This document shows positions 1-64,000 of a stretch of 64,000 nucleotides of DNA, one piece after another (the first letter of the stretch is position 1; each line of letters begins with the position of its first letter). The stretch spans positions 78,508 through 142,507 of the forward strand of contig JAQTLX010000009.1 in the NCBI GenBank assembly GCA_028714695.1, in the 5' to 3' direction. Under the pieces are notes generated by a model. It saw nothing but the letters and a program-made list of their open reading frames with translations, had not been told where the DNA came from and did no database searches. This DNA comes from Ignavibacteria bacterium. Lineage in GTDB: Bacteria; Bacteroidota; Ignavibacteria; Tepidaquicellales; Tepidaquicellaceae. The translations under genes were made by a program, and so were the position numbers.

Positions 1-76
1 GATTTTGCGGCGGGCTGATGACAAAAAAGTTATGTCATTTTATCGAAACCCGCCGTTTTTGCGGCGTGATGAAAGT
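1..76. repeat. Partial copies of a 59-bp hairpin repeat
   Basis: The left edge carries the end of one unit (GGCGGGCTGATGA) and most of a second one (GTCATTTTATCGAAACCCGCC, a T run, then GCGGCG). The same unit is present three times in tandem at 30487-30663. Each unit can fold through a short CCCGCC/GGCGGG stem. It is therefore a dispersed intergenic repeat of this genome. Function unknown. Confidence 0.7.
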
Positions 77-150
77 GAAATAAAAAATACAGGTTCTAAT
101 TAGATTTTCGGGAGAAAGCAAACACGTATCTTGCATGAAAAAATTTTGTA

Positions 151-186
151 AAGTATCCGGTGATTTAATTCGCCGGATACTTTTGT
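151..186. terminator. Probable intrinsic terminator of a gene left of the window
   Basis: A perfect 10-bp stem, AAGTATCCGG at 151-160 with CCGGATACTT at 173-182, has a 12-nt loop and is followed by a short T-rich tract. The gene it would serve lies beyond the left edge. Confidence 0.55.
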
Positions 187-352
187 GCTTATAATGCCGA
201 TTCAATTATAAATATTCGTATATCGATATTCATACAAATAATATCTGTTTTTACTAATATATTGTAACATATATATATCAAAGCCGTTTATTTATTGCTT
301 AATTGCTACTAATATTTTATAATCAATAAAAAAATTATAAAATCGAAATTAT

Positions 353-419
353 ATTGCAGTATAGATACAACATAATATGTATTATACGCCTTTATTGCAG
401 CATATATACAACACAATAT
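353..419 (+). promoter_or_regulatory. Two 26-bp direct repeats upstream of hipB
   Basis: ATTGCAG starts at 353 and again at 394. The two 26-bp copies differ at only three positions and are 41 bp apart, about four helical turns. They lie just upstream of the likely hipB start, in a very AT-rich stretch. Type II antitoxins normally repress their own promoter, so these may be HipB operators. That role is inferred from position and repetition only. Confidence 0.4.
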
Positions 420-478
420 TGCTTGTGATATATGATATTATTATATTTGCTATTGATAGAAATAAATTTATTAATGCC

Positions 479-814
479 ATGAATAATTTTTCAAATTGGT
501 ATGTTATGACCGATTCCGCAATAATTAAAGAAATTGGAAAAGGCATACGTCAGGTGAGGCTGAACAAAAATATTTCGCAGGAAAAACTTTCTAATATGTC
601 CGGCGTCGATAGAGTTACGATATCCAGAATGGAATCCGGACGGGTAACCACTTTAATTACTTTCGTGCAAATATTAAGATCGCTGGATATACTTGATAGA
701 TTGAATATATTCAAACAGGAACTTGAAATTAGCCCTATTAAATTATTAGAGATGCAGGAAAAGAAACGTAAAAAAGCATCTTCGGCTCGTCCTAAAGATA
801 ATTTCATTTTATAA
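479..814 (+). CDS. hipB: HipB-like antitoxin, HTH_3/Xre-type regulator
   Basis: A small DNA-binding protein with a Cro/CI-type helix-turn-helix (IGKGIRQVRLNKNISQEKL followed by SGVDRVTISRMESG). It should neutralise the HipA kinase encoded 5 nt downstream and repress the shared promoter. The open frame extends up to 377, but that part is AT-rich low-complexity sequence and includes the direct repeats. The likely starts are therefore ATG 479 (111 aa) or ATG 506 (102 aa), both without a clear Shine-Dalgarno sequence. The basic tail (KKRKKASSARPKD) is typical of HipB-like antitoxins. The family call is firm; the start is not. Confidence 0.8.
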   Translation: MNNFSNWYVMTDSAIIKEIGKGIRQVRLNKNISQEKLSNMSGVDRVTISRMESGRVTTLITFVQILRSLDILDRLNIFKQELEISPIKLLEMQEKKRKKASSARPKDNFIL

Positions 815-819
815 GATTT

Positions 820-2115
820 ATGAACACTATAGCAAAAGTAAAAATATGGGGGTATGATGTAGGCGCTGTTGCCTGGATTGATTCATCCGGGTATGCTTCG
901 TTTGAATTTTATAATGATTTTTTAAATAAAGGGCTGGATTTATCTCCGCTGAAAATGCCTGTCGAAGAAGCGCGTTCAAATAATAAAATATTTTCATTTC
1001 CTTCATTAAATGCTGAAACCTTCAAGGGCCTGCCCGGTCTTCTTGCCGATAGTTTACCGGATAAATTCGGTAACAAAATAATAGACTCCTGGCTGGCCCG
1101 GCAAGGCCGCGACCAGACGAGTTTTAATTCCGTTGAAAGACTATGCTATACCGGAAAGCGTGGAATGGGAGCATTGGAGTATGAACCGGCAGCCTCTTTA
1201 TACGGCGATGATTCCGGGCAGGTTGATATAAAGAAATTAGTTAAATTGGCCGCGGAAATATTAAATGATAGAAATGAAATAAAAATAAATATTCGTAAAA
1301 AAACATCTACAGGATTAGAACAAATTATTAAAGTCGGAACTTCTGCAGGAGGGGCAAGGGCTAAAGCGGTTATCGCATATAACGAGACAACAGGCGATGT
1401 GCGCTCCGGTCAAATAGATAATTTAAGCGGCTACGAATATTGGATTATTAAATTCGACGGCGTAACAAACAAAGAGCTTGGAGACTCCAAAGGATACGGA
1501 AAAATTGAATATGCGTATTATCTTATGGCTAAAGCATGCGGTATTAATATGAGTTATAGCAGATTGCTGAATGAAAACGGAAGATCACATTTTATGACGA
1601 AACGTTTCGACAGGACAGGTATTGAAAAACATCATATGCAGACTTTATGCGCTCTGGAACATTTTGATTACAACGATCCGTTATCTTATTCTTATGAGCA
1701 GGCTTTTCAAACCATTCGAAAATTGAAATTATTTTACCTGGATTCGGAAGAATTATACAGGCGGATGGTTTTTAATGTAATTGCCAAAAATAATGACGAT
1801 CACACAAAAAACATCTCCTTTCTAATGGATAAAAACGCAAAATGGAGTTTGTCCCCCGCTTATGATGTCACATTCGCATTTAATCCCGCCAACCGATGGA
1901 TAAAATCACACCGGATGAGTATAAACGGAAAACGCGATGATATTACAAAAGAAGATCTTATTTGTGTTGCAAAAAATATGAACATAAAAAAGCCGAATGA
2001 AATAATAGAACAAATAAAAGATACTGTATCTTCGTGGAATGAATTTGCAAAAACAGCGGGAGTCAACAGGCGTCAGGCAATCTCAATTCACAAAACCCAT
2101 GATTTGATGATTTAA
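820..2115 (+). CDS. hipA: HipA-like serine/threonine kinase toxin
   Basis: This 431-residue protein is close to the usual HipA length of about 440. The N-terminal Couple_HipA domain is followed by a HipA_C kinase fold. Visible kinase elements are the Gly/Ser loop VGTSAGGARAKA (around residues 172-183), the lysine in YWIIKFDGV, the catalytic NNDDHTKN (Asp326 to Asn331) and the metal-binding PAYDV. No catalytic residue is missing, so the toxin looks intact. HipA of E. coli phosphorylates glutamyl-tRNA synthetase; the target of this homologue is unknown. It is in operon with hipB and convergent with the asparagine-synthetase-like gene, the two stops being 5 nt apart. Confidence 0.9.
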   Translation: MNTIAKVKIWGYDVGAVAWIDSSGYASFEFYNDFLNKGLDLSPLKMPVEEARSNNKIFSFPSLNAETFKGLPGLLADSLPDKFGNKIIDSWLARQGRDQTSFNSVERLCYTGKRGMGALEYEPAASLYGDDSGQVDIKKLVKLAAEILNDRNEIKINIRKKTSTGLEQIIKVGTSAGGARAKAVIAYNETTGDVRSGQIDNLSGYEYWIIKFDGVTNKELGDSKGYGKIEYAYYLMAKACGINMSYSRLLNENGRSHFMTKRFDRTGIEKHHMQTLCALEHFDYNDPLSYSYEQAFQTIRKLKLFYLDSEELYRRMVFNVIAKNNDDHTKNISFLMDKNAKWSLSPAYDVTFAFNPANRWIKSHRMSINGKRDDITKEDLICVAKNMNIKKPNEIIEQIKDTVSSWNEFAKTAGVNRRQAISIHKTHDLMI

Positions 2116-2120
2116 CATTT

Positions 2121-3950
2121 TTATATCGAATTGAAATACTTCTGCAAAGAAATAAAATGCGAATATTTCAGAAGGTCTTTTAAATAACTTTTATCTTTGA
2201 ACTTTTCTTTAAGCCTGTTTCCGAATACGCCCGTTTTGTCGGAGCCTTCATGTAAAACGTCGGATATAAACTTCTCTGTCCATTTCTCCGAATTAAATGT
2301 ATCGTTGCCAGACGCTCTTTTATAAGCGGCGGTCTTCTTAACGCCTTTATAAATGCTTATGAAATTAAACGGAAACGGTTTTAGTAAATCATCCGGCTTG
2401 TAACCTCTGTCCAGATTGATTTTCCCAAGTTCGGGTTTGAATCTTTTGTAAATATGCGCGTAAAGCAATTGTCCTTTCCTTCTCTTGAATTTACTCTTGC
2501 CGAGAAAACCGTTATACATACCCGCGAAAGGTGTCTTATACATAAGTTCAACGAAATCATCATCGAAGAACGGAAATCTCGTTGTCACATAAACGCGTTC
2601 AATCTGTATTTCCTGCGAAAAATATTTTCTGACGCCTTCCTGAATTATGAAAAAGAAAAATCGCAATACTTTGCCGCGCTCTTTGTATTTCTCGAAATAT
2701 CCTCCGAGAAGTTCGCGTTTAATTTCTTCCATGCCGTCATCGATTATCTTCGGGTCAAGATAATTTTTCTTCTTTATGTCTTCGAATATTCCATCGAGAG
2801 TTTCCGCGGGAGAATCGCTTAAAAATAATTTCTCCGAATAGTCATTCACCATTATCCCTGCGTTATGCAAAGGTCTCATAACCTCGCTGCCGAATAACCC
2901 TGTCATTATGGTCTTTGAAAAAGAGTTCAGTTTTTTGTATGCATAAGGATAATTCGAACGCAGTATCGGTGCGGAGGCATTGGAATGCTCTATTGCTTCA
3001 AGCGCGCAGCCGTCATGCTCTTTCTCATATTCTTCGTCCAGTATTACCGGAGAAAAATTAATTTTCAGTTTGCCGCATATTTCTTTCGGTATCTCGACTT
3101 GCCTGCTTCCGGGCATTCCGTATGAATAGCAGAGAAAATCCTCTTTCTTTTTATCAAGCATTGCAACATTAGCCCTGCCGTCAAATCCGCCGGTTAATGC
3201 AACAAGTATTTTATCCGTATCGAAACTGTAAAGGTTTGTATTCTCATGCAATTGCCTGCCGAGCATTTCAAGTGACTCTTTTTTGGAAAATAATTTATCG
3301 TTGTATAATTTCTCAACGTTCCAGTACCGGTTTTCCGATTTTCCTGCGCTTGAAAACTCATAAATGGTGCCGTTGTCAATTCTGGAAATATCTTTGTAGT
3401 AAGTTTTTGTTCCTAACGTGAAATCAAAAATTAACTGTTCCGTTAAAGCGGTGTGGTTCAATTCCTTCGATACCTGCCCTGATTCAAGTATCATTCTGAC
3501 CGATGATGAAATAACTAATACACCTTCTTTAAAGGAATAATATAATGGGAGAACGTTAAGTCTGTCGCTGATTACTTTAATTGTGTTTTTGTTTTCATCG
3601 TATATTGTAATGACAAACGAACCTTTTATATTATCGGTAAATTTATCGCCTGAATTTAAATGCAGTCCGTAAATCATTTCCGCGTTGATTATTTTCGGAG
3701 ACTCCCCCGTTAATTTTTTATACCGGTTATTGGTGTATACCGTGCCGAATAAAAATATATTTACACCGTCTTTCGCAAAATAATTCTTTCCAGTTTTTTC
3801 CCTTTCCAGATAAACAGCATACGAATTCTTAAATTCTTTTTCATATTCAACCGATGTTAAATTCTTATAATACGGATTATTAAGAAATGAATACTTTCTG
3901 TTCCCGCCTGAGTTTTTCCCGAAATAAACTATTTGAAAATAATCGAACAT
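2121..3950 (-). CDS. Asparagine-synthetase-like protein without an N-terminal Cys
   Basis: This 609-residue protein has the AsnB layout: an Ntn-amidotransferase-like N-terminal half and a C-terminal ATP-pyrophosphatase half. The PP-loop is ALTGGFDGR (near residue 250), where AsnB has SGGLDS. The protein begins MFDYF, so the Cys2 nucleophile needed to release ammonia from glutamine is absent; it may use free ammonia or another amine. Relatives of this family build amides or beta-lactams in secondary metabolism. It is the last gene of the operon and starts 2 nt after the ATP-grasp stop. Substrate unknown. It may act on a small molecule made with its ATP-grasp and SDR neighbours. Confidence 0.8.
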   Translation of the reverse strand: MFDYFQIVYFGKNSGGNRKYSFLNNPYYKNLTSVEYEKEFKNSYAVYLEREKTGKNYFAKDGVNIFLFGTVYTNNRYKKLTGESPKIINAEMIYGLHLNSGDKFTDNIKGSFVITIYDENKNTIKVISDRLNVLPLYYSFKEGVLVISSSVRMILESGQVSKELNHTALTEQLIFDFTLGTKTYYKDISRIDNGTIYEFSSAGKSENRYWNVEKLYNDKLFSKKESLEMLGRQLHENTNLYSFDTDKILVALTGGFDGRANVAMLDKKKEDFLCYSYGMPGSRQVEIPKEICGKLKINFSPVILDEEYEKEHDGCALEAIEHSNASAPILRSNYPYAYKKLNSFSKTIMTGLFGSEVMRPLHNAGIMVNDYSEKLFLSDSPAETLDGIFEDIKKKNYLDPKIIDDGMEEIKRELLGGYFEKYKERGKVLRFFFFIIQEGVRKYFSQEIQIERVYVTTRFPFFDDDFVELMYKTPFAGMYNGFLGKSKFKRRKGQLLYAHIYKRFKPELGKINLDRGYKPDDLLKPFPFNFISIYKGVKKTAAYKRASGNDTFNSEKWTEKFISDVLHEGSDKTGVFGNRLKEKFKDKSYLKDLLKYSHFISLQKYFNSI

Positions 3951-3952
3951 TA

Positions 3953-5155
3953 TTAGTTTTTGTTTTTTTTGAACAGCCTTCTGAATATTCCTTTGAAAAG
4001 ATTTTTAATTAAATGAAAAGATAATCCGATATCATTCCATCTCATATCTCCTACATATATCGGAAAATCGAAATACGAAAGCAAAATACCGCTCGGCGGC
4101 AAAATTCCTTTTGAAACGTATTCCGCGGAACTCCTGATATCCCTGTGTATAGATATCCACCTGATATTAATATTTCTGTTTACTACAGGTTCAAGCGTTT
4201 CTCCGAGCAATTCTTTGTAACTCATCATCGCGATATCTATTCCGAATTTTGTTCCGACTTCATCCCATAAACCGAACCTCGGATTGACTTCTATAAGTTT
4301 GTACTGATTATCCCGTAAATCCTTTTTCACCTCAATCCCCGAAGCCCCCCGGAATTTCAGGTTCTTCAGCCATTTGACCGACATTTCCTCAAGTTCTTTG
4401 TTGTAAACCAGATTTACGTATGACGCGCTTCCGAAATGAACAGGCGCGATTCTTTCCTTTATTCCCGTAAACGAACCGATGCAGTTCTGATTCCTGTCCA
4501 TGTAAGAAACAAAATAATGCAGGTTGCTGTCTTCGCCCTGAATTATTTCCTGAACAATTACCCTGTCGTCGTATTTTCGAATCACATCATACTTTTCAAG
4601 GATTTCATCAGCGCTGTTTACTATAATAACTTTTTCTCCGCCGCAATATTCTTCAAGAAAACCCGACCGCCATGATTCGGGAAATTCCGGTTTTAATATG
4701 CACGGAAACTCAGCATCTTTAATAAAAATATGAAGGTCCTCAACATCGCTCACGAAACAAGTCTTCGGAGCGGGGAATCCGAATTTCACGGCAAGTTCGT
4801 ATGTATATCTCTTGCTCGTAAGTTTCCTCAAAAGCCCGCCTTCGGGTACAGTGAAATAAAAACTCTCCGAAAGTTCATCCGCATAATCATTAAGAGGCAG
4901 AACGAATTTATCGCTTGAAGGTATAAGCACAGGCTTTACGTCGAAATCTTTCCTCATCTTCATCATATAATCAAAGAAACCCTTCCCGTCAATTTCGGGA
5001 TCGGGGCAGATGCTTTTAATTCCGAACCTCGACCTGAAGCCAAGTTCCGACGGATTGGAATCAAGACCGTATGCTTTAATTCCGAATTTCGGAAAATGCC
5101 TCAACAGGAAAATTCCCGGAGTCGATAAACCAAGCGATATTACCGGATTTTTCAT
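3953..5155 (-). CDS. ATP-grasp carboxylate-amine ligase family protein
   Basis: This 400-residue protein has a preATP-grasp Rossmann region (ISLGLSTPGIFLLRHFPKFG) and an ATP-grasp core with FPCILKPEFPESW, VIVQEIIQGEDS and the Mg-binding IEVNPRFGLWD. The family joins a carboxylate to an amine or thiol through an acyl phosphate. Its start overlaps the SDR stop by 4 nt (ATGA), showing translational coupling. A ligase of this kind beside an asparagine-synthetase-like enzyme suggests a modified amino acid or dipeptide-like product, but no substrate can be read from the sequence. Confidence 0.82.
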   Translation of the reverse strand: MKNPVISLGLSTPGIFLLRHFPKFGIKAYGLDSNPSELGFRSRFGIKSICPDPEIDGKGFFDYMMKMRKDFDVKPVLIPSSDKFVLPLNDYADELSESFYFTVPEGGLLRKLTSKRYTYELAVKFGFPAPKTCFVSDVEDLHIFIKDAEFPCILKPEFPESWRSGFLEEYCGGEKVIIVNSADEILEKYDVIRKYDDRVIVQEIIQGEDSNLHYFVSYMDRNQNCIGSFTGIKERIAPVHFGSASYVNLVYNKELEEMSVKWLKNLKFRGASGIEVKKDLRDNQYKLIEVNPRFGLWDEVGTKFGIDIAMMSYKELLGETLEPVVNRNINIRWISIHRDIRSSAEYVSKGILPPSGILLSYFDFPIYVGDMRWNDIGLSFHLIKNLFKGIFRRLFKKNKN

Positions 5156-5913
5156 TTTAACCTGAATTGGAATAAATAATCTAAAAATTCTATTTGTTTA
5201 AGAACCGAATACTTAATCAGGGTTTTTAATTTGAACATCGGAAAATTTTTACCCGTGATAAACTTTTTGCTGAAAACGATATAATCGATTAACTTAATTA
5301 CTTTTTCCGACTGAAGTAATTTAGTGTGATTGATTTCCGGACGGGTTGTTCTGTAATCGCCAGTTGAAAATGTCGGCGGACTTATGACGTTAACCGAAAT
5401 TTTCTTGTCCTTTAAATACTTCGCAAGACTTAATGAGTATGAAATGAATCCGGCTTTTGAAGTGCAGTATGACGTTCCGCCTTCGTAACTTACCATTCCG
5501 GCGTTTGACGACATATTAATAATTTTACCTCCGCCGTTTTTTATTAAATGCGGAATAACTTTATTGCAAAGAATAATCTGCGATGTCAGATTTGTGTCTA
5601 TTGACTCTCTGTATTCTTCCGCGGTTATTTCATCCGGCAATTTGAACAATTTGTAAGCGGCGTTATTAATTAATACGTCAATGCTTCCCATGAATTTAAT
5701 CGCTTCTTCTATCGCTGCGCTTGCGTCCGAATCTATGTTTATTGAACCCGTATAATATTTGAAATTCTTCGAATCGATTAGTTTTTTATTTTCATTCTTT
5801 TGATTATCGAGTGCGCTTCTCGAAAAACCAAAAACTTTATGCCCGAGTCCCGTGTAATGCAGTGCAAGTTCTTTGCCAAGTCCTCTCGAAATTCCGGTAA
5901 TGAATATATTCAT
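5152..5913 (-). CDS. Short-chain dehydrogenase/reductase
   Basis: A classical 253-residue SDR. The dinucleotide-binding motif TGISRGLG lies at the N-terminus, followed by INNAA, the catalytic serine region NMSSNAG and the active-site YCTSK. It should be a soluble NAD(P)-dependent oxidoreductase. It overlaps both neighbours by 4 nt (SGNH upstream, ATP-grasp downstream), so it belongs to the acyltransferase operon. Substrate unknown. Confidence 0.88.
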   Translation of the reverse strand: MNIFITGISRGLGKELALHYTGLGHKVFGFSRSALDNQKNENKKLIDSKNFKYYTGSINIDSDASAAIEEAIKFMGSIDVLINNAAYKLFKLPDEITAEEYRESIDTNLTSQIILCNKVIPHLIKNGGGKIINMSSNAGMVSYEGGTSYCTSKAGFISYSLSLAKYLKDKKISVNVISPPTFSTGDYRTTRPEINHTKLLQSEKVIKLIDYIVFSKKFITGKNFPMFKLKTLIKYSVLKQIEFLDYLFQFRLK

Positions 5914-6857
5914 TTCTTTGTATTGTAATATTTTTGAAAAGAAGCGAATAAAAAATTTCCTAAAGCAATATTACCCTTTTCGTTCAAATGCCAGTCGCCG
6001 CTCATCTGATTTTCGGGTATCATTATGTTCGAATATTCAAAGTTAACATTATTTTTTTTACAAAACGCGTCTATTCTGTTGTTCAATGTATCGTTTCTCA
6101 TAATTGAAACGCATAAGAATTTGTCCCCGCATCTTTTCCCGAACTGCCCGAGGCATACATTAAGGTCGGTAAGGTCGGCATTGACCGCGTATACGCTATC
6201 TTCAACGGGTTTAACTGTCTGCTCTTCGCCTTCCTGAACCAGAATTGAAACTAACCGTATGAAAGAAAAATTATTTCTGAAAAAAAGATTTATATTTGAT
6301 TTAAAAGAATTATCGACGGAAAAGGAATTTCTGTTTAACTCAAATGGATTATCCGCCAGTTTGTATGAAGCGGCTTTGTATCCGTTTATAACCAGAATTT
6401 CGCACTCGGGCTTGTAAGCGTTTTCATAATAACACATTCTTCTGTAGGAATCATACGGGTCAAATCCCGCATAACCCAAATTCAATACATTGTAATGCCT
6501 GTCTGTATTTTTTAATTGATTCTGAAAAACGGTTGTTGACATTGCTTCGGGCTTTAAAAACTGATTCTCTATGAAAGAAGAGCCCATAACGTATACATAT
6601 TTGGGCGCATCAGCCGTATCAATATCGGCGCCCGGAAGCCCGATGTTGTTTCTTCTGTATATCTCGAACTTTCCTCTGGAATTCCAGTACTCCGAATGAG
6701 GCTTGTAAATGTTCTGATGTCCGGGCGAACTTCTCATTCCTTTCATTTTGTATAATACACCGTACTTCGGAAAACCAAGAATGTTTCCTATAAGAAGTTC
6801 GGCGGCAATTAAGGAACAAATTAAAGCCGTCAATATTAGCAAAGGTTTTTTAATCAA
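5910..6857 (-). CDS. Membrane-anchored SGNH/DltD-like acyltransferase or esterase
   Basis: A 315-residue protein with one N-terminal membrane segment (about residues 3-24) and an extracytoplasmic domain. Block I is VMGSSF (Gly92-Ser93-Ser94), as in DltD proteins that carry GSS instead of GDS. The catalytic dyad DWH is at residues 288-290 in SGDWHLNEKGN. Such proteins pair with MBOAT channels (DltB/DltD, AlgI/AlgX, PatA/PatB) and move the acyl group to the final extracellular acceptor. The start codon is TTG; the ATG a few bases upstream is in another frame and hits a stop at once. It lies 11 nt after the microprotein. Confidence 0.78.
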   Translation of the reverse strand: MIKKPLLILTALICSLIAAELLIGNILGFPKYGVLYKMKGMRSSPGHQNIYKPHSEYWNSRGKFEIYRRNNIGLPGADIDTADAPKYVYVMGSSFIENQFLKPEAMSTTVFQNQLKNTDRHYNVLNLGYAGFDPYDSYRRMCYYENAYKPECEILVINGYKAASYKLADNPFELNRNSFSVDNSFKSNINLFFRNNFSFIRLVSILVQEGEEQTVKPVEDSVYAVNADLTDLNVCLGQFGKRCGDKFLCVSIMRNDTLNNRIDAFCKKNNVNFEYSNIMIPENQMSGDWHLNEKGNIALGNFLFASFQKYYNTKK

Positions 6858-6868
6858 TCCGCATAATT

Positions 6869-7000
6869 TTAAAAATCACCGTATATAAACGGCCTGCTTA
6901 GTTTCGCGATTAATTTGAAAAACGAAAGCGATGCGAGCGAAAGCGCAAGCATCAGAAATAAAACGAAATATTTTAAAAATATTTTGTACAAACCCTTCAT
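6869..7000 (-). CDS. DltX-like 43-aa membrane microprotein ending FIYGDF
   Basis: ATG at 6998-7000 opens a 43-codon frame, two bases after the MBOAT stop (TAA-TC-ATG). The product is a short basic N-terminus (MKGLYKIFLKY), one hydrophobic helix (about residues 11-31) and the C-terminus KLSRPFIYGDF. DltX proteins end in a closely similar FIYxxF motif, whose Tyr has been shown in Gram-positive Dlt systems to carry the acyl group between DltB and DltD. Many AlgI-like MBOATs carry a similar FIY-x-x-F tail fused at their C-terminus. A TAA lies in the same frame just upstream of the ATG. One extra A in the T6A3 tract at the end of the MBOAT gene would fuse the two frames, so a broken or frameshifted MBOAT tail remains possible. 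Confidence 0.75.
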   Translation of the reverse strand: MKGLYKIFLKYFVLFLMLALSLASLSFFKLIAKLSRPFIYGDF

Positions 7001-7002
7001 GA

Positions 7003-8151
7003 TTATTTAAAAAATATCCAGCACATTGTAACGTATAAAAATGTAAATACAATGCTTGCGGCATTGAACCATTTTGTCTTTGAAAGCCGCGCAAGCGCAG
7101 GCTGCTTTCTTTTTATACGCACCCACACCTGATAAGCGAAAAGCCCGAACCCGTGGCATAAGCCCCATAACAGAAAATGCAGTGCAGGTCCGTGCCACAG
7201 TCCGCATATACCCATCGCAATCATAGGAACAAAAAATATCTGCCAAGCCTTGTTTCCAAACATCGCGCTCAGCGGGAAAAATAAGTAATCCCTTATCCAG
7301 TCGGAAAGAGATATGTGCCAACTTCTCCAGAACTGACTTATGTTCGGCTTGAAATACGGATAATCGAAATTTTCCATTATCTTAAATCCGTAAACGCGGG
7401 AAGCCCCTATTGCAATATCGCTGTATGCCGAAAAGTCCATATATATCTGAACGGAATAACCCAATAGCGCGGCGCCCCTTATCCAGATTGAATAATCTCC
7501 CGGATTAGCCCATACGGGAGCGATTAAAAATCCGAGCCAGTCGGCAATAACAAACTTTTTAAAAAGCCCGTAAACAATTCTTGTAAACGCTTCTTCAAGG
7601 AAAGAAAAAGAAAATTTATTCTCCCTCTCCGCTTCAACTTTGAATCGTGAAAATCTCTCAATCGGTCCGGCAACATAAATCGTGAAAAGTGAACTGTATA
7701 AAACGAAATCAATAAGTTTACCTTTGACGTTAATTTTCCAGTATATGTCAGTAAGATAACTGATGTGTTTGAAAACAATGTACGATATTCCAAGCGGCAA
7801 AAGCAGAAATTCAATCTTGAAAACAGGAAGCGCGGAAATAAACTTATTCATATGCGCAATTATCCCGCCGAAAAATCCCAGATACTTAAACGCCGCCAGA
7901 ATCAAAACAAGCCCGATTACTCCTGTTCTGTGGAAAACTGAACGGCCGTTATATTTTTCAATCAGGTATGCAAATAAATACGAATATGCAGTCAGGATAA
8001 TTACAACCAGAGCGGAACTCTTGTCGAAGTAATATATAAACAATAAACTTACTGCCGAAAGAAAATAATTTCGAATAATCTGTTTGGGAATTATCCAGTA
8101 AATAACGGCAGTCGCAGCCAGCAAGGCATAATATTGTATTCCTACAATCAA
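7003..8151 (-). CDS. MBOAT-family O-acyltransferase (AlgI/DltB type)
   Basis: A polytopic protein of 382 residues with MBOAT signatures: FWRSWHISLSDWIRDYLFFP and the invariant-histidine segment GLWHGPALHFLLWG. It should pass acyl groups across the inner membrane for transfer to a surface glycan or similar acceptor. It ends at TMCWIFFK, shorter than AlgI (about 480-520) and close to DltB length. The microprotein with the FIYxxF tail follows immediately. The start is TTG with AGGA 7 nt upstream. It is the first gene of the six-gene operon and divergent from 8325. No acyl-carrier or adenylation gene is present in the window. Confidence 0.87.
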   Translation of the reverse strand: MIVGIQYYALLAATAVIYWIIPKQIIRNYFLSAVSLLFIYYFDKSSALVVIILTAYSYLFAYLIEKYNGRSVFHRTGVIGLVLILAAFKYLGFFGGIIAHMNKFISALPVFKIEFLLLPLGISYIVFKHISYLTDIYWKINVKGKLIDFVLYSSLFTIYVAGPIERFSRFKVEAERENKFSFSFLEEAFTRIVYGLFKKFVIADWLGFLIAPVWANPGDYSIWIRGAALLGYSVQIYMDFSAYSDIAIGASRVYGFKIMENFDYPYFKPNISQFWRSWHISLSDWIRDYLFFPLSAMFGNKAWQIFFVPMIAMGICGLWHGPALHFLLWGLCHGFGLFAYQVWVRIKRKQPALARLSKTKWFNAASIVFTFLYVTMCWIFFK

Positions 8152-8324
8152 ATAAGATTCCTGATTACATTAAGAATTTAACCGAATAAGATAAACCGTT
8201 AATGCGTAATATAAAATTCAAAATTTAGTGAAATAGGTGAACAAAAATCCCGCTTAATTTATAGTTTGTCGTACCGCAGGAAAAATTGATTTGTTGATTA
8301 TTGTATTTGAATGTATTTTAAATT

Positions 8325-8696
8325 ATGAATCAAAAGGTCAGGAAATATTTGATTGAAGCCGCAAGAGCACAGGGAAAATTTGTTTACTACAGCGAACTTG
8401 TCGGGGACTGCGGCCTCAGGATAAACTTAAGGACAACAAACGGACAAAAACAATTGAATGCTATTTTAGACGAAATATCGGAATTTGAAAACTCCGCGGG
8501 CAGACCCCTGCTTAGCGCTATGGCAATTTATAAAGATGTGCGCAGAAATGACCACGGCGATGGATTTTATTATCAGGCCGAAAGACTCGGAAAAGGAAAC
8601 GCAAGAAAACTTAAAAGAGAACTTTACGGCTTCAGCGAGGCTGAAAACTGCCGCCGGTTCTGGCAAAATGAAGAGAATTTTAAAAGGTTTTATTAG
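8325..8696 (+). CDS. Conserved-looking hypothetical protein, 123 aa
   Basis: A soluble protein with no signal peptide. The N-terminal part (RKYLIEAARAQGKFVYYSEL) and the following segment suggest a small winged-helix or mixed alpha/beta fold. The C-terminal third is rich in aromatic and basic residues. I do not recognise the family. It is divergent from the MBOAT operon across 173 bp and upstream of tRNA-Gln. Codon use is like its neighbours, supporting a real gene. Confidence 0.6.
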   Translation: MNQKVRKYLIEAARAQGKFVYYSELVGDCGLRINLRTTNGQKQLNAILDEISEFENSAGRPLLSAMAIYKDVRRNDHGDGFYYQAERLGKGNARKLKRELYGFSEAENCRRFWQNEENFKRFY

Positions 8697-8779
8697 TAAT
8701 ACACTTTTATACACCGACCCGGTAATTTGGCTTGAAAAACATTGGAAATCTTGATAGTTTGTCTCTCGATTGTTATCAC

Positions 8780-8851
8780 TCCCCCTTAGTGTAACGGTTA
8801 GCACATAACTCTCTGAAAGTTACGGTCGTGGTTCGAATCCACGAGGGGGAA
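8780..8851 (+). tRNA. tRNA-Gln (anticodon CTG)
   Basis: A full cloverleaf folds: acceptor TCCCCCT with AGGGGGA, D-arm GTGT/GCAC, anticodon stem TAACT/AGTTA with loop CTCTGAA, and T-arm CGTGG-TTCGAAT-CCACG. The anticodon is CTG, reading CAG (glutamine). The discriminator base is A and CCA is not encoded. A terminator follows at 8878. Confidence 0.95.
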
Positions 8852-8877
8852 CATAAGGAAAGATATTACTGTCACGG

Positions 8878-8914
8878 AACCCTCTGAATCTTTTTTCAGG
8901 GGGTTTTTGTTTTA
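8878..8914 (+). terminator. Intrinsic terminator after tRNA-Gln
   Basis: AACCCTCTGA (8878-8887) pairs with TCAGGGGGTT (8896-8905) with one wobble pair, followed by a T-rich tract. Confidence 0.8.
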
Positions 8915-9187
8915 AGCGAATTTTCCCTTACTGCGAAATTTATTTTTTCACAAAGTAAATTCGCCCCGACAATAACATCAAAAATAAATTCAACATTTCG
9001 TACTTCGCAGTTTTGCATTAATTTCCGGATTTTATTCCTTTTTCTTCAAAATGCCCCCGCCTGAAGGATTATTTAATGCAGTAAAATAATCAGACAAAGT
9101 TTTGTAAATTATTTCTATATTACATGAAAGAAGTCTACAAGATACTGAATTTTAATAATTAACCTTAAACTTAGGAGATTTTTTAAG
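8915..9187. other. Gene-free gap before the LysM gene
   Basis: AT-rich sequence with no plausible ORF. It should hold the promoter of the LysM gene and ends with its Shine-Dalgarno sequence AGGAG at 9173-9177. No repeat or RNA element was recognised. Confidence 0.5.
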
Positions 9188-9946
9188 ATGAAATTTTACA
9201 AATTTCCGATAATGCTGCTCGCTGCTTTCTTCCTCTTCTTTTCGGTAAAGGTTTCCCGCGCTCAGGATGTCGGCGTTAAAGAAGCCGAAGAAATGGACGA
9301 AGACCAATGGGAGGCTCAGATTTTAGAACTTACCGCAAAGAAAAATGAATTAACAACTAAACTTGCGGAAATACAAAAAGAAGTTGACGGTCTGGCGGCT
9401 ACAAATGAAATGAAAACCGCAGAACTGAAAAAAACAGAAGACGCTTACTGGGATACATTCGGCGGAAAAGACGCCTATACTTCTTTTAAAGGCGATCTCG
9501 ACAGACTGGAAAGACAGTGCAACAAGAAAGACGGCATGAGAGACGACCTTATGAAAAAGTACGACGAAATGAACAACTCAAAAGCCAAATGCCATCCTGA
9601 ATTTTTCGATAGATTCAAAAAATTAAAAGCATGCCTCGACAACTGGCAGACTTCCGTTCCCGAGTACACAATTTTACAGGGTGAATATTTATTCGTTATC
9701 GCCGCGAAAAAAGAAATTTACAACAACCATCATATGTGGCCGATAATCTGGGAAGCAAACGAAAATGGAGTAGTCAGCGCGCCGAGAGGAATTCCGAAAA
9801 CAATCAGAAATCCTCACCTCGTTTATCCGGGACAGGTATTGAGAATTCCTAAGATGACAGAGGCTCTTAGAAAATCCGATATTTTCGAAAAAGCCAAAGG
9901 CTGGCTCGACTGGAAAAAACACAGATTCCACAAAAAGAAAAAATAA
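9188..9946 (+). CDS. Secreted coiled-coil protein with C-terminal LysM domain
   Basis: A 252-residue protein with a signal peptide (about residues 1-25, ending SRAQD). A charged coiled coil follows (about 35-100, heptads such as KKNELTTKLAEIQKEVDGL). A C-terminal LysM-like module begins at EYLFVIAAKKEIYNNHHMW and ends NPHLVYPGQVLRIP. LysM binds peptidoglycan, so this is probably a periplasmic wall-associated scaffold; a Lys-rich tail closes it. Single-gene unit with a strong RBS (AGGAG) upstream and a perfect terminator downstream. Confidence 0.8.
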   Translation: MKFYKFPIMLLAAFFLFFSVKVSRAQDVGVKEAEEMDEDQWEAQILELTAKKNELTTKLAEIQKEVDGLAATNEMKTAELKKTEDAYWDTFGGKDAYTSFKGDLDRLERQCNKKDGMRDDLMKKYDEMNNSKAKCHPEFFDRFKKLKACLDNWQTSVPEYTILQGEYLFVIAAKKEIYNNHHMWPIIWEANENGVVSAPRGIPKTIRNPHLVYPGQVLRIPKMTEALRKSDIFEKAKGWLDWKKHRFHKKKK

Positions 9947-10031
9947 GTCTGAAAACAACGCACAAAATTATTTTTAGTCTTGTGTAAGTTTTGTGACTGC
10001 TTTGCGAAAGTATTTTTTTGATATGATTATT

Positions 10032-10064
10032 AAGACCCCCGGGAATAATTCGGGGGTCTTTTAT
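10032..10064 (+). terminator. Intrinsic terminator of the LysM gene
   Basis: A perfect 10-bp stem, AAGACCCCCG / CGGGGGTCTT, with a 9-nt loop followed by TTTATTTT. Confidence 0.9.
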
Positions 10065-10440
10065 TTTACAATTTTTTTGTTTTAGTGATCAAATGAAATA
10101 ATCTTTATCTCGCCTGGGCGAGCGGTATCTTTGTAGAAAACGATACCTAATAAATTCTTTAGCCCCATCGGGGCGGCATCTTAGCAGAAGAGGTGCATTC
10201 TCTATTATAATTGTTGAAATAGTAACCCCATATCTTTTGGGAATTTTAAGGAGGTCTTTTATTTTAATACAAATTTTTAATACTGGGGATTGAATGAAAT
10301 ATTCTTTAAGCCCGCATCGCGGGCGAAATCTTGGTAGAAAACGATATTAAATAGATTCTTTAGCCCCATCGGGGCGGCATCTTAGCAGAAGAGGTGCATT
10401 CTTTATAATAATTGTTGAAATAGTAACCCCATTCTTTATA
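10055..10440. repeat. Tandem duplication of a ~198-bp intergenic unit with REP-like palindromes
   Basis: Two imperfect copies, 10055-10252 and 10253-10440, both begin at GGTCTTTTATTTTA; the first lies in the tail of the LysM terminator. Each contains a GC-rich palindrome followed by GGTAGAA or TTGTAGAA, then the conserved block TTAGCCCCATCGGGGCGGCA. Related palindromes recur at 21098 and 26380-26515. I see no ORF. This is a dispersed repeat family, not a CRISPR array: the units are long and adjacent. Confidence 0.8.
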
Positions 10441-10669
10441 ATGGGGTAAATTGAAATTCATTTTATGGACTTTAGTCCATGGTTTTAAGTCCCGTAGGGA
10501 CGCTAGTCTTTTAGAAAAATGGAATTCTATTATTTGTAGTCCCGTAGGAACGGCATTATTTTAGACTCACGAACTAATAAGATGTAAAAACAGTTTTTAC
10601 TATATGAACAATAACATACGCAATTCAACAAATTATATTCACAAACCAAACAAAAACACATTATAAACT
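10441..10669. repeat. Further palindromic repeats upstream of the alcohol dehydrogenase
   Basis: Contains GGACTTTAGTCC and two copies of AGTCCCGTAGG-A-ACG palindromes (near 10489 and 10540). This is the same class of short hairpin repeat as in the previous block. The last 60 bp are AT-rich and should include the promoter of the next gene. Confidence 0.55.
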
Positions 10670-11713
10670 ATGACTAAAGCAAAAGGATATGCCGCGCAAA
10701 GCGCCAAAGCGGATTTGACGCCGTGGAATTTTGAAAGACGCGAAGTCGGACCGCATGACGTTCAGTTCGATATTTTATTCTGCGGAGTCTGCCACTCAGA
10801 CCTCCATCAGGTTAAGGACGAATGGGGCGGCTCTATATTTCCAATGGTTCCCGGACATGAACTCGTCGGAAAAGTAACAAAAGTCGGCGAACATGTGAAA
10901 AAACATAAAGTCGGCGACCTCGTCGGAGTCGGCTGTATGGTTGATTCATGCAGAACCTGCGATAACTGCAAAGAAGGTCTCGAGCAGTTTTGCAAAGAAG
11001 GCAGCACAATGACGTACAACGGCTATGAACGCGACAAAAAAACTCCTACATACGGCGGATATTCTAACGTCGTTGTCGTGAATGAAGATTTTGTTCTTAA
11101 GGTATCGGATAAACTAAACCTTGCCGCAGTTGCGCCGCTTCTTTGCGCGGGTATTACAACCTACTCGCCGCTTAGACACTGGAAAGTCGGCAAAGGACAT
11201 AAACTCGGTGTGCTCGGTCTCGGCGGTCTCGGACACATGGCAGTAAAATTCGGCGTTGCTTTCGGCGCGGAAGTTACCGTATTAAGTTCATCGGCTTCAA
11301 AGAAAGAAGACGCATTTAAACTGGGCGCGCATAAATTTGTGGTCACAAAAGACGAAGCACAATTTAAGAGTGTAGCCGGATATTTCGATTTCATTCTCGA
11401 TACCGTATCGGCTGAACATAACTACAACCAGTATATGTCGCTGCTTTCAACAAACGGCGTGCATATCTGCGTCGGCGCTCCTCCCACACCGTCTGAAATA
11501 TCTTCTATCAGTCTGATAATGGGAAGAAAAAGTCTCGCGGGTTCGCTCATAGGCGGAATTCCGGAAACACAGGAGATGCTTGATTTCTGCGCCGAACATA
11601 ATATCGTCTCGGAAATAGAACTGATAGACATTAAGGATATCAACAAGGCTTACGAAAGAATGCTTAGGAGCGATGTTCGCTATCGTTTTGTGATTGATAT
11701 CGCGACACTTTAA
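10670..11713 (+). CDS. Zinc-dependent alcohol dehydrogenase, CAD/YahK-like
   Basis: A medium-chain dehydrogenase of 347 residues. Catalytic zinc ligands lie in CGVCHSD (Cys41) and PGHE (His63-Glu64); structural zinc ligands are Cys94, Cys97, Cys100 and Cys108 in CRTCDNCKEGLEQFC. The nucleotide-binding loop is GLGGLGHMAVK, and SSSASKKE after the second strand favours NADP(H). It probably reduces aldehydes to alcohols in the cytosol, as YahK and cinnamyl alcohol dehydrogenases do. Single-gene unit with its own terminator. Confidence 0.92.
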   Translation: MTKAKGYAAQSAKADLTPWNFERREVGPHDVQFDILFCGVCHSDLHQVKDEWGGSIFPMVPGHELVGKVTKVGEHVKKHKVGDLVGVGCMVDSCRTCDNCKEGLEQFCKEGSTMTYNGYERDKKTPTYGGYSNVVVVNEDFVLKVSDKLNLAAVAPLLCAGITTYSPLRHWKVGKGHKLGVLGLGGLGHMAVKFGVAFGAEVTVLSSSASKKEDAFKLGAHKFVVTKDEAQFKSVAGYFDFILDTVSAEHNYNQYMSLLSTNGVHICVGAPPTPSEISSISLIMGRKSLAGSLIGGIPETQEMLDFCAEHNIVSEIELIDIKDINKAYERMLRSDVRYRFVIDIATL

Positions 11714-11730
11714 AATATTTTTACCCGCTT

Positions 11731-11766
11731 AAAATCCCCTCCCCTTTATGGAGGGGATTTTTTTTA
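11731..11766 (+). terminator. Intrinsic terminator of the alcohol dehydrogenase gene
   Basis: AAAATCCCCTCC (11731-11742) pairs perfectly with GGAGGGGATTTT, then a T run. Confidence 0.9.
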
Positions 11767-11904
11767 ACCGCAATCCGTGATATAATTATAATTCCTATTC
11801 TATCTTTCAAAGAGGTTTATTACTATCATGCATTTTTCAAATCAAGTAATTATTTTTGAATACCTGTATTTAAAACCGACAAATTACATCTTAAAATCTT
11901 ATTT

Positions 11905-12222
11905 ATGAACGACATAGGAATTGTAGAATATTCAAAAGACACTGAAAAAAACTGCATACTTGCCGATTGGTATTATATTAAAGACAGCAAAAAAATAATC
12001 GGCACCGGCATTGCAAAGGGAGAATCAACCGGCGGCTACGAAGGCGAATATATTGTTACGTACTATAACCGCGCGGGCGACGAACTTTCGAAATTTAACT
12101 TGAAAATTTCTAAGAACGAAAATTATTATGAGTTGACGTGGATAAGCAACGGCGAGACGGTCTATTACGGCGCCGGTATGGAAAGAAACGGCAAACTGTA
12201 TGCCGGCTGGAGATGTAGTTAA
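11905..12222 (+). CDS. Hypothetical protein, 105 aa, beta-rich
   Basis: A small soluble protein without signal peptide. The pattern is almost all short strands with Gly turns (KIIGTGIAKGESTGGYEGEY, VYYGAGMERNGKLYAGWR), suggesting a small beta-barrel or sandwich. I do not recognise the family. It lies 29 nt upstream of the DUF4442-like gene and may be co-transcribed with it. Confidence 0.55.
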   Translation: MNDIGIVEYSKDTEKNCILADWYYIKDSKKIIGTGIAKGESTGGYEGEYIVTYYNRAGDELSKFNLKISKNENYYELTWISNGETVYYGAGMERNGKLYAGWRCS

Positions 12223-12251
12223 GTTAGAAACATCTAAATATTGTAAACAAA

Positions 12252-12665
12252 ATGAATGTCTGTGATTTACCTTTTAATAAGTTTGTCGGACTTGAACCGT
12301 ACGATAATCCTGAATACTTATTAATGCTGAAAAACAAGAAGGAGTACCTTAATCATCTGGAAACGGTCCATGCAAGCGCGCAGTTTGCACTGGCAGAAGC
12401 AACAAGCGGACATTTCCTGCTGAACGAATTCCGTGAATTGACCGGAATTATCCCCGTTGTGCGTAAAACGGAAACGAAATTTAAAAAGCCCGCATACGGA
12501 TGCGTTTATTCAAAAGCGTCTTTTGCAGGTACGGATAAAACTAAAATTATCGAAGAACTGAATACACGTCACAGAGCCTTAATCACGGTAAGGGTAGAAC
12601 TCTTTGATTCGGGAAAAAATTTCGTGATGCAGTCTGACTTTGAATGGTTCATCGTCCAAAAATAA
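12252..12665 (+). CDS. Hot-dog fold protein, DUF4442/PaaI-thioesterase-like
   Basis: A 137-residue single-domain protein. The hot-dog helix reads HLETVHASAQFALAEATSG, followed by strand pairs ending in NTRHRALITVRVELFDSGK. Thioesterases of this superfamily hydrolyse acyl-CoA esters, and the DUF4442 branch is little studied. It is followed 12 nt later by a methyltransferase, so an operon is likely. No substrate can be inferred. Confidence 0.7.
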   Translation: MNVCDLPFNKFVGLEPYDNPEYLLMLKNKKEYLNHLETVHASAQFALAEATSGHFLLNEFRELTGIIPVVRKTETKFKKPAYGCVYSKASFAGTDKTKIIEELNTRHRALITVRVELFDSGKNFVMQSDFEWFIVQK

Positions 12666-12677
12666 AAATATAATATT

Positions 12678-13499
12678 ATGGCAGATTCCAAAGAAGTAAA
12701 TCTTGGAAGCGTTCAGGAAACATTGCTGCTTCCGCTCTGGGGAAGGGCAATTGAGACTCAAAAAGAAAAACCGCTTTTGGTTGACAACAAAGCCGTCTCA
12801 ATAATTCAAAACATTCCTTATGATTTTGCCCGGATTTCCAAAAATATTAACAAACTTATACTTGCTGCATGGATTGCAAGAAGTATGTTCTTTGATAAAA
12901 AGATAAAATCGTTTATCGATAGGTTTCCCGATGCGGCGATTGTTAACCTTGGCTGCGGGCTCGATACAACGTTTGACCGTGTCGATAACGGCAAAATACA
13001 ATGGATAGACCTTGATTTGCCCGACTCAATTGAACTGAGAAAAAAGTATATTTCCGAATCGGAGCGTCGCCGCTTTATTTCCTGTTCTGTTCTCGATACA
13101 AACTGGTACAGCGAAATCAAGAACGCAAAGAATGTAATGCTGATGCTTGCAGGTGTCATTTATTACTTCGATGAAAATGAGGTAAAAAAACTTTTTAATG
13201 ATATAATAAATTTTTTGCCCGGCGCCGAAATTATTTTTGACCACTGCTCTATAAGAGGCATGAATATTTCTAATAAAAAAGTTATTGATAAAGGTGGAAT
13301 GGATAAATCCGCATACCTGAAATGGGGCATCGATAACATATACGATATAGAAAAATGGAACATCGGTATAAAAGTTCTTAGCAATATGCCGATGTACCAT
13401 GAATTCAAAATGAATTACCCGGTTTTCAAAAGATTAGGATTTAACATCTCGGACAGTCTTAAAATAATGTCTCTGGCGCATGTTAAGATAAACTCGTAA
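12678..13499 (+). CDS. SAM-dependent methyltransferase, LCM/PF04072-like
   Basis: A 273-residue class I methyltransferase. The SAM loop is IVNLGCGLDTTFDRV with the following acidic strand end WIDLDLPD. The leucine carboxyl methyltransferase-like family includes polyketide O-methyltransferases and many orphan enzymes. It lies behind the hot-dog gene and 108 bp upstream of the glycyl radical enzyme. Substrate unknown. Confidence 0.82.
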   Translation: MADSKEVNLGSVQETLLLPLWGRAIETQKEKPLLVDNKAVSIIQNIPYDFARISKNINKLILAAWIARSMFFDKKIKSFIDRFPDAAIVNLGCGLDTTFDRVDNGKIQWIDLDLPDSIELRKKYISESERRRFISCSVLDTNWYSEIKNAKNVMLMLAGVIYYFDENEVKKLFNDIINFLPGAEIIFDHCSIRGMNISNKKVIDKGGMDKSAYLKWGIDNIYDIEKWNIGIKVLSNMPMYHEFKMNYPVFKRLGFNISDSLKIMSLAHVKINS

Positions 13500-13607
13500 T
13501 GTAAACGCCTGATATTGTTTAACTTCAGAGCGAATCCCTGTTTATCTTTTTTATGTTTCCAAAAAGAACTAATTTGTACCACAAACATCTACACATTATA
13601 ATAATAT

Positions 13608-16085
13608 ATGGATACCTTTAAAAAAGAAATCACGTCTGTTCCCTCTACTGAAAAAGTTGAACTGATGAGGTCGAGATATTTGAACGAACCTCTTTATATA
13701 GATTCGGAATATATTAAATATTACACCGAAGCGCATGCAAAGACCGACGGCCGCAATCCGCTCGAACGCCGCGCGGAATGCCATTCCTATGCCATCGAAA
13801 GGCTTACGCCCGTTATTCGCGACGGCGAACTTTTTGCCGGAAGCAAAACACGTTACGTAAGAGGCGCGATTCCATATTGCAATTATGCTTCGCGGTATAT
13901 TCTACGCGAATTCAAGAACGAAGAAGCCGAAGCGCAGGACGCGTTCACCGATATCGGCAAAGGCGGCGGGATTGCAAAGTCGAAAGAGATTGCCGAAAAG
14001 GGTGACTACGAATTTTTCTGCAGGAAGTATCTCATATCAAAAGAAGATAAACATATATTAAAAGAATCCGCCGAATATTTTCTCGGAAAGAGCATGCAGG
14101 ATGTCGGAGACGCGCTCTGGAAAAGTGTTTTTGAACAGGCGGATTATATCGACAAGGGCTGGCAGGCGGGACTCTATACCGCGCCGCATGACCCCGCTCC
14201 GGAAGGAAGATATGTACTTGATTTTGAAACAGCCCTTAATCAGGGTCTGAATGGAATTATTGAAAGACTTAGAAATAAAATCAAAGATGCAGAAGTAACC
14301 GACTATCAGTCGGCGGAAAAAATTTATTTCTGGCGCGCGGGTATCAGAACTCTTGAAGCGACAATCAAATGGGCTGAAAACTACGGCAATAAAGCCGCTG
14401 AACTCGCAGCAGCGGAAAAAAATCCTAAGCGAAAAAAAGAACTCGAAGAAATAGCCGAACGCTGCCATTACGTTCCCGCAAACAAACCGCGTAATTTCAA
14501 AGACGCGATGCAGGCTTTCTGGTTTGTTTATCTCGCCGGACACATTGAAGGCGCGCAACTCGGATATTCGCCGGGAAGATTCGACAGGTATATGTATCCG
14601 TTCTACAAAATGGATAAAGACGCGGGAACAATCAAAGATTCCGAAGTGCTCGAACTTCTCGAAATGCTCCGCGTTAAAATGACTGAAATAGAATACGTCG
14701 CTTCGTTCTCCTGGGCGGGACTCGGCTCGGGAAATCTTTTCCAGAACATGATTTTGGGCGGGCTTGATGAAAAAGGACACAGAGGCGACAACGAACTTTC
14801 TGTTCTGGTGCTGCAGTCTGCAATCAACTGCCAGACCACACAACCGACGCTTTCAATCTGGTACGATGATTCACTCAGCGAAGAATTTCTTCTGAAAGCA
14901 GCGGACTGCGTAAAAACAGGATGCGGTTTTCCCGCATGGTTCAATCTTAAAGTCTTTATTCAGCATGAACTTCAAAAATCCGGACTGCCAGTTTCAACAA
15001 TCCGCAAATACGCCGCGATGGGCGGATGCACGGAACCGACGATGGAAGGAATGAGTTACGGAATCGTGCAGGCGGGATTTATAAATCACGGAAAACTTTT
15101 TGAACTGGCAATGAACGGCGGCAAAGACCCGCGCACAGGTCTGGTTTTCGATGAAACGAAAATTCCGGAAACTTACGAAGAACTCTATGACGCGTATCTG
15201 ATTCACATGAGAAACTCAATCCGAAACTGGCAGAGATACTGGAACTTCGTTATGTCGGCGCACAGGCAAACGTGCAATCTTATATTTTCTTCCATGCTCG
15301 TGAAAGACTGCATAGAAAGAGGACTTTCTCTCGATGACGGCGGCGCGATATGCAACGGAACTCCGACCACGTTGAGCAGCGGAATGGTAAATGTTGTAAA
15401 TTCAATGGCAGTCGTGAAAAAACTTCTCGGCGCTGATACTTCAATGGACGAAATACGCGAGGCTATAAATAAAGACTGGGAAGGATTCGATGTCCTCAGA
15501 AACAAAGCGCTCGACGCGCCGAAGTGGGGAAACAACGATGACTTTGCTGACGACATATACGAAGATTTGTTTGACACATACTGCACTTATGTGTCCGAAC
15601 AGAAAAATTATCTCGGTGAGCCTTACGACCCGTCAATGCTGGCAATCAGCACGCATGCGCCATTCGGAAAAGTATGCGGCGCGACTCCCGACGGTAGGCA
15701 TTCGGGCGAAACACTCTGCGACGGCGTTACGTCGCCTTTCCCGGGAACCGACACTAACGGACCGCTTGCGGTTCTGCTCTCGGCAGGGAAAATTGACCAC
15801 TCGAAAATACGCGGCGGACTTCATAATATGAAATTCCATCCTTCCGCGCTTAAAGGAATTCAGGGCTCGAAAAAACTTCTGAGCCTGATAAAAACTTATT
15901 TCGAAACGCTTGGATTCCAGATACAGTTCAACGTTGTTGACAGCGAAATGCTTAAAGAAGCGCAGATGCATCCCGAAAATTACAGGGACCTTATTGTCCG
16001 CGTCGCGGGATTCAGCGCCTTCTTCGTAGAACTCGGAAAATCCATGCAGGACGAAATCATCAGGAGGACGGAACATTACATCTGA
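13608..16085 (+). CDS. Glycyl radical enzyme, dehydratase/lyase-like
   Basis: An 825-residue PFL-like barrel enzyme. The active-site loop is AAMGGCTEP with Cys474 and Glu476; C-x-E is the pattern of eliminating glycyl radical enzymes (diol dehydratases, choline lyase) and not the CC pair of pyruvate formate-lyase. The radical site is IVRVAGFSAFFVELG with Gly801, 24 residues from the C-terminus. The enzyme must be oxygen-sensitive and cytosolic, implying an at least facultatively anaerobic life. Its activase overlaps the 3' end. No microcompartment or transporter gene is nearby, so the substrate cannot be assigned. Confidence 0.93.
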   Translation: MDTFKKEITSVPSTEKVELMRSRYLNEPLYIDSEYIKYYTEAHAKTDGRNPLERRAECHSYAIERLTPVIRDGELFAGSKTRYVRGAIPYCNYASRYILREFKNEEAEAQDAFTDIGKGGGIAKSKEIAEKGDYEFFCRKYLISKEDKHILKESAEYFLGKSMQDVGDALWKSVFEQADYIDKGWQAGLYTAPHDPAPEGRYVLDFETALNQGLNGIIERLRNKIKDAEVTDYQSAEKIYFWRAGIRTLEATIKWAENYGNKAAELAAAEKNPKRKKELEEIAERCHYVPANKPRNFKDAMQAFWFVYLAGHIEGAQLGYSPGRFDRYMYPFYKMDKDAGTIKDSEVLELLEMLRVKMTEIEYVASFSWAGLGSGNLFQNMILGGLDEKGHRGDNELSVLVLQSAINCQTTQPTLSIWYDDSLSEEFLLKAADCVKTGCGFPAWFNLKVFIQHELQKSGLPVSTIRKYAAMGGCTEPTMEGMSYGIVQAGFINHGKLFELAMNGGKDPRTGLVFDETKIPETYEELYDAYLIHMRNSIRNWQRYWNFVMSAHRQTCNLIFSSMLVKDCIERGLSLDDGGAICNGTPTTLSSGMVNVVNSMAVVKKLLGADTSMDEIREAINKDWEGFDVLRNKALDAPKWGNNDDFADDIYEDLFDTYCTYVSEQKNYLGEPYDPSMLAISTHAPFGKVCGATPDGRHSGETLCDGVTSPFPGTDTNGPLAVLLSAGKIDHSKIRGGLHNMKFHPSALKGIQGSKKLLSLIKTYFETLGFQIQFNVVDSEMLKEAQMHPENYRDLIVRVAGFSAFFVELGKSMQDEIIRRTEHYI

Positions 16086-17001
16086 TAAAGCATTAATATT
16101 CGACATACAGGATTTATCCGTTCAGGATGGTCCGGGAATAAGGACAACGGTATTCATGAAGGGCTGCCCGCTGAAATGCAGGTGGTGCTCGAATCCCGAA
16201 GGACAGAATCTTCACCCCGAATTAATGCACATAAAAACAATCTGCAAAAAACATTATAAATGTATTTCAGCGTGTCCTTACAATGCGGCAACTGCTGATG
16301 CATCAAACGAAAATTCATTTCCCGTTTTTGAATACGCTAAGTGCCGCGAATGCGAAACCCGCGAATGTATCATTTCCTGTCCCGAACGTGCGTTAAGATT
16401 TACGGGAAAATATATTTCATCATCAGACTTGATAAAACGAGTTAAAGCAAACATTCCTTTTTACAGAAACTCGGGCGGCGGAGTTACGTTCTCAGGCGGC
16501 GAGCCTTTTCTTCAAATTGATTTCATAAAAGAGTTTATAAAAGACATCGCGCCGCTGGGAATAACCGTTGGTGTTGAAACTTGCGGAATGTTTGACATGA
16601 AAAAGGTGCGTGAAATCGCAGACAGCCTCGATTTTATTTACTACGACCTTAAATGCATGGACAGCGATATTCACAAAAAAGCAACCGGAAGTCCGAACGA
16701 AACAATATTGAACAACCTTAAAGAACTTGCGGCAATAAACCCGGAGATTATTATTATATCCGTTCCTGTTGTGCCGGACGTGAACGACAGCGATGCTCAG
16801 ATAAAAAACATAGCCGCATTCTGCAAAGAAAATAAAATCAAAGAACTCCGCCTGCTTCCTTATCACAGTTTCGGCGAAGACAAATATTCATTCCTCGGCA
16901 GAAAATATCTTATGGAAGAAAAATTGAACATTCCTCCAGAAGATTTAAACCGCTTCATGCATATAGTCGAAGACTTCGGAATCTCATGCAAAATAGAGTG
17001 A
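16075..17001 (+). CDS. Glycyl radical enzyme activase, radical SAM, probable ATT start
   Basis: It generates the glycyl radical on the preceding enzyme with S-adenosylmethionine. The radical-SAM motif is CPLKCRWC; between it and the core lies a ferredoxin-like insert with two more Cys clusters (CKKHYKCISACPYN, CRECETRECIISCPE), as in activases of eliminating GREs. FSGGEPFLQ follows. The first ATG is at 16156, but the codons upstream encode the conserved DIQDLSVQDGPGIRTTVF. No ATG, GTG or TTG lies in that frame between the GRE end and 16156. ATT at 16075 sits 7 nt after a perfect AGGAGG (16062-16067), giving 308 residues and overlapping the GRE stop by 11 nt. Confidence 0.88.
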   Translation: MTSDKALIFDIQDLSVQDGPGIRTTVFMKGCPLKCRWCSNPEGQNLHPELMHIKTICKKHYKCISACPYNAATADASNENSFPVFEYAKCRECETRECIISCPERALRFTGKYISSSDLIKRVKANIPFYRNSGGGVTFSGGEPFLQIDFIKEFIKDIAPLGITVGVETCGMFDMKKVREIADSLDFIYYDLKCMDSDIHKKATGSPNETILNNLKELAAINPEIIIISVPVVPDVNDSDAQIKNIAAFCKENKIKELRLLPYHSFGEDKYSFLGRKYLMEEKLNIPPEDLNRFMHIVEDFGISCKIE

Positions 17002-17130
17002 AGGAATTTATTATTAATACCATTGAATAATTTTATTTTCAATTAAGGGAAATCAATTTATCCTGTTAATTTATATTTCCTGAATATATTATTGCTGATA
17101 AAAGTCTTTTCGAAATCATTAGGAGAACAA

Positions 17131-17766
17131 ATGCACACATATTTTTTCGAAATTAAAACCGACTGCAGCCACTGCGGAAACCCATTGCTCGTTAATGCAT
17201 TTGCACGGGAAATAAGATGCGACAAATGCAATCAGGATAATATTATCGGTGCAAAACTTTGGAAAGTGATTGTCGTTGACAGCATAAACGAAGCGTCAAA
17301 TTATCAGGACGGACAGAAAAGAACAACTAAAATGTTTACAGGCGGTCTTGAATTCTCAATGAGTTACGGGAAAAGAAATGCACGATGCTCTAAATGCAGA
17401 ACCATGATTCCTGATAATGTTTTTGAATCATTCGAAGGCGGGGAGTATAAATGCGCTGAATGCGGCAACGCAATCAGCATAAGAAAGCCCGACGATTTTG
17501 TAAAACAGATTTTGCCTTCCGCGAAATTTATCGCGGGCGAAGATACCGGTCAGATTAAAACGGGAATTCAGGGAATACAAAAACCCGAAGAACATAAACC
17601 TGTGATTTTCACCTGCCCCGCATGCGCCGCTAACCTGAAAGTGGACGGAACAAAACGGATTATTGATTGCACTTATTGCGATGCAAGTATATATCTTCCC
17701 GATGATTTGTGGTTTGAACTGCATCCGGCAAAAACCGTTGAGACGTGGTATGTTATAAATAATTAA
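17131..17766 (+). CDS. Zinc-ribbon protein with three CxxC pairs, function unknown
   Basis: The ATG at 17131 follows an ideal RBS (AGGAG, 17121-17125); the frame also opens at a TTG 39 nt earlier, but that lacks an RBS. The 211-residue product has three zinc-ribbon-like modules: CSHC/CDKC near the N-terminus, CSKC/CAEC in the middle and CPAC/CTYC near the C-terminus. No enzyme domain, signal peptide or membrane segment is visible. It may bind nucleic acid or protein. It stands alone, convergent with the YhcH-like gene. Confidence 0.7.
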   Translation: MHTYFFEIKTDCSHCGNPLLVNAFAREIRCDKCNQDNIIGAKLWKVIVVDSINEASNYQDGQKRTTKMFTGGLEFSMSYGKRNARCSKCRTMIPDNVFESFEGGEYKCAECGNAISIRKPDDFVKQILPSAKFIAGEDTGQIKTGIQGIQKPEEHKPVIFTCPACAANLKVDGTKRIIDCTYCDASIYLPDDLWFELHPAKTVETWYVINN

Positions 17767-17785
17767 CGCCCCGCGCTTATTATAA

Positions 17786-18235
17786 CTATAACTTAACCTT
17801 TATCACGACTTTCTTCACATGCGCGGATTCAGAAACTTTTATTCCGGGCATGTGGAGATCGCCGGGATAAAATATTGCGAACATTTTTTCTTCAAGTTTA
17901 ATAAAAGATGGAGTGCCGCCGTAAAGCGCAAAGTCTTTTTCTTCATCGTACTCTTTTATAACGGCTTGTGAATTCAAAGGCGCATATCCGATAAGTTCGC
18001 TTCCCCGCACGGCATACTGCACGTCAATATATTTTCTGTGCGCTTCAAGATTGCAATTACTGCTGTCCTTCGTTTCATATACGCTTACAACCGCGAAAAT
18101 ATTTTCCCCGTCAATTTCATATTTTCCTTCTTCGGCATCGGCAATATTAGTCGTTTCAAGATATTTAAGCGCTTTTTCAATCCTGCCGCCGAGCGAATAA
18201 TATAATTTTGCGTTTTCGAGTTTATCTGTTATCAT
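17786..18235 (-). CDS. YhcH/YjgK/YiaL family protein
   Basis: A 149-residue cupin-like protein. The family signature is the run AHRKYIDVQYAVRG plus FYPGDLHMPGI, with conserved His and Glu/Asp that bind a metal. Members (YhcH, EbgC) are linked with sialic acid and beta-galactoside metabolism, possibly as sugar mutarotases or isomerases. No catabolic partner gene is adjacent here. Confidence 0.88.
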   Translation of the reverse strand: MITDKLENAKLYYSLGGRIEKALKYLETTNIADAEEGKYEIDGENIFAVVSVYETKDSSNCNLEAHRKYIDVQYAVRGSELIGYAPLNSQAVIKEYDEEKDFALYGGTPSFIKLEEKMFAIFYPGDLHMPGIKVSESAHVKKVVIKVKL

Positions 18236-18325
18236 TTTTGTTCTGCTTAATCAACAAAGATATTAAAATCATTTACAATAATTGCTGCCGCAATATTAAT
18301 TTATCGTTGTTTTTCCCGCGCGGGT

Positions 18326-18727
18326 TTATTCGTATTTGATTGTTACAATAGATGCAGCCAGTGTTGCTCCGTTGCAATCGTTTACGTAAACGCGGTATGT
18401 GCCTGCATCGTAAAAAGTTGCTTTCTTCCAGAACCACGTCCATTCGTTTGTTAGTCCTGTCTGCGAAATGCTTGTATAATAATTTTCGCTGCCTTCCTTT
18501 ATTTGGTAAATATCATAAGAAACCTCTTTGCAGTTTGTCGCTTTAGGCAGTTGAACCAGAAAATAAAAATAGCCTCCGGTGATAAACGGAATTTTGAAAG
18601 TACTGCTTGCACCGATAGCGGCGCCCGAATCGTCCACGCCTTCGCAGAAAGTCAATGTTTGCGAATTGGAAATGTTTACAATTAGAAGTAAAGCAAAAGC
18701 GGAAACTGACAGAGCAAGTTTTTTCAT
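18326..18727 (-). CDS. Secreted protein, paralogue of the gene at 19115
   Basis: A 133-residue protein with a clear signal peptide (about 1-22, ending NISNSQ). The mature part starts TLTFCEGVD and contains NEWTWFWKKATFYDAGTYRVYVNDCNG, three Cys in all, and a C-terminal strand VTIKYE. It is probably a small beta-sandwich. I do not recognise the family. The divergently transcribed gene at 19115 encodes a clear paralogue, so this is a head-to-head duplication. Confidence 0.75.
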   Translation of the reverse strand: MKKLALSVSAFALLLIVNISNSQTLTFCEGVDDSGAAIGASSTFKIPFITGGYFYFLVQLPKATNCKEVSYDIYQIKEGSENYYTSISQTGLTNEWTWFWKKATFYDAGTYRVYVNDCNGATLAASIVTIKYE

Positions 18728-19114
18728 GTCCGATTTTTTAAGGTTAATGAATAATTTCGGGAAATTTTAATTAATTAGCCGTAAGAATAATCAAATATTA
18801 TCGCAAAACAAACTCTGAATTTAGTGGTTACAAAAAACGAAACATTAATATTTTTATATTAATCTTTTTGCAATTGGTCGCTAAATAAATGTTCGTGCGG
18901 AAATATATTCTTACTCGTTATCGGTTGTTCTTGCGCAGTAAAAGCAAATGATTATGTCATATATATTTGTTCATAACATTTAAAGTTTGATAATCATTAA
19001 TGCAATAAATCTTGCAGCCTTTTAAAACCCAATCGTATCCACTATTTACATGTTTTATCCTATGTTTATATTTTATATCTTGCGTATACAATTTTTTAAA
19101 TTAAATATATTATT
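18728..19114. other. Shared divergent promoter region of the two secreted paralogues
   Basis: A 387-bp AT-rich gap between the head-to-head genes. No ORF, repeat or RNA structure stands out. It must contain both promoters. Confidence 0.5.
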
Positions 19115-19525
19115 ATGAAGAAAATTTACGCCCTCTCCGCGACATTTCTGTTTGTACTATTGTTTTCCGCTGTAACTTATTCCCAGACACTGACCTTCTG
19201 TGAGGGTGTGGATGAAAAAGGTAACGCGATAAAACCAAGTTCCACGTTTTATGTTTCACCCGAAGGAAGTTATTTCTATTTTCTTGTTAATTTGCCGGAA
19301 CCGGTCGGATGCAAAAATATTAATTATGACCTGTATCTGGTGAGCAGTCTTGGCGATGAAACATTTTTAAGAACAATCGAGCAGGACAGTATGGAACCTA
19401 CATGGACATGGTTCTGGAAAAAGGTAACGTTTTACTGGGACGGTAAATACAAAATCTATGCCGTTGACTGTAACGGAAGGAAACTTGCTTCCGCAAACGT
19501 GACGGTGAAGTATTACGAACAATAA
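19115..19525 (+). CDS. Secreted protein, paralogue of the gene at 18326
   Basis: A 136-residue protein with a signal peptide (about 1-23, ending TYSQ). The mature protein again begins TLTFCEGVD and shares SYFYFLVNLP, PTWTWFWKKVTFYWDGKYK and a terminal VTVKYY strand with its divergent partner. The Cys positions are conserved. There is no T9SS sorting tail, so it is probably periplasmic or surface-released. Function unknown. Confidence 0.75.
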   Translation: MKKIYALSATFLFVLLFSAVTYSQTLTFCEGVDEKGNAIKPSSTFYVSPEGSYFYFLVNLPEPVGCKNINYDLYLVSSLGDETFLRTIEQDSMEPTWTWFWKKVTFYWDGKYKIYAVDCNGRKLASANVTVKYYEQ

Positions 19526-19569
19526 ATACTCTTGAATTTATTTAATAGATAAGCGATTTAAATTGAAAC

Positions 19570-20247
19570 ATGGACAAGATACAATCTAAAGCAATAAACG
19601 GGTTTTTCAGGCTTATAATTATTTTGGGCTGTTTGCTGTTTATTCCTGCCCGTAATCTTTATTACTGGCAGGGCTGGCTGTATCTTGCCGTGTTTTCTTT
19701 CTCGGTATTGTTCATAACTCTTTATTTTCTTAAACACGATGTAAATCTTATAGAAAGACGGATGAATGCTGGACCAACCGCCGAAAAAGAAAAGAGCCAG
19801 ATAATAATTCAGACATTTGCAGGACTGTCCGTTATCGCACTGGTTGTTGTTTCCGCGCTTGATAATTATTATAATTGGACACACGTCTCCGTCTTATTAA
19901 CCGTTGTCGCGGAAATAATAATTGCACTCTGCTTTTACTTCATATTCCTCGTGTTCAGGGAAAACAGTTTCACGAATGCAATCATCACGGTTGAAGAAAA
20001 CCAGGAACTCATAACCACAGGTCCTTACTCGCTCGTCCGTCATCCGATGTATTCCGCCGCAATGCTTTTGTTTGTTTTCACGCCTCCCGCGCTCGGCTCG
20101 ATGACAGGAATTGTTTTCAGCATATTCATGATTATAATTCTTATATTAAGAATACTGAACGAAGAAAAATTTCTTAAAAAGAATTTTCCCGGCTACACCG
20201 ATTACCGCCTCAAAGTAAAATACAGGCTGATTCCAAATATCTGGTAA
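19570..20247 (+). CDS. Isoprenylcysteine methyltransferase-like membrane protein
   Basis: A 225-residue membrane protein with about five hydrophobic helices. The ICMT/PEMT signature is at the C-terminal end: LITTGPYSLVRHPMYSAA, then NEEKFLKKNFPGYTDYRLKVKYR. These integral enzymes methylate lipids or small thiols/carboxylates using SAM. A second, shorter family member lies at 24720. Substrate unknown. Confidence 0.85.
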   Translation: MDKIQSKAINGFFRLIIILGCLLFIPARNLYYWQGWLYLAVFSFSVLFITLYFLKHDVNLIERRMNAGPTAEKEKSQIIIQTFAGLSVIALVVVSALDNYYNWTHVSVLLTVVAEIIIALCFYFIFLVFRENSFTNAIITVEENQELITTGPYSLVRHPMYSAAMLLFVFTPPALGSMTGIVFSIFMIIILILRILNEEKFLKKNFPGYTDYRLKVKYRLIPNIW

Positions 20248-20312
20248 ATACCCGCCCGTTTGCTTAAACTCTATCGTTAATAACACTGTTGTATATATAA
20301 AAAGATATTACA

Positions 20313-21035
20313 ATGGATAAACAATTAGTACGGCTTCTGAAAAAAGAAGATGTCGCGGAAGGAACAATGATGTTCACTTTCGAAAAACCCGAAGGATTCG
20401 TGTTTAAAGCGGGACAGGCAATTGATATGACGCTTGTTAGTCCGGAAGGAACTGATGCCGAAGGAAATATTCGAACCTTTTCTCTCGTATCCGCTCCGTT
20501 TGAAGATTTTATAGCGGTCGCAACAAGGATGAGAGATACAGCATTTAAAAGAACACTTAAGAATATGGAACTGAATTCTGAAGTAGAAATTGAAAGTCCC
20601 TTCGGCTCTTTCACTTTGCATAACGATATTTCAAAACCTGCCGTTTTCCTTGTCGGCGGAATCGGCATTACTCCTTTTTTCAGCATAGTAAAAAATGCGT
20701 CTCACGAAAAACTACCTCATAAAATTTATTTATTTTATTCGAACCGCCGCCCTGAAGATTCAGCCTTTTTAAAGCAATTTGAAAATCTTGAAAAAATAAA
20801 TCCGAATTTTAAACTTATCTGCACAATGTCGGAAATGGAAAAATCGAAAATGCAGTGGTCGGGAGAAAAAGGATTTATTTCCAAAAACATGATTGAAAAA
20901 TATGTGCCCGACCTGAAATCTCCGATTTATTACAGCGCCGGTCCTCAGCAAATGGTCGCGGCAATGAGAAAAATATTATCTGAAATCGGCGTTGATGACG
21001 ACTTCATCAGAACCGAAGAGTTCTCAGGCTATTAA
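20313..21035 (+). CDS. Ferredoxin-NADP reductase-like FAD oxidoreductase
   Basis: A 240-residue FNR-type protein. The FAD-binding RTFSLVSAP is followed by the NAD(P)-binding GGIGITPFFSI and YYSAGPQQMV, and the C-terminus RTEEFSGY is typical. No iron-sulphur or haem domain is fused, so a separate electron-transfer partner is required. Cytosolic. It has no obvious operon partner. Confidence 0.88.
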   Translation: MDKQLVRLLKKEDVAEGTMMFTFEKPEGFVFKAGQAIDMTLVSPEGTDAEGNIRTFSLVSAPFEDFIAVATRMRDTAFKRTLKNMELNSEVEIESPFGSFTLHNDISKPAVFLVGGIGITPFFSIVKNASHEKLPHKIYLFYSNRRPEDSAFLKQFENLEKINPNFKLICTMSEMEKSKMQWSGEKGFISKNMIEKYVPDLKSPIYYSAGPQQMVAAMRKILSEIGVDDDFIRTEEFSGY

Positions 21036-21097
21036 TGCTATTATAAAAATGCTGATGATGTTCCTCAAAACAGGAATCCAACACTAAATATTTTTAA

Positions 21098-21140
21098 ACC
21101 CGCCTGGGCGGGCGGCATTCTTGGTAGAATTGTGCATCAC
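21098..21140. repeat. REP-like palindromic repeat
   Basis: ACCCGCCTGGGCGGGCGGCATT followed by CTTGGTAGAA. The GC-rich palindrome plus conserved 3' flank matches the elements at 10055-10440 and 26380-26515. Confidence 0.65.
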
Positions 21141-21217
21141 GGATACTCAATATATTATATAGTATAAAATCCTTATTATGAATATATTCACACCTTTAAA
21201 AAGAAATAAATTCAAAC

Positions 21218-21796
21218 ATGAGAATATGTGTTTATTGTGCTTCGAGCGCAAAAGTTGACAAAGTGTATTTCGATGCGGCGGAACGGCTTGCAAACGAATT
21301 TATAAAAGAAAATGTCGAGGTCGTTTACGGCGGCGGTGCAGTGGGACTAATGGGCATTATTGCCGATACAATAATAAAGCACGGCGGAAAAATCAAAGGC
21401 ATACTACCGAAATTTATGGTCGAAGTTGAATGGGCGCACAAAGGACTTTCCGACCTTGTGATGACCGATACCATGCACGAACGAAAAGCAAAATTCATGG
21501 AGGACGTTGACGCTCTCGTTGCACTCCCCGGCGGAAGCGGAACCCTCGAAGAACTGCTCGAAGCAATCACTCTGAAACGTCTCGGACAATTTGTTAAACC
21601 AATAGTGATACTCAACACAAAAGGATATTACGACCCGCTTCTGCAGATGTTCGATAAATGCGTTCGCGAAAATTTTATGAACAGCATACACCTCGAAATG
21701 TGGAAAGTCGTCAGCGAACCCGAAGAAGTTTTAGACGCAATCAAAAATTCAAAACCCTGGGATAAAGGCGCCATCAACTTCGCAGCGGTAACGTAA
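21218..21796 (+). CDS. LOG family protein (TIGR00730-like nucleotide phosphoribohydrolase)
   Basis: A 192-residue Rossmann-like protein with the LOG signature PGGSGTLEELLEA, preceded by MHERKAKFME; these residues form the active site. Proteins of this type cleave nucleoside 5'-monophosphates to a base and ribose 5-phosphate, including cytokinin activation. In non-plant-associated bacteria the role is probably nucleotide housekeeping. Single gene. Confidence 0.9.
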   Translation: MRICVYCASSAKVDKVYFDAAERLANEFIKENVEVVYGGGAVGLMGIIADTIIKHGGKIKGILPKFMVEVEWAHKGLSDLVMTDTMHERKAKFMEDVDALVALPGGSGTLEELLEAITLKRLGQFVKPIVILNTKGYYDPLLQMFDKCVRENFMNSIHLEMWKVVSEPEEVLDAIKNSKPWDKGAINFAAVT

Positions 21797-21812
21797 AAAG
21801 CGGAATCTAGAA

Positions 21813-21872
21813 TCTAGATTCTGCTCTTCTAGATTCTGCTCTTCTAGATTCTGCTCTTCTAAATTCTGCTCT
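21813..21872. repeat. Four tandem 15-bp repeats
   Basis: The unit TCTAGATTCTGCTCT occurs at 21813, 21828 and 21843; a fourth copy at 21858 has one change (TCTAAATTCTGCTCT). It lies 17 bp after the LOG stop. A simple microsatellite-like array, not CRISPR, since there are no spacers. Confidence 0.9.
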
Positions 21873-21952
21873 TATAAAATTGCTTTTTTAATCATTTTTC
21901 TTTAATATGCAAAAATCAAAGAATTAAAACGCTCCTTCTTCTTAAAGGGGAC

Positions 21953-22831
21953 ATGTGTCCAATTGTATTTTCAAAAACAAAAACAACATCTATGAGACCT
22001 GAAGGACAAAAAATAGTAATGTACATCGGCACTACTATCGGTATTTTAGGCGGATTGCTCGGAATGGCTGTTGCCATAGCCGCTTCGCCGCTATATGGCA
22101 GCCTCTTTTCGTTGTTCTTTATTGTTGTGTTTGGCTGGGTATTCGGAGGTTTATATCTGCGCGGAAGAAAACAAAAAAAATTGCTTGCAATGGGAACACG
22201 CGCGAACGGCAGAATTGTTGAAATGTATGATACCGGGGTTACGGTTAACAATCAGCCGCAAGTAGGATTAAAAATTGAAGTTACGCCTGTCTCGGGACCC
22301 CCGTTTACTTCAGAAATTAAACTCGTTATTTCGAGGCTGCAAACCGCATACTATCAGGTCGGCGTGAATTGTATCGTGCGGTATGACCCGAACGATAAGA
22401 AAACAGTTGCAATTGAAAGCCTCGGCGACTCGCTCGGCGGCAGTACTAACTCATCCCGGAAATTCGGTTCTTATGCGGGTGAATACAACGCTCCTCCCGC
22501 TCAGTCCAGTCCGTATTTTCCCGGCAAAACCCCTGCTCAGATCGAAGAAGAACTCGCAAAAATGGGTCAGGAAGAAACAAGAATCCGGCAAATCGGAACC
22601 GAATGCAAAGCCGTTATAAAAACATGCAACTGGACTAATATATACGCTAACGGTGACAACCCGCTTAATTTTTTCGAACTTGTTGTGATGCCCGATAATC
22701 AACCGGCATACGATGCTTCCTGCTTCGCCTTGATTTCAGCGGCTTCAGTTCAAAAATATCAGGCGGGAAAACAAATATGGGTGAAATATGATCCTGCCGA
22801 TAAAAATAAAATATCATTGAGTCATTCGTAA
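21953..22831 (+). CDS. Membrane protein with two DUF3592-like beta domains
   Basis: A 292-residue protein. Two hydrophobic helices (about residues 23-45 and 52-68) are followed by a beta domain (GTRANGRIVEMYDTG ... VRYDPNDKK) and, after a Pro/Ser linker and short helix, a second copy (GTECKAVIKTCNWTN ... VKYDPADKN). The duplicated V-K/R-Y-D-P motif shows internal repetition. ATG 21953 is preceded by AAAGGGG but only 2 nt away; ATG 21992 is the alternative start. Function unknown. Confidence 0.72.
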   Translation: MCPIVFSKTKTTSMRPEGQKIVMYIGTTIGILGGLLGMAVAIAASPLYGSLFSLFFIVVFGWVFGGLYLRGRKQKKLLAMGTRANGRIVEMYDTGVTVNNQPQVGLKIEVTPVSGPPFTSEIKLVISRLQTAYYQVGVNCIVRYDPNDKKTVAIESLGDSLGGSTNSSRKFGSYAGEYNAPPAQSSPYFPGKTPAQIEEELAKMGQEETRIRQIGTECKAVIKTCNWTNIYANGDNPLNFFELVVMPDNQPAYDASCFALISAASVQKYQAGKQIWVKYDPADKNKISLSHS

Positions 22832-22847
22832 AAATATCTTATTCATT

Positions 22848-23270
22848 ATGAAGTACGACAATAAAAAAATCGTTCGCCAATATATTGAGGAAGTATTGAA
22901 CACGGGCGATGCCGGCAGAACCCCGGAATTTGTTTCTTCCGAATACACGGAAGTATTTGATAATAAAAAATATCCCGTAGGAATAGAAGGTGCAAAGAAT
23001 CATATACTGGGAGTCAGAGAAACTTATCCCGATATTCATATGAAAATTGATTTTCAAATTGCGGAAGGAGACTGGGTCGCTACATCTTACTTGATGAGCG
23101 GAACGCATTCGGGTACATGGATGGGGATAAAACCTACAAATAAAAACATCGAAGTTACAGGCGTTAACCTTGACAGGCTGGTCGATGGAAAAATTGTTGA
23201 ACACGGAGGTGCGGCAAATCTTTTCACAGCCCTGCTGAATATAGGCGCAATAACACTTGTCAAAGAATAA
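22848..23270 (+). CDS. SnoaL-like (ester cyclase type) protein, NTF2 superfamily
   Basis: A 140-residue cone-fold protein: VRQYIEEVLNTGD, then RETYPDIHMKIDFQIAEGDWV, and SGTHSGTWMGIKPTNKNIEV. Such SnoaL-like proteins include polyketide cyclases, but most genomic members are orphan. The HhH gene begins 8 nt after its stop, so they are probably co-transcribed. Confidence 0.85.
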   Translation: MKYDNKKIVRQYIEEVLNTGDAGRTPEFVSSEYTEVFDNKKYPVGIEGAKNHILGVRETYPDIHMKIDFQIAEGDWVATSYLMSGTHSGTWMGIKPTNKNIEVTGVNLDRLVDGKIVEHGGAANLFTALLNIGAITLVKE

Positions 23271-23278
23271 AAAATAAT

Positions 23279-23560
23279 ATGCTGAAGGAAGAGTCAATAA
23301 AAGAATTGAAAATAATACCCGGAGTCGGCAAATCAATCGCCGAAGACCTCTGGAATATCGGCATCAAAAAAGTTTCCGACCTTGTCGACCGCAGTCCGGA
23401 AGAATTATACGATTTGTCAAACAAACATGCAGGCACCGTTCAGGACAGATGCCTGCTCTATGTCTTCCGCGGCGCAGTATATTTTGCCGAAACTCCGCCG
23501 GACGAACGAGAACCACATAAATTGAAATGGTGGAACTGGAAAGATAAAAAGAAACATTAG
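23279..23560 (+). CDS. Small helix-hairpin-helix protein (Cdd1-like)
   Basis: A 93-residue protein. ELKIIPGVGKSIAEDLWNIGIKKVSDL is a helix-hairpin-helix, followed by SPEELYDLSNKHAGTVQDRC and the aromatic KLKWWNWKD tail. This is the layout of the 'pathogenicity locus' Cdd1 family (PF11731). It may bind DNA non-specifically. Function is not established. Confidence 0.82.
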   Translation: MLKEESIKELKIIPGVGKSIAEDLWNIGIKKVSDLVDRSPEELYDLSNKHAGTVQDRCLLYVFRGAVYFAETPPDEREPHKLKWWNWKDKKKH

Positions 23561-23895
23561 GTTTCGTACCCTCCAGTTAGAATTAGTAGCAGCGGCAGCG
23601 GCAGTAGAAAAATATTTTTGTAGAATTTAATCTCGATGTTAAATATTCCCAATTTTGAATTTTAAAATGCAACTTTACATTTTAAATTTCAATTTTAAAT
23701 TCTTGTGACTACGCTCCTGCGTAGTCTCGCAATTTCTTCTTTCTACGTTTTATTTAAACTTATAATTCCCCGATATTCATGGCTCACAATTTTAAATTTT
23801 AAAATGTAATTTTGCACTTTCAACTTTGAATTTTAAAGTCAATATAAATCTCTCCCCGAAATAATTATATTTGTAGAAGTTAAACAGGAGGAAAT
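23561..23895. repeat. Repeat-rich gap with AT-rich inverted repeats
   Basis: Several short inverted repeats of the type TTTAAAATG...CATTTTAAA occur between about 23650 and 23840. GTGACTACGCTCCTGCG near 23705 recurs near 25409. TATATTTG at 23866-23873 resembles the Bacteroidota -7 element (TAnnTTTG) and may belong to the promoter of the next gene, whose RBS (AGGAGG) is at 23887. No ORF seen. Confidence 0.55.
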
Positions 23896-24297
23896 ATGGA
23901 CCCCGTCCGTAGAAAAGTTATTTTGTTCTATCTTCTTTTACTGTTGTTCCACGCCGCGCATATACTCGAAGAAGTCTGGGCTAAATTCTGGCCTGTCGGC
24001 AGATATTATTCCATGGAAACATTCATACTGCTCAACTGGATTTTGTTTGCCCTGCCGATTGCATGTTTTTACTTTTATCTGCTCGATAAAAAATGGGCTT
24101 ACTATACGGGCTTAATCTATGCCTTCATTATGATATTGAACGGTCTCGGGCACAACATTGCTACAATCGTAACCGGAAAATATTTCGGCGGATTCGCAGG
24201 CGGCTTTTCCGGTATAGGACTGATACTCTCAGGCATCCCGCTGTTTTGTTATCTGCGAAAAGAAAAAATCGAAACCATAAAACAAAAAACAAACTAA
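23896..24297 (+). CDS. HXXEE-domain membrane protein
   Basis: A 133-residue protein with four hydrophobic helices. The N-terminal helix carries HAAHILEE, the motif naming the HXXEE family (PF13787), and the third helix has NGLGHN. The conserved His/Glu residues in the membrane suggest metal binding or catalysis, but the family has no known function. Strong RBS. The stop is one base before the next gene's ATG, so the two are coupled. Confidence 0.8.
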   Translation: MDPVRRKVILFYLLLLLFHAAHILEEVWAKFWPVGRYYSMETFILLNWILFALPIACFYFYLLDKKWAYYTGLIYAFIMILNGLGHNIATIVTGKYFGGFAGGFSGIGLILSGIPLFCYLRKEKIETIKQKTN

Positions 24298-24298
24298 A

Positions 24299-24679
24299 AT
24301 GGACAAACTACTGCTTCTTAAAATATGCGGAATCTACAATCTCGCATTCGCGGTATTCCACATTATGTTCTGGAAAATTTTCAACTGGAAAGACGACCTT
24401 GCGAAATTACGAGCCGGCAACCGCGCCGTTATGCAGATACTTAACATTCGCCTGATTTATGTTTTCCTGCTTATGGCATTCGTGTATCTGTTCTATTCTT
24501 CTCAGTTGGCGGAAACACCGTTAGGTTTTGTTCTCCTCATCGGCTTTCTCGGATTCTGGGTCGGCCGCACAATAGAGCAGTTCATATTCCTGAGAATAAA
24601 ATCAACCATGGTCACAGTTCTTTCCGTTGTATTTTTAATCGGTGTCATGCTTCACCTGTTGCCGCTGATTGTTAAATGA
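24299..24679 (+). CDS. Hypothetical four-helix membrane protein
   Basis: A 126-residue integral membrane protein. Conserved-looking features are FHIMFWKIFNW after helix 1 and GFWVGRTIEQ in the third helix, plus a His near the end of helix 4. I do not recognise a named family. It is coupled to the HXXEE gene and followed 40 nt later by an ICMT-like methyltransferase, so the three may form a membrane-protein operon. Confidence 0.68.
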   Translation: MDKLLLLKICGIYNLAFAVFHIMFWKIFNWKDDLAKLRAGNRAVMQILNIRLIYVFLLMAFVYLFYSSQLAETPLGFVLLIGFLGFWVGRTIEQFIFLRIKSTMVTVLSVVFLIGVMLHLLPLIVK

Positions 24680-24719
24680 CAAAAGTAAAACTATCCCCCA
24701 TAAATTTAGTAATTGATTC

Positions 24720-25241
24720 ATGGAAAACAAAAAATATATTATTTTTGCAGGCGTGTGCGTATTGACACACGTCGTCCGCACCGTTTACGAAATATTAAAA
24801 TATAAAAAGAAAATCAGACCGGGTAAATTGAGTTTCGCGATTATATTTGCGGACATGGCATTGTTGTGGCTTTCTTGGTTTGCTTTGTGCGGACTCGATA
24901 CATTCAAAATTAATCTTTCTGTTATCATAATGTATGCCGGTATGTTATTGGCGGCAATCGGCTTTGGTATTTTTCTCACGGCATTGTTTACAATCAAAGC
25001 GTTTGAAACACATGAAGGCGATTTGATGACGAAAGGAATTTATTCGAAACTAAGACATCCCATGTATCTCGGATTTGTTTTCTGGCTTATCGGCTTTCCC
25101 GTTTATTGCGGCGCGGGTCTATCAATGATACTTGCCGTAATATTTGTTGCAAATGTTTTGCTCTGGAGATACCTCGAAGAAAAGGAATTAATCGAAAGAT
25201 ATCTGGATTATGCGGCTTATAAAAAAACAACCTGGTTCTGA
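24720..25241 (+). CDS. ICMT/PEMT-type membrane methyltransferase
   Basis: A 173-residue integral protein. The C-terminal signature reads MTKGIYSKLRHPMYLGFV, then YLEEKELIERYLDYAAYKK, the SAM-binding region of the isoprenylcysteine methyltransferase superfamily. It is shorter than the homologue at 19570. Last gene of the three-gene membrane cluster. Confidence 0.85.
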   Translation: MENKKYIIFAGVCVLTHVVRTVYEILKYKKKIRPGKLSFAIIFADMALLWLSWFALCGLDTFKINLSVIIMYAGMLLAAIGFGIFLTALFTIKAFETHEGDLMTKGIYSKLRHPMYLGFVFWLIGFPVYCGAGLSMILAVIFVANVLLWRYLEEKELIERYLDYAAYKKTTWF

Positions 25242-25245
25242 ATAC

Positions 25246-25297
25246 AATTTAAAATTAAAAATGTCCGCCGCGGCGGATGCATTTTAAATTTTGAATT
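25246..25297. repeat. Long imperfect hairpin with a perfect GC core
   Basis: A central 14-bp palindrome TCCGCCGCGGCGGA is flanked by AT-rich arms (AATTTAAAATTAAAAATG and TGCATTTTAAATTTTGAATT) that pair imperfectly. It begins 5 bases after the methyltransferase stop. It may act as a terminator or mRNA 3'-end stabiliser, or be a mobile REP-like element. Confidence 0.65.
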
Positions 25298-25310
25298 AAT
25301 AGAGTCCCGT

Positions 25311-25362
25311 ACCTGTCTGCAACACCTGTCTGCAACACCTGTCTGCAACACCTGTCTGCAAC
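25311..25362. repeat. Four tandem 13-bp repeats
   Basis: The unit ACCTGTCTGCAAC is repeated four times without change, followed by AAACAGGCAG, partly the reverse complement of the unit. CACCTGTCTGC-like sequence therefore could fold back on the flank. No spacers are present. Confidence 0.9.
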
Positions 25363-25710
25363 AAACAGGCAGAGGCAGAGGGACGTCATTATAATTTTAT
25401 TTTCCCTTGTGACTACGCTCCTGCGCTCACACCCCGGTAAATTATTTCGCTCTTTATAGTAACCACATTCTTTAGAATGGGGTAGACCGAAATCCCCTGA
25501 TAGGGACTTTAGTCCGCATCCTTATCTCTATAAGCGGAAATAACTTGTTTGCAGAATAACGCTTATATTTATAATCTTTTAAATCACGATTCCCAATTTT
25601 CAATTTCAAATTATCAACCCTCAAATTCCATTTTCCCGTAATTCACTCCTTTGCTTACAACTATTTTATTTTATCGGTGTTTAATTATATTAATTAAGTA
25701 CTATAATAAT
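25363..25710. other. Repeat-rich gap before the DUF1003 gene
   Basis: Holds a second copy of GTGACTACGCTCCTGCG, a GGGACTTTAGTCC palindrome near 25503 and AGTAACCACATTCTTTAGAATGG, similar to sequence at 10430. An open frame with TTG at 25651 runs into the DUF1003 gene but looks like leader sequence, not protein. No other ORF. Confidence 0.5.
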
Positions 25711-26175
25711 ATGGGAAAAACAGAACAAAAGAAAATCCCCACAATTGAGGAAATCAGAAAAAAATACGCGCCTATCAGAAACGTAAATATTCAGCATAAG
25801 GAAAAACTCTCGGCGCTTGATAAACTGGCTGTGTGGATTACAAATCACGTCGGAAGCATGGGATTCTTTTTAATTATTTTTGCATGGACCGCACTTTGGC
25901 TGGGCTGGAACACGTTAGCCCCGGTCGATGCAAGATTCGACCCTTATCCCGCATTTGTTCTATGGCTCTTCATTTCTAATATGATTCAGATTTTCCTTAT
26001 GCCTTTGATTATGATTGGGCAGAACCTGCAATCAAAACATTCTGAAATGCGCGCAGAACAGGATTTCATAATCGATAAACGCGCCGAAATAGAAGTAGAA
26101 ACCATCCTTCTTCACCTTGAAAACCAGAACGATATGATTCTTAAAATATTAAAGAACCTGCCGAAACAACAGTAA
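25711..26175 (+). CDS. DUF1003 domain membrane protein
   Basis: A 154-residue protein starting at ATG 25711 (MGKTEQ). After an N-terminal helix, LDKLAVWITNHVGSMGFFL opens the DUF1003 domain, with two membrane helices (about 50-70 and 85-108) and the loop WNTLAPVDARFDPYPAF typical of the family. A C-terminal coiled segment contains EMRAEQDFIIDKRAEIEVE. The function of the family is unknown. Confidence 0.87.
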   Translation: MGKTEQKKIPTIEEIRKKYAPIRNVNIQHKEKLSALDKLAVWITNHVGSMGFFLIIFAWTALWLGWNTLAPVDARFDPYPAFVLWLFISNMIQIFLMPLIMIGQNLQSKHSEMRAEQDFIIDKRAEIEVETILLHLENQNDMILKILKNLPKQQ

Positions 26176-26941
26176 TTTCGGAATTAATAAAAAGTGATTT
26201 ACATTCGCAAAATGCAAATTTAAAATTTAACGAAGCATTTGTTATATCTCGTCGATCTGTCTGATACGTCTGTGTATTACTTCTGTCTTTAATACCTGCC
26301 TTCAACATCTATCTGCTGGTAAAGGAAAAGGGTAGTTAGCGGCATCCAATAGAATTATGAAACAACATGTCCTATTTCTTTGAGCCCCATCTGGACGAAA
26401 TCGAAGTTGAAAAATGTAGTCATTTGTTTTAATCCCGCAGCGCGGGCGGCATTAAATAGAATGATGAAATACCTTATCCTATTTCTTTGAGCCCCATCGG
26501 GGCGGCATCTAATCTTTTTCACACCGCATTCACCCGAATGGTTAACCTTAAATCCGAAACCCACATTAATGTAAACCGTTTTAACGATTTATAACAACCC
26601 CAACCGGAAATACTCTCAAATAAGTCTAGTAATTTCAATTATATATTTTGAATGTGGTCATTTATTGAACCAAATCAATCATAACCTATTATATTTGTAC
26701 AATCGTTCTTTTCCAATACCGCATCTACTTTACATAATAATGAGCGAAAATGAGCGATAATGAGCCATTTTTTAAAAAAATTCACCGGTGTCACAACTTT
26801 GAATTATTTGTCACAGATAATATCTGTAGTTTTTAAATTACCAATTACTAATTATTAATTACTAATTGAAAAAGCCTTGCACTAAAAATATAAAAATACT
26901 ATATTAGTAGATTAGTTATTTAGTAAATTAGTAAAGAAAAC
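26176..26941. repeat. 766-bp gap with REP-like palindromes and short repeats
   Basis: Three palindromic elements are visible: GAGCCCCATCTGGACG near 26381, AATCCCGCAGCGCGGGCGGCAT near 26432 and GAGCCCCATCGGGGCGGCAT near 26490. The first and third share a preceding TCCTATTTCTT. AATGAGCG/AATGAGCC repeats occur near 26740-26765. TATATTTG near 26691 could be a promoter element. No convincing ORF. Confidence 0.6.
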
Positions 26942-27424
26942 ATGAAAATTCCAACAGAATTAAAGCACAAACCTGTTATTGTCTCGGAAGACTACGATTT
27001 AATCGACGGCAGGCTGGCAAACAACTCGGACGCCAAAGGGTTATCTCTGGGTCTTGCGCAATGGAACGATAGAGGCAAACTCGATATTTCCGCCAAAGTG
27101 TGGCGCCATACAGGCGAAAAATGGTCAAGACAATCCGAAGAAATGCCGCTTCATCGCGTTCTTGATCTTGCAATTCTAATTTGTAAGAGCAGACTGGTAT
27201 TCAAAGAAAGATATCGCAAGAACGAGAAAGATTATCCTAAATTTCCGCTTCTCGACAGAATCGGTTTGCAGGGCGGAGCGATGAATGTTTCTATATGCGT
27301 TGACAACGAACATATCGAAGAGGACATTGACCTGTTCGACAAACGCCTGCGCGAAGATGATGAAATGTTAAGCGAAAGAATGCGTACGCTCACAAGATTA
27401 TTAAAGGAACTTGAAATGGATTAA
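26942..27424 (+). CDS. DUF6530-like conserved protein
   Basis: A 160-residue soluble protein. Distinctive conserved-looking segments are KHKPVIVSEDYDLIDGR, NNSDAKGLSLGLAQWNDRG and ISAKVWRHTGEKWSRQSEE. I associate these with the DUF6530 family from memory, with moderate confidence. A charged helix closes the protein. Function unknown. The next gene starts 41 nt downstream. Confidence 0.65.
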   Translation: MKIPTELKHKPVIVSEDYDLIDGRLANNSDAKGLSLGLAQWNDRGKLDISAKVWRHTGEKWSRQSEEMPLHRVLDLAILICKSRLVFKERYRKNEKDYPKFPLLDRIGLQGGAMNVSICVDNEHIEEDIDLFDKRLREDDEMLSERMRTLTRLLKELEMD

Positions 27425-27465
27425 TTTCCATAATTTGAAATACAATAATTTTCAATCAAGCAAAA

Positions 27466-28284
27466 ATGAAAAAAGTAGCATTAATAACCGGCGCGTCATC
27501 CGGCATAGGAAAAGAAACTGCAAAATTATTAATTCAAAATGATTTTATAGTGTACGGCGCTGCCCGCCGCATCGAAAAAATGCACGACCTGAAAGATGCT
27601 GGTGTTCGTTTGTTACAAATGGATGTTACGGATGATGATTCCATGACAAAAGGAATCATGGAAATCATAAATACAGAAAAACGTATTGATGTATTGGTGA
27701 ATAATGCCGGGTATGGTTCTTACGGCGCGCTTGAAGATATTCCGATTCAGGAAGCAAAACGTCAGTTCGAAGTTAATATATTCGGACTTGCACGTCTTAC
27801 ACAATTGGTTATTCCGTATATGCGGACGCAAAACTCGGGAAGGATAATTAATATTTCCTCAATTGCAGGAAAATTCGGAGAACCTCACGGAGCATGGTAT
27901 CACGCGACAAAATTCGCTGTCGAAGGATTAAGCGAATGCCTCCGCATGGAACTTAAACAATTTGGCATTGATGTGGTAATAATAGAACCCGGAGCGATAA
28001 TCACGGAATGGAATACTATAGCAAGAAACAATCTGATGAAAGTATCGGGTGATACTGTTTATAAAAATCTAGCGGCAAAACATTTTAAATTGCTTGAAGC
28101 ATTTGATAAAAAAGGTTCGCAGCCTATTGTGATAGCGCGTAAAGTTGCTAAAGCCGCAATTGTTAATCATCCGCGCACAAGATATTCATCCGGAGGAGGC
28201 GCGAAAATAATTTTGTTCCTGAGAAGTGTACTTTCGGATAAAATGTTTGACAGTGTTTTTCTGTACCTTCTTAAAAAAATATAG
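27466..28284 (+). CDS. Short-chain dehydrogenase/reductase
   Basis: A 272-residue classical SDR: TGASSGIG at the N-terminus, NNAGYGSYG, NISSIAG with the catalytic Ser, and WYHATK with the Tyr-Lys pair. The basic ARR after the second strand favours NADP(H). The C-terminal extension has a hydrophobic end that may sit at the membrane. Substrate unknown. Confidence 0.9.
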   Translation: MKKVALITGASSGIGKETAKLLIQNDFIVYGAARRIEKMHDLKDAGVRLLQMDVTDDDSMTKGIMEIINTEKRIDVLVNNAGYGSYGALEDIPIQEAKRQFEVNIFGLARLTQLVIPYMRTQNSGRIINISSIAGKFGEPHGAWYHATKFAVEGLSECLRMELKQFGIDVVIIEPGAIITEWNTIARNNLMKVSGDTVYKNLAAKHFKLLEAFDKKGSQPIVIARKVAKAAIVNHPRTRYSSGGGAKIILFLRSVLSDKMFDSVFLYLLKKI

Positions 28285-28473
28285 TTACTATCATTCTTGG
28301 AATTCATTGTTAACGTATAATATTTTAATTTGTCAAATGATAACTGCAATTACTCTGCTTGCTGCCCAGTATTATTTTGTAAACCCCAGGTTTCAGCCAT
28401 AGAAAGAAAATAGATTATTAAAAAGGTAATGAGTATTTTATGTTATTCTATTATACAACCTTAATTTCAAGTA

Positions 28474-30486
28474 ATGAAAAAAATAATATATCTTTGCCTG
28501 TTGCTGATTATCGGCAGTATGTCGGCGGCACAGGATTATTCCGGAATGACAGGCGCGGAAATCTGTTCACGCAGCAAGTCATCCAGAAACGCTTTTATCA
28601 ACCCGATGGATGTTTCTCCTAACACACCGAGACATTCATTTGACGTCCAGAATTATAAATTGAATTTAGACATATATAATTGCTTTAAGACTGCAGCAAA
28701 AACATTTACAGGAACAGAAGTAATAACATTCAGAGTTGATTCTACACTTGGTTCAATACAACTTAACGCGATTTATAATTCATTAGGCATAGATTCCGTA
28801 AAACTGTTAAGCGGAACAAATCTTGTCTACTCTCACAGTTCGTCAGCAAACATTTTAACAATCACTCTCGACAGAACTTATTCGCCGGGAGAAACTGTAA
28901 ACGTTTACATAAAATATCATCACAACAATGTAAGCGACGGTTCGTTCAATGTGAATTCTTCTGGATTTGTTTATACCGACTGCGAACCTGAAGGTGCACG
29001 TAACTGGTTTCCTTGCTGGGACAGACCCTCTGATAAAGCCACAACCGATATCACAGTCAAGGTTCCTTCTAATGTAAAAATCGGCTCGAACGGTAGACTC
29101 GCTGATTCGGTTGCAAGCGCAGATACAATCCGGTATCGCTGGATAAGCCGCGATCCGCTTTCAACATATCTTACGGTGCTGACGGGAAGAACAAACTATA
29201 ACTGCGATATTGTCTGGTGGCATAAGATTTCAAATCCTAACGACAGCATTCCTATCCGCCTGTATTATTCAACAGGTGAAAATATATCCGCAACAAAGAA
29301 CGCTATCGCGGATATGACAACATTTTACTCTCAACTTTTCGGCGAACATCCTTTTGAAAAAAACGGCTTCGCTGCTGTTTCAAGTTACGGAGGCGGAATG
29401 GAAAATCAAACATTGACTACCATTTCTCCAAGTTGGAATTCTGTTACAAGTTTGATTTCACATGAATACGGACACCAGTGGTTCGGTGATATGATAACAT
29501 GCGGCACATGGGCGGATATCTGGCTTAACGAAGGATTTGCAACTTATCTCGAAGCGCTCTATTTCGAACACATAACGGGTTATTCCGCATATAAAACTAA
29601 TATACTCAACAATGCTTCTTCATATATGGGCAGCAACCCCGGATGGCCGATTTATAACCCGTCATGGGCAATAACAACACCGCCGACCGGAACTTTGTTC
29701 AACGGTGCCATTACGTATGATAAAGGCTCATGCGTCCTGCATATGCTCAGATATACACTCGGTGATTCATTATTCTTTGCCGCGTTTAAAGCGTATGCAA
29801 CGGACACCGTGAATTTCAAATTGAAAAATGCAGTAACGGATGATTTCACCGCGAAATTCAGTTCGGTGGCGGGACAGGATTTAACATGGTTTATAGATGA
29901 GTGGGTAAAACAGCCGAATCATCCCGCGTACCAGAATAGTTATAACATTACAAACCTTGGAAGCGGAAACTGGCGCGTGAATTTCCGCGCTTACCAGACA
30001 CTGAGCAATACAACGTTTCATAAAATGCCCATCGTTCTTCAGATTTCCTTCAACAGCGGCGCGGATACTTTAGTAAGAGTTATGAATGATGCAAACGGAC
30101 AGATGTTTTCATTCTATTTCAACAGGCAGCCGACATCGCTTTTGTTCGACCCGAATAATGACATAGTTCTTAAAACAGCATCACTTGTTGTAGGAATAAA
30201 TAATGAATTAAATGCAATCCCGGAAAAGTTCGCTCTGCATCAGAACTATCCGAATCCTTTTAATCCCGTAACAAACATTAAATTCGATTTGCCGAAAAGT
30301 TCTTTTGTTACATTGAAGATATTTGATATGCTCGGAAGAGAAGTTGCAACGCTCGTTAATGAAAAACGTGACGCGGGAACATACAGCGTTGACTGGAAAG
30401 CGGGTGAATTTTCAAGCGGTATTTATTTCTATAGTATTAAAGCAGGAGATTTCTCCGAAACCAAAAAAATGTCGATGATAAAATGA
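28474..30486 (+). CDS. Secreted M1-family aminopeptidase with T9SS sorting domain
   Basis: A 670-residue protein with a signal peptide (about 1-18). The N-terminal beta domain precedes the exopeptidase motif GGGMENQ and the zinc site SHEYGHQWFGD (His330, Glu331, His334), with the third ligand Glu in LNEGFATY. The C-terminal 80 residues form a type A T9SS sorting domain: HQNYPNPFNPVTNIKFDLP, then MLGREVATLVNE, SSGIYFYSIKAG and KKMSMIK. It should be exported across the outer membrane to digest extracellular peptides. A triple repeat follows the stop directly. Confidence 0.93.
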   Translation: MKKIIYLCLLLIIGSMSAAQDYSGMTGAEICSRSKSSRNAFINPMDVSPNTPRHSFDVQNYKLNLDIYNCFKTAAKTFTGTEVITFRVDSTLGSIQLNAIYNSLGIDSVKLLSGTNLVYSHSSSANILTITLDRTYSPGETVNVYIKYHHNNVSDGSFNVNSSGFVYTDCEPEGARNWFPCWDRPSDKATTDITVKVPSNVKIGSNGRLADSVASADTIRYRWISRDPLSTYLTVLTGRTNYNCDIVWWHKISNPNDSIPIRLYYSTGENISATKNAIADMTTFYSQLFGEHPFEKNGFAAVSSYGGGMENQTLTTISPSWNSVTSLISHEYGHQWFGDMITCGTWADIWLNEGFATYLEALYFEHITGYSAYKTNILNNASSYMGSNPGWPIYNPSWAITTPPTGTLFNGAITYDKGSCVLHMLRYTLGDSLFFAAFKAYATDTVNFKLKNAVTDDFTAKFSSVAGQDLTWFIDEWVKQPNHPAYQNSYNITNLGSGNWRVNFRAYQTLSNTTFHKMPIVLQISFNSGADTLVRVMNDANGQMFSFYFNRQPTSLLFDPNNDIVLKTASLVVGINNELNAIPEKFALHQNYPNPFNPVTNIKFDLPKSSFVTLKIFDMLGREVATLVNEKRDAGTYSVDWKAGEFSSGIYFYSIKAGDFSETKKMSMIK

Positions 30487-30663
30487 CATAGTCATTTTAT
30501 CGAGACCCGCCTTTTTTGTTGTGGCGGGCTGATGATAAAAACATACATAGTCATTTTATCGAGACCCGCCTTTTTTATTGTGGCGGGCTGATGATAAAAA
30601 CATTCATAGTCATTTTATCGAGACCCGCCTTTTTTGTTGTGGCGGGCTGATGATAACATAAAA
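30487..30663. repeat. Three tandem 59-bp hairpin repeats
   Basis: Units start at 30487, 30546 and 30605 with CATAGTCATTTTATCGAGAC. Each contains CCCGCC, a T run and GGCGGGCTGATGA, able to form a short stem. The first unit starts directly after the TGA of the M1 gene. The same sequence is found at the left edge of the window. Confidence 0.92.
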
Positions 30664-30697
30664 TCATCAAACGTTGAATATTGATTTACGATTTTCA

Positions 30698-30735
30698 AAA
30701 AGGGTTTATCCTTATAGGATGAACCCTTTTCCTTT
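30698..30735 (+). terminator. Intrinsic terminator downstream of the M1 peptidase
   Basis: AAAAGGGTTTATCCT pairs with AGGATGAACCCTTTT over 15 positions with one G-T wobble and a 3-nt loop, followed by pyrimidines. It is placed after the triple repeat. Confidence 0.8.
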
Positions 30736-30943
30736 ATGCAAAACACAAAGGTTTATATCAGTGTAAAAATCAAATCCGACTCAATATTTCCTCTTTCGAA
30801 ATCCGCACACGTACAGGACAACTACCGGAAAAAATATGCAGTTTTCTCTTCAAAATCGGAACGGAATTGAACAAATCGCAGGTTTACGGTAACTATAAGT
30901 TACAATGTATGTTTTATATATAAAGATCTAACATGTTTCTCGT

Positions 30944-33900
30944 ATGCGAATTCTGAAAAGAACGGTAAAATATTTCCTTTGGGTAATCACGGTTTTGATA
31001 ATATTGTTATTAGGGCTTTATATATTTATACAAACCGAAACGTTTAATAAATGGGCTCTTGACTTCACGCTCGATAATCTTAACAAGTCCATGTCTGAAA
31101 AAGATAATCATCTCTATGCAGAATCTATAAACGGAAATATCTTAAAGGGCATAAGAATTAATAACGGAGCCGTTACAATCCGGGGCGATACGCTTTTGTC
31201 ATTCAAATATATTGACCTCAAATATGATGTCTGGGGTTTGCTTAATCAAAAAATATATCTCGATTACGTCGTTCTGAATTCTCCTCAAATTAATTTGGTT
31301 AAAATAAAAGGAGCGGGAGATTCGCTCGTGTGGAATTTCTCAAACTTATTCACTCCTTCCGCCGATACAACTACTTCGGAATTTAAATGGAATGTTTATG
31401 TCGACAAATTCCGCATCGAAAACGGCAGCGCGAAAATATTAGATACTTTGTCATTGGTTCCGTTGTATGCTTCCGATTGGGAAACACAAAAGGAATTCAA
31501 GTTATCCGAACTCAGTTTGAAAAACATTGAAACAGAAATTAACGGCGAGTATTCCGATAAATATAAAAAACTTAATATAAGGTATCTCTCTTTCAATTCT
31601 AATACCGATTTCATACTGAAAAATTTTGCATTGCAGGCATTCATTGACGTGAAAAATAATTTTACGCAGATTACCGACCTGGAACTTATTACGGAAAGAA
31701 CATCTGTCAAAATTCCGCATTTGAAATTATCGGATTACAACCCGATGGTTTTAACCGATTTCGATTCCTTCAAAGATAAAAACATCGAGGCAAAAATCGA
31801 TATTGGAAAATTTAATTTTGCAGACTTGAGGTTCTTAATTCCGACAATTGATATGCTCGATAGTTCGGTATCGCTTAGTCTGGACGCCGACGGAAAATTC
31901 GGTGATATAAACGTTAAAAATCTAAATTTAAAACTTCCAAACTCTGTTATTGAAATTCGGGGAAATGTGAAAAATGTTAACAATCCCGACAGCCTTTATT
32001 TTGACACTTACACCGACAGTAAAATTTCTGCCGGAGATATAAAGACAATTTATAATTCAAAAACATTTCCTGACTTCAGCCGTCTTGGTATTATTAACGC
32101 GAGAATTTTTTACAAGGGCGGACTTAATGAATTTAACAGCATCTTTGAGGTTAAGTCATCCTCCGGAAATGTGAACGGAAACGTCAGCATGAATTTTGAT
32201 AAGGAATATTATGACGGAAAAATAAGCGCCGATAATCTGAATCTGGGTAGTGTTCTGAAAAACAACGCCCTTAAAAGCAACCTTACGTTTGAAGCCGATA
32301 TCAATGGAAGCGGATATTCTCCGCGCAATATGCGCACAAATGTGAATTACACTTTGAAAAAATCTTATTTTGCAGGATATGATATCCGCAGTTCCTCAGG
32401 AATAGTTGATATTAACCGTAATATAGTCGGTTTGAAAATTCAGGCGCTCTCCTCCGCGGGCAGCGCTAAGGTGAACGGTAAAATAAATATATCAAATACG
32501 AAAAATCCCGTTTATTCGCTACGGGGTACCGTGAATAATTTTGACGCTTCCCGTCTAACAAAAAACAGTGACGATAAAAGTAATATTAATTTAAAATTTG
32601 ATATTAATGGCAGCGGAATTTCTGTTGATAAACTGAATGGGAAATATAATGCCGATATAGGAAACTCTTCGTATTCGGAATATTCGATTCCCCAAACGAA
32701 CGTGAAAGCAATTATAAACGCAGATAAAGATAACAGTTCTGTAAATGTAAACTCGGAAGCATTCGAGTTTAATGCAGACGGGACCTTCAATGTCGGCTCG
32801 CTTGTAAAAGCAATTTTGTATAACATTTCCTCCGTAAGCGGTATAGTAACTAAAAAGTTAAATTCCGATACAACCATTGTATTTGAAAACACATACCCCG
32901 AATCTGACTTCGGAATAGTAAACTTAAACTATAAGTTCATAACAAAAGACACAGTAAAACTTAACAAACTTACCGAACCATTCGGCATCGTTGTTAATGG
33001 CAGCCTGTCGGGAAATATAAAAAACTCGCCCGGGTCGTTTGATTTTGTTTCAACTTCAAATATTAAGAATTTCAGTTACAAAGATACATCTATAATACTG
33101 AAAAATTTCAATTCGGATATCATATTTAAAAACAATTACAGCGGCAATAACAATCCTGACTTAATCTCATCTTTAAGCATGAATGTCTCTGCAAACGCGG
33201 ATAGAATAAGAAATAATTCGAATAGTATCGATTCGGTGATTGTGAAAATTATTATGGATAACGGCGTTGCGGAGGCAAGCGCAAAAGGAAAAATGGATTC
33301 TTCAAAGTACGCCGGAGTTTCAGGCAAATTTGATTTGAACGGAAATGCGATATCGGCAAGCATTGACAGCGTGTATGCAAGGTATAATAATTATAGTCTT
33401 AAAAACAGCAATGTATGGACGATAAATTACCTGCCTGCCGAAAATATAGAAATTAAAAAACTCGGTCTTCAAAGCGGAAATATGATATTGAATGTCGACG
33501 GCATTTATTCGTTTACAGGAAACAGCAATATTAATATAAATGCCGAAAATATGGATATCGGCGAAATATATGAAATGATATCGCCGTCGGATTCAAACAT
33601 TACGGGAGAAAGAGTCGCGTATCCCGTCAAAGGCGAATTGGCAAATTTGTCGGCTAATATTCAGGGAACGCCCGGGAATTTAAACTTAGACCTTGAAGTT
33701 AAAACCGGTCTGCTTAAATATGATTCCATCGGAATCGGAAATATTATCGGCAGCATAAAATACAAAGACGAAACATTGTTTCCCGATATTGTAATAACTA
33801 ACAACGGAAATACAGGCAGCATAAAAATTACCGGCAACTATCCGCTGGCAAATCCCTTTGAAGCACATGATACATTGCAAAACATGAACGATAAACCGGC

Positions 33901-35443
33901 GGATTTAAAACTCGTCGCCTCTAATTTTCAGATTCAATATTTTACTAAACTGATTCCGGGAGCCGGAGATTTAAGAGGACTGCTAAACGGTTCGCTGACC
34001 GCTCAGGGCACAATACAAAACCCTGATTTAAAAGGCGATTTGACGATGGTGCAGGGGAAATATTTCCTCAGCCTGATAGGAATGTACTATGACTTTAAAT
34101 TCAAAGTCAGCACGTCCGATTCGAAACTTATTATAGATAACATTAGTATTTATAATCCGGATGACGATACAAAACATATAGATTTCAGAGGAACTATCGA
34201 TTTCGGCGGTTTCAAATTAAATAATATAGATTTGTCTTCTTCGGGAGATGTGGTAATCCTCGACAAAAACAGCCGGGAAAATGCATTCGGCATCACCGGA
34301 AGTCTTCTCGGAGGTATAGGTACACCGCCTATAACGATAAAAGGTAATTTGGAAAAGTTAAATATTGCCGGGCAGTTTTTAATTAAATCCGCGACTATTA
34401 CTTCGCTTCCTGTTTCAGGTCTGGGATATAAAACACCGGATAAAAAAGTAATATACGTAAACGCAAAAGATACGGTGAATAAATTAAGAAGAAAATACGT
34501 GCAGACTTTAAATGAGTATGAAAAAATTAATCCTTTCGAAAGAGATAAATATATTTTAATGGACACAAATAGTATTTCCGTTCTTGAAATGTTAATGATT
34601 AATGTGAATGTCAAAACCGAAAAAAACATGTATGTGTCGATTGATTTCCATAATCTTACAAGGGACAGGCTCTACGGAGAAATAACCGCGGACTTAAATC
34701 TCAGAAGCAGCAGAGGGCGTTTGTTCGCCCGCGGTGAACTGAATGTTGTCGGGAATTCTTATTACAGATTTTACAGAGACTTTAAAGTTAAAGACAGTAA
34801 AATAACATTTTCCGGACCTATCGGCAGTCCCGAACTGGATATTCGGGCTGTGTATGAAAACAGGAAAACAACAGAACAGTTCGGAACAATTTCAAATAAC
34901 CCTATTCAGGTTATATTAACGGTAAAAGGTCCGCCCTCGGATCCCGAAATCTCTTTGAAACTTTATGAAAACGGAACCGAAATGCAGGGGAATGACGCGA
35001 CTGCGGATGCAATTACTTATCTTCTTTTTGGAAAATATAAAAACGAATTAAGCGCTTCGGAACAACAATCAGTGGCTACGGGAATAGGCTCTACGGTCGG
35101 GTCCCTATATGTGTCTTCATTCGTCGGACAGATAATCAGAAATATTGTGCCGTTCATAAACGATGCCGAAATTAATTATTCCGAAGGCGGTATTGAAAAT
35201 ACAAGCGGTAATGTTTCTGCAAATCTATATAATGCGGATATCACCGTGGGAAGCCGCGTTGTAAACAATTCAACTTATCTTGAATTCGATTTGGGATATG
35301 ATGTGAAAAGGATTATAAAAATTGACGTTCCGGAACCGGTTATGCTGCAGTTTTCCCGCGCCCAAATGAGCAAAAATATAATTACTGATACGGATATAAG
35401 ATACAGCACGGGAGTTAAACTTATATACACTATTAAATACTAA
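30944..35443 (+). CDS. tamB: TamB/DUF490-type inner-membrane translocation and assembly protein
   Basis: A 1499-residue protein with one N-terminal membrane helix (about residues 8-30) and a very long beta-rich periplasmic body with repeating N-I-x-G-N/D-I-patterns, typical of TamB/AsmA-like bridge proteins. The C-terminal 400 residues show the TamB domain (GDLRGLLNGSLTAQG, ARGELNVVGNSYYRFYRDF, ATADAITYLLFGKY). TamB-like proteins span the periplasm and carry lipids or assist barrel insertion with an Omp85 partner. The convergent next gene encodes that partner, the stops being 1 nt apart. Confidence 0.9.
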   Translation: MRILKRTVKYFLWVITVLIILLLGLYIFIQTETFNKWALDFTLDNLNKSMSEKDNHLYAESINGNILKGIRINNGAVTIRGDTLLSFKYIDLKYDVWGLLNQKIYLDYVVLNSPQINLVKIKGAGDSLVWNFSNLFTPSADTTTSEFKWNVYVDKFRIENGSAKILDTLSLVPLYASDWETQKEFKLSELSLKNIETEINGEYSDKYKKLNIRYLSFNSNTDFILKNFALQAFIDVKNNFTQITDLELITERTSVKIPHLKLSDYNPMVLTDFDSFKDKNIEAKIDIGKFNFADLRFLIPTIDMLDSSVSLSLDADGKFGDINVKNLNLKLPNSVIEIRGNVKNVNNPDSLYFDTYTDSKISAGDIKTIYNSKTFPDFSRLGIINARIFYKGGLNEFNSIFEVKSSSGNVNGNVSMNFDKEYYDGKISADNLNLGSVLKNNALKSNLTFEADINGSGYSPRNMRTNVNYTLKKSYFAGYDIRSSSGIVDINRNIVGLKIQALSSAGSAKVNGKINISNTKNPVYSLRGTVNNFDASRLTKNSDDKSNINLKFDINGSGISVDKLNGKYNADIGNSSYSEYSIPQTNVKAIINADKDNSSVNVNSEAFEFNADGTFNVGSLVKAILYNISSVSGIVTKKLNSDTTIVFENTYPESDFGIVNLNYKFITKDTVKLNKLTEPFGIVVNGSLSGNIKNSPGSFDFVSTSNIKNFSYKDTSIILKNFNSDIIFKNNYSGNNNPDLISSLSMNVSANADRIRNNSNSIDSVIVKIIMDNGVAEASAKGKMDSSKYAGVSGKFDLNGNAISASIDSVYARYNNYSLKNSNVWTINYLPAENIEIKKLGLQSGNMILNVDGIYSFTGNSNININAENMDIGEIYEMISPSDSNITGERVAYPVKGELANLSANIQGTPGNLNLDLEVKTGLLKYDSIGIGNIIGSIKYKDETLFPDIVITNNGNTGSIKITGNYPLANPFEAHDTLQNMNDKPADLKLVASNFQIQYFTKLIPGAGDLRGLLNGSLTAQGTIQNPDLKGDLTMVQGKYFLSLIGMYYDFKFKVSTSDSKLIIDNISIYNPDDDTKHIDFRGTIDFGGFKLNNIDLSSSGDVVILDKNSRENAFGITGSLLGGIGTPPITIKGNLEKLNIAGQFLIKSATITSLPVSGLGYKTPDKKVIYVNAKDTVNKLRRKYVQTLNEYEKINPFERDKYILMDTNSISVLEMLMINVNVKTEKNMYVSIDFHNLTRDRLYGEITADLNLRSSRGRLFARGELNVVGNSYYRFYRDFKVKDSKITFSGPIGSPELDIRAVYENRKTTEQFGTISNNPIQVILTVKGPPSDPEISLKLYENGTEMQGNDATADAITYLLFGKYKNELSASEQQSVATGIGSTVGSLYVSSFVGQIIRNIVPFINDAEINYSEGGIENTSGNVSANLYNADITVGSRVVNNSTYLEFDLGYDVKRIIKIDVPEPVMLQFSRAQMSKNIITDTDIRYSTGVKLIYTIKY

Positions 35444-35444
35444 A

Positions 35445-37406
35445 TCAGAATGCTTCTCCAATTCCAAAATTCACTACGAATTTATTCTTAAAAATCGTCT
35501 TTAAATTGTTTTGAAAAAGCCATTTCTTGCTGTCGTCTGCCGACGGGTCGAATAACTTAAAACCGAAATCGACTCTTATCGGACCGATGAAAATATTGTA
35601 CCTGATTCCCGTTCCAATGGCTATTGCAATTTGATTTAATCTGAAATCTCTGTGATTCTCCCATACATTCCCAAAATCCGCGAATAATACCGCACCGATA
35701 TTTCTTTTGAAATTATTTGAACCCGGAAATAATTTTTTCCGAAACTCTACGCTTCCCTCTATCCAGAAATTTCCGCCGAATCTTGTATCTTTCACGAATC
35801 CGTTTGAATTTGCGCTCCATCCCCTTAGGCTGTTGCTGCCGCCGCTGTAATATTTATACTGCGGCTGAAGCGGGACTACCCTGTTCCCGCTTTCTTTTTC
35901 AAAATTGTCGGCGAGAATGAATTTAGACGCTATTACATTTTCGCCTTCCAGATTCGCAAGATTAAAATAAAATCTGTTTGAGGTCGATAATTTTGCAAAC
36001 TTTGAATATACAAAAAAATTGCTCTTTACGGCGTTTAAAATAATTCCGGGGAGTAAACCGCCCTCGCCGGCAGTTATGGAATGATAATAACCGCGCGAAG
36101 GCGCTATCGCGTTGTTTGTATTGTCGTGAATAAACGTGACGCTTAAAAACGATGTGTAGAGATTTATTGTTCCGAGATTTCCGAAACTATATTTAATGCG
36201 CGCCAATTCTTCGTTTAGGTCGATGGTTGCCTTGTTGTAAAAAGTATTGTCAGAAATATAATATCTGAGAGAGGCAATATTACCGAGATAATAATTCGTG
36301 TAACCCGGATAATTGTAATAACCGAGAGAAAATTTATCGCTTAAGGATGATTTGTTGTTTATGACGTACGGCACAATCAACTGCGTGACAAGTTCTATTA
36401 AATTTACATCGATTGAATTGAACAATCCGCGAAACTCTGATGTTAAAGTTTTTCCGCCCTTAGAAAAATATTTATCGTAATAACGTATTCCGCCGCCTCC
36501 GAAAAAGTAATTGCTGATGTTGGTTCCTTCAACAAACGGCGTTATTTCGATTTTGTTTCCAAAAACAGTATTGACGTTAAAATCTACTATATTTCCGTTC
36601 GTCGATTTAACTCTTATCCTTGCTGCTTTTACAATCGGCATCTGAGACATGTTCTTTTCGCTGTCCTGCCTTTTTTTCCTGCTGTAAACTTCTCCTTCAC
36701 GGTACGTGATTCCTTTTCCGAGAAAATCTGTCGAAACGTTGTACTTGTTGTCGGTTATAACAAAAGAGGTCTTACCGAAAAAAAATACCGTGTCTGCATT
36801 GATGAAATTTAAAGTAAGGCTTACGGAAGTGTCATACTTCGTGAGCACCATTCCGGAATCTCTTTTGACTCCTGCCGATAAATATCCGTTGTTTTGAAGA
36901 AGGTCCGAAATGCCATCCGAATAATCTATCATTGCGGATTTTGAATAATAATCTTTCGGCTTCACCAATTTCATTGTGTCGATAATCTGATGCACGGAAT
37001 CAGTGACTCTGTCCAGACCGGTAAGTTTTATATCGGATATGGAGTAACGGTGATTTTCGTTTATTAAAAAATTCACTATAACCGTGCTGTCAATATTGTT
37101 GAACACGGTTTCGGATTTTATTATAACATCAAAAAACCCGTTGTCAAAATAAAAACTTGTCAGGTTTGAAACGTCCTGAAACAATACGGAGGATTTAAAA
37201 TATTTCAATCCCGAAATAACAACGGCATCCTTTAAATCACCGTCATCAAAAGATTTTTTATCAATATGTATAAAATTAACATCGTCAATTTCATAATTTT
37301 GAGTATATCCGTTATTAAAATATATCATCGAGAATAACAGCAAAATATAAATTTTATTGATATTCACTTTATTTGATTTCCGGTTGTATTTGGTGCTTTT
37401 TTTCAA
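35445..37406 (-). CDS. Omp85-family outer-membrane protein (BamA/TamA type)
   Basis: A 653-residue protein with an N-terminal signal (hydrophobic IYILLLFSMIYFNNG after a basic stretch). POTRA-like domains occupy about residues 35-260 (VIIKSETVF, YSISDIKLTGLDRV, YREGEVYSRKK). A C-terminal 16-strand barrel ends in phenylalanine (VVNFGIGEAF), as outer-membrane barrels do. Family motifs include YYSGGSNSLRGW and GPIRVDFGFKL. With the convergent tamB gene it probably forms a Tam-like envelope complex. Confidence 0.9.
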   Translation of the reverse strand: MKKSTKYNRKSNKVNINKIYILLLFSMIYFNNGYTQNYEIDDVNFIHIDKKSFDDGDLKDAVVISGLKYFKSSVLFQDVSNLTSFYFDNGFFDVIIKSETVFNNIDSTVIVNFLINENHRYSISDIKLTGLDRVTDSVHQIIDTMKLVKPKDYYSKSAMIDYSDGISDLLQNNGYLSAGVKRDSGMVLTKYDTSVSLTLNFINADTVFFFGKTSFVITDNKYNVSTDFLGKGITYREGEVYSRKKRQDSEKNMSQMPIVKAARIRVKSTNGNIVDFNVNTVFGNKIEITPFVEGTNISNYFFGGGGIRYYDKYFSKGGKTLTSEFRGLFNSIDVNLIELVTQLIVPYVINNKSSLSDKFSLGYYNYPGYTNYYLGNIASLRYYISDNTFYNKATIDLNEELARIKYSFGNLGTINLYTSFLSVTFIHDNTNNAIAPSRGYYHSITAGEGGLLPGIILNAVKSNFFVYSKFAKLSTSNRFYFNLANLEGENVIASKFILADNFEKESGNRVVPLQPQYKYYSGGSNSLRGWSANSNGFVKDTRFGGNFWIEGSVEFRKKLFPGSNNFKRNIGAVLFADFGNVWENHRDFRLNQIAIAIGTGIRYNIFIGPIRVDFGFKLFDPSADDSKKWLFQNNLKTIFKNKFVVNFGIGEAF

Positions 37407-37604
37407 ATTGAAGTTATAATTACATAAACAACCATTATGTTATTAAAGTCTTTGTAAATACGGTTGATAAGAGCGCTTCTTTCGGAAAATATTGTTGCGG
37501 CAATATGCGCATGCACGAAAATATATATATATGGAAATTGGCATAACGAATAGATTCAATTATAGTTATTATTTTGTTCGAATAAAAAATAAAGAGGAAA
37601 AACT

Positions 37605-38117
37605 ATGATACTTAAACCCAAATACGAAGATATTCCCGAATACTGCCGTTACTTTATAGACCTTATAAAAGATACCGATTTAATTGAAGCATTGAAAAAC
37701 AGCCGTGACTATACGCTGAATCTTATGTCAACTGTTCCCGCGGAGAAGGAAAACTTTTCTTACGGAGAAGGCAAATGGACGCTGAAACAAGTGGTATGCC
37801 ATATCGCAGATTGCGAAAGGATATACGCCTATAGGGCATTGAGATTTTCAAGAAGAGATAATACGCAGTTGGAGGGCTTTGAAGAAGATAAATACGCGGT
37901 TAATGCAAATGTTTCTATACGCAGCCTTAAGGAAATCACCGAAGAATACAAATCAATAAGAGAATCCACGATTAAGTTATACGAATATATGACTGACGAA
38001 ATGCTCGATTTTAAAGGAATTGCAAATGAAATGTTATATGCGCCGCGCAGTCTCGGCTGGATGGGTGCGGGTCACAATATGCATCACTGCAATTTTATAA
38101 AAGAACGCTATCTTTGA
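37605..38117 (+). CDS. DinB-like putative metalloenzyme
   Basis: A 170-residue four-helix-bundle protein. Metal-binding histidines are visible in KQVVCHIADCER and GAGHNMHHCNF, and the GEGKWTLKQVVCHIAD segment is typical of DinB_2 proteins, related to thiol transferases. A good RBS (GAGG, 37592-37595) precedes the start. The substrate is probably a small thiol adduct; this is not shown here. Confidence 0.85.
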   Translation: MILKPKYEDIPEYCRYFIDLIKDTDLIEALKNSRDYTLNLMSTVPAEKENFSYGEGKWTLKQVVCHIADCERIYAYRALRFSRRDNTQLEGFEEDKYAVNANVSIRSLKEITEEYKSIRESTIKLYEYMTDEMLDFKGIANEMLYAPRSLGWMGAGHNMHHCNFIKERYL

Positions 38118-38198
38118 TGCGGCATATAAACGGGAACGAGCATTGCGCGGATTTTTATTGCCGCCATTATGGTTTCGTAATAAAAGGAGAACAAAAAA

Positions 38199-38750
38199 AT
38201 GAGAAAATTAAAATCTTTTAACCTTTTAACACTTGACGGCTTTTTCGAAGGTCCGAACGGTGAAATACACTGGCATAATGTTGACGATGAATTCAGCGAA
38301 CTTGCGGTAGAGAATTCTAAGAACGCGGATATGTTTGTCTTCGGCAGGAAAACATATCAGTTAATGGAAAAATACTGGCCGACAGAAACGGCTCTTAAAA
38401 ACGATCCTGTGATTGCCGAAATTATGAACACCACGAAGAAAATTGTCTTCTCAAGAACACTGAAAAAAGCAGACTGGAATAATACAACTCTCTTAAAGGA
38501 TAATGCAGCGGAAGAAATTCTGAAACTGAAAAAACAAAATGGAAAAGATATGGTTATCTTTGGGAGCGCGGATTTATCGTCCACTTTGATTCAAAATAAC
38601 TTAATCGACGAATTCGAAATAATGCTGAACCCCGTAATACTCGGAAATGGCAGCCCCCTTTTCAAAAATATACGGAACAAAATAACCCTAAAACTCTTAA
38701 ACTCAAAAACATATAAAAACGGTAATGTACTGCTGACATACTCCGTTTAA
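38199..38750 (+). CDS. Dihydrofolate-reductase-like (RibD C-terminal domain) protein
   Basis: A 183-residue protein: FNLLTLDGFFEGPNGEIHW at the N-terminus, MFVFGRKTYQLM, KKIVFSRTL and the nucleotide-binding VIFGSADLSSTL. These are hallmarks of the RibD_C/DHFR-like reductase family. Members are usually annotated only as dihydrofolate reductase family proteins. Strong RBS (AAAGGAGAAC). Single gene. Confidence 0.88.
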   Translation: MRKLKSFNLLTLDGFFEGPNGEIHWHNVDDEFSELAVENSKNADMFVFGRKTYQLMEKYWPTETALKNDPVIAEIMNTTKKIVFSRTLKKADWNNTTLLKDNAAEEILKLKKQNGKDMVIFGSADLSSTLIQNNLIDEFEIMLNPVILGNGSPLFKNIRNKITLKLLNSKTYKNGNVLLTYSV

Positions 38751-38898
38751 TTTTAAACCGCATATTAATCAAAGAGTTAGAATCAAGAATCGAAAATTTA
38801 GGTAATATTAATTTTTCTACTGACTTCTTGAATCTGCTTTTGAAAATTATCATTTCAATTGATAAACCTATAGTATACTTTTATTCTAATATACAATT

Positions 38899-40362
38899 AT
38901 GAGGCTTACAGTAAATAGAAAGAAAGACAGAATTTATCCTGATTCAAAAAGAGTTATAACACGATTCTTCGATCATGGTGAAATTAAAGCAAAGTCCATC
39001 GTGACAAAAATTCTTGATATGAGCGAGATTGAAGCGGATAACTCTCTCAATCAGGTGCTTAGAGAATTTTCCAAACGCCACAGAAATATCACTCAGATTT
39101 TCCTTACCAATTATGCTAAAACATATCATCATTTAAGCAGGATAATAGGGAATCAGGAAATTTCATTCACAAAGAAATTATTGATAGGCTCGTATTTCAC
39201 AATGGAATATTCAATCGAATCTGCGGCGCTGTTTAATCCTTCTGTCGTGGAACATCCAGACCAGACAGGGCTTGAAGCGGGTCAAAAAAGAATCATATTA
39301 AGTTTCAGGGGAACAGGCGAAAGCCATATCTCTTCAATCGTATTCAGAAGCGGAATTATAGATAAGGATCACAATATAATACTTGACCATCAGGGAAATT
39401 ATGTGAGCGAAGCGGAAATAATAAAAGGGTATGAGTACAATAAAAAAGAATTTCAAAACATTTTATTGGAACACGGAATTTCAGACGGCATTTCAATTAC
39501 AATCCTTGATAAATTATCAGACACATTTTTTTATACCGGACTGAAAGAGTCCATTCAAAAAGAACAGGATACAAAAAAACTGAATCTCGATCAGAAAAAA
39601 ACTTTGAAAGAAATGATGTGGCTCGCGAAATCGCATTACGAAGTAGTGTTTTCCCTCGATACCGATATTTCCGAAAGAGTGCTGTTTCCCGTTTCAAGAA
39701 CGGAAAGCAACGGAATCGAAGACGCGAGATTCGTACGGTTTCAAGAAGAAAACGGCGAATCCGCTTATTATGCAACATATACGGCATACGACGGATATAC
39801 AATTCTTCCGAAACTTCTCGAAACAAAAGATTTTTATCATTTTAAAAACCTGCCTCTGCATGGTGAGTGCATGCGGGATAAAAATTTTGCTTTATTCCCG
39901 CGGAAGATAAACGGAAAATATGCAATGCTTTCAAGAATTGACGGCCTAAATCAGTATATAATGTTTTCCGATAATGTAACAGTCTGGGAAACCGCTGAAT
40001 TGCTATGGGAACCCAAATACACCTGGGAACTGATACAGGTCGGCAATTGCGGCTCGCCGATTGAAACCGATGACGGGTGGATTGTTATCTCTCACGGAGT
40101 AGGTCAAATGCGAAAATACTGTATAGGCGCTTTGCTGCTCGACCTGAACGACCCGACGAGAGTTATCGGAAGTCTTAAAGAGCCTCTAATTGTTCCCAAT
40201 GAAGACGAACGGGAAGGATATGTGCCGAACGTTGTTTATTCCTGCGGTTCAATAATTCATAACGGCGAATTGATTATTCCTTACGCTATTTCCGATTACG
40301 CATCGTCTTTCGCGACAGTAAACGTGAAAACTCTCATAAGCAAACTGATCGAAAAAGATTAA
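38899..40362 (+). CDS. GH130-family glycoside phosphorylase/hydrolase, long form
   Basis: A 487-residue protein. The five-bladed propeller of GH130 occupies about residues 185-480, with NGIEDARFVRFQ (the catalytic Asp region), MLSRIDGLNQYIMFSD, GNCGSPIETDDGWIVISHG and a closing VPNVVYSCGS. The N-terminal 180 residues are an extra helical domain seen in long GH130 members. GH130 enzymes phosphorolyse beta-mannosides. It is convergent (3 nt apart) with a cluster holding a second GH130 and two GT4 proteins, suggesting synthesis or turnover of a mannose-type glycan. Confidence 0.85.
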   Translation: MRLTVNRKKDRIYPDSKRVITRFFDHGEIKAKSIVTKILDMSEIEADNSLNQVLREFSKRHRNITQIFLTNYAKTYHHLSRIIGNQEISFTKKLLIGSYFTMEYSIESAALFNPSVVEHPDQTGLEAGQKRIILSFRGTGESHISSIVFRSGIIDKDHNIILDHQGNYVSEAEIIKGYEYNKKEFQNILLEHGISDGISITILDKLSDTFFYTGLKESIQKEQDTKKLNLDQKKTLKEMMWLAKSHYEVVFSLDTDISERVLFPVSRTESNGIEDARFVRFQEENGESAYYATYTAYDGYTILPKLLETKDFYHFKNLPLHGECMRDKNFALFPRKINGKYAMLSRIDGLNQYIMFSDNVTVWETAELLWEPKYTWELIQVGNCGSPIETDDGWIVISHGVGQMRKYCIGALLLDLNDPTRVIGSLKEPLIVPNEDEREGYVPNVVYSCGSIIHNGELIIPYAISDYASSFATVNVKTLISKLIEKD

Positions 40363-40365
40363 ATA

Positions 40366-41376
40366 TCACTCCGATAAAATTCTGTTATAAATTCGGATGT
40401 ATTCATCAGCCATTTTAGCGCGTGTAAATTTATTCTCTGCCAGTTCACGGCAGTCTTTTCTGTTCAGGTCTTTAATCTTCTTAACCGCTTCAACTGCTTC
40501 GTCCATTTCCGCGACGAGAAATCCCGTCTTATCGTTTATTATAAGTTCCGGCATAGACCCTCGTTCAAATGCTATAACAGGTGTTCCGCAAAAATATGAT
40601 TCGACTATGCTCAGACCGAAAGGTTCTTCAAAACTGACGGGATGAAGCAGCGCAAAAGCGCCTCCGAGAAGTTCATCGCGCTTTTCCGGTCCGGAATTAC
40701 CGGCATAAATAATATTTTTGTTATCAATGTACGGCTTTATTTTTTCCTCAAAATATTTTTCATCCTGTATAAGTCCGGAAATTATTAACTTCATGCCGGC
40801 TGACTTTGCAATCATGATAGATTCATAAGTTCCTTTTTCGGGATGTATGCGTCCGAAAAATAAAAGATAATCTCCCGGCTTCTCTTTAAATGTAAATTCA
40901 TTTTCATTAATACCGTTGTATACCGTTGCAATATATTTTAATTCCGGGCTTCTGTCGGAATTGCTTATCGAAACGTAATAATTTGTATCGTTATATTTTT
41001 TATAAACAGGAATAATCTTGGGCGATGAAAATCCGTGAATTGTAGTGACCATAGGAGTCTTAATAAGATTCGAATATGTCAGAGGGAGAAAATCGTAGTT
41101 GTTGTGAATGATATCGAATCGCGATGCCTTTTCCATGAGATTGCTTATATGCAGGCATTCACAAACCTTCGAATCGAAATCCGGATTTTCACCGTACGGT
41201 TTTTCAATGACATAATCGAGTTTCCCGTTTGTGATAGAGTCGCCTGTTGCAAACAGCGTTACGTCAATTCCCTTCTCCGCAAGTCCTTCCGCTATGTTCG
41301 ATGAAACCTGTTCCCATGGACCGTATTTTTTGGGCGGAGTTCTCCATACGGCGGGTGCTAATACTGCCGCTTTCAT
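40366..41376 (-). CDS. GT4-family glycosyltransferase
   Basis: A 336-residue GT-B enzyme. The N-terminal half has WRTPPKKYGPWEQVSSNIAEGL and HNNYDFLPL; the C-terminal half has LFFGRIHPEKGTYESI and the nucleotide-sugar site FEEPFGLSIVESYFCGTPV. It retains a retaining-GT Glu pair (EPFGLSIVE). It overlaps the GH130 stop by 4 nt and is the last gene of the 44555-40366 operon. Donor and acceptor unknown. Confidence 0.9.
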   Translation of the reverse strand: MKAAVLAPAVWRTPPKKYGPWEQVSSNIAEGLAEKGIDVTLFATGDSITNGKLDYVIEKPYGENPDFDSKVCECLHISNLMEKASRFDIIHNNYDFLPLTYSNLIKTPMVTTIHGFSSPKIIPVYKKYNDTNYYVSISNSDRSPELKYIATVYNGINENEFTFKEKPGDYLLFFGRIHPEKGTYESIMIAKSAGMKLIISGLIQDEKYFEEKIKPYIDNKNIIYAGNSGPEKRDELLGGAFALLHPVSFEEPFGLSIVESYFCGTPVIAFERGSMPELIINDKTGFLVAEMDEAVEAVKKIKDLNRKDCRELAENKFTRAKMADEYIRIYNRILSE

Positions 41377-42302
41377 AATGCACTGCGTGATTTATTCAAG
41401 CAGCACGAAACAAGTTCGTCCAGAACAGCCTCGCCTGCACACATAACTTTGTCCGCGCCCCCCCAGTATATTTTTACCGTTCCGTCAGGCTCAGGTATAG
41501 CGCCGCATGTAAACACAACGTTGTGTACATAACCCGTTATTTCATATTCTTCTTCAGGCTGAAGAATCCATTCATCATAAACACCCAGCATTTTTGATGG
41601 ATCTTTCAGGTCATGCAAAGCAGCCCCCAGCCTGTAAACGCTTCCGTCCATTGTTTGAAATACTCCGTGATAAATACTCAGCCAGCCGCTGCTCGTCTTT
41701 ATCGGCGGCGCTCCGGGACCAATTTTCATTTCATCCCAGTGATATTTTACCGGACGCATAACAACTTTAGAATCACCCCAGTACTTTAAATCCTTTGAGT
41801 ACGATATCCAGATTGACCATGGAGTAATTTCGGAATGAGGCCGGTCGAGCCTTGCATAAAGACCGTTAATTCTTTCGGGAAAAATTACAACGTTGCGGTA
41901 ATCGGCTTCAGTAATCAGCGAAAATCTTTCGATGGATTTGAAATCGCGTGTTTTGGCAAGACCAATACGAACGCCGTATCTTGAATAAGCGCTGTATGTT
42001 ATAAGATATTCGCCTTCAATAAAGGTTATTCGCGGGTCTTCAACGCCGTATTCTTCATATAATTTAAAATCACCTTCTTCGGATGGAATCATGAACGGCT
42101 CCGGATTTACTTTGAAATTATATCCGTCGGTGCTTTCTGCAAGCCCTATGATGCTTCGTCCGTTTAAAAGATGCGAACGAAAGAGCAATAAATATTTGCC
42201 GCCGTATTTTACCGCTCCGGCATTATGAACCGTTGCAACTTTGTACGGAACATCGTCTTTTGTAAGTATGGGATTTTCGGGATATCGTTTTATTATTGAC
42301 AC
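41373..42302 (-). CDS. GH130-family beta-mannoside phosphorylase-like protein, short form
   Basis: A 309-residue single propeller. The signature EEYGVEDPRITFIEGEYL carries the proton-donor Asp; GPGAPPIKTSSGWLSIYHG and GYVHNVVFTCG are further family motifs. It lacks the N-terminal helical domain of the GH130 at 38899. It lies between two GT4 genes with tight spacing (12 nt upstream, 4-nt overlap downstream). Confidence 0.9.
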   Translation of the reverse strand: MSIIKRYPENPILTKDDVPYKVATVHNAGAVKYGGKYLLLFRSHLLNGRSIIGLAESTDGYNFKVNPEPFMIPSEEGDFKLYEEYGVEDPRITFIEGEYLITYSAYSRYGVRIGLAKTRDFKSIERFSLITEADYRNVVIFPERINGLYARLDRPHSEITPWSIWISYSKDLKYWGDSKVVMRPVKYHWDEMKIGPGAPPIKTSSGWLSIYHGVFQTMDGSVYRLGAALHDLKDPSKMLGVYDEWILQPEEEYEITGYVHNVVFTCGAIPEPDGTVKIYWGGADKVMCAGEAVLDELVSCCLNKSRSAL

Positions 42303-42314
42303 GCTTGTTTAATT

Positions 42315-44555
42315 TTATTTTTCATATTCATATTCGAGTTCGAATGCGCCGAGTACGGTAAGGTGTGACATCAGATATGACAGCGTGCTTTCCGCTCCCT
42401 GATTTCTGTTAAGCCCGTAATCTTCGAGTCCGTCATTACATCCTCCTGTTTCAAAATCATAAACGGGAAGACTCAAAACGTTCTTTCCTAAAAACCACAT
42501 GTAGGACGTGAACATTTTGTCAAGATAACTTTTGTCTTTTGTTATGCTGTATGCTTTTGAAAAAAGAAGAACCATTCCCATTACATCGATAGACTGTTGT
42601 GCAAATTCAGCGCACTTGCCCCCCTTCCGATACCAGCCTTTGCTTCCGACAGGCTTCAAAAAACCGCTGCTCATTGTTACGCTTTCGAGAAATGCCGTAG
42701 ATTCGATGGCGATTTTCAGAATCCTGTCTTCGTTGAAAACTTCCGCGGCGTGAAACATAGCAAGCGGAATTATGGCATTATCATATGTCAGAATATCTTT
42801 AAACCATTTCCATTCATCCGATTTCTCTTTGTCGTACATTGCCGCCAGTTTGTCGGTAAGTTCATACATCAGGGATTCCGTTTTAGAATCCGCAACAAAG
42901 TGTTTTAGATAATAAGATAAACCTATTATTGAGTTGGCAATTCCCCGCATGTGCTTAAGTTGCCCGAAGACAGGCATGGAATTGGAAAAAATATCCAGAC
43001 TGAGTTGATGGTACGAGTCAACCGGAAAATTACAGATTAAGTATCCCAGCGCCCAGATTGTTCTTCCAAAACAATCTTCGGACCCGACTTCGTCAAGATA
43101 ACTTCTGTTGAAACTTAAAAAATTTCTGAATGTACCGTCATCGTTTTGCATATAATGTATATAACTCAAATAAACAGGCATCAAATTGAGTGACTCGGGA
43201 ATTTTGTTTTTATGATATGCCATCGCAGTCATTAGAAGTGCTCTTGAATTATCATCCGTGCAATACCCTTCTTTTAAATTCGGAATTCCGTACTTCGCGT
43301 GCTGCACAATACCCGTATCATCAGTTAATTTAATAACGTGTGAGAGTGTAAAATCCGGTAGAAGGTACGGGTCGAGAGTTGTTTGCTTTATCTTCGGTAC
43401 ATAAGAGAATGTTAGTATTGCGGATTCTGCCGTTTTTATATATTTACCGCCAATCTTAGGCCATTTCAGTTTTTGACCGTATTCAAAGGCCGTCTCGCGC
43501 AGTAGTTCTATTTTATCTTTGTTGTCGAGAAGGTCCAGAAGAATGTTTCCGAGTTGTATGTGATTATGAAAATCAAACAGCATCCCCCTGCCGTCCGCAA
43601 GCAGTTCCTGCGCATGCCAGTAAGGAGTGGAAATTACTGCAGTGCCTGCGCCGATTGCATACGATAACGTACCGCTTGTTATCTGCGCTTCGTTCAGATA
43701 TGGTGTTATATAAATGTCGGTCGCGTATAAATATTCCATCAGCAATTCTTCGGGAACGAAATTCTTATAGAAGTAAACATAATTTTCAAGTCCGTTTTCT
43801 TTTACAAGCCTCAGAAGATATTCCCTGTATTCTTCTCCGTTCTTTGTGATGACCTTCGGATGCGTATTTCCGAGCACTACATAAAGAATGTCCTTGTGTT
43901 TCTCGACCACACGCGGCAATGCTTTTATTACCGTTTCAATGCCTTTGTTTCTGCTTAATAAGCCGAAAGTAAATAATGCTGTCTTATCATTGAAATTGAA
44001 TTTTTCGCGGACTGTCTCCCTGTGAAAAACCTTGCTGACAGGTACTCCGTGTTCAATGATTTCGATTTTTTCCTCGGGTATATTGTATATTTCAAGAAGA
44101 AATTTTACCGCTTTCTTGCTCATCACAATAACCTTGTAGGCTTTTTTGCTTAGTTCCTGAACAATCATTTTTTGTATATGTGACGGCTCCTTTATCACGG
44201 TATGAAAAGTAACAATCAGCGGAATTTTAAGCCGGCTGACAAGCGAAAGTATATAAACTCCGCTTTCACCTCCGAATATTCCGAACTCATGCTGCAGAAT
44301 ACATACATCCGCTTTGTTGTAATTTATATATTTGGCGGCGCTGACATAATCTCTTTGAATGTTTTGTTTTACAACGAAAGCAACTTCAGCCGGAAAATTG
44401 TATCCCTGTTCGGAATCACTGACGGCGACTATATAGAGATTTGGAAATAAACTTGTATATCCGAAATTATCCGCAATTGATTTAACTAAATTATAAGTAA
44501 AAGTTCCAATTCCGCATTTTTGCGGCGGATAAGTTCCTATAAAGGCGAGTTTCAT
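42315..44555 (-). CDS. GT4 glycosyltransferase fused to a C-terminal helical glycosidase-like domain
   Basis: A 746-residue two-part protein. Residues 1 to about 390 are a GT4 GT-B enzyme (FIGTYPPQKCGIGTFTYNL, FGLLSRNKGIETVIKALPRV, GAGTAVISTPYWHAQE). From about residue 405, starting DDTGIVQHAKYGIPNLKEG, the rest is helical with repeated aromatic/Gly segments (CTDDNSRALLMTAMAYH, NQGAESTLSYLMSHL) resembling an alpha/alpha toroid of glycosidases. Transfer and trimming of one glycan by a single polypeptide is plausible but inferred. It is the first gene of the operon with GH130 and GT4. Confidence 0.82.
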   Translation of the reverse strand: MKLAFIGTYPPQKCGIGTFTYNLVKSIADNFGYTSLFPNLYIVAVSDSEQGYNFPAEVAFVVKQNIQRDYVSAAKYINYNKADVCILQHEFGIFGGESGVYILSLVSRLKIPLIVTFHTVIKEPSHIQKMIVQELSKKAYKVIVMSKKAVKFLLEIYNIPEEKIEIIEHGVPVSKVFHRETVREKFNFNDKTALFTFGLLSRNKGIETVIKALPRVVEKHKDILYVVLGNTHPKVITKNGEEYREYLLRLVKENGLENYVYFYKNFVPEELLMEYLYATDIYITPYLNEAQITSGTLSYAIGAGTAVISTPYWHAQELLADGRGMLFDFHNHIQLGNILLDLLDNKDKIELLRETAFEYGQKLKWPKIGGKYIKTAESAILTFSYVPKIKQTTLDPYLLPDFTLSHVIKLTDDTGIVQHAKYGIPNLKEGYCTDDNSRALLMTAMAYHKNKIPESLNLMPVYLSYIHYMQNDDGTFRNFLSFNRSYLDEVGSEDCFGRTIWALGYLICNFPVDSYHQLSLDIFSNSMPVFGQLKHMRGIANSIIGLSYYLKHFVADSKTESLMYELTDKLAAMYDKEKSDEWKWFKDILTYDNAIIPLAMFHAAEVFNEDRILKIAIESTAFLESVTMSSGFLKPVGSKGWYRKGGKCAEFAQQSIDVMGMVLLFSKAYSITKDKSYLDKMFTSYMWFLGKNVLSLPVYDFETGGCNDGLEDYGLNRNQGAESTLSYLMSHLTVLGAFELEYEYEK

Positions 44556-44786
44556 ATCTAAAAAATTAAGAAATAACTTTGTTTTAAAACGAAAGATTTC
44601 GTCAGATGAATTTAAAGGAATGTCATACTGCCCTGTAAAAATAAAACAGAATGATAAAAAAATATCCCTTTAAATTACTTACACTTTTTTGCGCAAAATA
44701 GTTCAATTCTATAATCGGTAATTCCTTAAATAAAAAACTGATATTTCTTAATGCAATTTTATAATGTTATCATAAAAGCATTCCAA

Positions 44787-45806
44787 TTAATAATGCGTCG
44801 TTGCGTCCCAGACAACTTTTTTCTTTGTCTTGTGGTAAACGCTTACCGACCTTATAATTGCGAAGAAATTTATAAATGAATCAATTGCCAGTCTGAATAT
44901 GCTTGCAAGAGCATAACTAAACCCGTACCAGTTATAGGTAAATATGAATCTGTGCACGCTCTTGGAAATCATGAATACCAGATTAAATATCATCAGGAAC
45001 CACAAAGGTTCCGGTATTTTTCCGCTGATTAGAGAGTTATCTATATTGAAGGCAGTACCGATTGCCAGATAAATAAAATAAAGTAGTATGACATTGGATA
45101 AAAAAGTTGACCAGAAACTGATTATCGGTTTTCTGTCTCTGAAGAGAAAATATTTTGTTCTCAGGTTTCCGTTCCATTTGTGTGCCTTCCAGTTTTGAAA
45201 GCAAATCCCCGCTATCCACCTTGAACGCTGTTTAACGGCCGGCCAAAATTTATTCGGAAAAAATTCCGCGGTTGAAACGCGTGTTGAGTTTTTGTCGCCG
45301 TCGAGTTTAACGTTAAAGAATCCCGATTTCAACCCTAACTGATAGAATCTCAGACCAAGTTCATAATCTTCGGTCAAGTTCACATCATTAAAAATTCCTT
45401 CGCGTTTTTCTTCGGGACGGATTGTGACAGGCTCTGCCTCCAATGTATCAAGACTTAGTATCGCTTGTCCGTTTGAAACAGTTTCAGTATTCGGTGAAGT
45501 GTTCTGCTTGCCGTTTAGTTTGTTTGTTAATTCCTGTATAATCGCCTTAGCCCGCTTCAGTTCGTCTTTCAGTATGCTTTCCTCATATGCCTGAACCAAT
45601 ATACCCGCTTCTTTTCTCCCGTCATCTTCGAGTTCTTTATCAAAGATTTCTATAAGTTTTCTGTAAAGCCCGCTGTTTGTTACTGCATCGAGCGGAATGA
45701 AGTTTTCGGATAGTTTGCTGACTTCAGGTCTGCCGTTCAGAATATTTTCTTCTGAATTATCCGTATCGTTTTTATATTTTGTTGTTTGTTGATTCTTATT
45801 TTTCAT
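44787..45806 (-). CDS. NfrB-like GT2, C-terminal catalytic and membrane half
   Basis: 339 residues. The first ~135 are low-complexity and coiled-coil (KELEDDGRKEAGILVQAYEE). At 140 the second half of a processive GT2 core begins: FNDVNLTEDYELGLRF (TED at 145-147), AVKQRSRWIAGICFQNWKAH (QxxRW at 193-197), then about three membrane helices and the end WDATTHY. In E. coli NfrB these motifs follow directly on the DxD part in one chain and WDxTTH leads into a c-di-GMP-binding MshEN domain, absent here. The DxD part is encoded by the gene 43 nt upstream. Confidence 0.78.
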   Translation of the reverse strand: MKNKNQQTTKYKNDTDNSEENILNGRPEVSKLSENFIPLDAVTNSGLYRKLIEIFDKELEDDGRKEAGILVQAYEESILKDELKRAKAIIQELTNKLNGKQNTSPNTETVSNGQAILSLDTLEAEPVTIRPEEKREGIFNDVNLTEDYELGLRFYQLGLKSGFFNVKLDGDKNSTRVSTAEFFPNKFWPAVKQRSRWIAGICFQNWKAHKWNGNLRTKYFLFRDRKPIISFWSTFLSNVILLYFIYLAIGTAFNIDNSLISGKIPEPLWFLMIFNLVFMISKSVHRFIFTYNWYGFSYALASIFRLAIDSFINFFAIIRSVSVYHKTKKKVVWDATTHY

Positions 45807-45849
45807 TGATTTTTATTTGTTCGTACATCTTTGATATTAACATAAAAGT

Positions 45850-47175
45850 CTAATATTTGAAAAGTTGCTTTTTATCCCCTATGAAATGTTTGTTGCCGGA
45901 TTGATATGTCTTGCTCTGCAATCTATTGTGGCTGATTGTATTCTTACTTTTTGTATTTGGTGTATTTTCTGTATCCGGCATATTTTCGGTATTTTTTGTA
46001 TTCAATGCATTCTTGTTCACTGTGTTTTCGGATTTTTTATCCGAAACTACAGATGTATCGTTTGCATTAAGCATATTTGATATGTATTCCTGATTTGTTT
46101 CGTCAATAATTTTATCTTCCGTAGATTTGACCGAATCATTAAATGTAGGAGACAGCGGAAGAGAACTTCCCGCATAAACAAATAAACCGGCACAAGAAAA
46201 TATTGCAAGCAAGAATGCAGCCGTGTAACTTATTATTGCCCTTTTGTTTGTTCTTGTGAACATCGAAGGCTTGTGTTTCAAACTCTCAAACGGATTTTCT
46301 TTGTAAGAAGTGTTATTGAAATATTCTGGCAAAGGTTCTTTTACTTCGTCGTTGTTGAAATATTTCTGATTTATTTCCACCGTTCTGCCGAACGGATCCA
46401 GATATACATGTCTTTCAGCACTTGCTGCTGTTTCAAGTGCAGGCAGATGCTCGAAATTGTATTTCTCGATGCAGTACATGGATTTTCTGTGAAAACCCAT
46501 TCCCGTTCCCGAGAAAGGAAGAAAAGTTTTCATTTCCTGCCTGATAATCATGTCCTTTGTGTGCGTCTCCGCAAATGCATCACAGTAAGTTCTGTGAATC
46601 ATGTTTCCCAGATTGCTCTTAATCGGTACTACGGGAATCTGTATTCCGTGATATCCTTTGTAACCTATGAGAAAATTATACAATTTCAAAGAACGCGGAT
46701 GTATGAAATCCTCCGCATCGTGAACAAGCAGTATCTCAAACTCGCCGAATTGTTTTTCGAAATCACAAATTGCTGCGTAAATGCAGTTAAGGTTGTCTGC
46801 TTTGGTCGAAGGACCGGGCTGAGGATTAACCACCATCTTCACCCTTCTGTCCGACTGGGAAATTTTGCTGACAACATCAATTGTTTTCTGGTCGTTTGGA
46901 TAAACGCCGACAAACAATCTGTAATTTTTGTATCTTAAATTTCTGACGGCAAAACTTAAAGTTCTGCCTATAACGCCCGATTCATTCCATGCTCCGAGTA
47001 TAATGGCAATTGGTTTTTCTTCTTTGTCATACATCTCCGAAAAATCGGGTAACTTGGATTTATGCTTATGCCTTAATACCCAGTACATTAAATCTACGTA
47101 CAGGTCATCCAGTCCGCTTATTGTCAACATTATTGTTGTTATCCATATTAATATCTGGACTATTTCAAATATCAT
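45850..47175 (-). CDS. NfrB-like GT2, N-terminal catalytic half with membrane tail
   Basis: 441 residues. Membrane helix 1 (5-20) is followed by GLDDLYVDLMYW, ILGAWNESGVIGRTL, STKADNLN and the metal-binding HDAED (152-156), then GTGMGFHRKSM (223-233). This is the first half of an NfrB-type glycosyltransferase. In place of the TED/QxxRW half comes a linker, a membrane helix (313-336) and a 105-residue Asn/Thr/Lys-rich tail that should be periplasmic. The missing half is encoded by the next gene in another frame. The two proteins probably form one active site. A receiver-domain gene lies upstream. Confidence 0.78.
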   Translation of the reverse strand: MIFEIVQILIWITTIMLTISGLDDLYVDLMYWVLRHKHKSKLPDFSEMYDKEEKPIAIILGAWNESGVIGRTLSFAVRNLRYKNYRLFVGVYPNDQKTIDVVSKISQSDRRVKMVVNPQPGPSTKADNLNCIYAAICDFEKQFGEFEILLVHDAEDFIHPRSLKLYNFLIGYKGYHGIQIPVVPIKSNLGNMIHRTYCDAFAETHTKDMIIRQEMKTFLPFSGTGMGFHRKSMYCIEKYNFEHLPALETAASAERHVYLDPFGRTVEINQKYFNNDEVKEPLPEYFNNTSYKENPFESLKHKPSMFTRTNKRAIISYTAAFLLAIFSCAGLFVYAGSSLPLSPTFNDSVKSTEDKIIDETNQEYISNMLNANDTSVVSDKKSENTVNKNALNTKNTENMPDTENTPNTKSKNTISHNRLQSKTYQSGNKHFIGDKKQLFKY

Positions 47176-47641
47176 GTCTTGTTTGGTTCAAATTATTGAA
47201 AATAAATCTTTAACCGGGAATAATAAAAAATTATAATTCTCCCTTGGTTCGAGAAAAATTAAACGATATTTTAGATGTTAATATGAAAGGTAACCGGAGA
47301 TGTGTTCCAGATATGTAATTTTGCGTTTTTCATAATTGTACCCCTTCTTAATTGCTTAACAGTTTTATATCAAATTGCAATTGTTGCTTCCCTTTGCAAA
47401 GATAATCTCCTCTTTGTAAATTATCTCTACACTTATAAAAGTAAAAAAAACTTATTAAAGTTCCATATAAAATGACAATCAAATTAATCGTAAAAAACGT
47501 GTTTATTGGGTCTAAGATTTATCTGCGAAGCGGGGTTAACTTAAAATGAAAAAAATAGGCAAAGTGTATGATTTATCAATTAGGAGAACAAGAAATCAAT
47601 TACAACCTTGCCTATCATTATTAGGGAGAACAATGAACAAT
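47176..47641. other. 466-bp gap upstream of the split transferase, with a possible leader ORF
   Basis: On the minus strand, ATG at 47331-47333 opens a 20-codon frame to 47271 (MKNAKLHIWNTSPVTFHINI), preceded by AAGAAGGGG about 8 nt upstream. It would end about 95 nt before the transferase start and could be a leader peptide, or chance. AAAAAATAGGCAA (47550-47562) and TTGCCTAT (47608-47615) form separated 8-bp inverted arms. Nothing else recognised. Confidence 0.35.
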
Positions 47642-48034
47642 TTAAAAATTCACCGTACTGTTTTGATTAATCATACCGTTTATCAGAGCATCGTTAATCA
47701 TGTCGTTTAATTTGTGTATATCCAGCGGTTTTTGTAAGTATCCGAAAGAACACCTGTCGAGGAATTTATTATCATTATCGTCGAACGATGATATCAGAAT
47801 TATCGGAATGTTGTATCTGAGTCCTTTCATTATATATGAAAACTCGATTCCGTTCAGACCAGACATTCTTATGTCGCTTATAATTAAATCGGGATTCAGA
47901 TTTTTTACAATCTCCAAACCGGCTATTCCGTTTTTTGCGGTAAAGACCTTATAGCCCGATTCTTCTAGGTAAGACGATATTGATTCCAATGTTGATTCGT
48001 CATCATCTATCAAAAGTATTTTTTTCGTATCCAT
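47642..48034 (-). CDS. Stand-alone response-regulator receiver domain
   Basis: A 130-residue CheY-like protein: acidic pocket IDDDE (10-13), phospho-acceptor Asp54 in DLIISDIRMSG, switch Ser82 in ILISSFDD and Lys102 in YLQKPLD. There is no output domain, so it must act by protein contact. It is flanked by the split glycosyltransferase and by two microprotein genes on the same strand; a role in controlling glycan synthesis is a guess from position. No sensor kinase is present in the window. Confidence 0.92.
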   Translation of the reverse strand: MDTKKILLIDDDESTLESISSYLEESGYKVFTAKNGIAGLEIVKNLNPDLIISDIRMSGLNGIEFSYIMKGLRYNIPIILISSFDDNDNKFLDRCSFGYLQKPLDIHKLNDMINDALINGMINQNSTVNF

Positions 48035-48064
48035 AATTCCGAAATTTAAAATTTTAAAGTATTT

Positions 48065-48178
48065 CTATTTGGCAATAAAGCCTGCAATTACAAGAATAAA
48101 TAATGTCAGCAAGATACCAAAGATGCTTAAATCTAATTTTGTAAATGCCTTAATTTTGTTTAACTGTGAAGTAATCAT
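48065..48178 (-). CDS. 37-aa single-helix membrane microprotein, paralogue of 48220-48333
   Basis: ATG at 48176-48178 follows AAAGGATA, a good Shine-Dalgarno at short spacing. The 37-residue product has a polar N-terminus (MITSQLNKIKAF) and the segment TKLDLSIFGILLTLFILV, followed by IAGFIAK at the C-terminus. Its neighbour has exactly the same length and aligns without gaps. The shared T-K/R-L-D-x-S-I-F start of the helix and A-G-F-I-A-K/R end argue for coding. Function unknown. Confidence 0.72.
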   Translation of the reverse strand: MITSQLNKIKAFTKLDLSIFGILLTLFILVIAGFIAK

Positions 48179-48219
48179 TATCCTTTTTTTTATGATTTTA
48201 TAATGCTTTTAATTTTGCT

Positions 48220-48333
48220 TTATCTTGCTATGAATCCTGCAACCACAGCGGCGATTAATGTGAACAGTATCGCAAAGATGCTGAAGTCTAATCTTGTATA
48301 AGAACTTTTTGTGTTTGTTTCAGACGATTTCAT
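48220..48333 (-). CDS. 37-aa single-helix membrane microprotein, paralogue of 48065-48178
   Basis: ATG at 48331-48333 follows GAAAGGTATTAAA. The product begins MKSSETNTKSSY and continues TRLDFSIFAILFTLIAAV, then VAGFIAR and stop. From residue 13 it aligns gap-free with the other microprotein with mostly conservative changes, while the N-terminal 12 residues differ. Two copies of equal length with separate RBSs make chance ORFs unlikely. Both genes are 42 nt apart on the same strand as the receiver gene. Confidence 0.75.
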   Translation of the reverse strand: MKSSETNTKSSYTRLDFSIFAILFTLIAAVVAGFIAR

Positions 48334-48605
48334 TTTAATACCTTTCAGTTTAGTTTTACTAATTATTAATCAAGTACTGTGCCAGAGGCAAAAGTGCGTT
48401 TGCCAGCCGGTATTGCGGTTTTTGTGTTTCTAAAAATCCGGAAAATTTCAAAATGAGATATAATTCTCATTTAGAAAATATTGGTAATTTTCAGAAGATG
48501 TAAATTGTACTCTTTTTTTGTTGCAACCGAAAACAATTGAAGCAGGTTTGAATAATAGGTATTTTCATATGCGGGCTTGTTTTTATAAAAGTTTAATTAA
48601 TAGAA

Positions 48606-49355
48606 ATGCTTTCTGTAACAATCATATGTAAAAACGAAGAAAATCATTTACGCGAATGCCTTGAAAGCGTTAAATGGGCAGATGAAATAATTGTTGTTGA
48701 TAGTCTGAGTACGGATGATACTGTCAGCATTGCAATGGAATATACTCACAAAGTATTTCTCCAAAAGTGGCAGGGGTATGCAAAACAGAGAGAATTCGCA
48801 CTTTCGAAAACTACTAATGATTGGGTGTTTCCTCTCGACGCGGATGAGAGGTGTTCTCCCGAACTTAAAGACGAAATATTGTCAATCATTAATTCTAAAA
48901 CGAACTTTTCGGGGTTCAGGATTCCAAGAAAAAGTTATTTTCTCAAAAAATGGATTAAACACGGAGGATGGTATCCAGGATATATTATAAGGCTTTTTAT
49001 TAAAGAAAATACCGTTGTAACGGACAGGCATGTACACGAAGGATATGAAGTAAAAGGGGATGTGGGTCAATTAAAGGGTGCTATTTTGCACTATACTATA
49101 TCTTCTATATCCGATTATGTGAAAAAAATAAATAACTACTCGTCCCTGCAGGCACTAGAAAAGTCGGAAAAGAAACAAATCAAATTTTCCGATATTTTGT
49201 TTCGTCCCGCTGCTACTTTTCTGCAGCAGTTTTTTATCAGAAAGAGTTTTCTTGACGGCATATATGGCCTTATGGTAACTTTTTTCGATGTAATAACTAA
49301 TATGCTGACGTATGTGAAAGCATGGGAAATACAAAACAAAACAGAAAATAAATAG
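48606..49355 (+). CDS. GT2-family glycosyltransferase, WaaE/KdtX-like
   Basis: A 249-residue GT-A enzyme: TIICKNEENHLRECLES, EIIVVDSLSTDDT and the metal-binding PLDADERC. The family adds glucose or related sugars to LPS core heptose, among other glycans. Residue LHYTISSISDYVKKINNYSS matches the acceptor-side region of WaaE-like enzymes. No membrane span is certain; a C-terminal amphipathic helix may bind the membrane. Divergent from the microprotein/receiver genes. Confidence 0.88.
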   Translation: MLSVTIICKNEENHLRECLESVKWADEIIVVDSLSTDDTVSIAMEYTHKVFLQKWQGYAKQREFALSKTTNDWVFPLDADERCSPELKDEILSIINSKTNFSGFRIPRKSYFLKKWIKHGGWYPGYIIRLFIKENTVVTDRHVHEGYEVKGDVGQLKGAILHYTISSISDYVKKINNYSSLQALEKSEKKQIKFSDILFRPAATFLQQFFIRKSFLDGIYGLMVTFFDVITNMLTYVKAWEIQNKTENK

Positions 49356-49580
49356 CCCCTTGGTTTTTATAGGATTAGTTGTTGACCTTTTTGGATATAT
49401 TCCGCCGATGTTCTTAACGATTTTCTTTGGTAGCAAAATATTGTACAACAATAAAAAAATATAATCACTATATTTACCCTCCTGTTTTTTATTTGAATAT
49501 CACATCACATTTTAATCTGTAATAATGTTGTGAAATTAAATTGCTTTGTCAGCGCTTTAAAAAGATAAACTTACTTTAAT

Positions 49581-50816
49581 ATGAAGAAATTTTTTGTTTT
49601 ACTCGCTCTTGTTTTGTGTTCTGCGGTTTTATCCAATGCAACGCCGAAGAAATTTCTCTTCGATGCGGCGCATTATCAAACAGCCGGAAATGCGGACTGG
49701 GTTATTGACGAGGATAACCATATCGCGGCAAGATATCCGACGCCTTTGCAAAATACAATAACGTCTTCTACCGTTGAAACATACTGGACAGGGGGTATTT
49801 CTTCATGGGGTATTGCGCTCGTAAAACTCGGTCACACGGTTGAAACGCTGCCCGCCGGCACAACAATTACATACGGCACTAACAATCCGCAGGATTTACA
49901 GAATTATGACGTGTTTATAGTGGATGAACCTAATTCACCGTTTACAACAGCAGAGAAAAACGCCATAATAAATTATGTTCAGCACGGCGGCGGTTTGTTT
50001 ATGATTTCGGATCATGTAAATGCCGACAGAAACAATGATGGATGGGACGCACTCAGGGTCTGGAATGATTTAATGAGGAATAATTCATACGGCAACTTGG
50101 TGTTTGGATTTAAAATTGATTCGGTAAATGTATCCCCAAGTTCAACCAACGTACTTTCTGCGTGGTCTTCGAATCCAATTCTTAATGGTCCGCAAGGCGC
50201 CGTGTCTCAACTAAACTTTAATGCCGGCGCTACAATCACAATGTATCCCGCAATCAATTCCAACGTGAAAGGATTAATCTGGAAAACTGGTGTTTCACAG
50301 GGAAATACAGGTCTGCTTTGTGTTTCCTCGACTTACGGAACAGGGCGTGTGTTTGCAATAGGCGACAGTTCTCCTGCAGACGACGGAACAGGCTCGTCAG
50401 GTCACACTCTATACAGCAGTTGGCTTGCGGAAGCAAACGGAAATCATGCGAAACTTCATCTGAATGCTTCCTTGTGGCTGGCAAAAGTCACCGGAGTAAC
50501 GGCAATAAATGAAGGGATTACAATACCTGAGAAATTTTCTCTTGCCCAGAATTTTCCGAACCCTTTCAACCCTTCAACAAAAATTAAATTTGATTTACCG
50601 CAGGAAATAAACAGCGGCGCCTCAAACGTAAATCTTGTTATATATGACGTAACAGGCCGGGAAGTATCCACTCTTGTAAATGAGCAACTTACACCCGGAA
50701 GTTATTCCGTTGAATTCACTGCAAACGCGCTTCAAAGCAGCGTTTATTTTTACAAATTGCAGGTCACAAGATACAAATCTTATTCCGAAGTTAAAAAAAT
50801 GATGCTCGTAAAATAG
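49581..50816 (+). CDS. Secreted protein with GATase1-like domain and T9SS sorting domain
   Basis: A 411-residue protein with a signal peptide (about 1-20). The central region, LVKLGHTVETLP, YDVFIVDEPNSPFTTAEKNAI, HGGGLFMISDHVNA and GRVFAIGDSSPADDG, resembles the flavodoxin/GATase1-like fold of DUF4350-type proteins. The C-terminal T9SS domain (AQNFPNPFNPSTKIKFDLP, TGREVSTLVNE, KKMMLVK) carries an extra Asn/Ser-rich loop and a longer last hairpin than its relatives. Probably an outer-surface protein; enzymatic role uncertain. Confidence 0.78.
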   Translation: MKKFFVLLALVLCSAVLSNATPKKFLFDAAHYQTAGNADWVIDEDNHIAARYPTPLQNTITSSTVETYWTGGISSWGIALVKLGHTVETLPAGTTITYGTNNPQDLQNYDVFIVDEPNSPFTTAEKNAIINYVQHGGGLFMISDHVNADRNNDGWDALRVWNDLMRNNSYGNLVFGFKIDSVNVSPSSTNVLSAWSSNPILNGPQGAVSQLNFNAGATITMYPAINSNVKGLIWKTGVSQGNTGLLCVSSTYGTGRVFAIGDSSPADDGTGSSGHTLYSSWLAEANGNHAKLHLNASLWLAKVTGVTAINEGITIPEKFSLAQNFPNPFNPSTKIKFDLPQEINSGASNVNLVIYDVTGREVSTLVNEQLTPGSYSVEFTANALQSSVYFYKLQVTRYKSYSEVKKMMLVK

Positions 50817-50838
50817 TTTCAATCTAAAGGTTATATAG

Positions 50839-50866
50839 AACGCCGGCTTTTAAGACGGCGTTTTTT
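50839..50866 (+). terminator. Intrinsic terminator
   Basis: AACGCCG pairs with CGGCGTT around a 10-nt loop, followed by six T residues, 22 bases after the T9SS protein gene. Confidence 0.85.
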
Positions 50867-50980
50867 ATTGCACATTCTGCATTCACGAGAATGATTTTCC
50901 TTTTTAAAAAATAATGCCGTATGTATGTTTGTAAAGGAAAGTATATGTAAATCGGACTTTTCGATGAATCTATTTCTACT

Positions 50981-52033
50981 GTGAAATTTAATAACCTCAT
51001 AATATATTATCTTTCAGGAACAGGCAATGCATTGAAAGCATCGGAATGGCTGATTGAAAAAGCGTCTGAATGCGGAATGAAGACATCTATTCATTCAATA
51101 GATAGATTCAAGGATATGGTTTTACGGGAAACAAACGATAAAACACTATTCGCGTTCTGTTATCCGACACACGGATTTAATCCCGCCCCGCTTATGTTAA
51201 AATTCATGTTTAAATTTCCGCGCGGAAAAGCGGATGTGGTTTTTGTAAATACACGGGGGGGCTTAAAGTTTAAAAAAATGTATTTTCCCGGACTCAGCGG
51301 ACTGGCTCAAATTCTCCCGATGGCAATACTGAAAATTAAAGGATACAAAATCGCAGGCTCGCTTCCTTTTGATCTGCCTTCAAACTGGATATCGCTTCAT
51401 CCCGGTCTGACCAATAATGCGGTAAACGATATTGTGAACAGACGCCGGGGACAAATGAAAAATTTTGCAGGCAGGCTTTTTAAAAACGGCAAGGCGTATA
51501 ATTATAAGTTCTTCCTTTATATGCCTCTTGATATAGCGGTGATTCCTATAGCAGCCGGATATTACTTCTTTTTCAGGTTTGTTCTTGCGAAGTCATTCTA
51601 CGCGACATCGGATTGTAATGACTGCCGAATTTGCGTGAAGAATTGCCCGACGGAATCAATTAAAATTGTCGGAAGCAGACCTTACTGGAAATACACATGC
51701 GAATCCTGCATGCGATGCATCAGCACTTGTCCAAAAAAGTCCATACAAACGGCGCATTCTTTCATAATTCCAATGCTGTATTTTCTTTCTGTCCTGCCTG
51801 TTGCCGCAGCAATATATAATGCGTTTAATATTAATATCGGACACGGAGTTCTGAATTATGCAATTACGAAGATGTTAAACTGGATTTTTACACTAACCGC
51901 CGTTTTCGCGGCATATCTGATATTTTCATTTTTGCTGAAATTAAAACCGATAAACAAATTTTTCGAATATACTTCTTTAACGCGTTACTGGAGAAGGTAT
52001 CTATTTCCGGGGACAAAAATTAAAAATCTTTAA
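50981..52033 (+). CDS. EFR1-type flavodoxin/ferredoxin membrane protein, GTG start
   Basis: A 350-residue protein starting at GTG; no in-frame ATG precedes it. The N-terminal flavodoxin-like domain has the FMN loop SGTGNA and CYPTHGFNPAP. A hydrophobic stretch follows (about 180-205), then two [4Fe-4S] clusters, CNDCRICVKNCPT and CESCMRCISTCPK, and two or three more helices (from about 260). The EFR1 family combines flavin and ferredoxin in electron transfer. Here a membrane-bound role is likely. Partner unknown. Confidence 0.82.
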   Translation: MKFNNLIIYYLSGTGNALKASEWLIEKASECGMKTSIHSIDRFKDMVLRETNDKTLFAFCYPTHGFNPAPLMLKFMFKFPRGKADVVFVNTRGGLKFKKMYFPGLSGLAQILPMAILKIKGYKIAGSLPFDLPSNWISLHPGLTNNAVNDIVNRRRGQMKNFAGRLFKNGKAYNYKFFLYMPLDIAVIPIAAGYYFFFRFVLAKSFYATSDCNDCRICVKNCPTESIKIVGSRPYWKYTCESCMRCISTCPKKSIQTAHSFIIPMLYFLSVLPVAAAIYNAFNINIGHGVLNYAITKMLNWIFTLTAVFAAYLIFSFLLKLKPINKFFEYTSLTRYWRRYLFPGTKIKNL

Positions 52034-52097
52034 ACAGTTAAAATTATATTACTTTAATTATTTAAATCAGTTATTTTTACATCTATTAAATTACATT

Positions 52098-54527
52098 ATG
52101 AAGATATTAAGTTTACTGGTTCTAGCATCTCTCTTTTTCCTGCAGTCATTTGCACAGGAATACCATCCAACAGGATTAATCAGAAGAGATTTAAAAAATT
52201 CAACATTTTTCAAACCTTCGGATATAGAAGTTAAATCACCAAAAACATTTGTTGACCATTCATCTGAAATGCCTCCGGTAGGAAATCAAGGAGCAATAGG
52301 AAGTTGTGTTGCATGGGCGGCGGCTTATTATTTCAAATCGCATCAGGAATATATGGATTACGGATGGAGCACAACGGATACAAAAAATATCTGCAGTCCT
52401 TCTTTCGTGTACAATCAAATTAACGGCGGAGCAGATTACGGCGCTGATTTCGAGGATGCTTTCAAAATGCTCGTCGATAACGGGTGTTGTACTATTTCCG
52501 AATTTCCATATTCAAGCAATTTTACAAATTGGCCTACTGAATCGATGTATCTGAATGCCTTAAAGTTCAGATGCAGTCAGGCATATGCAATTAATATATC
52601 GAACTCTACAGGAATAAATCAATTAAAACAGTATATTTCCGACGGTAACTGCGCTGTAATCGGTATTCCGGTTTATCCCAATTTCGATAATATACAAAAT
52701 TTCAATTATACTTATTGTCTTGCTGACGTTTCCGGGGCAATTCGCGGATATCATGCGGTTACAATAGTGGGTTATGATGACAGCAAGGTAACTCACGACG
52801 GTGTCGGCGCTTTCAAATTGGTCAACAGTTGGGGCACTACCTTTGGTCTTCAGGGATACTGGTGGATGTCTTATGAAGCCGTAATGAGCAATGTATTATC
52901 GGAACAAACTGCATATTACGCAACCGACAAAATTCATTATACTCCCGGTCTTGTAGGAATAGCAAAGTTTACTCATAGTTCAAGATTAAAAATGGGAATA
53001 AAATTCGGCATAGGCTCGCAAAGTTCTCCGTCGTGGAGCAGGACATTTTTCAATTTCAACATGGGTTCGCATACAGACCAGCCTTTTCCGAATAACAATA
53101 TAGTATTTGACTTAACGGACGGCATATCGGGGATATCCCAGACTGACTCAAACAGAATTTGGGTTTGTGCAAGTGATACGCATGCGGATAACCGCAGCGG
53201 CGTAATAAATTATTTTTCTGCCGCAAATCTTAACTGGAATATGAGATCCGTATCTTCGGAAACTCCTGTTACAATACCTGATTATACAACCGGCGTATAC
53301 GCTAATCTGCGTCTCGGTCCGAATTATACGGATAATGTGGGTTCATTTTCGGTAGATATGGATAGTTATTCGATACCCGGTTCTATGACACCGAAATCTA
53401 CAATCAGAAATTCCGGAAGAAATACAGAAAGTTTTAATGTTACAATGAACATAAGTTCGGTTATAAATAATTCTCCTGTTTATTCATATACGAGCGCTGT
53501 CAGTAATGTTGCTCCGGGCGAATGCAGACAGGTGACATTCCAGAACTGGATCTCAACGGCAGGAAATTACAGGATAACTATTTTTACTTCTCTCGCAGGA
53601 GATCAGAACCGAAATGATGATACATTAAGAAAAGAAATAACGATAATGCCGCTTCCGCAGACACCCATGCTTATTTCACCTGTTAACGGAGCAAGTAATC
53701 TTTATACTGATGTCGTTATAAACTGGAATAAATCGGTATCCGCTGAACAATATTATTATCAATTTGCTTCAGATGCCGCTTTCAACAATATTGTACGAAA
53801 AGATTCTTCGATTACGGATACCGTAACAAGCGTCTGCGTTTTGAATCCGTCGACAACTTATTATTGGCGCGTGAGAGCAAAAAATCATGTGGGCTCGAGC
53901 GACTTTTCCGCTGTAAGAAGTTTAAGAACGATGGGTTTTCCCAATACTGTAAATCTGTGCAGTCCGGCAAACAATTCATCTAATATTAGCATACCGGTGA
54001 CACTCAACTGGTACAAGGCTTCGGAGCAGTCAAAATCAATAAATAATTATCTGGTTAAGATTGTAACCGATACGGTAACTTATGGAAGTATTGTTACAAA
54101 AGTAACGTCAGATACCACTGTATCGGCTTCAGGTCTAATACCCTACACTCAATATTTCTGGCGCGTCAGCGCAAGGAATCAACTCGGCTGGGGAACAAAC
54201 AGCGTCTGGTGGAAATTTACTACAGGGTCTGTCGGCATTTCAAACATAACCAGCGAAATACCATCGGTCTATAAACTTTATTCGAATTATCCGAATCCGT
54301 TTAACCCGGTTACGGCAATTAAATTCGATGTACCCGAAAACGTTTTTGTAAAAATCAGGATTTATGATATTACCGGAAAAGAAATCAGCACTCCGGTCAA
54401 TGAATTCCTGAAAGCAGGTTCGTACAGAACCGACTGGAATGCGTCTTCCTATTCAAGCGGTGTTTATTACTACAGAATTGAAACAGGTAAATATTCCGAA
54501 ACAAGAAAGATGATTCTTGTGAAATAA
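52098..54527 (+). CDS. Secreted papain-family (C1A) peptidase with FN3-like domains and T9SS sorting domain
   Basis: An 809-residue protein with a signal peptide (about 1-19). The C1A catalytic set is complete: Gln64 and Cys70 in VGNQGAIGSCVAW, His219 in GYHAVTIVGYDD and Asn243 in LVNSWGTTFG. Unusually for cathepsins, no separate propeptide is obvious. A CARDB-like region follows, then two fibronectin type III-like modules (about 535-720, YYWRVRAKNHVGSS and YFWRVSARNQLGWG). The T9SS tail reads YSNYPNPFNPVTAIKFDVP to KMILVK. Exported cysteine peptidase. Confidence 0.92.
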   Translation: MKILSLLVLASLFFLQSFAQEYHPTGLIRRDLKNSTFFKPSDIEVKSPKTFVDHSSEMPPVGNQGAIGSCVAWAAAYYFKSHQEYMDYGWSTTDTKNICSPSFVYNQINGGADYGADFEDAFKMLVDNGCCTISEFPYSSNFTNWPTESMYLNALKFRCSQAYAINISNSTGINQLKQYISDGNCAVIGIPVYPNFDNIQNFNYTYCLADVSGAIRGYHAVTIVGYDDSKVTHDGVGAFKLVNSWGTTFGLQGYWWMSYEAVMSNVLSEQTAYYATDKIHYTPGLVGIAKFTHSSRLKMGIKFGIGSQSSPSWSRTFFNFNMGSHTDQPFPNNNIVFDLTDGISGISQTDSNRIWVCASDTHADNRSGVINYFSAANLNWNMRSVSSETPVTIPDYTTGVYANLRLGPNYTDNVGSFSVDMDSYSIPGSMTPKSTIRNSGRNTESFNVTMNISSVINNSPVYSYTSAVSNVAPGECRQVTFQNWISTAGNYRITIFTSLAGDQNRNDDTLRKEITIMPLPQTPMLISPVNGASNLYTDVVINWNKSVSAEQYYYQFASDAAFNNIVRKDSSITDTVTSVCVLNPSTTYYWRVRAKNHVGSSDFSAVRSLRTMGFPNTVNLCSPANNSSNISIPVTLNWYKASEQSKSINNYLVKIVTDTVTYGSIVTKVTSDTTVSASGLIPYTQYFWRVSARNQLGWGTNSVWWKFTTGSVGISNITSEIPSVYKLYSNYPNPFNPVTAIKFDVPENVFVKIRIYDITGKEISTPVNEFLKAGSYRTDWNASSYSSGVYYYRIETGKYSETRKMILVK

Positions 54528-54638
54528 TCTATTACCGGAATTGGAATTAAATAAAGAAGATTTATAAAAGTCGAAATTCGCAGTTTTCGAAAGTTTGAAT
54601 AATTTTATATTACTTCTAAATAATAAAACTATAAAACT

Positions 54639-55139
54639 ATGGGACAAAAAGGACGCGAAATAGTTAAAATGAACGTTGATGAACTCATCACGATTTTAAA
54701 TAAAGCGCTTGCGGACGAATGGCTTGCATATTACCAGTATTGGATAGGAGCAAAGGTTGTCAAGGGACCAATGAAAGATGCCGTGATTTCCGAACTCAAC
54801 CTGCATGCAACCGAAGAATTAAATCACGCGGTAATGATTTGCACTCGTATAATCCAGTTGGGCGGAACACCTGTTCTCTCCCCCGATGAGTGGACGAAGA
54901 TATCCCATTGTGCATACGATGCGCCCGTTGACCCGTATGTCGAAGAAGTGCTTAAACAGAATATCAAAGGCGAACAGTGCGCCATTAAAACCTATAGTCA
55001 CATACTCGGGATAACCCGCGAAGGCGATCCGGTTACGTACAATATTATTCTTCAGATATTAACGCAGGAAGTTGAACACGAAGAAGATTTGAGTTCGCTT
55101 CAGGAAGATATTGAATTAATGCTTGGCAAGAGGAAATAA
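54639..55139 (+). CDS. Ferritin-like (bacterioferritin/Dps-type) protein
   Basis: A 166-residue four-helix bundle. Di-iron ligands appear in order: Glu in ADEWLAYYQYW, E-x-x-H in HATEELNHAVM, Glu in KGEQCAIKTYSH and E-x-x-H in QEVEHEEDL. ATG 54669 (MNVDEL) is an alternative start 30 nt downstream. It probably stores or oxidises iron, or protects from peroxide. Single gene with a perfect terminator. Confidence 0.88.
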   Translation: MGQKGREIVKMNVDELITILNKALADEWLAYYQYWIGAKVVKGPMKDAVISELNLHATEELNHAVMICTRIIQLGGTPVLSPDEWTKISHCAYDAPVDPYVEEVLKQNIKGEQCAIKTYSHILGITREGDPVTYNIILQILTQEVEHEEDLSSLQEDIELMLGKRK

Positions 55140-55153
55140 ATTAAAGTTTAAAA

Positions 55154-55188
55154 CAAAAGGATTCCGGGAGAATCCTTTTGTTTAGTTT
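55154..55188 (+). terminator. Intrinsic terminator of the ferritin-like gene
   Basis: CAAAAGGATTC pairs perfectly over 11 bp with GAATCCTTTTG, loop CGGGA, followed by TTTAGTTT. Confidence 0.9.
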
Positions 55189-55956
55189 ATCGACCCCAAT
55201 ATATCTAAATGTACTTAATTCATGTTTAGATTTTCTACATCCAGTTTTAATACATCGTACTCTTTAATATAAGCCTCGTCATGTTTTCTGTGATAAGCGA
55301 ACGTCATTTTAAAAGTTAATCCGCAGTCTTTGATTCCTAAAAAATTTGAATCCCTTTGGCAGTAATGTTTTTGACTGTTAAATAGTGTCGAATTGTTTAC
55401 AGTTTGTGCTCCGATAACACTTATTATCGGTTGAAGCAGTTCTATTTTAAAACATTTTATTTGTTTCAACTTGCATTCTCTTTCTTCCTGTTCCCTTCAA
55501 TGTATTTCTGCAATTATCGAGCCAAGAAAAACGCCAAAAATATAGAAATTCCGCATCTTATTGAGAGCAAAGAAAGTAAGAGAACTATTATTGAATAGTT
55601 TGAAAGTTATGGAAATTATTGTTTTAAGGGGTGATTTACGTCTAAATACCAGGCAGGATATTTTTCTGCCGTTGGTAATTTTCCGAAAAACAGAAATACA
55701 AAATTATTAACTTTAAATCCGGTTGATAATAATATTTAAAATAAATATATTTCATTTGTTAATTTGAGAACAATAAGATTCTATTCTTTCCAATGATGCT
55801 GTTTAAGAAAACAGGAGAAGTCTTTTACAGAAATTAAACATTGGCTATGAAGAATTACATTCATACGCAATTCACATTTCAACATCGAAACAGTTGTGTT
55901 CAATTCCATTTATATATTTTTTCCAAACTGTTACATAAAACCGAAAGGGGACTAAA
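55189..55956. other. 768-bp gap without a convincing gene
   Basis: An 84-codon TTG-started minus frame (55215-55469) and an overlapping 64-codon plus frame exist, but neither has an RBS, family motif or coding-like composition. The right part is AT-rich and should contain the promoter of the next gene, whose RBS is AAAGGGG at 55944-55950. I see no repeat or RNA element. Confidence 0.45.
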
Positions 55957-57306
55957 ATGAAAAAACTAATTCATCTTTTCTTTATTCTGTTCTTTTTCAG
56001 TGTAAGTGTCAGAGTGTATTCACAGTGGACAGCAGCAGGTACGGTTTCGGTAACCGGTACTTACCCAAGTGTCAGCGTTGTGAGTCCGACCGTCGCATGG
56101 ATATCGGCCGGAGCAACCTCGCCTCAGGTTTTCAGAACAACCGACGGGGGAACAACTTGGACGGTTATATCTACAACAGGTCTTCCCGCAAAAGCATTAA
56201 TGTGCATCTGGGCGTTGAGCGATCAGATATGTTATGTCGCTGACGGCGGAGACGCAGGCGGGACTACGGGCGGCGATGCCGCGGTATCCGTTACAACAAA
56301 CGGCGGAACAAACTGGACGCTTCTTTGCAATACAGGCGGCTCAGCAGGATTCTTTAACGGCATTGTGTTTTCAAGAAGTAATCCTCAGTATGGATTTATA
56401 GAAAGCGATCCTCCTTCGGGAGCGGGAAACGCTTTCTATGTGCAAAAGACTACAAACGGCGGAGCGAACTGGACTCTGACAAATCCTCCGGGTGTATCCG
56501 GTAATGCTTCGGGGCAGAATTCTTTATTCATGATTGATAATTTATTTTATGGTTACGGCTTGAATGCTGGCGCAATCATGCGTATTACAAGCGACGGAGG
56601 TACTACGTGGTTTTCCGGCACTCTTCCGGTAACAGGCACATTCACAAGCGCAGCGGCATTCCACGATAACAAACAAATCGGTCTTGCTGCTACAAGTACC
56701 TCATTTCCGTCGGTTGCGAGAACAACAAACGGCGGTTCTTCATGGACGAGCATTAGTCTCGGCGGTTCAGGCACTACAACAAACAGCGCGTTAAAATGGA
56801 TTAACGGAACAAACACCGTATTCTTCCTCGGGCAGATTGCGGCATCGACGGCGTTTTATATGAGCACAGACGCAGGTTTGACCTGGACTGCAATGACAGC
56901 CCCGGGCATGAATTATTTCCATTTTGATTTTGTGAGAGTAGGCACAACCGTTACTGGCTATGCGACTTCAGTCAGCGGCGCAATTGCAAAAGTTACGCAG
57001 ACGGTAACACTTGTATCACCTGAAAATAATATTGTACCGGTTAATTACGCATTAAACCAGAATTATCCGAATCCGTTTAATCCTTCAACAACAATAAGTT
57101 TCTCGATTCCGAAATCTGAATTTGTAACACTAAAGGTTTACAATTCGGCGGGAAAGGAAGTTGCAACAATTATTAATGAAATGCTCAGCACCGGTAATTA
57201 CAAAGAAGTATTCAATGCTCCGAAAGATTTGACGTCCGGAGTTTATTTCTATAAAATTACAGCAGGTAATTTCTCGGATACAAAAAAGTTTATGCTGCTG
57301 AAATAA
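55957..57306 (+). CDS. Secreted beta-propeller protein (BNR/Ycf48-like) with T9SS sorting domain
   Basis: A 449-residue protein with a signal peptide (about 1-22, ending RVYSQ). BNR-type repeats recur: TTDGGTTWTVIS, TTNGGTNWTLL, TTNGGANWTLT, TSDGGTTWFSG, TTNGGSSWTSI and STDAGLTWTAM, forming most blades of a six- or seven-bladed propeller. The C-terminal T9SS domain is NQNYPNPFNPSTTISFSIP to KKFMLLK. Sialidase catalytic residues are not evident, so it is more likely a binding or adhesive surface protein than an enzyme. Confidence 0.87.
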   Translation: MKKLIHLFFILFFFSVSVRVYSQWTAAGTVSVTGTYPSVSVVSPTVAWISAGATSPQVFRTTDGGTTWTVISTTGLPAKALMCIWALSDQICYVADGGDAGGTTGGDAAVSVTTNGGTNWTLLCNTGGSAGFFNGIVFSRSNPQYGFIESDPPSGAGNAFYVQKTTNGGANWTLTNPPGVSGNASGQNSLFMIDNLFYGYGLNAGAIMRITSDGGTTWFSGTLPVTGTFTSAAAFHDNKQIGLAATSTSFPSVARTTNGGSSWTSISLGGSGTTTNSALKWINGTNTVFFLGQIAASTAFYMSTDAGLTWTAMTAPGMNYFHFDFVRVGTTVTGYATSVSGAIAKVTQTVTLVSPENNIVPVNYALNQNYPNPFNPSTTISFSIPKSEFVTLKVYNSAGKEVATIINEMLSTGNYKEVFNAPKDLTSGVYFYKITAGNFSDTKKFMLLK

Positions 57307-57331
57307 AATACCCGGATAATATTGCGAGTAT

Positions 57332-57359
57332 AACACTCTCTTCGGAGAGTGTTTTTTTT
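57332..57359 (+). terminator. Intrinsic terminator with UUCG tetraloop
   Basis: AACACTCTC pairs perfectly with GAGAGTGTT around TTCG (a C-UUCG-G stable tetraloop in RNA), followed by a run of T. Confidence 0.92.
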
Positions 57360-57609
57360 ACTGGTGAATTATCGCGCGTCCCGTAATATTGAACCACGAT
57401 AAGAACCCAGATTAATTAAGATGCTCGGAACATTTGCTCGACACAGCAACTTGAGAGATTTCGTTTCCCATATTCCATATTTAAATCACTGCTCTGCATT
57501 TGAACGTGAATCTTAAGATTATTTATTATAATTTTATAGAAAATTAGAAAGCGGTCTTCTCTCCCTGCTTCAATTTGTTAAAATATGGTTTTATAAACTA
57601 TTTAATAAT
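57360..57609. other. Gene-free gap upstream of the M12B-like peptidase
   Basis: AT-rich sequence without ORF, repeat or RNA motif that I can recognise. It should contain the promoter of the gene at 57610. Confidence 0.45.
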
Positions 57610-59865
57610 ATGAATAATATTTTTCGTTTAGTTATTGTTGCTATGCTTTTAACAAGCATAAATTTTTCGGTGAACGCGCAAAGCGCTTCATACTGGAATG
57701 AAATTTCACCTGCCGATGTTCAGACAAGCGGCAACAGGGTTATAATTCCCTCAAAATTCAGAACATTGACCCTGAACGTACCGGAGATAAAAAATATACT
57801 TATAACTTCGCCGGATGAAGAAAAAATTCAGGCTAAGTATTCAAATACAATCATCTCGCTTCCTCTGCCGAACGGCGGATTCGGAAGATTCAGAATAGTT
57901 GATTCCCCCGTAATGGAAAAAGGTCTTGCCGATAAATTTCCCGAAATAAGGACTTTTGCAGGACAGGGAATCGATGATCCGTATGCGACCGTCAGGCTTG
58001 ACGTTACGCAGTTCGGATTTCATGCTATGATAATTACATTGGATAACATGATTTTCATAGATCCGTATGCCCTGGGCGATGCGTATAATTATATTAGTTA
58101 TTTCAAAAGCGATTATCATCCCGCAGGAAAGGAATTTAACTGCGAAGTGATTGATGACGGAAGAACTTCGAAAAAAGATAACACGGGCAAATTTAACGTT
58201 CACTCCGAAGGTCAATTAAGAAAATACAGAATTGCAATCGGAGCAACCGGTGAATACACAGCCTATTTCGGAGGTACTGTTTCCGGAGGACTTGCCGCAA
58301 TTGTTACATCGCTTAACAGAGTTGACGGTGTTTATGAACACGAAGTAGCGGTTAGAATGGTACTTGTATCAAACAACAACCTTATAGTTTATACGAATGC
58401 ATCAACGGATCCATATACAAATAACAACGGAAATACGATGCTCGGACAGAATCAGACAACTATTGACAATGTTATAGGCTCGGCAAATTATGACATCGGT
58501 CACGTATTCAGTACCGGCGGCGGCGGAGTTGCAGACCTCGGCTGTGTTTGTGTCCCCGGCTATAAAGCCCAGGGAGTAACTGGAAGTACTGCACCGGTAG
58601 GTGACCCGTATGACATAGATTATGTGGCGCATGAAATGGGGCACCAATTCGGCGGTAATCATACATTTAACAGCACAACAGGCAGTTGCGGCGGCGGCAA
58701 CAGAGCGGCGGGTGCCGCGTACGAGCCGGGCAGCGGTTCAACAATTATGGCATACGCGGGAATATGTTCGCCGAATGATTTACAGCCGCACAGCGACGCG
58801 TATTTCCATTCAAAGAGCCTTGATGAAATTCTTACTTATACAACAGGAAGTTCGGGAAATAATTGCCCGGTTATTACATCGACAGGAAATCATAATCCGG
58901 TAGTAACAGCCGGAGCAGGCGGAAATACAATCCCTATATCAACACCTTTCACTATTACCGGTTCTGCAACGGATTCGGATAACGATACATTGTCGTACTG
59001 CTGGGAAGAATATGACTTGGGACCGGCAGGAACCTGGAATGCGCCGTCAGGAAACGCGCCTATTTTCAGGTCGTTCAACCCCGTTGCTGTTCCTTCAAGA
59101 ACCTTTCCGAAGCAATCAAGTTTGCTGAATAACACGCAGGTTATCGGCGAAATACTTCCGACATATACGAGAAGTATATCGTTCTGCCTTATTGCAAGAG
59201 ACAACAAAGCCGGCGGCGGCGGAGTCGGTTTTGATTATACATCTTATAATGTGACCGCAACAGCAGGTCCGTTCCTTGTTACGTCTCCTAATACGGCAGT
59301 TACATGGAATGCAAACATCACTCAAACAGTTACATGGAACGTAGCGAATACAACCGCCGCGCCCGTTAGTTGCGCTAATGTTAATATAAAGTTATCAACC
59401 GACGGCGGAGTAACTTTCCCGACTATGCTTAAAGCAAATACTCCCAATGACGGAAGCGAATCTGTTACGCTGCCTATGACGGCAACAACAACTGCAAGAA
59501 TAAAAGTTGAAGCGGCAGATAATATATTTTTCGATATATCAAATACAAACTTTACGATATCAACGGTAAATGGAATTTCAAATCAGAGTTCCGAACCTAT
59601 TTCGTTCATGCTTGCACAGAATTTTCCGAATCCGTTCAATCCTACAACAATGATTAGTTTTTCAATTCCGCAGCAATCCGCGGTTACACTTAAAGTTTAT
59701 GATATGACGGGTAAATTGATTGCGAATCTTATCAGCAATGAAACAAGAACAGAAGGAACATATTCCTATGAATTCGACGGAAGCCGTCTTGCATCGGGAA
59801 TTTATTTTTACAAACTGGACGCAGGAAAATATTCGGATATAAAGAAGATGATACTCGTGAAATAA
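57610..59865 (+). CDS. Secreted reprolysin-like (M12B type) metallopeptidase with T9SS sorting domain
   Basis: A 751-residue protein with a signal peptide (about 1-23). A propeptide-like region precedes the peptidase, which carries the metzincin zinc site AHEMGHQFGGNHTFN (His341, Glu342, His345, His351) and the Met-turn STIMAYAG (Met380). A Cys-containing loop (CGGGNRAAG) lies between. Two beta-sandwich modules follow (about 425-660, ITGSATDSDNDTLSYCWEE typical of PKD/cadherin-like folds). The C-terminus is a T9SS domain (AQNFPNPFNPTTMISFSIP to KKMILVK). Probably a surface or extracellular protease. Confidence 0.92.
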   Translation: MNNIFRLVIVAMLLTSINFSVNAQSASYWNEISPADVQTSGNRVIIPSKFRTLTLNVPEIKNILITSPDEEKIQAKYSNTIISLPLPNGGFGRFRIVDSPVMEKGLADKFPEIRTFAGQGIDDPYATVRLDVTQFGFHAMIITLDNMIFIDPYALGDAYNYISYFKSDYHPAGKEFNCEVIDDGRTSKKDNTGKFNVHSEGQLRKYRIAIGATGEYTAYFGGTVSGGLAAIVTSLNRVDGVYEHEVAVRMVLVSNNNLIVYTNASTDPYTNNNGNTMLGQNQTTIDNVIGSANYDIGHVFSTGGGGVADLGCVCVPGYKAQGVTGSTAPVGDPYDIDYVAHEMGHQFGGNHTFNSTTGSCGGGNRAAGAAYEPGSGSTIMAYAGICSPNDLQPHSDAYFHSKSLDEILTYTTGSSGNNCPVITSTGNHNPVVTAGAGGNTIPISTPFTITGSATDSDNDTLSYCWEEYDLGPAGTWNAPSGNAPIFRSFNPVAVPSRTFPKQSSLLNNTQVIGEILPTYTRSISFCLIARDNKAGGGGVGFDYTSYNVTATAGPFLVTSPNTAVTWNANITQTVTWNVANTTAAPVSCANVNIKLSTDGGVTFPTMLKANTPNDGSESVTLPMTATTTARIKVEAADNIFFDISNTNFTISTVNGISNQSSEPISFMLAQNFPNPFNPTTMISFSIPQQSAVTLKVYDMTGKLIANLISNETRTEGTYSYEFDGSRLASGIYFYKLDAGKYSDIKKMILVK

Positions 59866-59890
59866 AAATAAACCGGTTCGTCAGATATTA

Positions 59891-59918
59891 AGCCCCCGCC
59901 GTAAGCGGGGGCTTTTTT
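59891..59918 (+). terminator. Intrinsic terminator of the M12B-like peptidase gene
   Basis: AGCCCCCGC and GCGGGGGCT form a perfect 9-bp stem with a 5-nt loop and a T6 tail. Confidence 0.93.
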
Positions 59919-60086
59919 GTATGGGTTCAGATTTAATCGAATCACACAATATGGAAAAATCCCTTCGATTTGCTTACAATTTTGCACCTGTACGCCGTAT
60001 TTGCTAATCTGCCCCGTCTTTATCCGTACGCAAATCAATAATATGCCGTTAAAACATACTTGCAAATTAAAATCAGTGTATTTATA

Positions 60087-60104
60087 TTTCGTTAACTAAC
60101 GAAA
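60087..60104 (+). promoter_or_regulatory. Probable ArsR operator upstream of arsR
   Basis: The inverted repeat TTTCGTTA-AC-TAACGAAA has 8-bp arms and ends 6 bases before the arsR start codon. ArsR-family repressors bind such palindromes at their own promoter and release on arsenite binding. The half-site recurs between arsR and arsM. Confidence 0.7.
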
Positions 60105-60110
60105 CGTAAT

Positions 60111-60455
60111 ATGCTCGAAGAACTCGAAAAAATATTTAAAGCGCTTTCCGATAGTAATAGAATCCGCATTATTAAGATGCTCCAAAAGAAACCGTTGTGC
60201 GTTTGCGAAATACAGGCTGTGCTGAAACTTGCTGTATCAACGGTATCAAAACACTTAAGTATTCTCCGCGAAGCAGGCTTTATAAGCGATTGGAAGGAAG
60301 GAAAGTGGATAAATTATAAAATTAATTCCGCGCCTGCACCGGCTGTGTCGAACGCGCTTCTCTTTGTTCAGATGCAGATAGAGGATGACGAAACGGTAAA
60401 AAAGGACAGAAAGACATCATGCTGCGTGGACAGAAATATTTTATGCTGTAAGTAA
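60111..60455 (+). CDS. arsR: ArsR/SmtB-family arsenite-responsive repressor
   Basis: A 114-residue winged-helix repressor. The metal site is KKPLCVCEI (Cys30, Cys32), the classical ArsR C-x-C, followed by recognition helix STVSKHLSILREAG and the wing WKEGKWINYKI. The C-terminal tail adds two more Cys pairs (SCCVD and LCCK), which could bind further arsenite. First gene of the arsenic operon, flanked by two TAACGAAA-type palindromes. Confidence 0.93.
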   Translation: MLEELEKIFKALSDSNRIRIIKMLQKKPLCVCEIQAVLKLAVSTVSKHLSILREAGFISDWKEGKWINYKINSAPAPAVSNALLFVQMQIEDDETVKKDRKTSCCVDRNILCCK

Positions 60456-60474
60456 CGAAACATTCATTTCGTTA
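60453..60474 (+). promoter_or_regulatory. Second palindrome with the ArsR half-site in reverse order
   Basis: TAACGAAA at 60453-60460 and TTTCGTTA at 60467-60474, separated by 6 bases, are the same half-sites as at 60087-60104 but in the opposite order. It overlaps the arsR stop codon and precedes arsM. It could be an internal operator or an mRNA hairpin. Confidence 0.5.
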
Positions 60475-60516
60475 TATCGTAAAATGAAAAGTGTTCTAAA
60501 ACTTAATTCTATACCC

Positions 60517-61359
60517 ATGAAAAACTCAAATGAAATAAAGGAAATTGTCAGAGAAAAATATGCTGACATTGCAAACCAGTCAAAAACCGTAAATGAAGCA
60601 TCATGCTGCGGAGTAGGCAGTTGCACCGGTGTTGACTATACTGTATTTTCGGAAGATTATTCAAAATTGAAGGGATATAACCCCGATGCCGACCTCGGAT
60701 TGGGATGCGGACTGCCGACGGAATTCGCGCTTATTAAAGAAGGCGATACGGTGATTGACCTCGGCTCGGGCGCGGGGAACGATGCCTTCGTAGCAAGGGC
60801 GATCGCAGGTGATAACGGAAAAGTTATCGGAATAGATTTTACAGACGAGATGATAGATAAGGCGAGAGCAAATGCCGATAAACTCGGATTCAACAATGTT
60901 GAATTCAGATTCGGCGACATCGAAAAAATGCCGGTTACCGCGAACAAGGCGGATGTTATTATTAGCAACTGTGTATTGAATCTCGTACCCGATAAAGTGA
61001 AAGCGTTTAAAGAAATATTCAGAGTTCTGAAACCTGGCGGACATTTTTCCGTCTCGGACATTGTGGTAACAGGAGAACTTCCGCCGTCTATTAAATCGGG
61101 TGCGGAACTTTATGCCGGCTGCGTTTCCGGAGCGATAAAGAAAGAAGAGTATCTTAAGATTATAACTGACACGGGATTTGTGAACATGAAAATTCAGAAA
61201 GAAAGAATTATTAATATCCCCGACGAAATATATCTTAAGTTCATATCTGAGGAAGAATTAAAGAAATTCAAAGAATCGGGCGTATCGCTCGTAAGCATCA
61301 ATGTTTACGCCGATAAGCCGGAAGATTCATGCTGTGATAAGAAAACAGGCTGCTGTTAA
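60517..61359 (+). CDS. arsM: Arsenite S-adenosylmethionine methyltransferase
   Basis: A 280-residue class I methyltransferase (start at ATG 60517; an in-frame ATG also occurs at 60484). The SAM loop is VIDLGSGAGNDAFVA. Three conserved ArsM cysteines are present: Cys64 in LGLGCGL, the Cys in ISNCVLNLVP and the Cys in AGCVSGA; an N-terminal CCGVGSC is also typical. It methylates As(III) to mono-, di- and trimethyl forms. The tail ends SCCDKKTGCC. It is co-directional with arsR and the CMD-like gene. Confidence 0.93.
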   Translation: MKNSNEIKEIVREKYADIANQSKTVNEASCCGVGSCTGVDYTVFSEDYSKLKGYNPDADLGLGCGLPTEFALIKEGDTVIDLGSGAGNDAFVARAIAGDNGKVIGIDFTDEMIDKARANADKLGFNNVEFRFGDIEKMPVTANKADVIISNCVLNLVPDKVKAFKEIFRVLKPGGHFSVSDIVVTGELPPSIKSGAELYAGCVSGAIKKEEYLKIITDTGFVNMKIQKERIINIPDEIYLKFISEEELKKFKESGVSLVSINVYADKPEDSCCDKKTGCC

Positions 61360-61381
61360 AAACAATATTAACTTTACGACA

Positions 61382-61636
61382 ATGAAACTTGACGATAAAA
61401 CAAAAGAATTAATTGCGGTTGGAGCGTCAGTCTCCGCAAACTGCCAGCCCTGTCTCGATTATCATTACAATAAAGCGCTGGAATACGGAGCAGATGAAAG
61501 CGAAATAACCGAAGCGAATAATACGGGAGTACTCGTAAGAAGAGGAGCCGCAGCAAAGATGGATAAATTCGCATTAAGTTTGAATAAAGAGACGCACTCA
61601 AAGAAAATTGACCCGGATTGCGGCTGCAATAACTAA
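61382..61636 (+). CDS. Carboxymuconolactone decarboxylase/AhpD-like small protein in ars operon
   Basis: An 84-residue protein from ATG 61382. The AhpD-type redox motif is NCQPCLDYHYNKA (CxxC plus His), within a CMD alpha-helical fold: VGASVSANCQPCLDYHYNKALEYGADESE (start and end of helix pair) and GAAAKMDKF. The tail DPDCGCNN adds Cys. Such small CMD proteins are often found in ars operons, where a thiol-redox role is assumed but not established. Confidence 0.83.
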   Translation: MKLDDKTKELIAVGASVSANCQPCLDYHYNKALEYGADESEITEANNTGVLVRRGAAAKMDKFALSLNKETHSKKIDPDCGCNN

Positions 61637-61657
61637 ATATTTTAAACAAATAATTAC

Positions 61658-62095
61658 ATGGAAAAAATTAAAGTTTTATTTGTGTGCGAACACAACAGCG
61701 CCAGAAGTCAAATGGCGGAAGCGTTTCTGAATACACTGGCCGGCGAAAAGTTTTGCGCGGAGAGCGCCGGGTTAACTCCCGGCACTCTTAATCCGCTGGT
61801 TGTCAGGGCTCTGAAAGAATCGGGAATAGAGATATCCGGAAAACAAACGAATGATGTTTTTGAATTTTTCAAGCAAGGGAGAATGTTCAGTTACGTTATT
61901 ACTGTTTGCGATGCCGCAGCCGGCGAGAAATGTCCTCTATTCCCCGGGATTGCAATAAAAATACATAAATCATTCGATGACCCGTCTAAGTTCACGGGTA
62001 CGGATGAAGAGAAAATGGTTAAAGTTAGAAAAGTTAGAGACGAGATAAAAGAATATATAGAACAGTTTATAAAAGAGACAGAAATGCAGTTGTAG
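61658..62095 (+). CDS. arsC: Arsenate reductase, thioredoxin-coupled low-Mr phosphatase type
   Basis: A 145-residue enzyme. The P-loop [16 protein letters not shown] holds Cys10 and Arg16 (CX5R); resolving cysteines are Cys84 and Cys92 in [11 protein letters not shown]. This is the thioredoxin-dependent pI258/Wzb-like ArsC fold. It reduces arsenate to arsenite for export by the downstream permease. It lies 21 nt after the CMD-like gene. Confidence 0.93.
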
Positions 62096-62123
62096 GTTAA
62101 TACCTCTTTATAATTATTTTATC

Positions 62124-63149
62124 ATGAGCGGAAAAAGCAGGATACACGGTTGCTACGTTTTAGTTCTGATACCGGTTTGGGTATTGTTGTATTTATATCT
62201 TGGCGATTTAGTCAACTATCTAATAAACGATATTATAAATCTTGAATCAGGCGCCCGAATTACCGAAACAATAAGGTTCTTCTTATATGAAGTACCGAAA
62301 GTAATGCTTTTAATGACACTGATAGTTTTCGCTGTCGGAATAATCCGTTCATATTTTTCACCCGAAAAAACAAGAAAATCACTCGAAGGAAAACCATTAT
62401 TTGTCGGAAACATTCTGGCAAGTGTACTCGGAATATTCACGCCTTTCTGTTCGTGTTCGGCGGTTCCTTTATTTCTAGGATTTGTTGAAGCGGGTATTCC
62501 GCTGGGAGTTACGTTTTCATTTCTCATAGCAGCGCCAATGATTAATGAGGTCGCTGTAATATTATTATTCGGTCTGTTCGGATGGAAAACCGCAGTGATA
62601 TACATTTCAACCGGGCTTGTGATTGCAATAATAGCAGGTTGGGTAATTGGACGATTAAAACTTGAGCGTTTTGTCGAGTCATGGGTTTATGAAATAAAGT
62701 CCGGCAGCAGCGGATTGCGGGACGAGAAATTAAATTTTGAAGGAAGAATCGAATACGGAATTACGGCGGTAAAAGATATTGTATCAAAAGTCTGGGTCTA
62801 TGTGATTATCGGCATTGCAGTAGGAGCAGGCGTTCATGGTTATGTCCCTGAAAATTTCATGGCAGGACTGATGGGCAAGGACGTGTGGTGGTCCGTGCCT
62901 TTATCGGTTCTTATCGGCATTCCTTTGTATTCAAATGCGGCTGGGATAATCCCCGTTGTGCAGTCGCTTATTGAAAAAGGCGCGTCGTTGGGCACATCGC
63001 TTGCATTCATGATGTCGGTTATAGGTTTGTCGCTTCCCGAAATGATAATACTTAAAAAAGTCTTGAAACTGCCTTTGATTTTTATTTTCATAGGAGTTGT
63101 CGGTACAGGAATAATTATTGTCGGATATTTATTTAATATAATTTACTAA
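62124..63149 (+). CDS. ArsP-like permease (DUF318/SO_0444 family)
   Basis: A 341-residue polytopic protein with about eight to ten helices. The signature [20 protein letters not shown] contains the paired cysteines of this permease family, and a second half repeats the pattern in [17 protein letters not shown]. ArsP exports trivalent organoarsenicals such as methylarsenite; other members have been linked to metal or selenium transport. Beside arsM a role in exporting methylated arsenic is reasonable. Confidence 0.82.
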
Positions 63150-63150
63150 A

Positions 63151-64000
63151 ATGGACAAGTTAACAAAAAAACTTTCATTCCTTGACAGATATCTCACGCT
63201 CTGGATATTTACAGTAATGTTCGCGGCGGTTTTATGGGGTTATCTATTTCCCGAGGTAGTGAATTTCTGGGAAAAATTTCAGTCGGGCACAACGAACATT
63301 CCCATAGCGATTGGTCTTATATTAATGATGTATCCGCCGCTTGCAAAAGTGAGATATGAAGACCTCGGTAAAGTGTTCAAAAACTACAAAGTGCTTGCCC
63401 TGTCGCTTGTGCAGAATTGGATAATCGGACCAATATTAATGTTCTTTCTTGCAATCGTATTTCTTCAGAACGATTCGCATTATATGACTGGGTTAATATT
63501 GATAGGTCTTGCGCGTTGCATTGCTATGGTGATTGTATGGAACGAACTTGCAAAAGGAGATACCGAATACGCGGCAGGTCTTGTGGCGTTCAATTCGATA
63601 TTTCAGGTTTTATTCTTTTCTATTTATGCTTACATATTCATTACTGTGCTCCCGCCGATTTTCGGATTAAAGGGATTCGTCGTAAGCATAACAATCGGGC
63701 AAATCGCGCAAAGCGTTTTCATATATCTGGGCATACCCTTTCTTGCAGGCGTGATAACAAGATTTGCGCTTATAAAACTGAAAGGCAAAGAATGGTATCA
63801 CACGAAATTCATACCGAAAATAAGTCCTGTAACTCTGATAGCCCTGCTCTTCACAATACTTGTAATGTTTTCCATGAAAGGCGAAATGATAATTAAAATA
63901 CCGCTTGATGTGGTCCGTATTGCAATTCCGCTAATAATTTATTTTGTGGTTATGTTCTTCGTATCGTTTTATATGGGAAGGAAAATCGGCGCGGATTATT
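63151..64000 (+). CDS. acr3: ACR3-family arsenite efflux transporter, truncated by window end
   Basis: ATG at 63151, one base after the permease stop, opens a frame that runs past the right edge (283 codons seen; family length is about 340-360). Several membrane helices are clear. [21 protein letters not shown] carries the ACR3 signature Cys essential for arsenite transport. It completes the operon's detoxification route: ArsC makes arsenite, ACR3 exports it. Confidence 0.93.

Follow-up and report, generated by a model that had tools for sequence, protein, structure and literature searches.

Biochemical work has established an acyl relay between an MBOAT protein and an SGNH-fold partner in two systems, DltX/DltB/DltD and PatA/PatB (PMC12148441). 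In the first system the tyrosine of DltX passes D-alanine from DltB to DltD, and in the second the motif is fused to PatA and the acyl group is supplied by acetyl-CoA (PMC12148441). A 2025 paper on PatA describes non-Dlt MBOAT-SGNH pathways as working without a carrier and without a DltX-like microprotein (PMC12148441).

Within the window (the whole 64 kb stretch of Ignavibacteria DNA that was analysed), a DltX-like microprotein, here called X, is encoded on the minus strand at 6869..7000. It is 43 amino acids long (MKGLYKIFLKYFVLFLMLALSLASLSFFKLIAKLSRPFIYGDF), has one transmembrane helix and ends in RPFIYGDF, in which Tyr40 is the proposed acyl-carrying residue. The ATG of X (6998-7000) lies two bases beyond the stop codon of an MBOAT gene (7003-7005), a further stop is found in frame two codons 5' of this ATG, and a T6A3 tract occupies 7006-7014. 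The coordinates and details given for this frame in the first-pass annotation, among them its own ATG two bases past the MBOAT stop and a stop upstream in the same frame, proved correct. Among open reading frames of up to 150 codons (stop to stop), X is the only one in the window with a PFxYxxF ending. In Pfam, neither X nor any other X tested, including that of a clostridial carrier/AMP-ligase locus, matched the DltX family, which leaves the sensitivity of this search unproven, and a profile built from the X alignment found no match in the PDB.

The first-pass annotation suggested searching relatives for a conserved short reading frame, and such frames are present between the MBOAT and SGNH genes in three of them, G001, G002 and G011 (G002 and G011 are the Ignavibacteriae assemblies CAIKZJ010000292 and JACREY010000015, respectively). 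The proteins are 78-81% identical to X, and pN/pS values of 0.10-0.25 over 39 codons against these three genomes indicate strong purifying selection, in comparisons where synonymous differences are close to saturation. The C-terminal motif, whose conservation it proposed to check, is kept as PFxYxxF, with P37, F38, Y40 and F43 among the residues invariant across nine aligned homologues, and the N-terminal part of X varies. X lies in frame +2 relative to the MBOAT gene in the window, in the same frame past the stop in G001 and in frame +1 in G011. The conservation of X, the selection acting on it and these differing frame relations show that it is a real, separate and selected gene, and not a sequencing slip or a broken tail. 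The earlier caveat that one extra A would fuse X to the MBOAT did not hold up: besides the three frame relations, every relative shares the same MBOAT end point (W..F[KR]), and fusion of X by an extra base is therefore excluded.

The MBOAT encoded at 7003..8151 (minus strand, 382 amino acids, PF03062 E 7e-17) is short and DltB-like. It aligns over its full length to the DltB model TIGR04091 with 167.5 bits, below the cut-off of 375, and a fused MBOAT and a clostridial carrier-linked MBOAT, used for comparison, also score below this cut-off (176.6 and 166.3 bits, respectively). In the PDB it matches nothing but DltB (6bug/8jem, E 1.7e-32), and H279 and H320 (WHG) are invariant in nine aligned members. 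The C-terminal tail of PatA-type proteins, comprising an FxYxxF motif and two extra C-terminal helices, is absent, and the protein ends in W..FK. In 395 genomes from this phylum, the MBOAT matches listed outside this clade are 469-552 amino acids long, the length of fused proteins; the single exception is located where a contig ends.

A tree of 105 MBOATs groups the fused proteins in a single clade (support 88) and places the window MBOAT in a 15-row clade made up entirely of split forms (support 99). The remaining split rows comprise clostridial carrier-linked loci and a large group from Proteobacteria, Planctomycetota, Hydrogenedentota and others. Four changes between split and fused states are seen, and truncated or broken rows account for three of these; the tree is rooted at its midpoint and does not itself give the direction, fusion or fission. 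We also modelled X tethered to the MBOAT (A3), for loci in which an upstream X lies in frame, by treating the stop codon as an amino acid; a model of the MBOAT part was obtained, but the X part had pLDDT values of 34-55, which gave no structural support for, and no evidence against, the tyrosine reaching the active site. In the window's own pair, the C-terminus of the MBOAT would face the opposite side of the membrane from the N-terminus of X.

A separate one-helix reading frame ending in PFxYxxF was found in 12 of the 12 Ignavibacteria/Cloacimonadota clade loci with sequence at the relevant positions; outside this set, contig ends interrupt four loci (L038, L039, L041 and L050), and none was found in L049, which has masked stretches. 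X takes three kinds of position in these loci, between the MBOAT and SGNH genes, 3' of the SGNH gene, or upstream. Two more short MBOATs are encoded in the genome of the window, on contig C1, with further ones in relatives. Loci of the C1 type have no reading frame between MBOAT and SGNH, and have a 51-52-amino-acid frame 3' of the SGNH gene that ends in NPF[FY]Y.NF. X lies 3' of the SGNH gene in L053 and G233 too, upstream in the Cloacimonadota locus L048, and in G008 it is a 43-residue protein ending in EPFLYQNF.

These positions bear on the simplest alternative to a dedicated gene, in which X would be the last helix of a fused MBOAT, detached through a frameshift or an error in sequencing and left without function. 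The location of X directly 3' of the MBOAT stop and the end motif it shares with fused MBOATs would fit such an origin, and a true broken tail does exist in another lineage, the Spirochaetia, where a fused-type MBOAT is broken into two overlapping frames (L064:1151-2672). However, X is kept separate in three relatives in other frame relations and has low pN/pS, it comprises a single helix and 43 residues whereas fused tails have two helices and about 90-106 residues, and the window MBOAT lies outside the fused clade. Relatives with X at other operon positions, 3' of the SGNH gene or upstream, refute the frameshift reading, and we regard it as extremely improbable.

A separate X with a short MBOAT also occurs in other Gram-negative lineages. 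Among the loci collected, L078:6058-6210 encodes a 50-amino-acid protein of Pfam family DUF5989 (PF19451, E 3e-26) with one transmembrane helix and a DltX-type FxYxxF ending (APFIYTIF). An SGNH-fused-MBOAT pair is found about 1 kb away from this gene, which precedes a carbamoyltransferase gene, and the literature searched, which was covered in part, contained no mention of DUF5989.

On the other side of X, in the position of DltD or PatB, lies a gene for a membrane-anchored protein of 315 amino acids with a TTG start (5910..6857, minus strand). Its sequence gave no Pfam or NCBIfam match of note and no match in the PDB. An AlphaFold2 model built from five sequences (pLDDT 68.9, pTM 0.71) retrieved TesA first in Foldseek (E 2e-4), with DltD lower in the list, and a second aligner gave Z scores of 14.5/14.4 to SGNH esterases and TesA. 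An alignment of 14 homologues shows no variation at GxS94, H290, D133 and N283; D133 is the sole aspartate conserved in all of them, and the usual catalytic aspartate at H-3 (DxxH) is lacking throughout this set. The predicted fold, together with the GxS and His motifs, places the protein in the SGNH hydrolase superfamily.

Three further genes follow on the minus strand. A gene for an SDR-family oxidoreductase (5152..5913, PF00106 E 2e-40) overlaps the SGNH stop, and a gene for an ATP-grasp enzyme (3953..5155, PF02655/PF02786) comes after it; both are kept as the next genes in G001, G002 and G011. An asparagine-synthetase-like protein (2121..3950; TIGR01536 78 bits, below the cut-off) is encoded next, as it is in G001 and G011 and partially in G002. 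Elsewhere, the window contains a HipB/HipA-like toxin-antitoxin pair (377-2115; an HTH protein and a HipA with both Pfam domains) and, at 30944-37328, a gene for a TamB-like protein convergent with one for a TamL/BamA-family Omp85 protein. A glycyl radical enzyme and its radical SAM activase are encoded at 13608-17001; the closest family is indoleacetate decarboxylase (792 bits, cut-off 1100), and the enzyme is possibly a new arylacetate-decarboxylase-like one.

The source of the acyl group is suggested by a small carrier protein of 76 amino acids (MEEKLI...LISSGLIDSFSL...), which in a relative matches PF00550 (PP-binding protein). Searching the genome of the window with a DltC model gave a weak match directly before a C1 MBOAT; against TIGR01688 this carrier scores 20.4 bits, below the cut-off of 52.35 for DltC. 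The carrier gene lies directly 5' of the MBOAT gene in G000-C1, G001-C94, G002, G004, G008, G011, G038 and the Cloacimonadota locus L048, and near it in L049, and is absent beside the MBOAT at the window locus and at G001-C55. The first-pass annotation had the trio acting without DltC nearby, which is true of the window locus itself and fails for the sister loci, where a carrier directly precedes the MBOAT; one copy is encoded elsewhere in the genome. Each such genome has one carrier, and the genome of the window has three split MBOATs, from which use of the carrier in trans is naturally inferred.

A profile search of 59 relatives found the carrier genome-wide at E <= 2e-44 in seven (G000, G001, G002, G004, G008, G011 and G038), which are exactly those with a split MBOAT at 50% identity or more, and the best match in the other 52 was 1e-21. 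The resulting table, 7/7 against 0/52, gives p of about 3e-9, uncorrected for relatedness. When loci with 4 kb flanks were compared, a carrier was near 18 of 36 split MBOATs and near none of 10 fused ones (p 0.0036). In a distant split branch, G233/L053, the MBOAT, SGNH protein and X are present with no carrier gene beside them, and G233 has no carrier genome-wide at E 1e-6; therefore the rule linking split MBOATs to the carrier is not universal.

The same data bear on whether the relay could instead be fed by acyl-CoA, with X an unfused version of the PatA-type tail and the carrier of the relatives serving another reaction. The window locus, which lacks an adjoining carrier gene, and the G233/L053 branch, which has X and no recognisable carrier, would be accommodated by this reading, and acetyl-CoA is the donor of PatA (PMC12148441). 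It accounts poorly, however, for the presence of the carrier in every genome with this MBOAT and in none of the other 52, for the carrier gene directly 5' of the MBOAT gene in most loci, and for the difference between fused and split MBOATs in the 4 kb flanks. We consider an acyl-CoA-fed relay unlikely.

The first-pass annotation also reported no DltA near the locus, and no DltA-class ligase was found in the whole genome of the window, the best match being an acetyl-CoA-synthetase-like gene with 60 bits against a cut-off of 560. Because of this absence, D-alanine is unlikely as the acyl group in this genome, as is amino-acylation by the Dlt route. A carrier, KBL and AMP ligase on contig C19 were considered as a DltA-DltC pair and rejected, since the ligase resembles acetyl-CoA synthetase and the carrier belongs to a generic type that many relatives without split MBOATs have as well. 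In G011, a DltA-like ligase (L124:1919-3478, 302-320 bits, below cut-offs) adjoins a second carrier in a polysaccharide cluster. A glycine C-acetyltransferase (KBL) gene lies directly beside a small carrier gene in L048:2444-3963, L049:525-2017 and L126:4664-6175, and in Cloacimonadota these genes adjoin the split MBOAT; a carrier-linked KBL could be a source of acyl-carrier.

By the family cut-offs for DltB, DltC and DltA, the system described here is not Dlt, nor is it of the fused PatA type. Like Dlt, it has a separate one-helix X ending in FxYxxF, an MBOAT that matches DltB from end to end, an SGNH-fold partner and, in relatives, a small carrier linked to the MBOAT. Unlike Dlt, which is Gram-positive, its hosts are Gram-negative (Ignavibacteria and Cloacimonadota), the genome of the window yielded no ligase of the DltA class, neither the carrier nor the MBOAT reaches its equivalog cut-off (DltC and DltB, respectively), and the SGNH protein is without the DxxH aspartate. 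In addition, X is encoded between or after the other genes, one carrier per genome would serve up to three MBOATs, and several gene neighbours are of polysaccharide type. PatA/PatB and AlgI-type fused MBOATs resemble the system in their Gram-negative hosts and in the MBOAT-SGNH relay through a C-terminal FxYxxF tyrosine that is proposed for it. They differ in that the fused MBOATs form a separate clade, with the motif attached by two additional helices and acyl-CoA as the donor, whereas here the motif is on a separate gene and a carrier co-occurs. A third group of loci (L056, L057, L067, L069-L072, L076 and L088, from alphaproteobacteria, Planctomycetota, Hydrogenedentota and Beggiatoa relatives) shares the short MBOAT, separate X and carrier, but there X precedes the MBOAT, which belongs to another branch of the tree, and an AMP-forming ligase accompanies them where seen (L056, L067, L071 and L076). 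The L056 ligase is closest to the exosortase-A-associated TIGR03098.

Together, the split arm and the carrier in sister loci make it most likely that this system works like Dlt, with the acyl group moving from carrier to MBOAT to Tyr40 to Ser94 to a glycan. We think it probable that X is the detached shuttle arm of a carrier-fed MBOAT-SGNH acyltransferase, performing a Dlt-like relay on an envelope polymer. An acyl thioester would be formed on a small cytoplasmic carrier, probably the single DltC-like one encoded beside the paralogous locus, on which the window locus would draw in trans. The acyl group would then cross the pore of the short MBOAT and reach, at the periplasmic face, Tyr40 within PFIYGDF; the tail of X would swing to the SGNH-fold protein, where Ser94 would take the acyl group, and this protein would esterify a surface glycan. 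The polymer is probably a polysaccharide, because the G011 copy sits among polysaccharide genes, in a cluster that also encodes a DltA-like ligase, a nucleotide-sugar dehydrogenase and a fused MBOAT. The DltB-X-D-like trio put forward in the first-pass annotation is upheld in its parts, a separate X with an invariant tyrosine motif, a short DltB-like MBOAT and an SGNH-fold partner, and its relay chemistry is what we infer. Several observations count against this reading: a carrier gene does not adjoin the window locus, the G233/L053 branch has X without a carrier, the SGNH protein has no aspartate at H-3, the tethered model placed X at low confidence, and the genome yielded no DltA-like ligase that would load the carrier.

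X might alternatively be a structural or regulatory subunit that joins the MBOAT and SGNH proteins, its tyrosine carrying no acyl group. Function in this clade is assigned by homology, and the role of DltX itself has been called unclear or possibly regulatory (PMC11035591). Yet the P, F, Y and F of the motif are invariant while the N-terminal part varies, and in PatA it is this motif that carries the acyl group (PMC12148441), and we judge a purely structural or regulatory role to be very unlikely. Returning to the carrier-fed relay, a broader scheme can be put forward tentatively, with nearly even chances in our estimation. The split form would be carrier-fed, with a detached tyrosine microprotein, and present in many Gram-negative and Gram-positive lineages, largely unannotated, whereas the fused form would be CoA-fed and have arisen once; the Ignavibacteria carrier would feed several machines in trans.

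For several Gram-negative groups, the loci described here contradict the statement that non-Dlt MBOAT-SGNH pathways have neither a carrier nor a DltX-like microprotein (PMC12148441). With the catalytic tyrosine placed on a gene of 43 codons, such a component is easily missed by gene finders. The loci suggest a simple rule for the family, in which the architecture of the arm, split or fused, is tied to the acyl donor.

Follow-up and report, generated by a model that had tools for sequence, protein, structure and literature searches.

The window, a stretch of 64,000 nucleotides of an Ignavibacteria contig, carries two neighbouring genes, A and B, whose products are, with high probability, obligate subunits of one NfrB-type membrane glycosyltransferase. 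Judging from the sequences and from a structural model, it is very likely that the two chains form one active site. The split of the synthase into two genes is real, conserved in relatives and derived from a single-chain form. The features of the pair and of its upstream neighbour are as follows, in the order of transcription.

47642..48034, minus strand: lone receiver domain, upstream of A
45850..47175, minus strand: gene A, 441 aa, N-terminal half of an NfrB-type GT2 synthase
46708..46722, minus strand: HDAED, the DxD-type motif of A, aa 152-156
46492..46509, minus strand: GTGMGF of A, aa 223-228
46180..46236, minus strand: extra TM helix of A by hydropathy, aa 314-332, with a K/R-rich N side
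45853..46179, minus strand: tail of A, about 109 residues, at the site of a SPOR domain in relatives
45807..45849, minus strand: gap of 43 nt between A and B, which lie in different frames
44787..45806, minus strand: gene B, 339 aa, C-terminal half with its own N-terminal helical region
45396..45806, minus strand: fast-evolving N-terminal region of B, aa 1-137
45366..45374, minus strand: TED motif of B, aa 145-147
45216..45230, minus strand: QRSRW (QxxRW) motif of B, aa 193-197
44853..45104, minus strand: C-terminal membrane helices of B by hydropathy, also helices in the model of a close relative

Protein A consists of TM1, the nucleotide-sugar-binding part of a GT-A fold with the DxD motif, a linker, the extra TM helix and the tail. 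Residues H152, D153, E155 and D156 are invariant across the 16 A proteins compared, and homology to the single-chain relatives stops a few residues past GTGMGF. The first-pass annotation had described A as a DxD half with an added helix and a periplasmic-like tail, and this description holds: the helix at aa 314-332 is flanked by five K/R residues on its N side and by none on its C side, because of which the tail is predicted to be periplasmic. When a close relative was modelled, helix 307-339 corresponded to the extra TM helix, and the N-terminal region of B was likewise helical. GT4-type transferases and two GH130-family genes (window 38899-44555) adjoin the pair and are partly conserved in one other genome (G001, locus L002).

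The claim that one NfrB-type catalytic core extends over two genes is supported by profile searches, in which A and B align to neighbouring segments of shared models. Positions 3-230 of NF011305 (NCBIfam) are matched by A (E 4.5e-68) and positions 237-453 by B (E 2e-38), while in NF008411, the NfrB equivalog, A covers positions 9-243 and B positions 248-470, with scores of 195.1 and 125.8 bits, respectively, that are below the curated cut-off of 1170 bits. Such non-overlapping, adjacent matches to the same NCBIfam models are far beyond chance, and Pfam also places A and B on adjacent, non-overlapping stretches of the same GT2 models. All core motifs of the NfrB GT2 domain, DxD, TED and QxxRW, are present and divided over the two proteins. 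Pfam profile searches gave no match to SPOR in the window's A and none to DUF772 in its B; MshEN, whose absence had been noted in the first-pass annotation, was matched by neither protein in Pfam and NCBIfam searches.

This division of motifs makes it hardly credible that either protein is active by itself or in combination with a different partner. Nothing favours such an idea beyond the fact that they are separate polypeptides, and against it stand the lack of TED and QxxRW in A, the lack of the nucleotide-binding half and DxD in B, and the joint occurrence of the copies, namely two A with two B in the window's genome (G000) and one with one in G014.

The search for orthologs in 44 genomes of the order found split genes in 14, a single chain in 17 and no ortholog in 13, the last including one genome (G020) with weak hits alone. 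All 14 split genomes, distributed over eight genera, belong to one family (f1), and the continuous gene was found in all 15 genomes examined from family f2, as well as in two of the three genomes of genus g16. A sample of the phylum gave matches to the single-chain query at E <= 1e-20 in five genomes out of 395; the two matches lying outside the order are single-chain. A and B stand side by side on one contig in 12 of the 14 split genomes and on separate contigs in the other two, which are draft assemblies (G009 and G021); another draft, G008, has unknown bases within B. In the 14 pairs measured, the gap between A and B is 6-60 nt, and B has its own ATG start.

The relation of the reading frames of A and B is 0 in five of these pairs, +1 in six and +2 in three, and because it varies among loci, a shared frameshift or read-through device does not operate here. 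Frameshift, read-through and assembly error are ruled out by the recurrence of the split in 14 out of 44 genomes in three frame relations; thus, the exclusion of a simple frameshift in the first-pass annotation was correct, and the same split, which it had proposed to look for in relatives, was found there. It had also regarded relatives with one continuous gene as an argument against the split. Such relatives do exist (17 out of 44 genomes), but they occupy a separate branch of the tree, which points to a derived split and does not speak for an error.

The cores of the proteins are 81-97% identical in eight comparisons versus 33-77% for the A tail and B N-terminus. Where it could be computed, omega of the cores is 0.008-0.037, a range that is indicative only, because synonymous sites are saturated. 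It might be supposed that an ordinary single-chain synthase was interrupted here by a frameshift or a stop and that the window pair is what remains of it, a pseudogene in decay, since single-chain relatives exist and this copy is a paralog that has neither the operon context nor SPOR and DUF772. This is very improbable and is largely refuted by conservation: the two genes recur in about a third of the genomes of the order, their frame relation varies, a separate ATG precedes B, all motifs are retained, the cores remain 81-97% identical in spite of saturated synonymous sites, and the full-type pairs of relatives are found in a recurrent operon.

In full-type pairs, additional domains are found at the break, and A ends with a C-terminal TM helix and a SPOR domain. 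SPOR (PF05036) was matched by 12 out of 12 full-type A tails (best 2.3e-9), and among four SPOR-bearing whole A proteins scanned, one was above the Pfam cut-off and three were just below it. The model of an A tail has the order of strands and helices characteristic of SPOR (beta-alpha-beta-beta-alpha), and its top match in VIA-align is the SPOR domain of RlpA (Z 8.0, 1.5 Å, 67 residues); in plain Foldseek, RlpA is 12th (E 0.076), and ACT-like and YbjN chains rank higher. In one genome (G006), the genes are split and DUF772 is present without TM-SPOR on A, so SPOR is dispensable for the split form.

DUF772 (PF05598), a transposase domain, was found in six of the seven N-termini of relatives' B tested, at up to 3.6e-9 in a whole B protein, and is followed by a long linker. 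A profile constructed from B N-termini matched, outside the B genes, two transposase-like genes (5e-18 and 7e-13), which we take to be of the IS5 kind, and gave one weak match (L096). With the same profile, no DUF772-type matches were obtained in five genomes of genus g1 or in the single-chain genomes. The B protein of G006 (L066 5117-7888, 924 aa) is notable for the very long linker that joins DUF772 to its catalytic half and consists of charged repeats of helical appearance.

In single chains, the loop at the break site, before the TED half, has 5 residues in family f2 and 44 residues in genus g16, and this difference shows that the loop between GTGMxF and TED tolerates insertions. The longer loop of the g16 single chains (L018, L019 and L074) is located exactly where the split falls.

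A tree of 23 rows was constructed from 15 split pairs and 8 of the 17 single-chain sequences. All single chains are on one side of one branch (support 85/84), so the support of the branch dividing single and split forms is moderate, and the tree is consistent with one split event. Five reduced pairs, including that of the window, form one clade with support of 100/100, and this clade is nested among the full-type pairs, from which it follows that the full type came first and that the pair of the window arose from it by reduction. This paralog is without SPOR and DUF772 and stands outside the porin/WecB operon.

Gene context was studied in 14 full-type split, 5 reduced and 3 single-chain loci, several of which are cut by contig ends; two of the loci (L077 and L078) are halves of a single pair in G021, and from G001 and G002 the reduced pairs alone were fetched and their other pairs left out. 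An NfrA-like gene is located upstream in 12 of the 14 full-type loci (one partial) and in all three single-chain loci. WecB follows directly downstream in seven of the 14 and in two of the three, respectively, and in the third single-chain locus WecB is matched only in part, at a distance of about 6 kb. Neither the porin nor WecB was found near any of the five reduced loci, the window pair included. The NfrA-like gene is composed of TPR repeats, matching BcsC, PgaA and NfrA models, and, at the C-terminus, a conserved domain about 230 residues long, which is probably a beta-barrel. The number of its TPRs varies strongly (L064, L066-L070, L074-L077), from about 0-1 in single-chain relatives to several in split ones, with the same C-terminal domain.

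The genome of the window contains a second pair of the full type (L064 4185-9949, on contig C2), in an operon of porin, A, B and wecB. SPOR is present on its A, there is no DUF772 match on its B, and its WecB scores 222.8 bits with TIGR00236 (cut-off 210.15). After wecB, at L064 9937-11979, there is a T9SS-sorted S15-type hydrolase, and similar T9SS-tailed genes are often found at the same position in other loci; this hydrolase may modify or trim the glycan. In Escherichia coli, according to excerpts of two reports (PMC8669469, PMC8669472), NfrB, NfrA and WecB make the glycan receptor of N4, and N4 infection requires residues D169, D267 and W330 of NfrB. The porin/WecB context of full-type pairs is the one expected of an exopolysaccharide system of the NGR/ManNAc type.

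The reduced pair could be an ex-synthase that has kept the fold and now serves as a regulator or an exchange partner of the full-type pair. All five reduced pairs are without porin and WecB nearby, and each of the five genomes holding them also encodes one or more additional copies of A, whose frames are longer (465-511 aa), which would fit such a role. We consider it unlikely, since DxD, GTGMGF, TED and QxxRW are intact in the reduced pair and its cores are about as conserved as those of the full type. The reading of the reduced pair as two catalytic halves of a synthase is therefore preferred.

The control of the window pair probably differs from that of NfrB. Neither MshEN nor GGDEF was matched in the window's whole genome (96% complete), and control genomes did give matches; on these grounds, c-di-GMP control appears to be absent altogether and not merely moved to another protein. 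The adjacent lone receiver had been suggested as a controller, but no receiver match was found in the flanks of the reduced pairs of four other genomes (L001/L072, L002, L003 and L071, with only about 1 kb upstream in L002). As a gene not conserved with the pair, it was rejected in this role.

In one pair (G003), A and B are in one frame with a stop and 6 nt between them, and because of the shared frame it was possible to model their read-through as a single polypeptide. The resulting model of 755 aa has a mean pLDDT of 61, with most core blocks at 70-93. In VIA-align, residues 8-741, covering both halves, match single-chain GT2 enzymes, namely PcManGT 6yv7 (Z 25.1, 337 residues, 3.8 Å), hyaluronan synthase 8sne (Z 21.2, 370 residues, 3.9 Å) and BcsA 9fmz (Z 20.3, 370 residues, 4.2 Å); the TM-scores of the same model in Foldseek are low. 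The match is supportive of the halves meeting, yet it is not independent evidence, because the chain is covalently fused and the folding alignment included four single-chain relatives and read-through rows, so that the meeting is partly built in. A phmmer search from a single-chain relative gave nothing meaningful among solved structures.

Several known systems resemble A and B in part. The NGR synthase NfrB of E. coli, as it is presented in excerpts of PMC8669469 and PMC8669472, shares with the pair a GT2 core with DxD, TED and QxxRW, and its system, with an NfrA-type TPR/beta-barrel porin and WecB, a UDP-GlcNAc 2-epimerase, has counterparts of WecB and probably of the porin beside full-type pairs; unlike A and B, it is one chain with a C-terminal MshEN and c-di-GMP control. 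By sequence, the pair would work like NfrB, yet it lies outside the NfrB equivalog by its score, the absence of MshEN and its division into two chains. The short single-chain NfrB-like GT2 enzymes (NF011305, PRK14716-type) have the same core and also no MshEN, and a relative from family f2 matches NF011305 over positions 1-453 of 486; they differ from A and B in that their gene is uninterrupted and the split site is occupied by a loop of 5 residues.

Glycosyltransferases of the Alg13/Alg14 and EpsE/EpsF kind have the GT-B fold. Like A and B, they are split by gene, with the active site between two polypeptides, but they are MurG-like and parted into N- and C-terminal domains, as far as excerpts of PMC8993221 describe them, whereas the cut between A and B lies inside the GT-A catalytic domain. 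Searches of open-licence papers brought up none that describes a GT-A synthase divided within its catalytic domain. SPOR after a single TM helix, as in full-type A, is also seen in FtsN-type proteins (excerpts of PMC9525312), and DUF772 at the protein start, as in relatives' B, is also seen in IS transposases; in contrast to both, in relatives of the window pair these domains are fused to the halves of a polysaccharide synthase.

The explanation that A and B are two subunits of one enzyme can be set out as follows. A would be responsible for binding of the sugar nucleotide and would provide DxD, and B would contribute the catalytic base (TED), the QxxRW loop and the C-terminal membrane/channel helices. 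The two proteins would associate in the inner membrane, with the active site between them. Full-type pairs would polymerise a glycan, probably from UDP-ManNAc, and its exit would proceed via the NfrA-like TPR/beta-barrel porin. The split most likely occurred once, in part of family f1, within the insertion-tolerant GTGMxF-TED loop. At the break, B would have gained a transposase N-terminal domain and a helical linker, and A a TM helix and a periplasmic SPOR domain. By analogy with FtsN, as described in excerpts of PMC9525312, SPOR would tether the full-type synthase to denuded peptidoglycan, and the head of B, with DUF772 and its helices, may have a role in assembly. The window pair would be a paralog of later origin, in which the two catalytic halves were retained and SPOR, DUF772 and the porin/WecB context were lost.

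As to the route of the split, we may tentatively suggest, as a possible but rather doubtful scenario, that an element of the IS5 kind landed in the catalytic domain of an NfrB-type synthase and founded an obligate two-subunit enzyme. The gene would have survived the insertion, with the start and the N-terminal domain of the transposase now heading its C-terminal half and with the TM helix and SPOR added to its N-terminal half. Both additions would act as modules of assembly and localisation; by them, exopolysaccharide synthesis would be directed to denuded peptidoglycan, in place of control by c-di-GMP.

Summarizing the significance of these data, a membrane synthase of the processive type has its GT-A fold cut between DxD and TED, and this state is maintained across eight genera of environmental bacteria. 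In such natural half-enzymes, it could be possible to turn active-site assembly on and off, and the cut offers a natural break point for testing the folding of processive synthases. The presence of transposase and SPOR pieces at the break suggests how a broken gene may give rise to a complex that has acquired new components. Finally, the NfrA/NfrB/WecB pathway would be extended to bacteria without detectable c-di-GMP enzymes.
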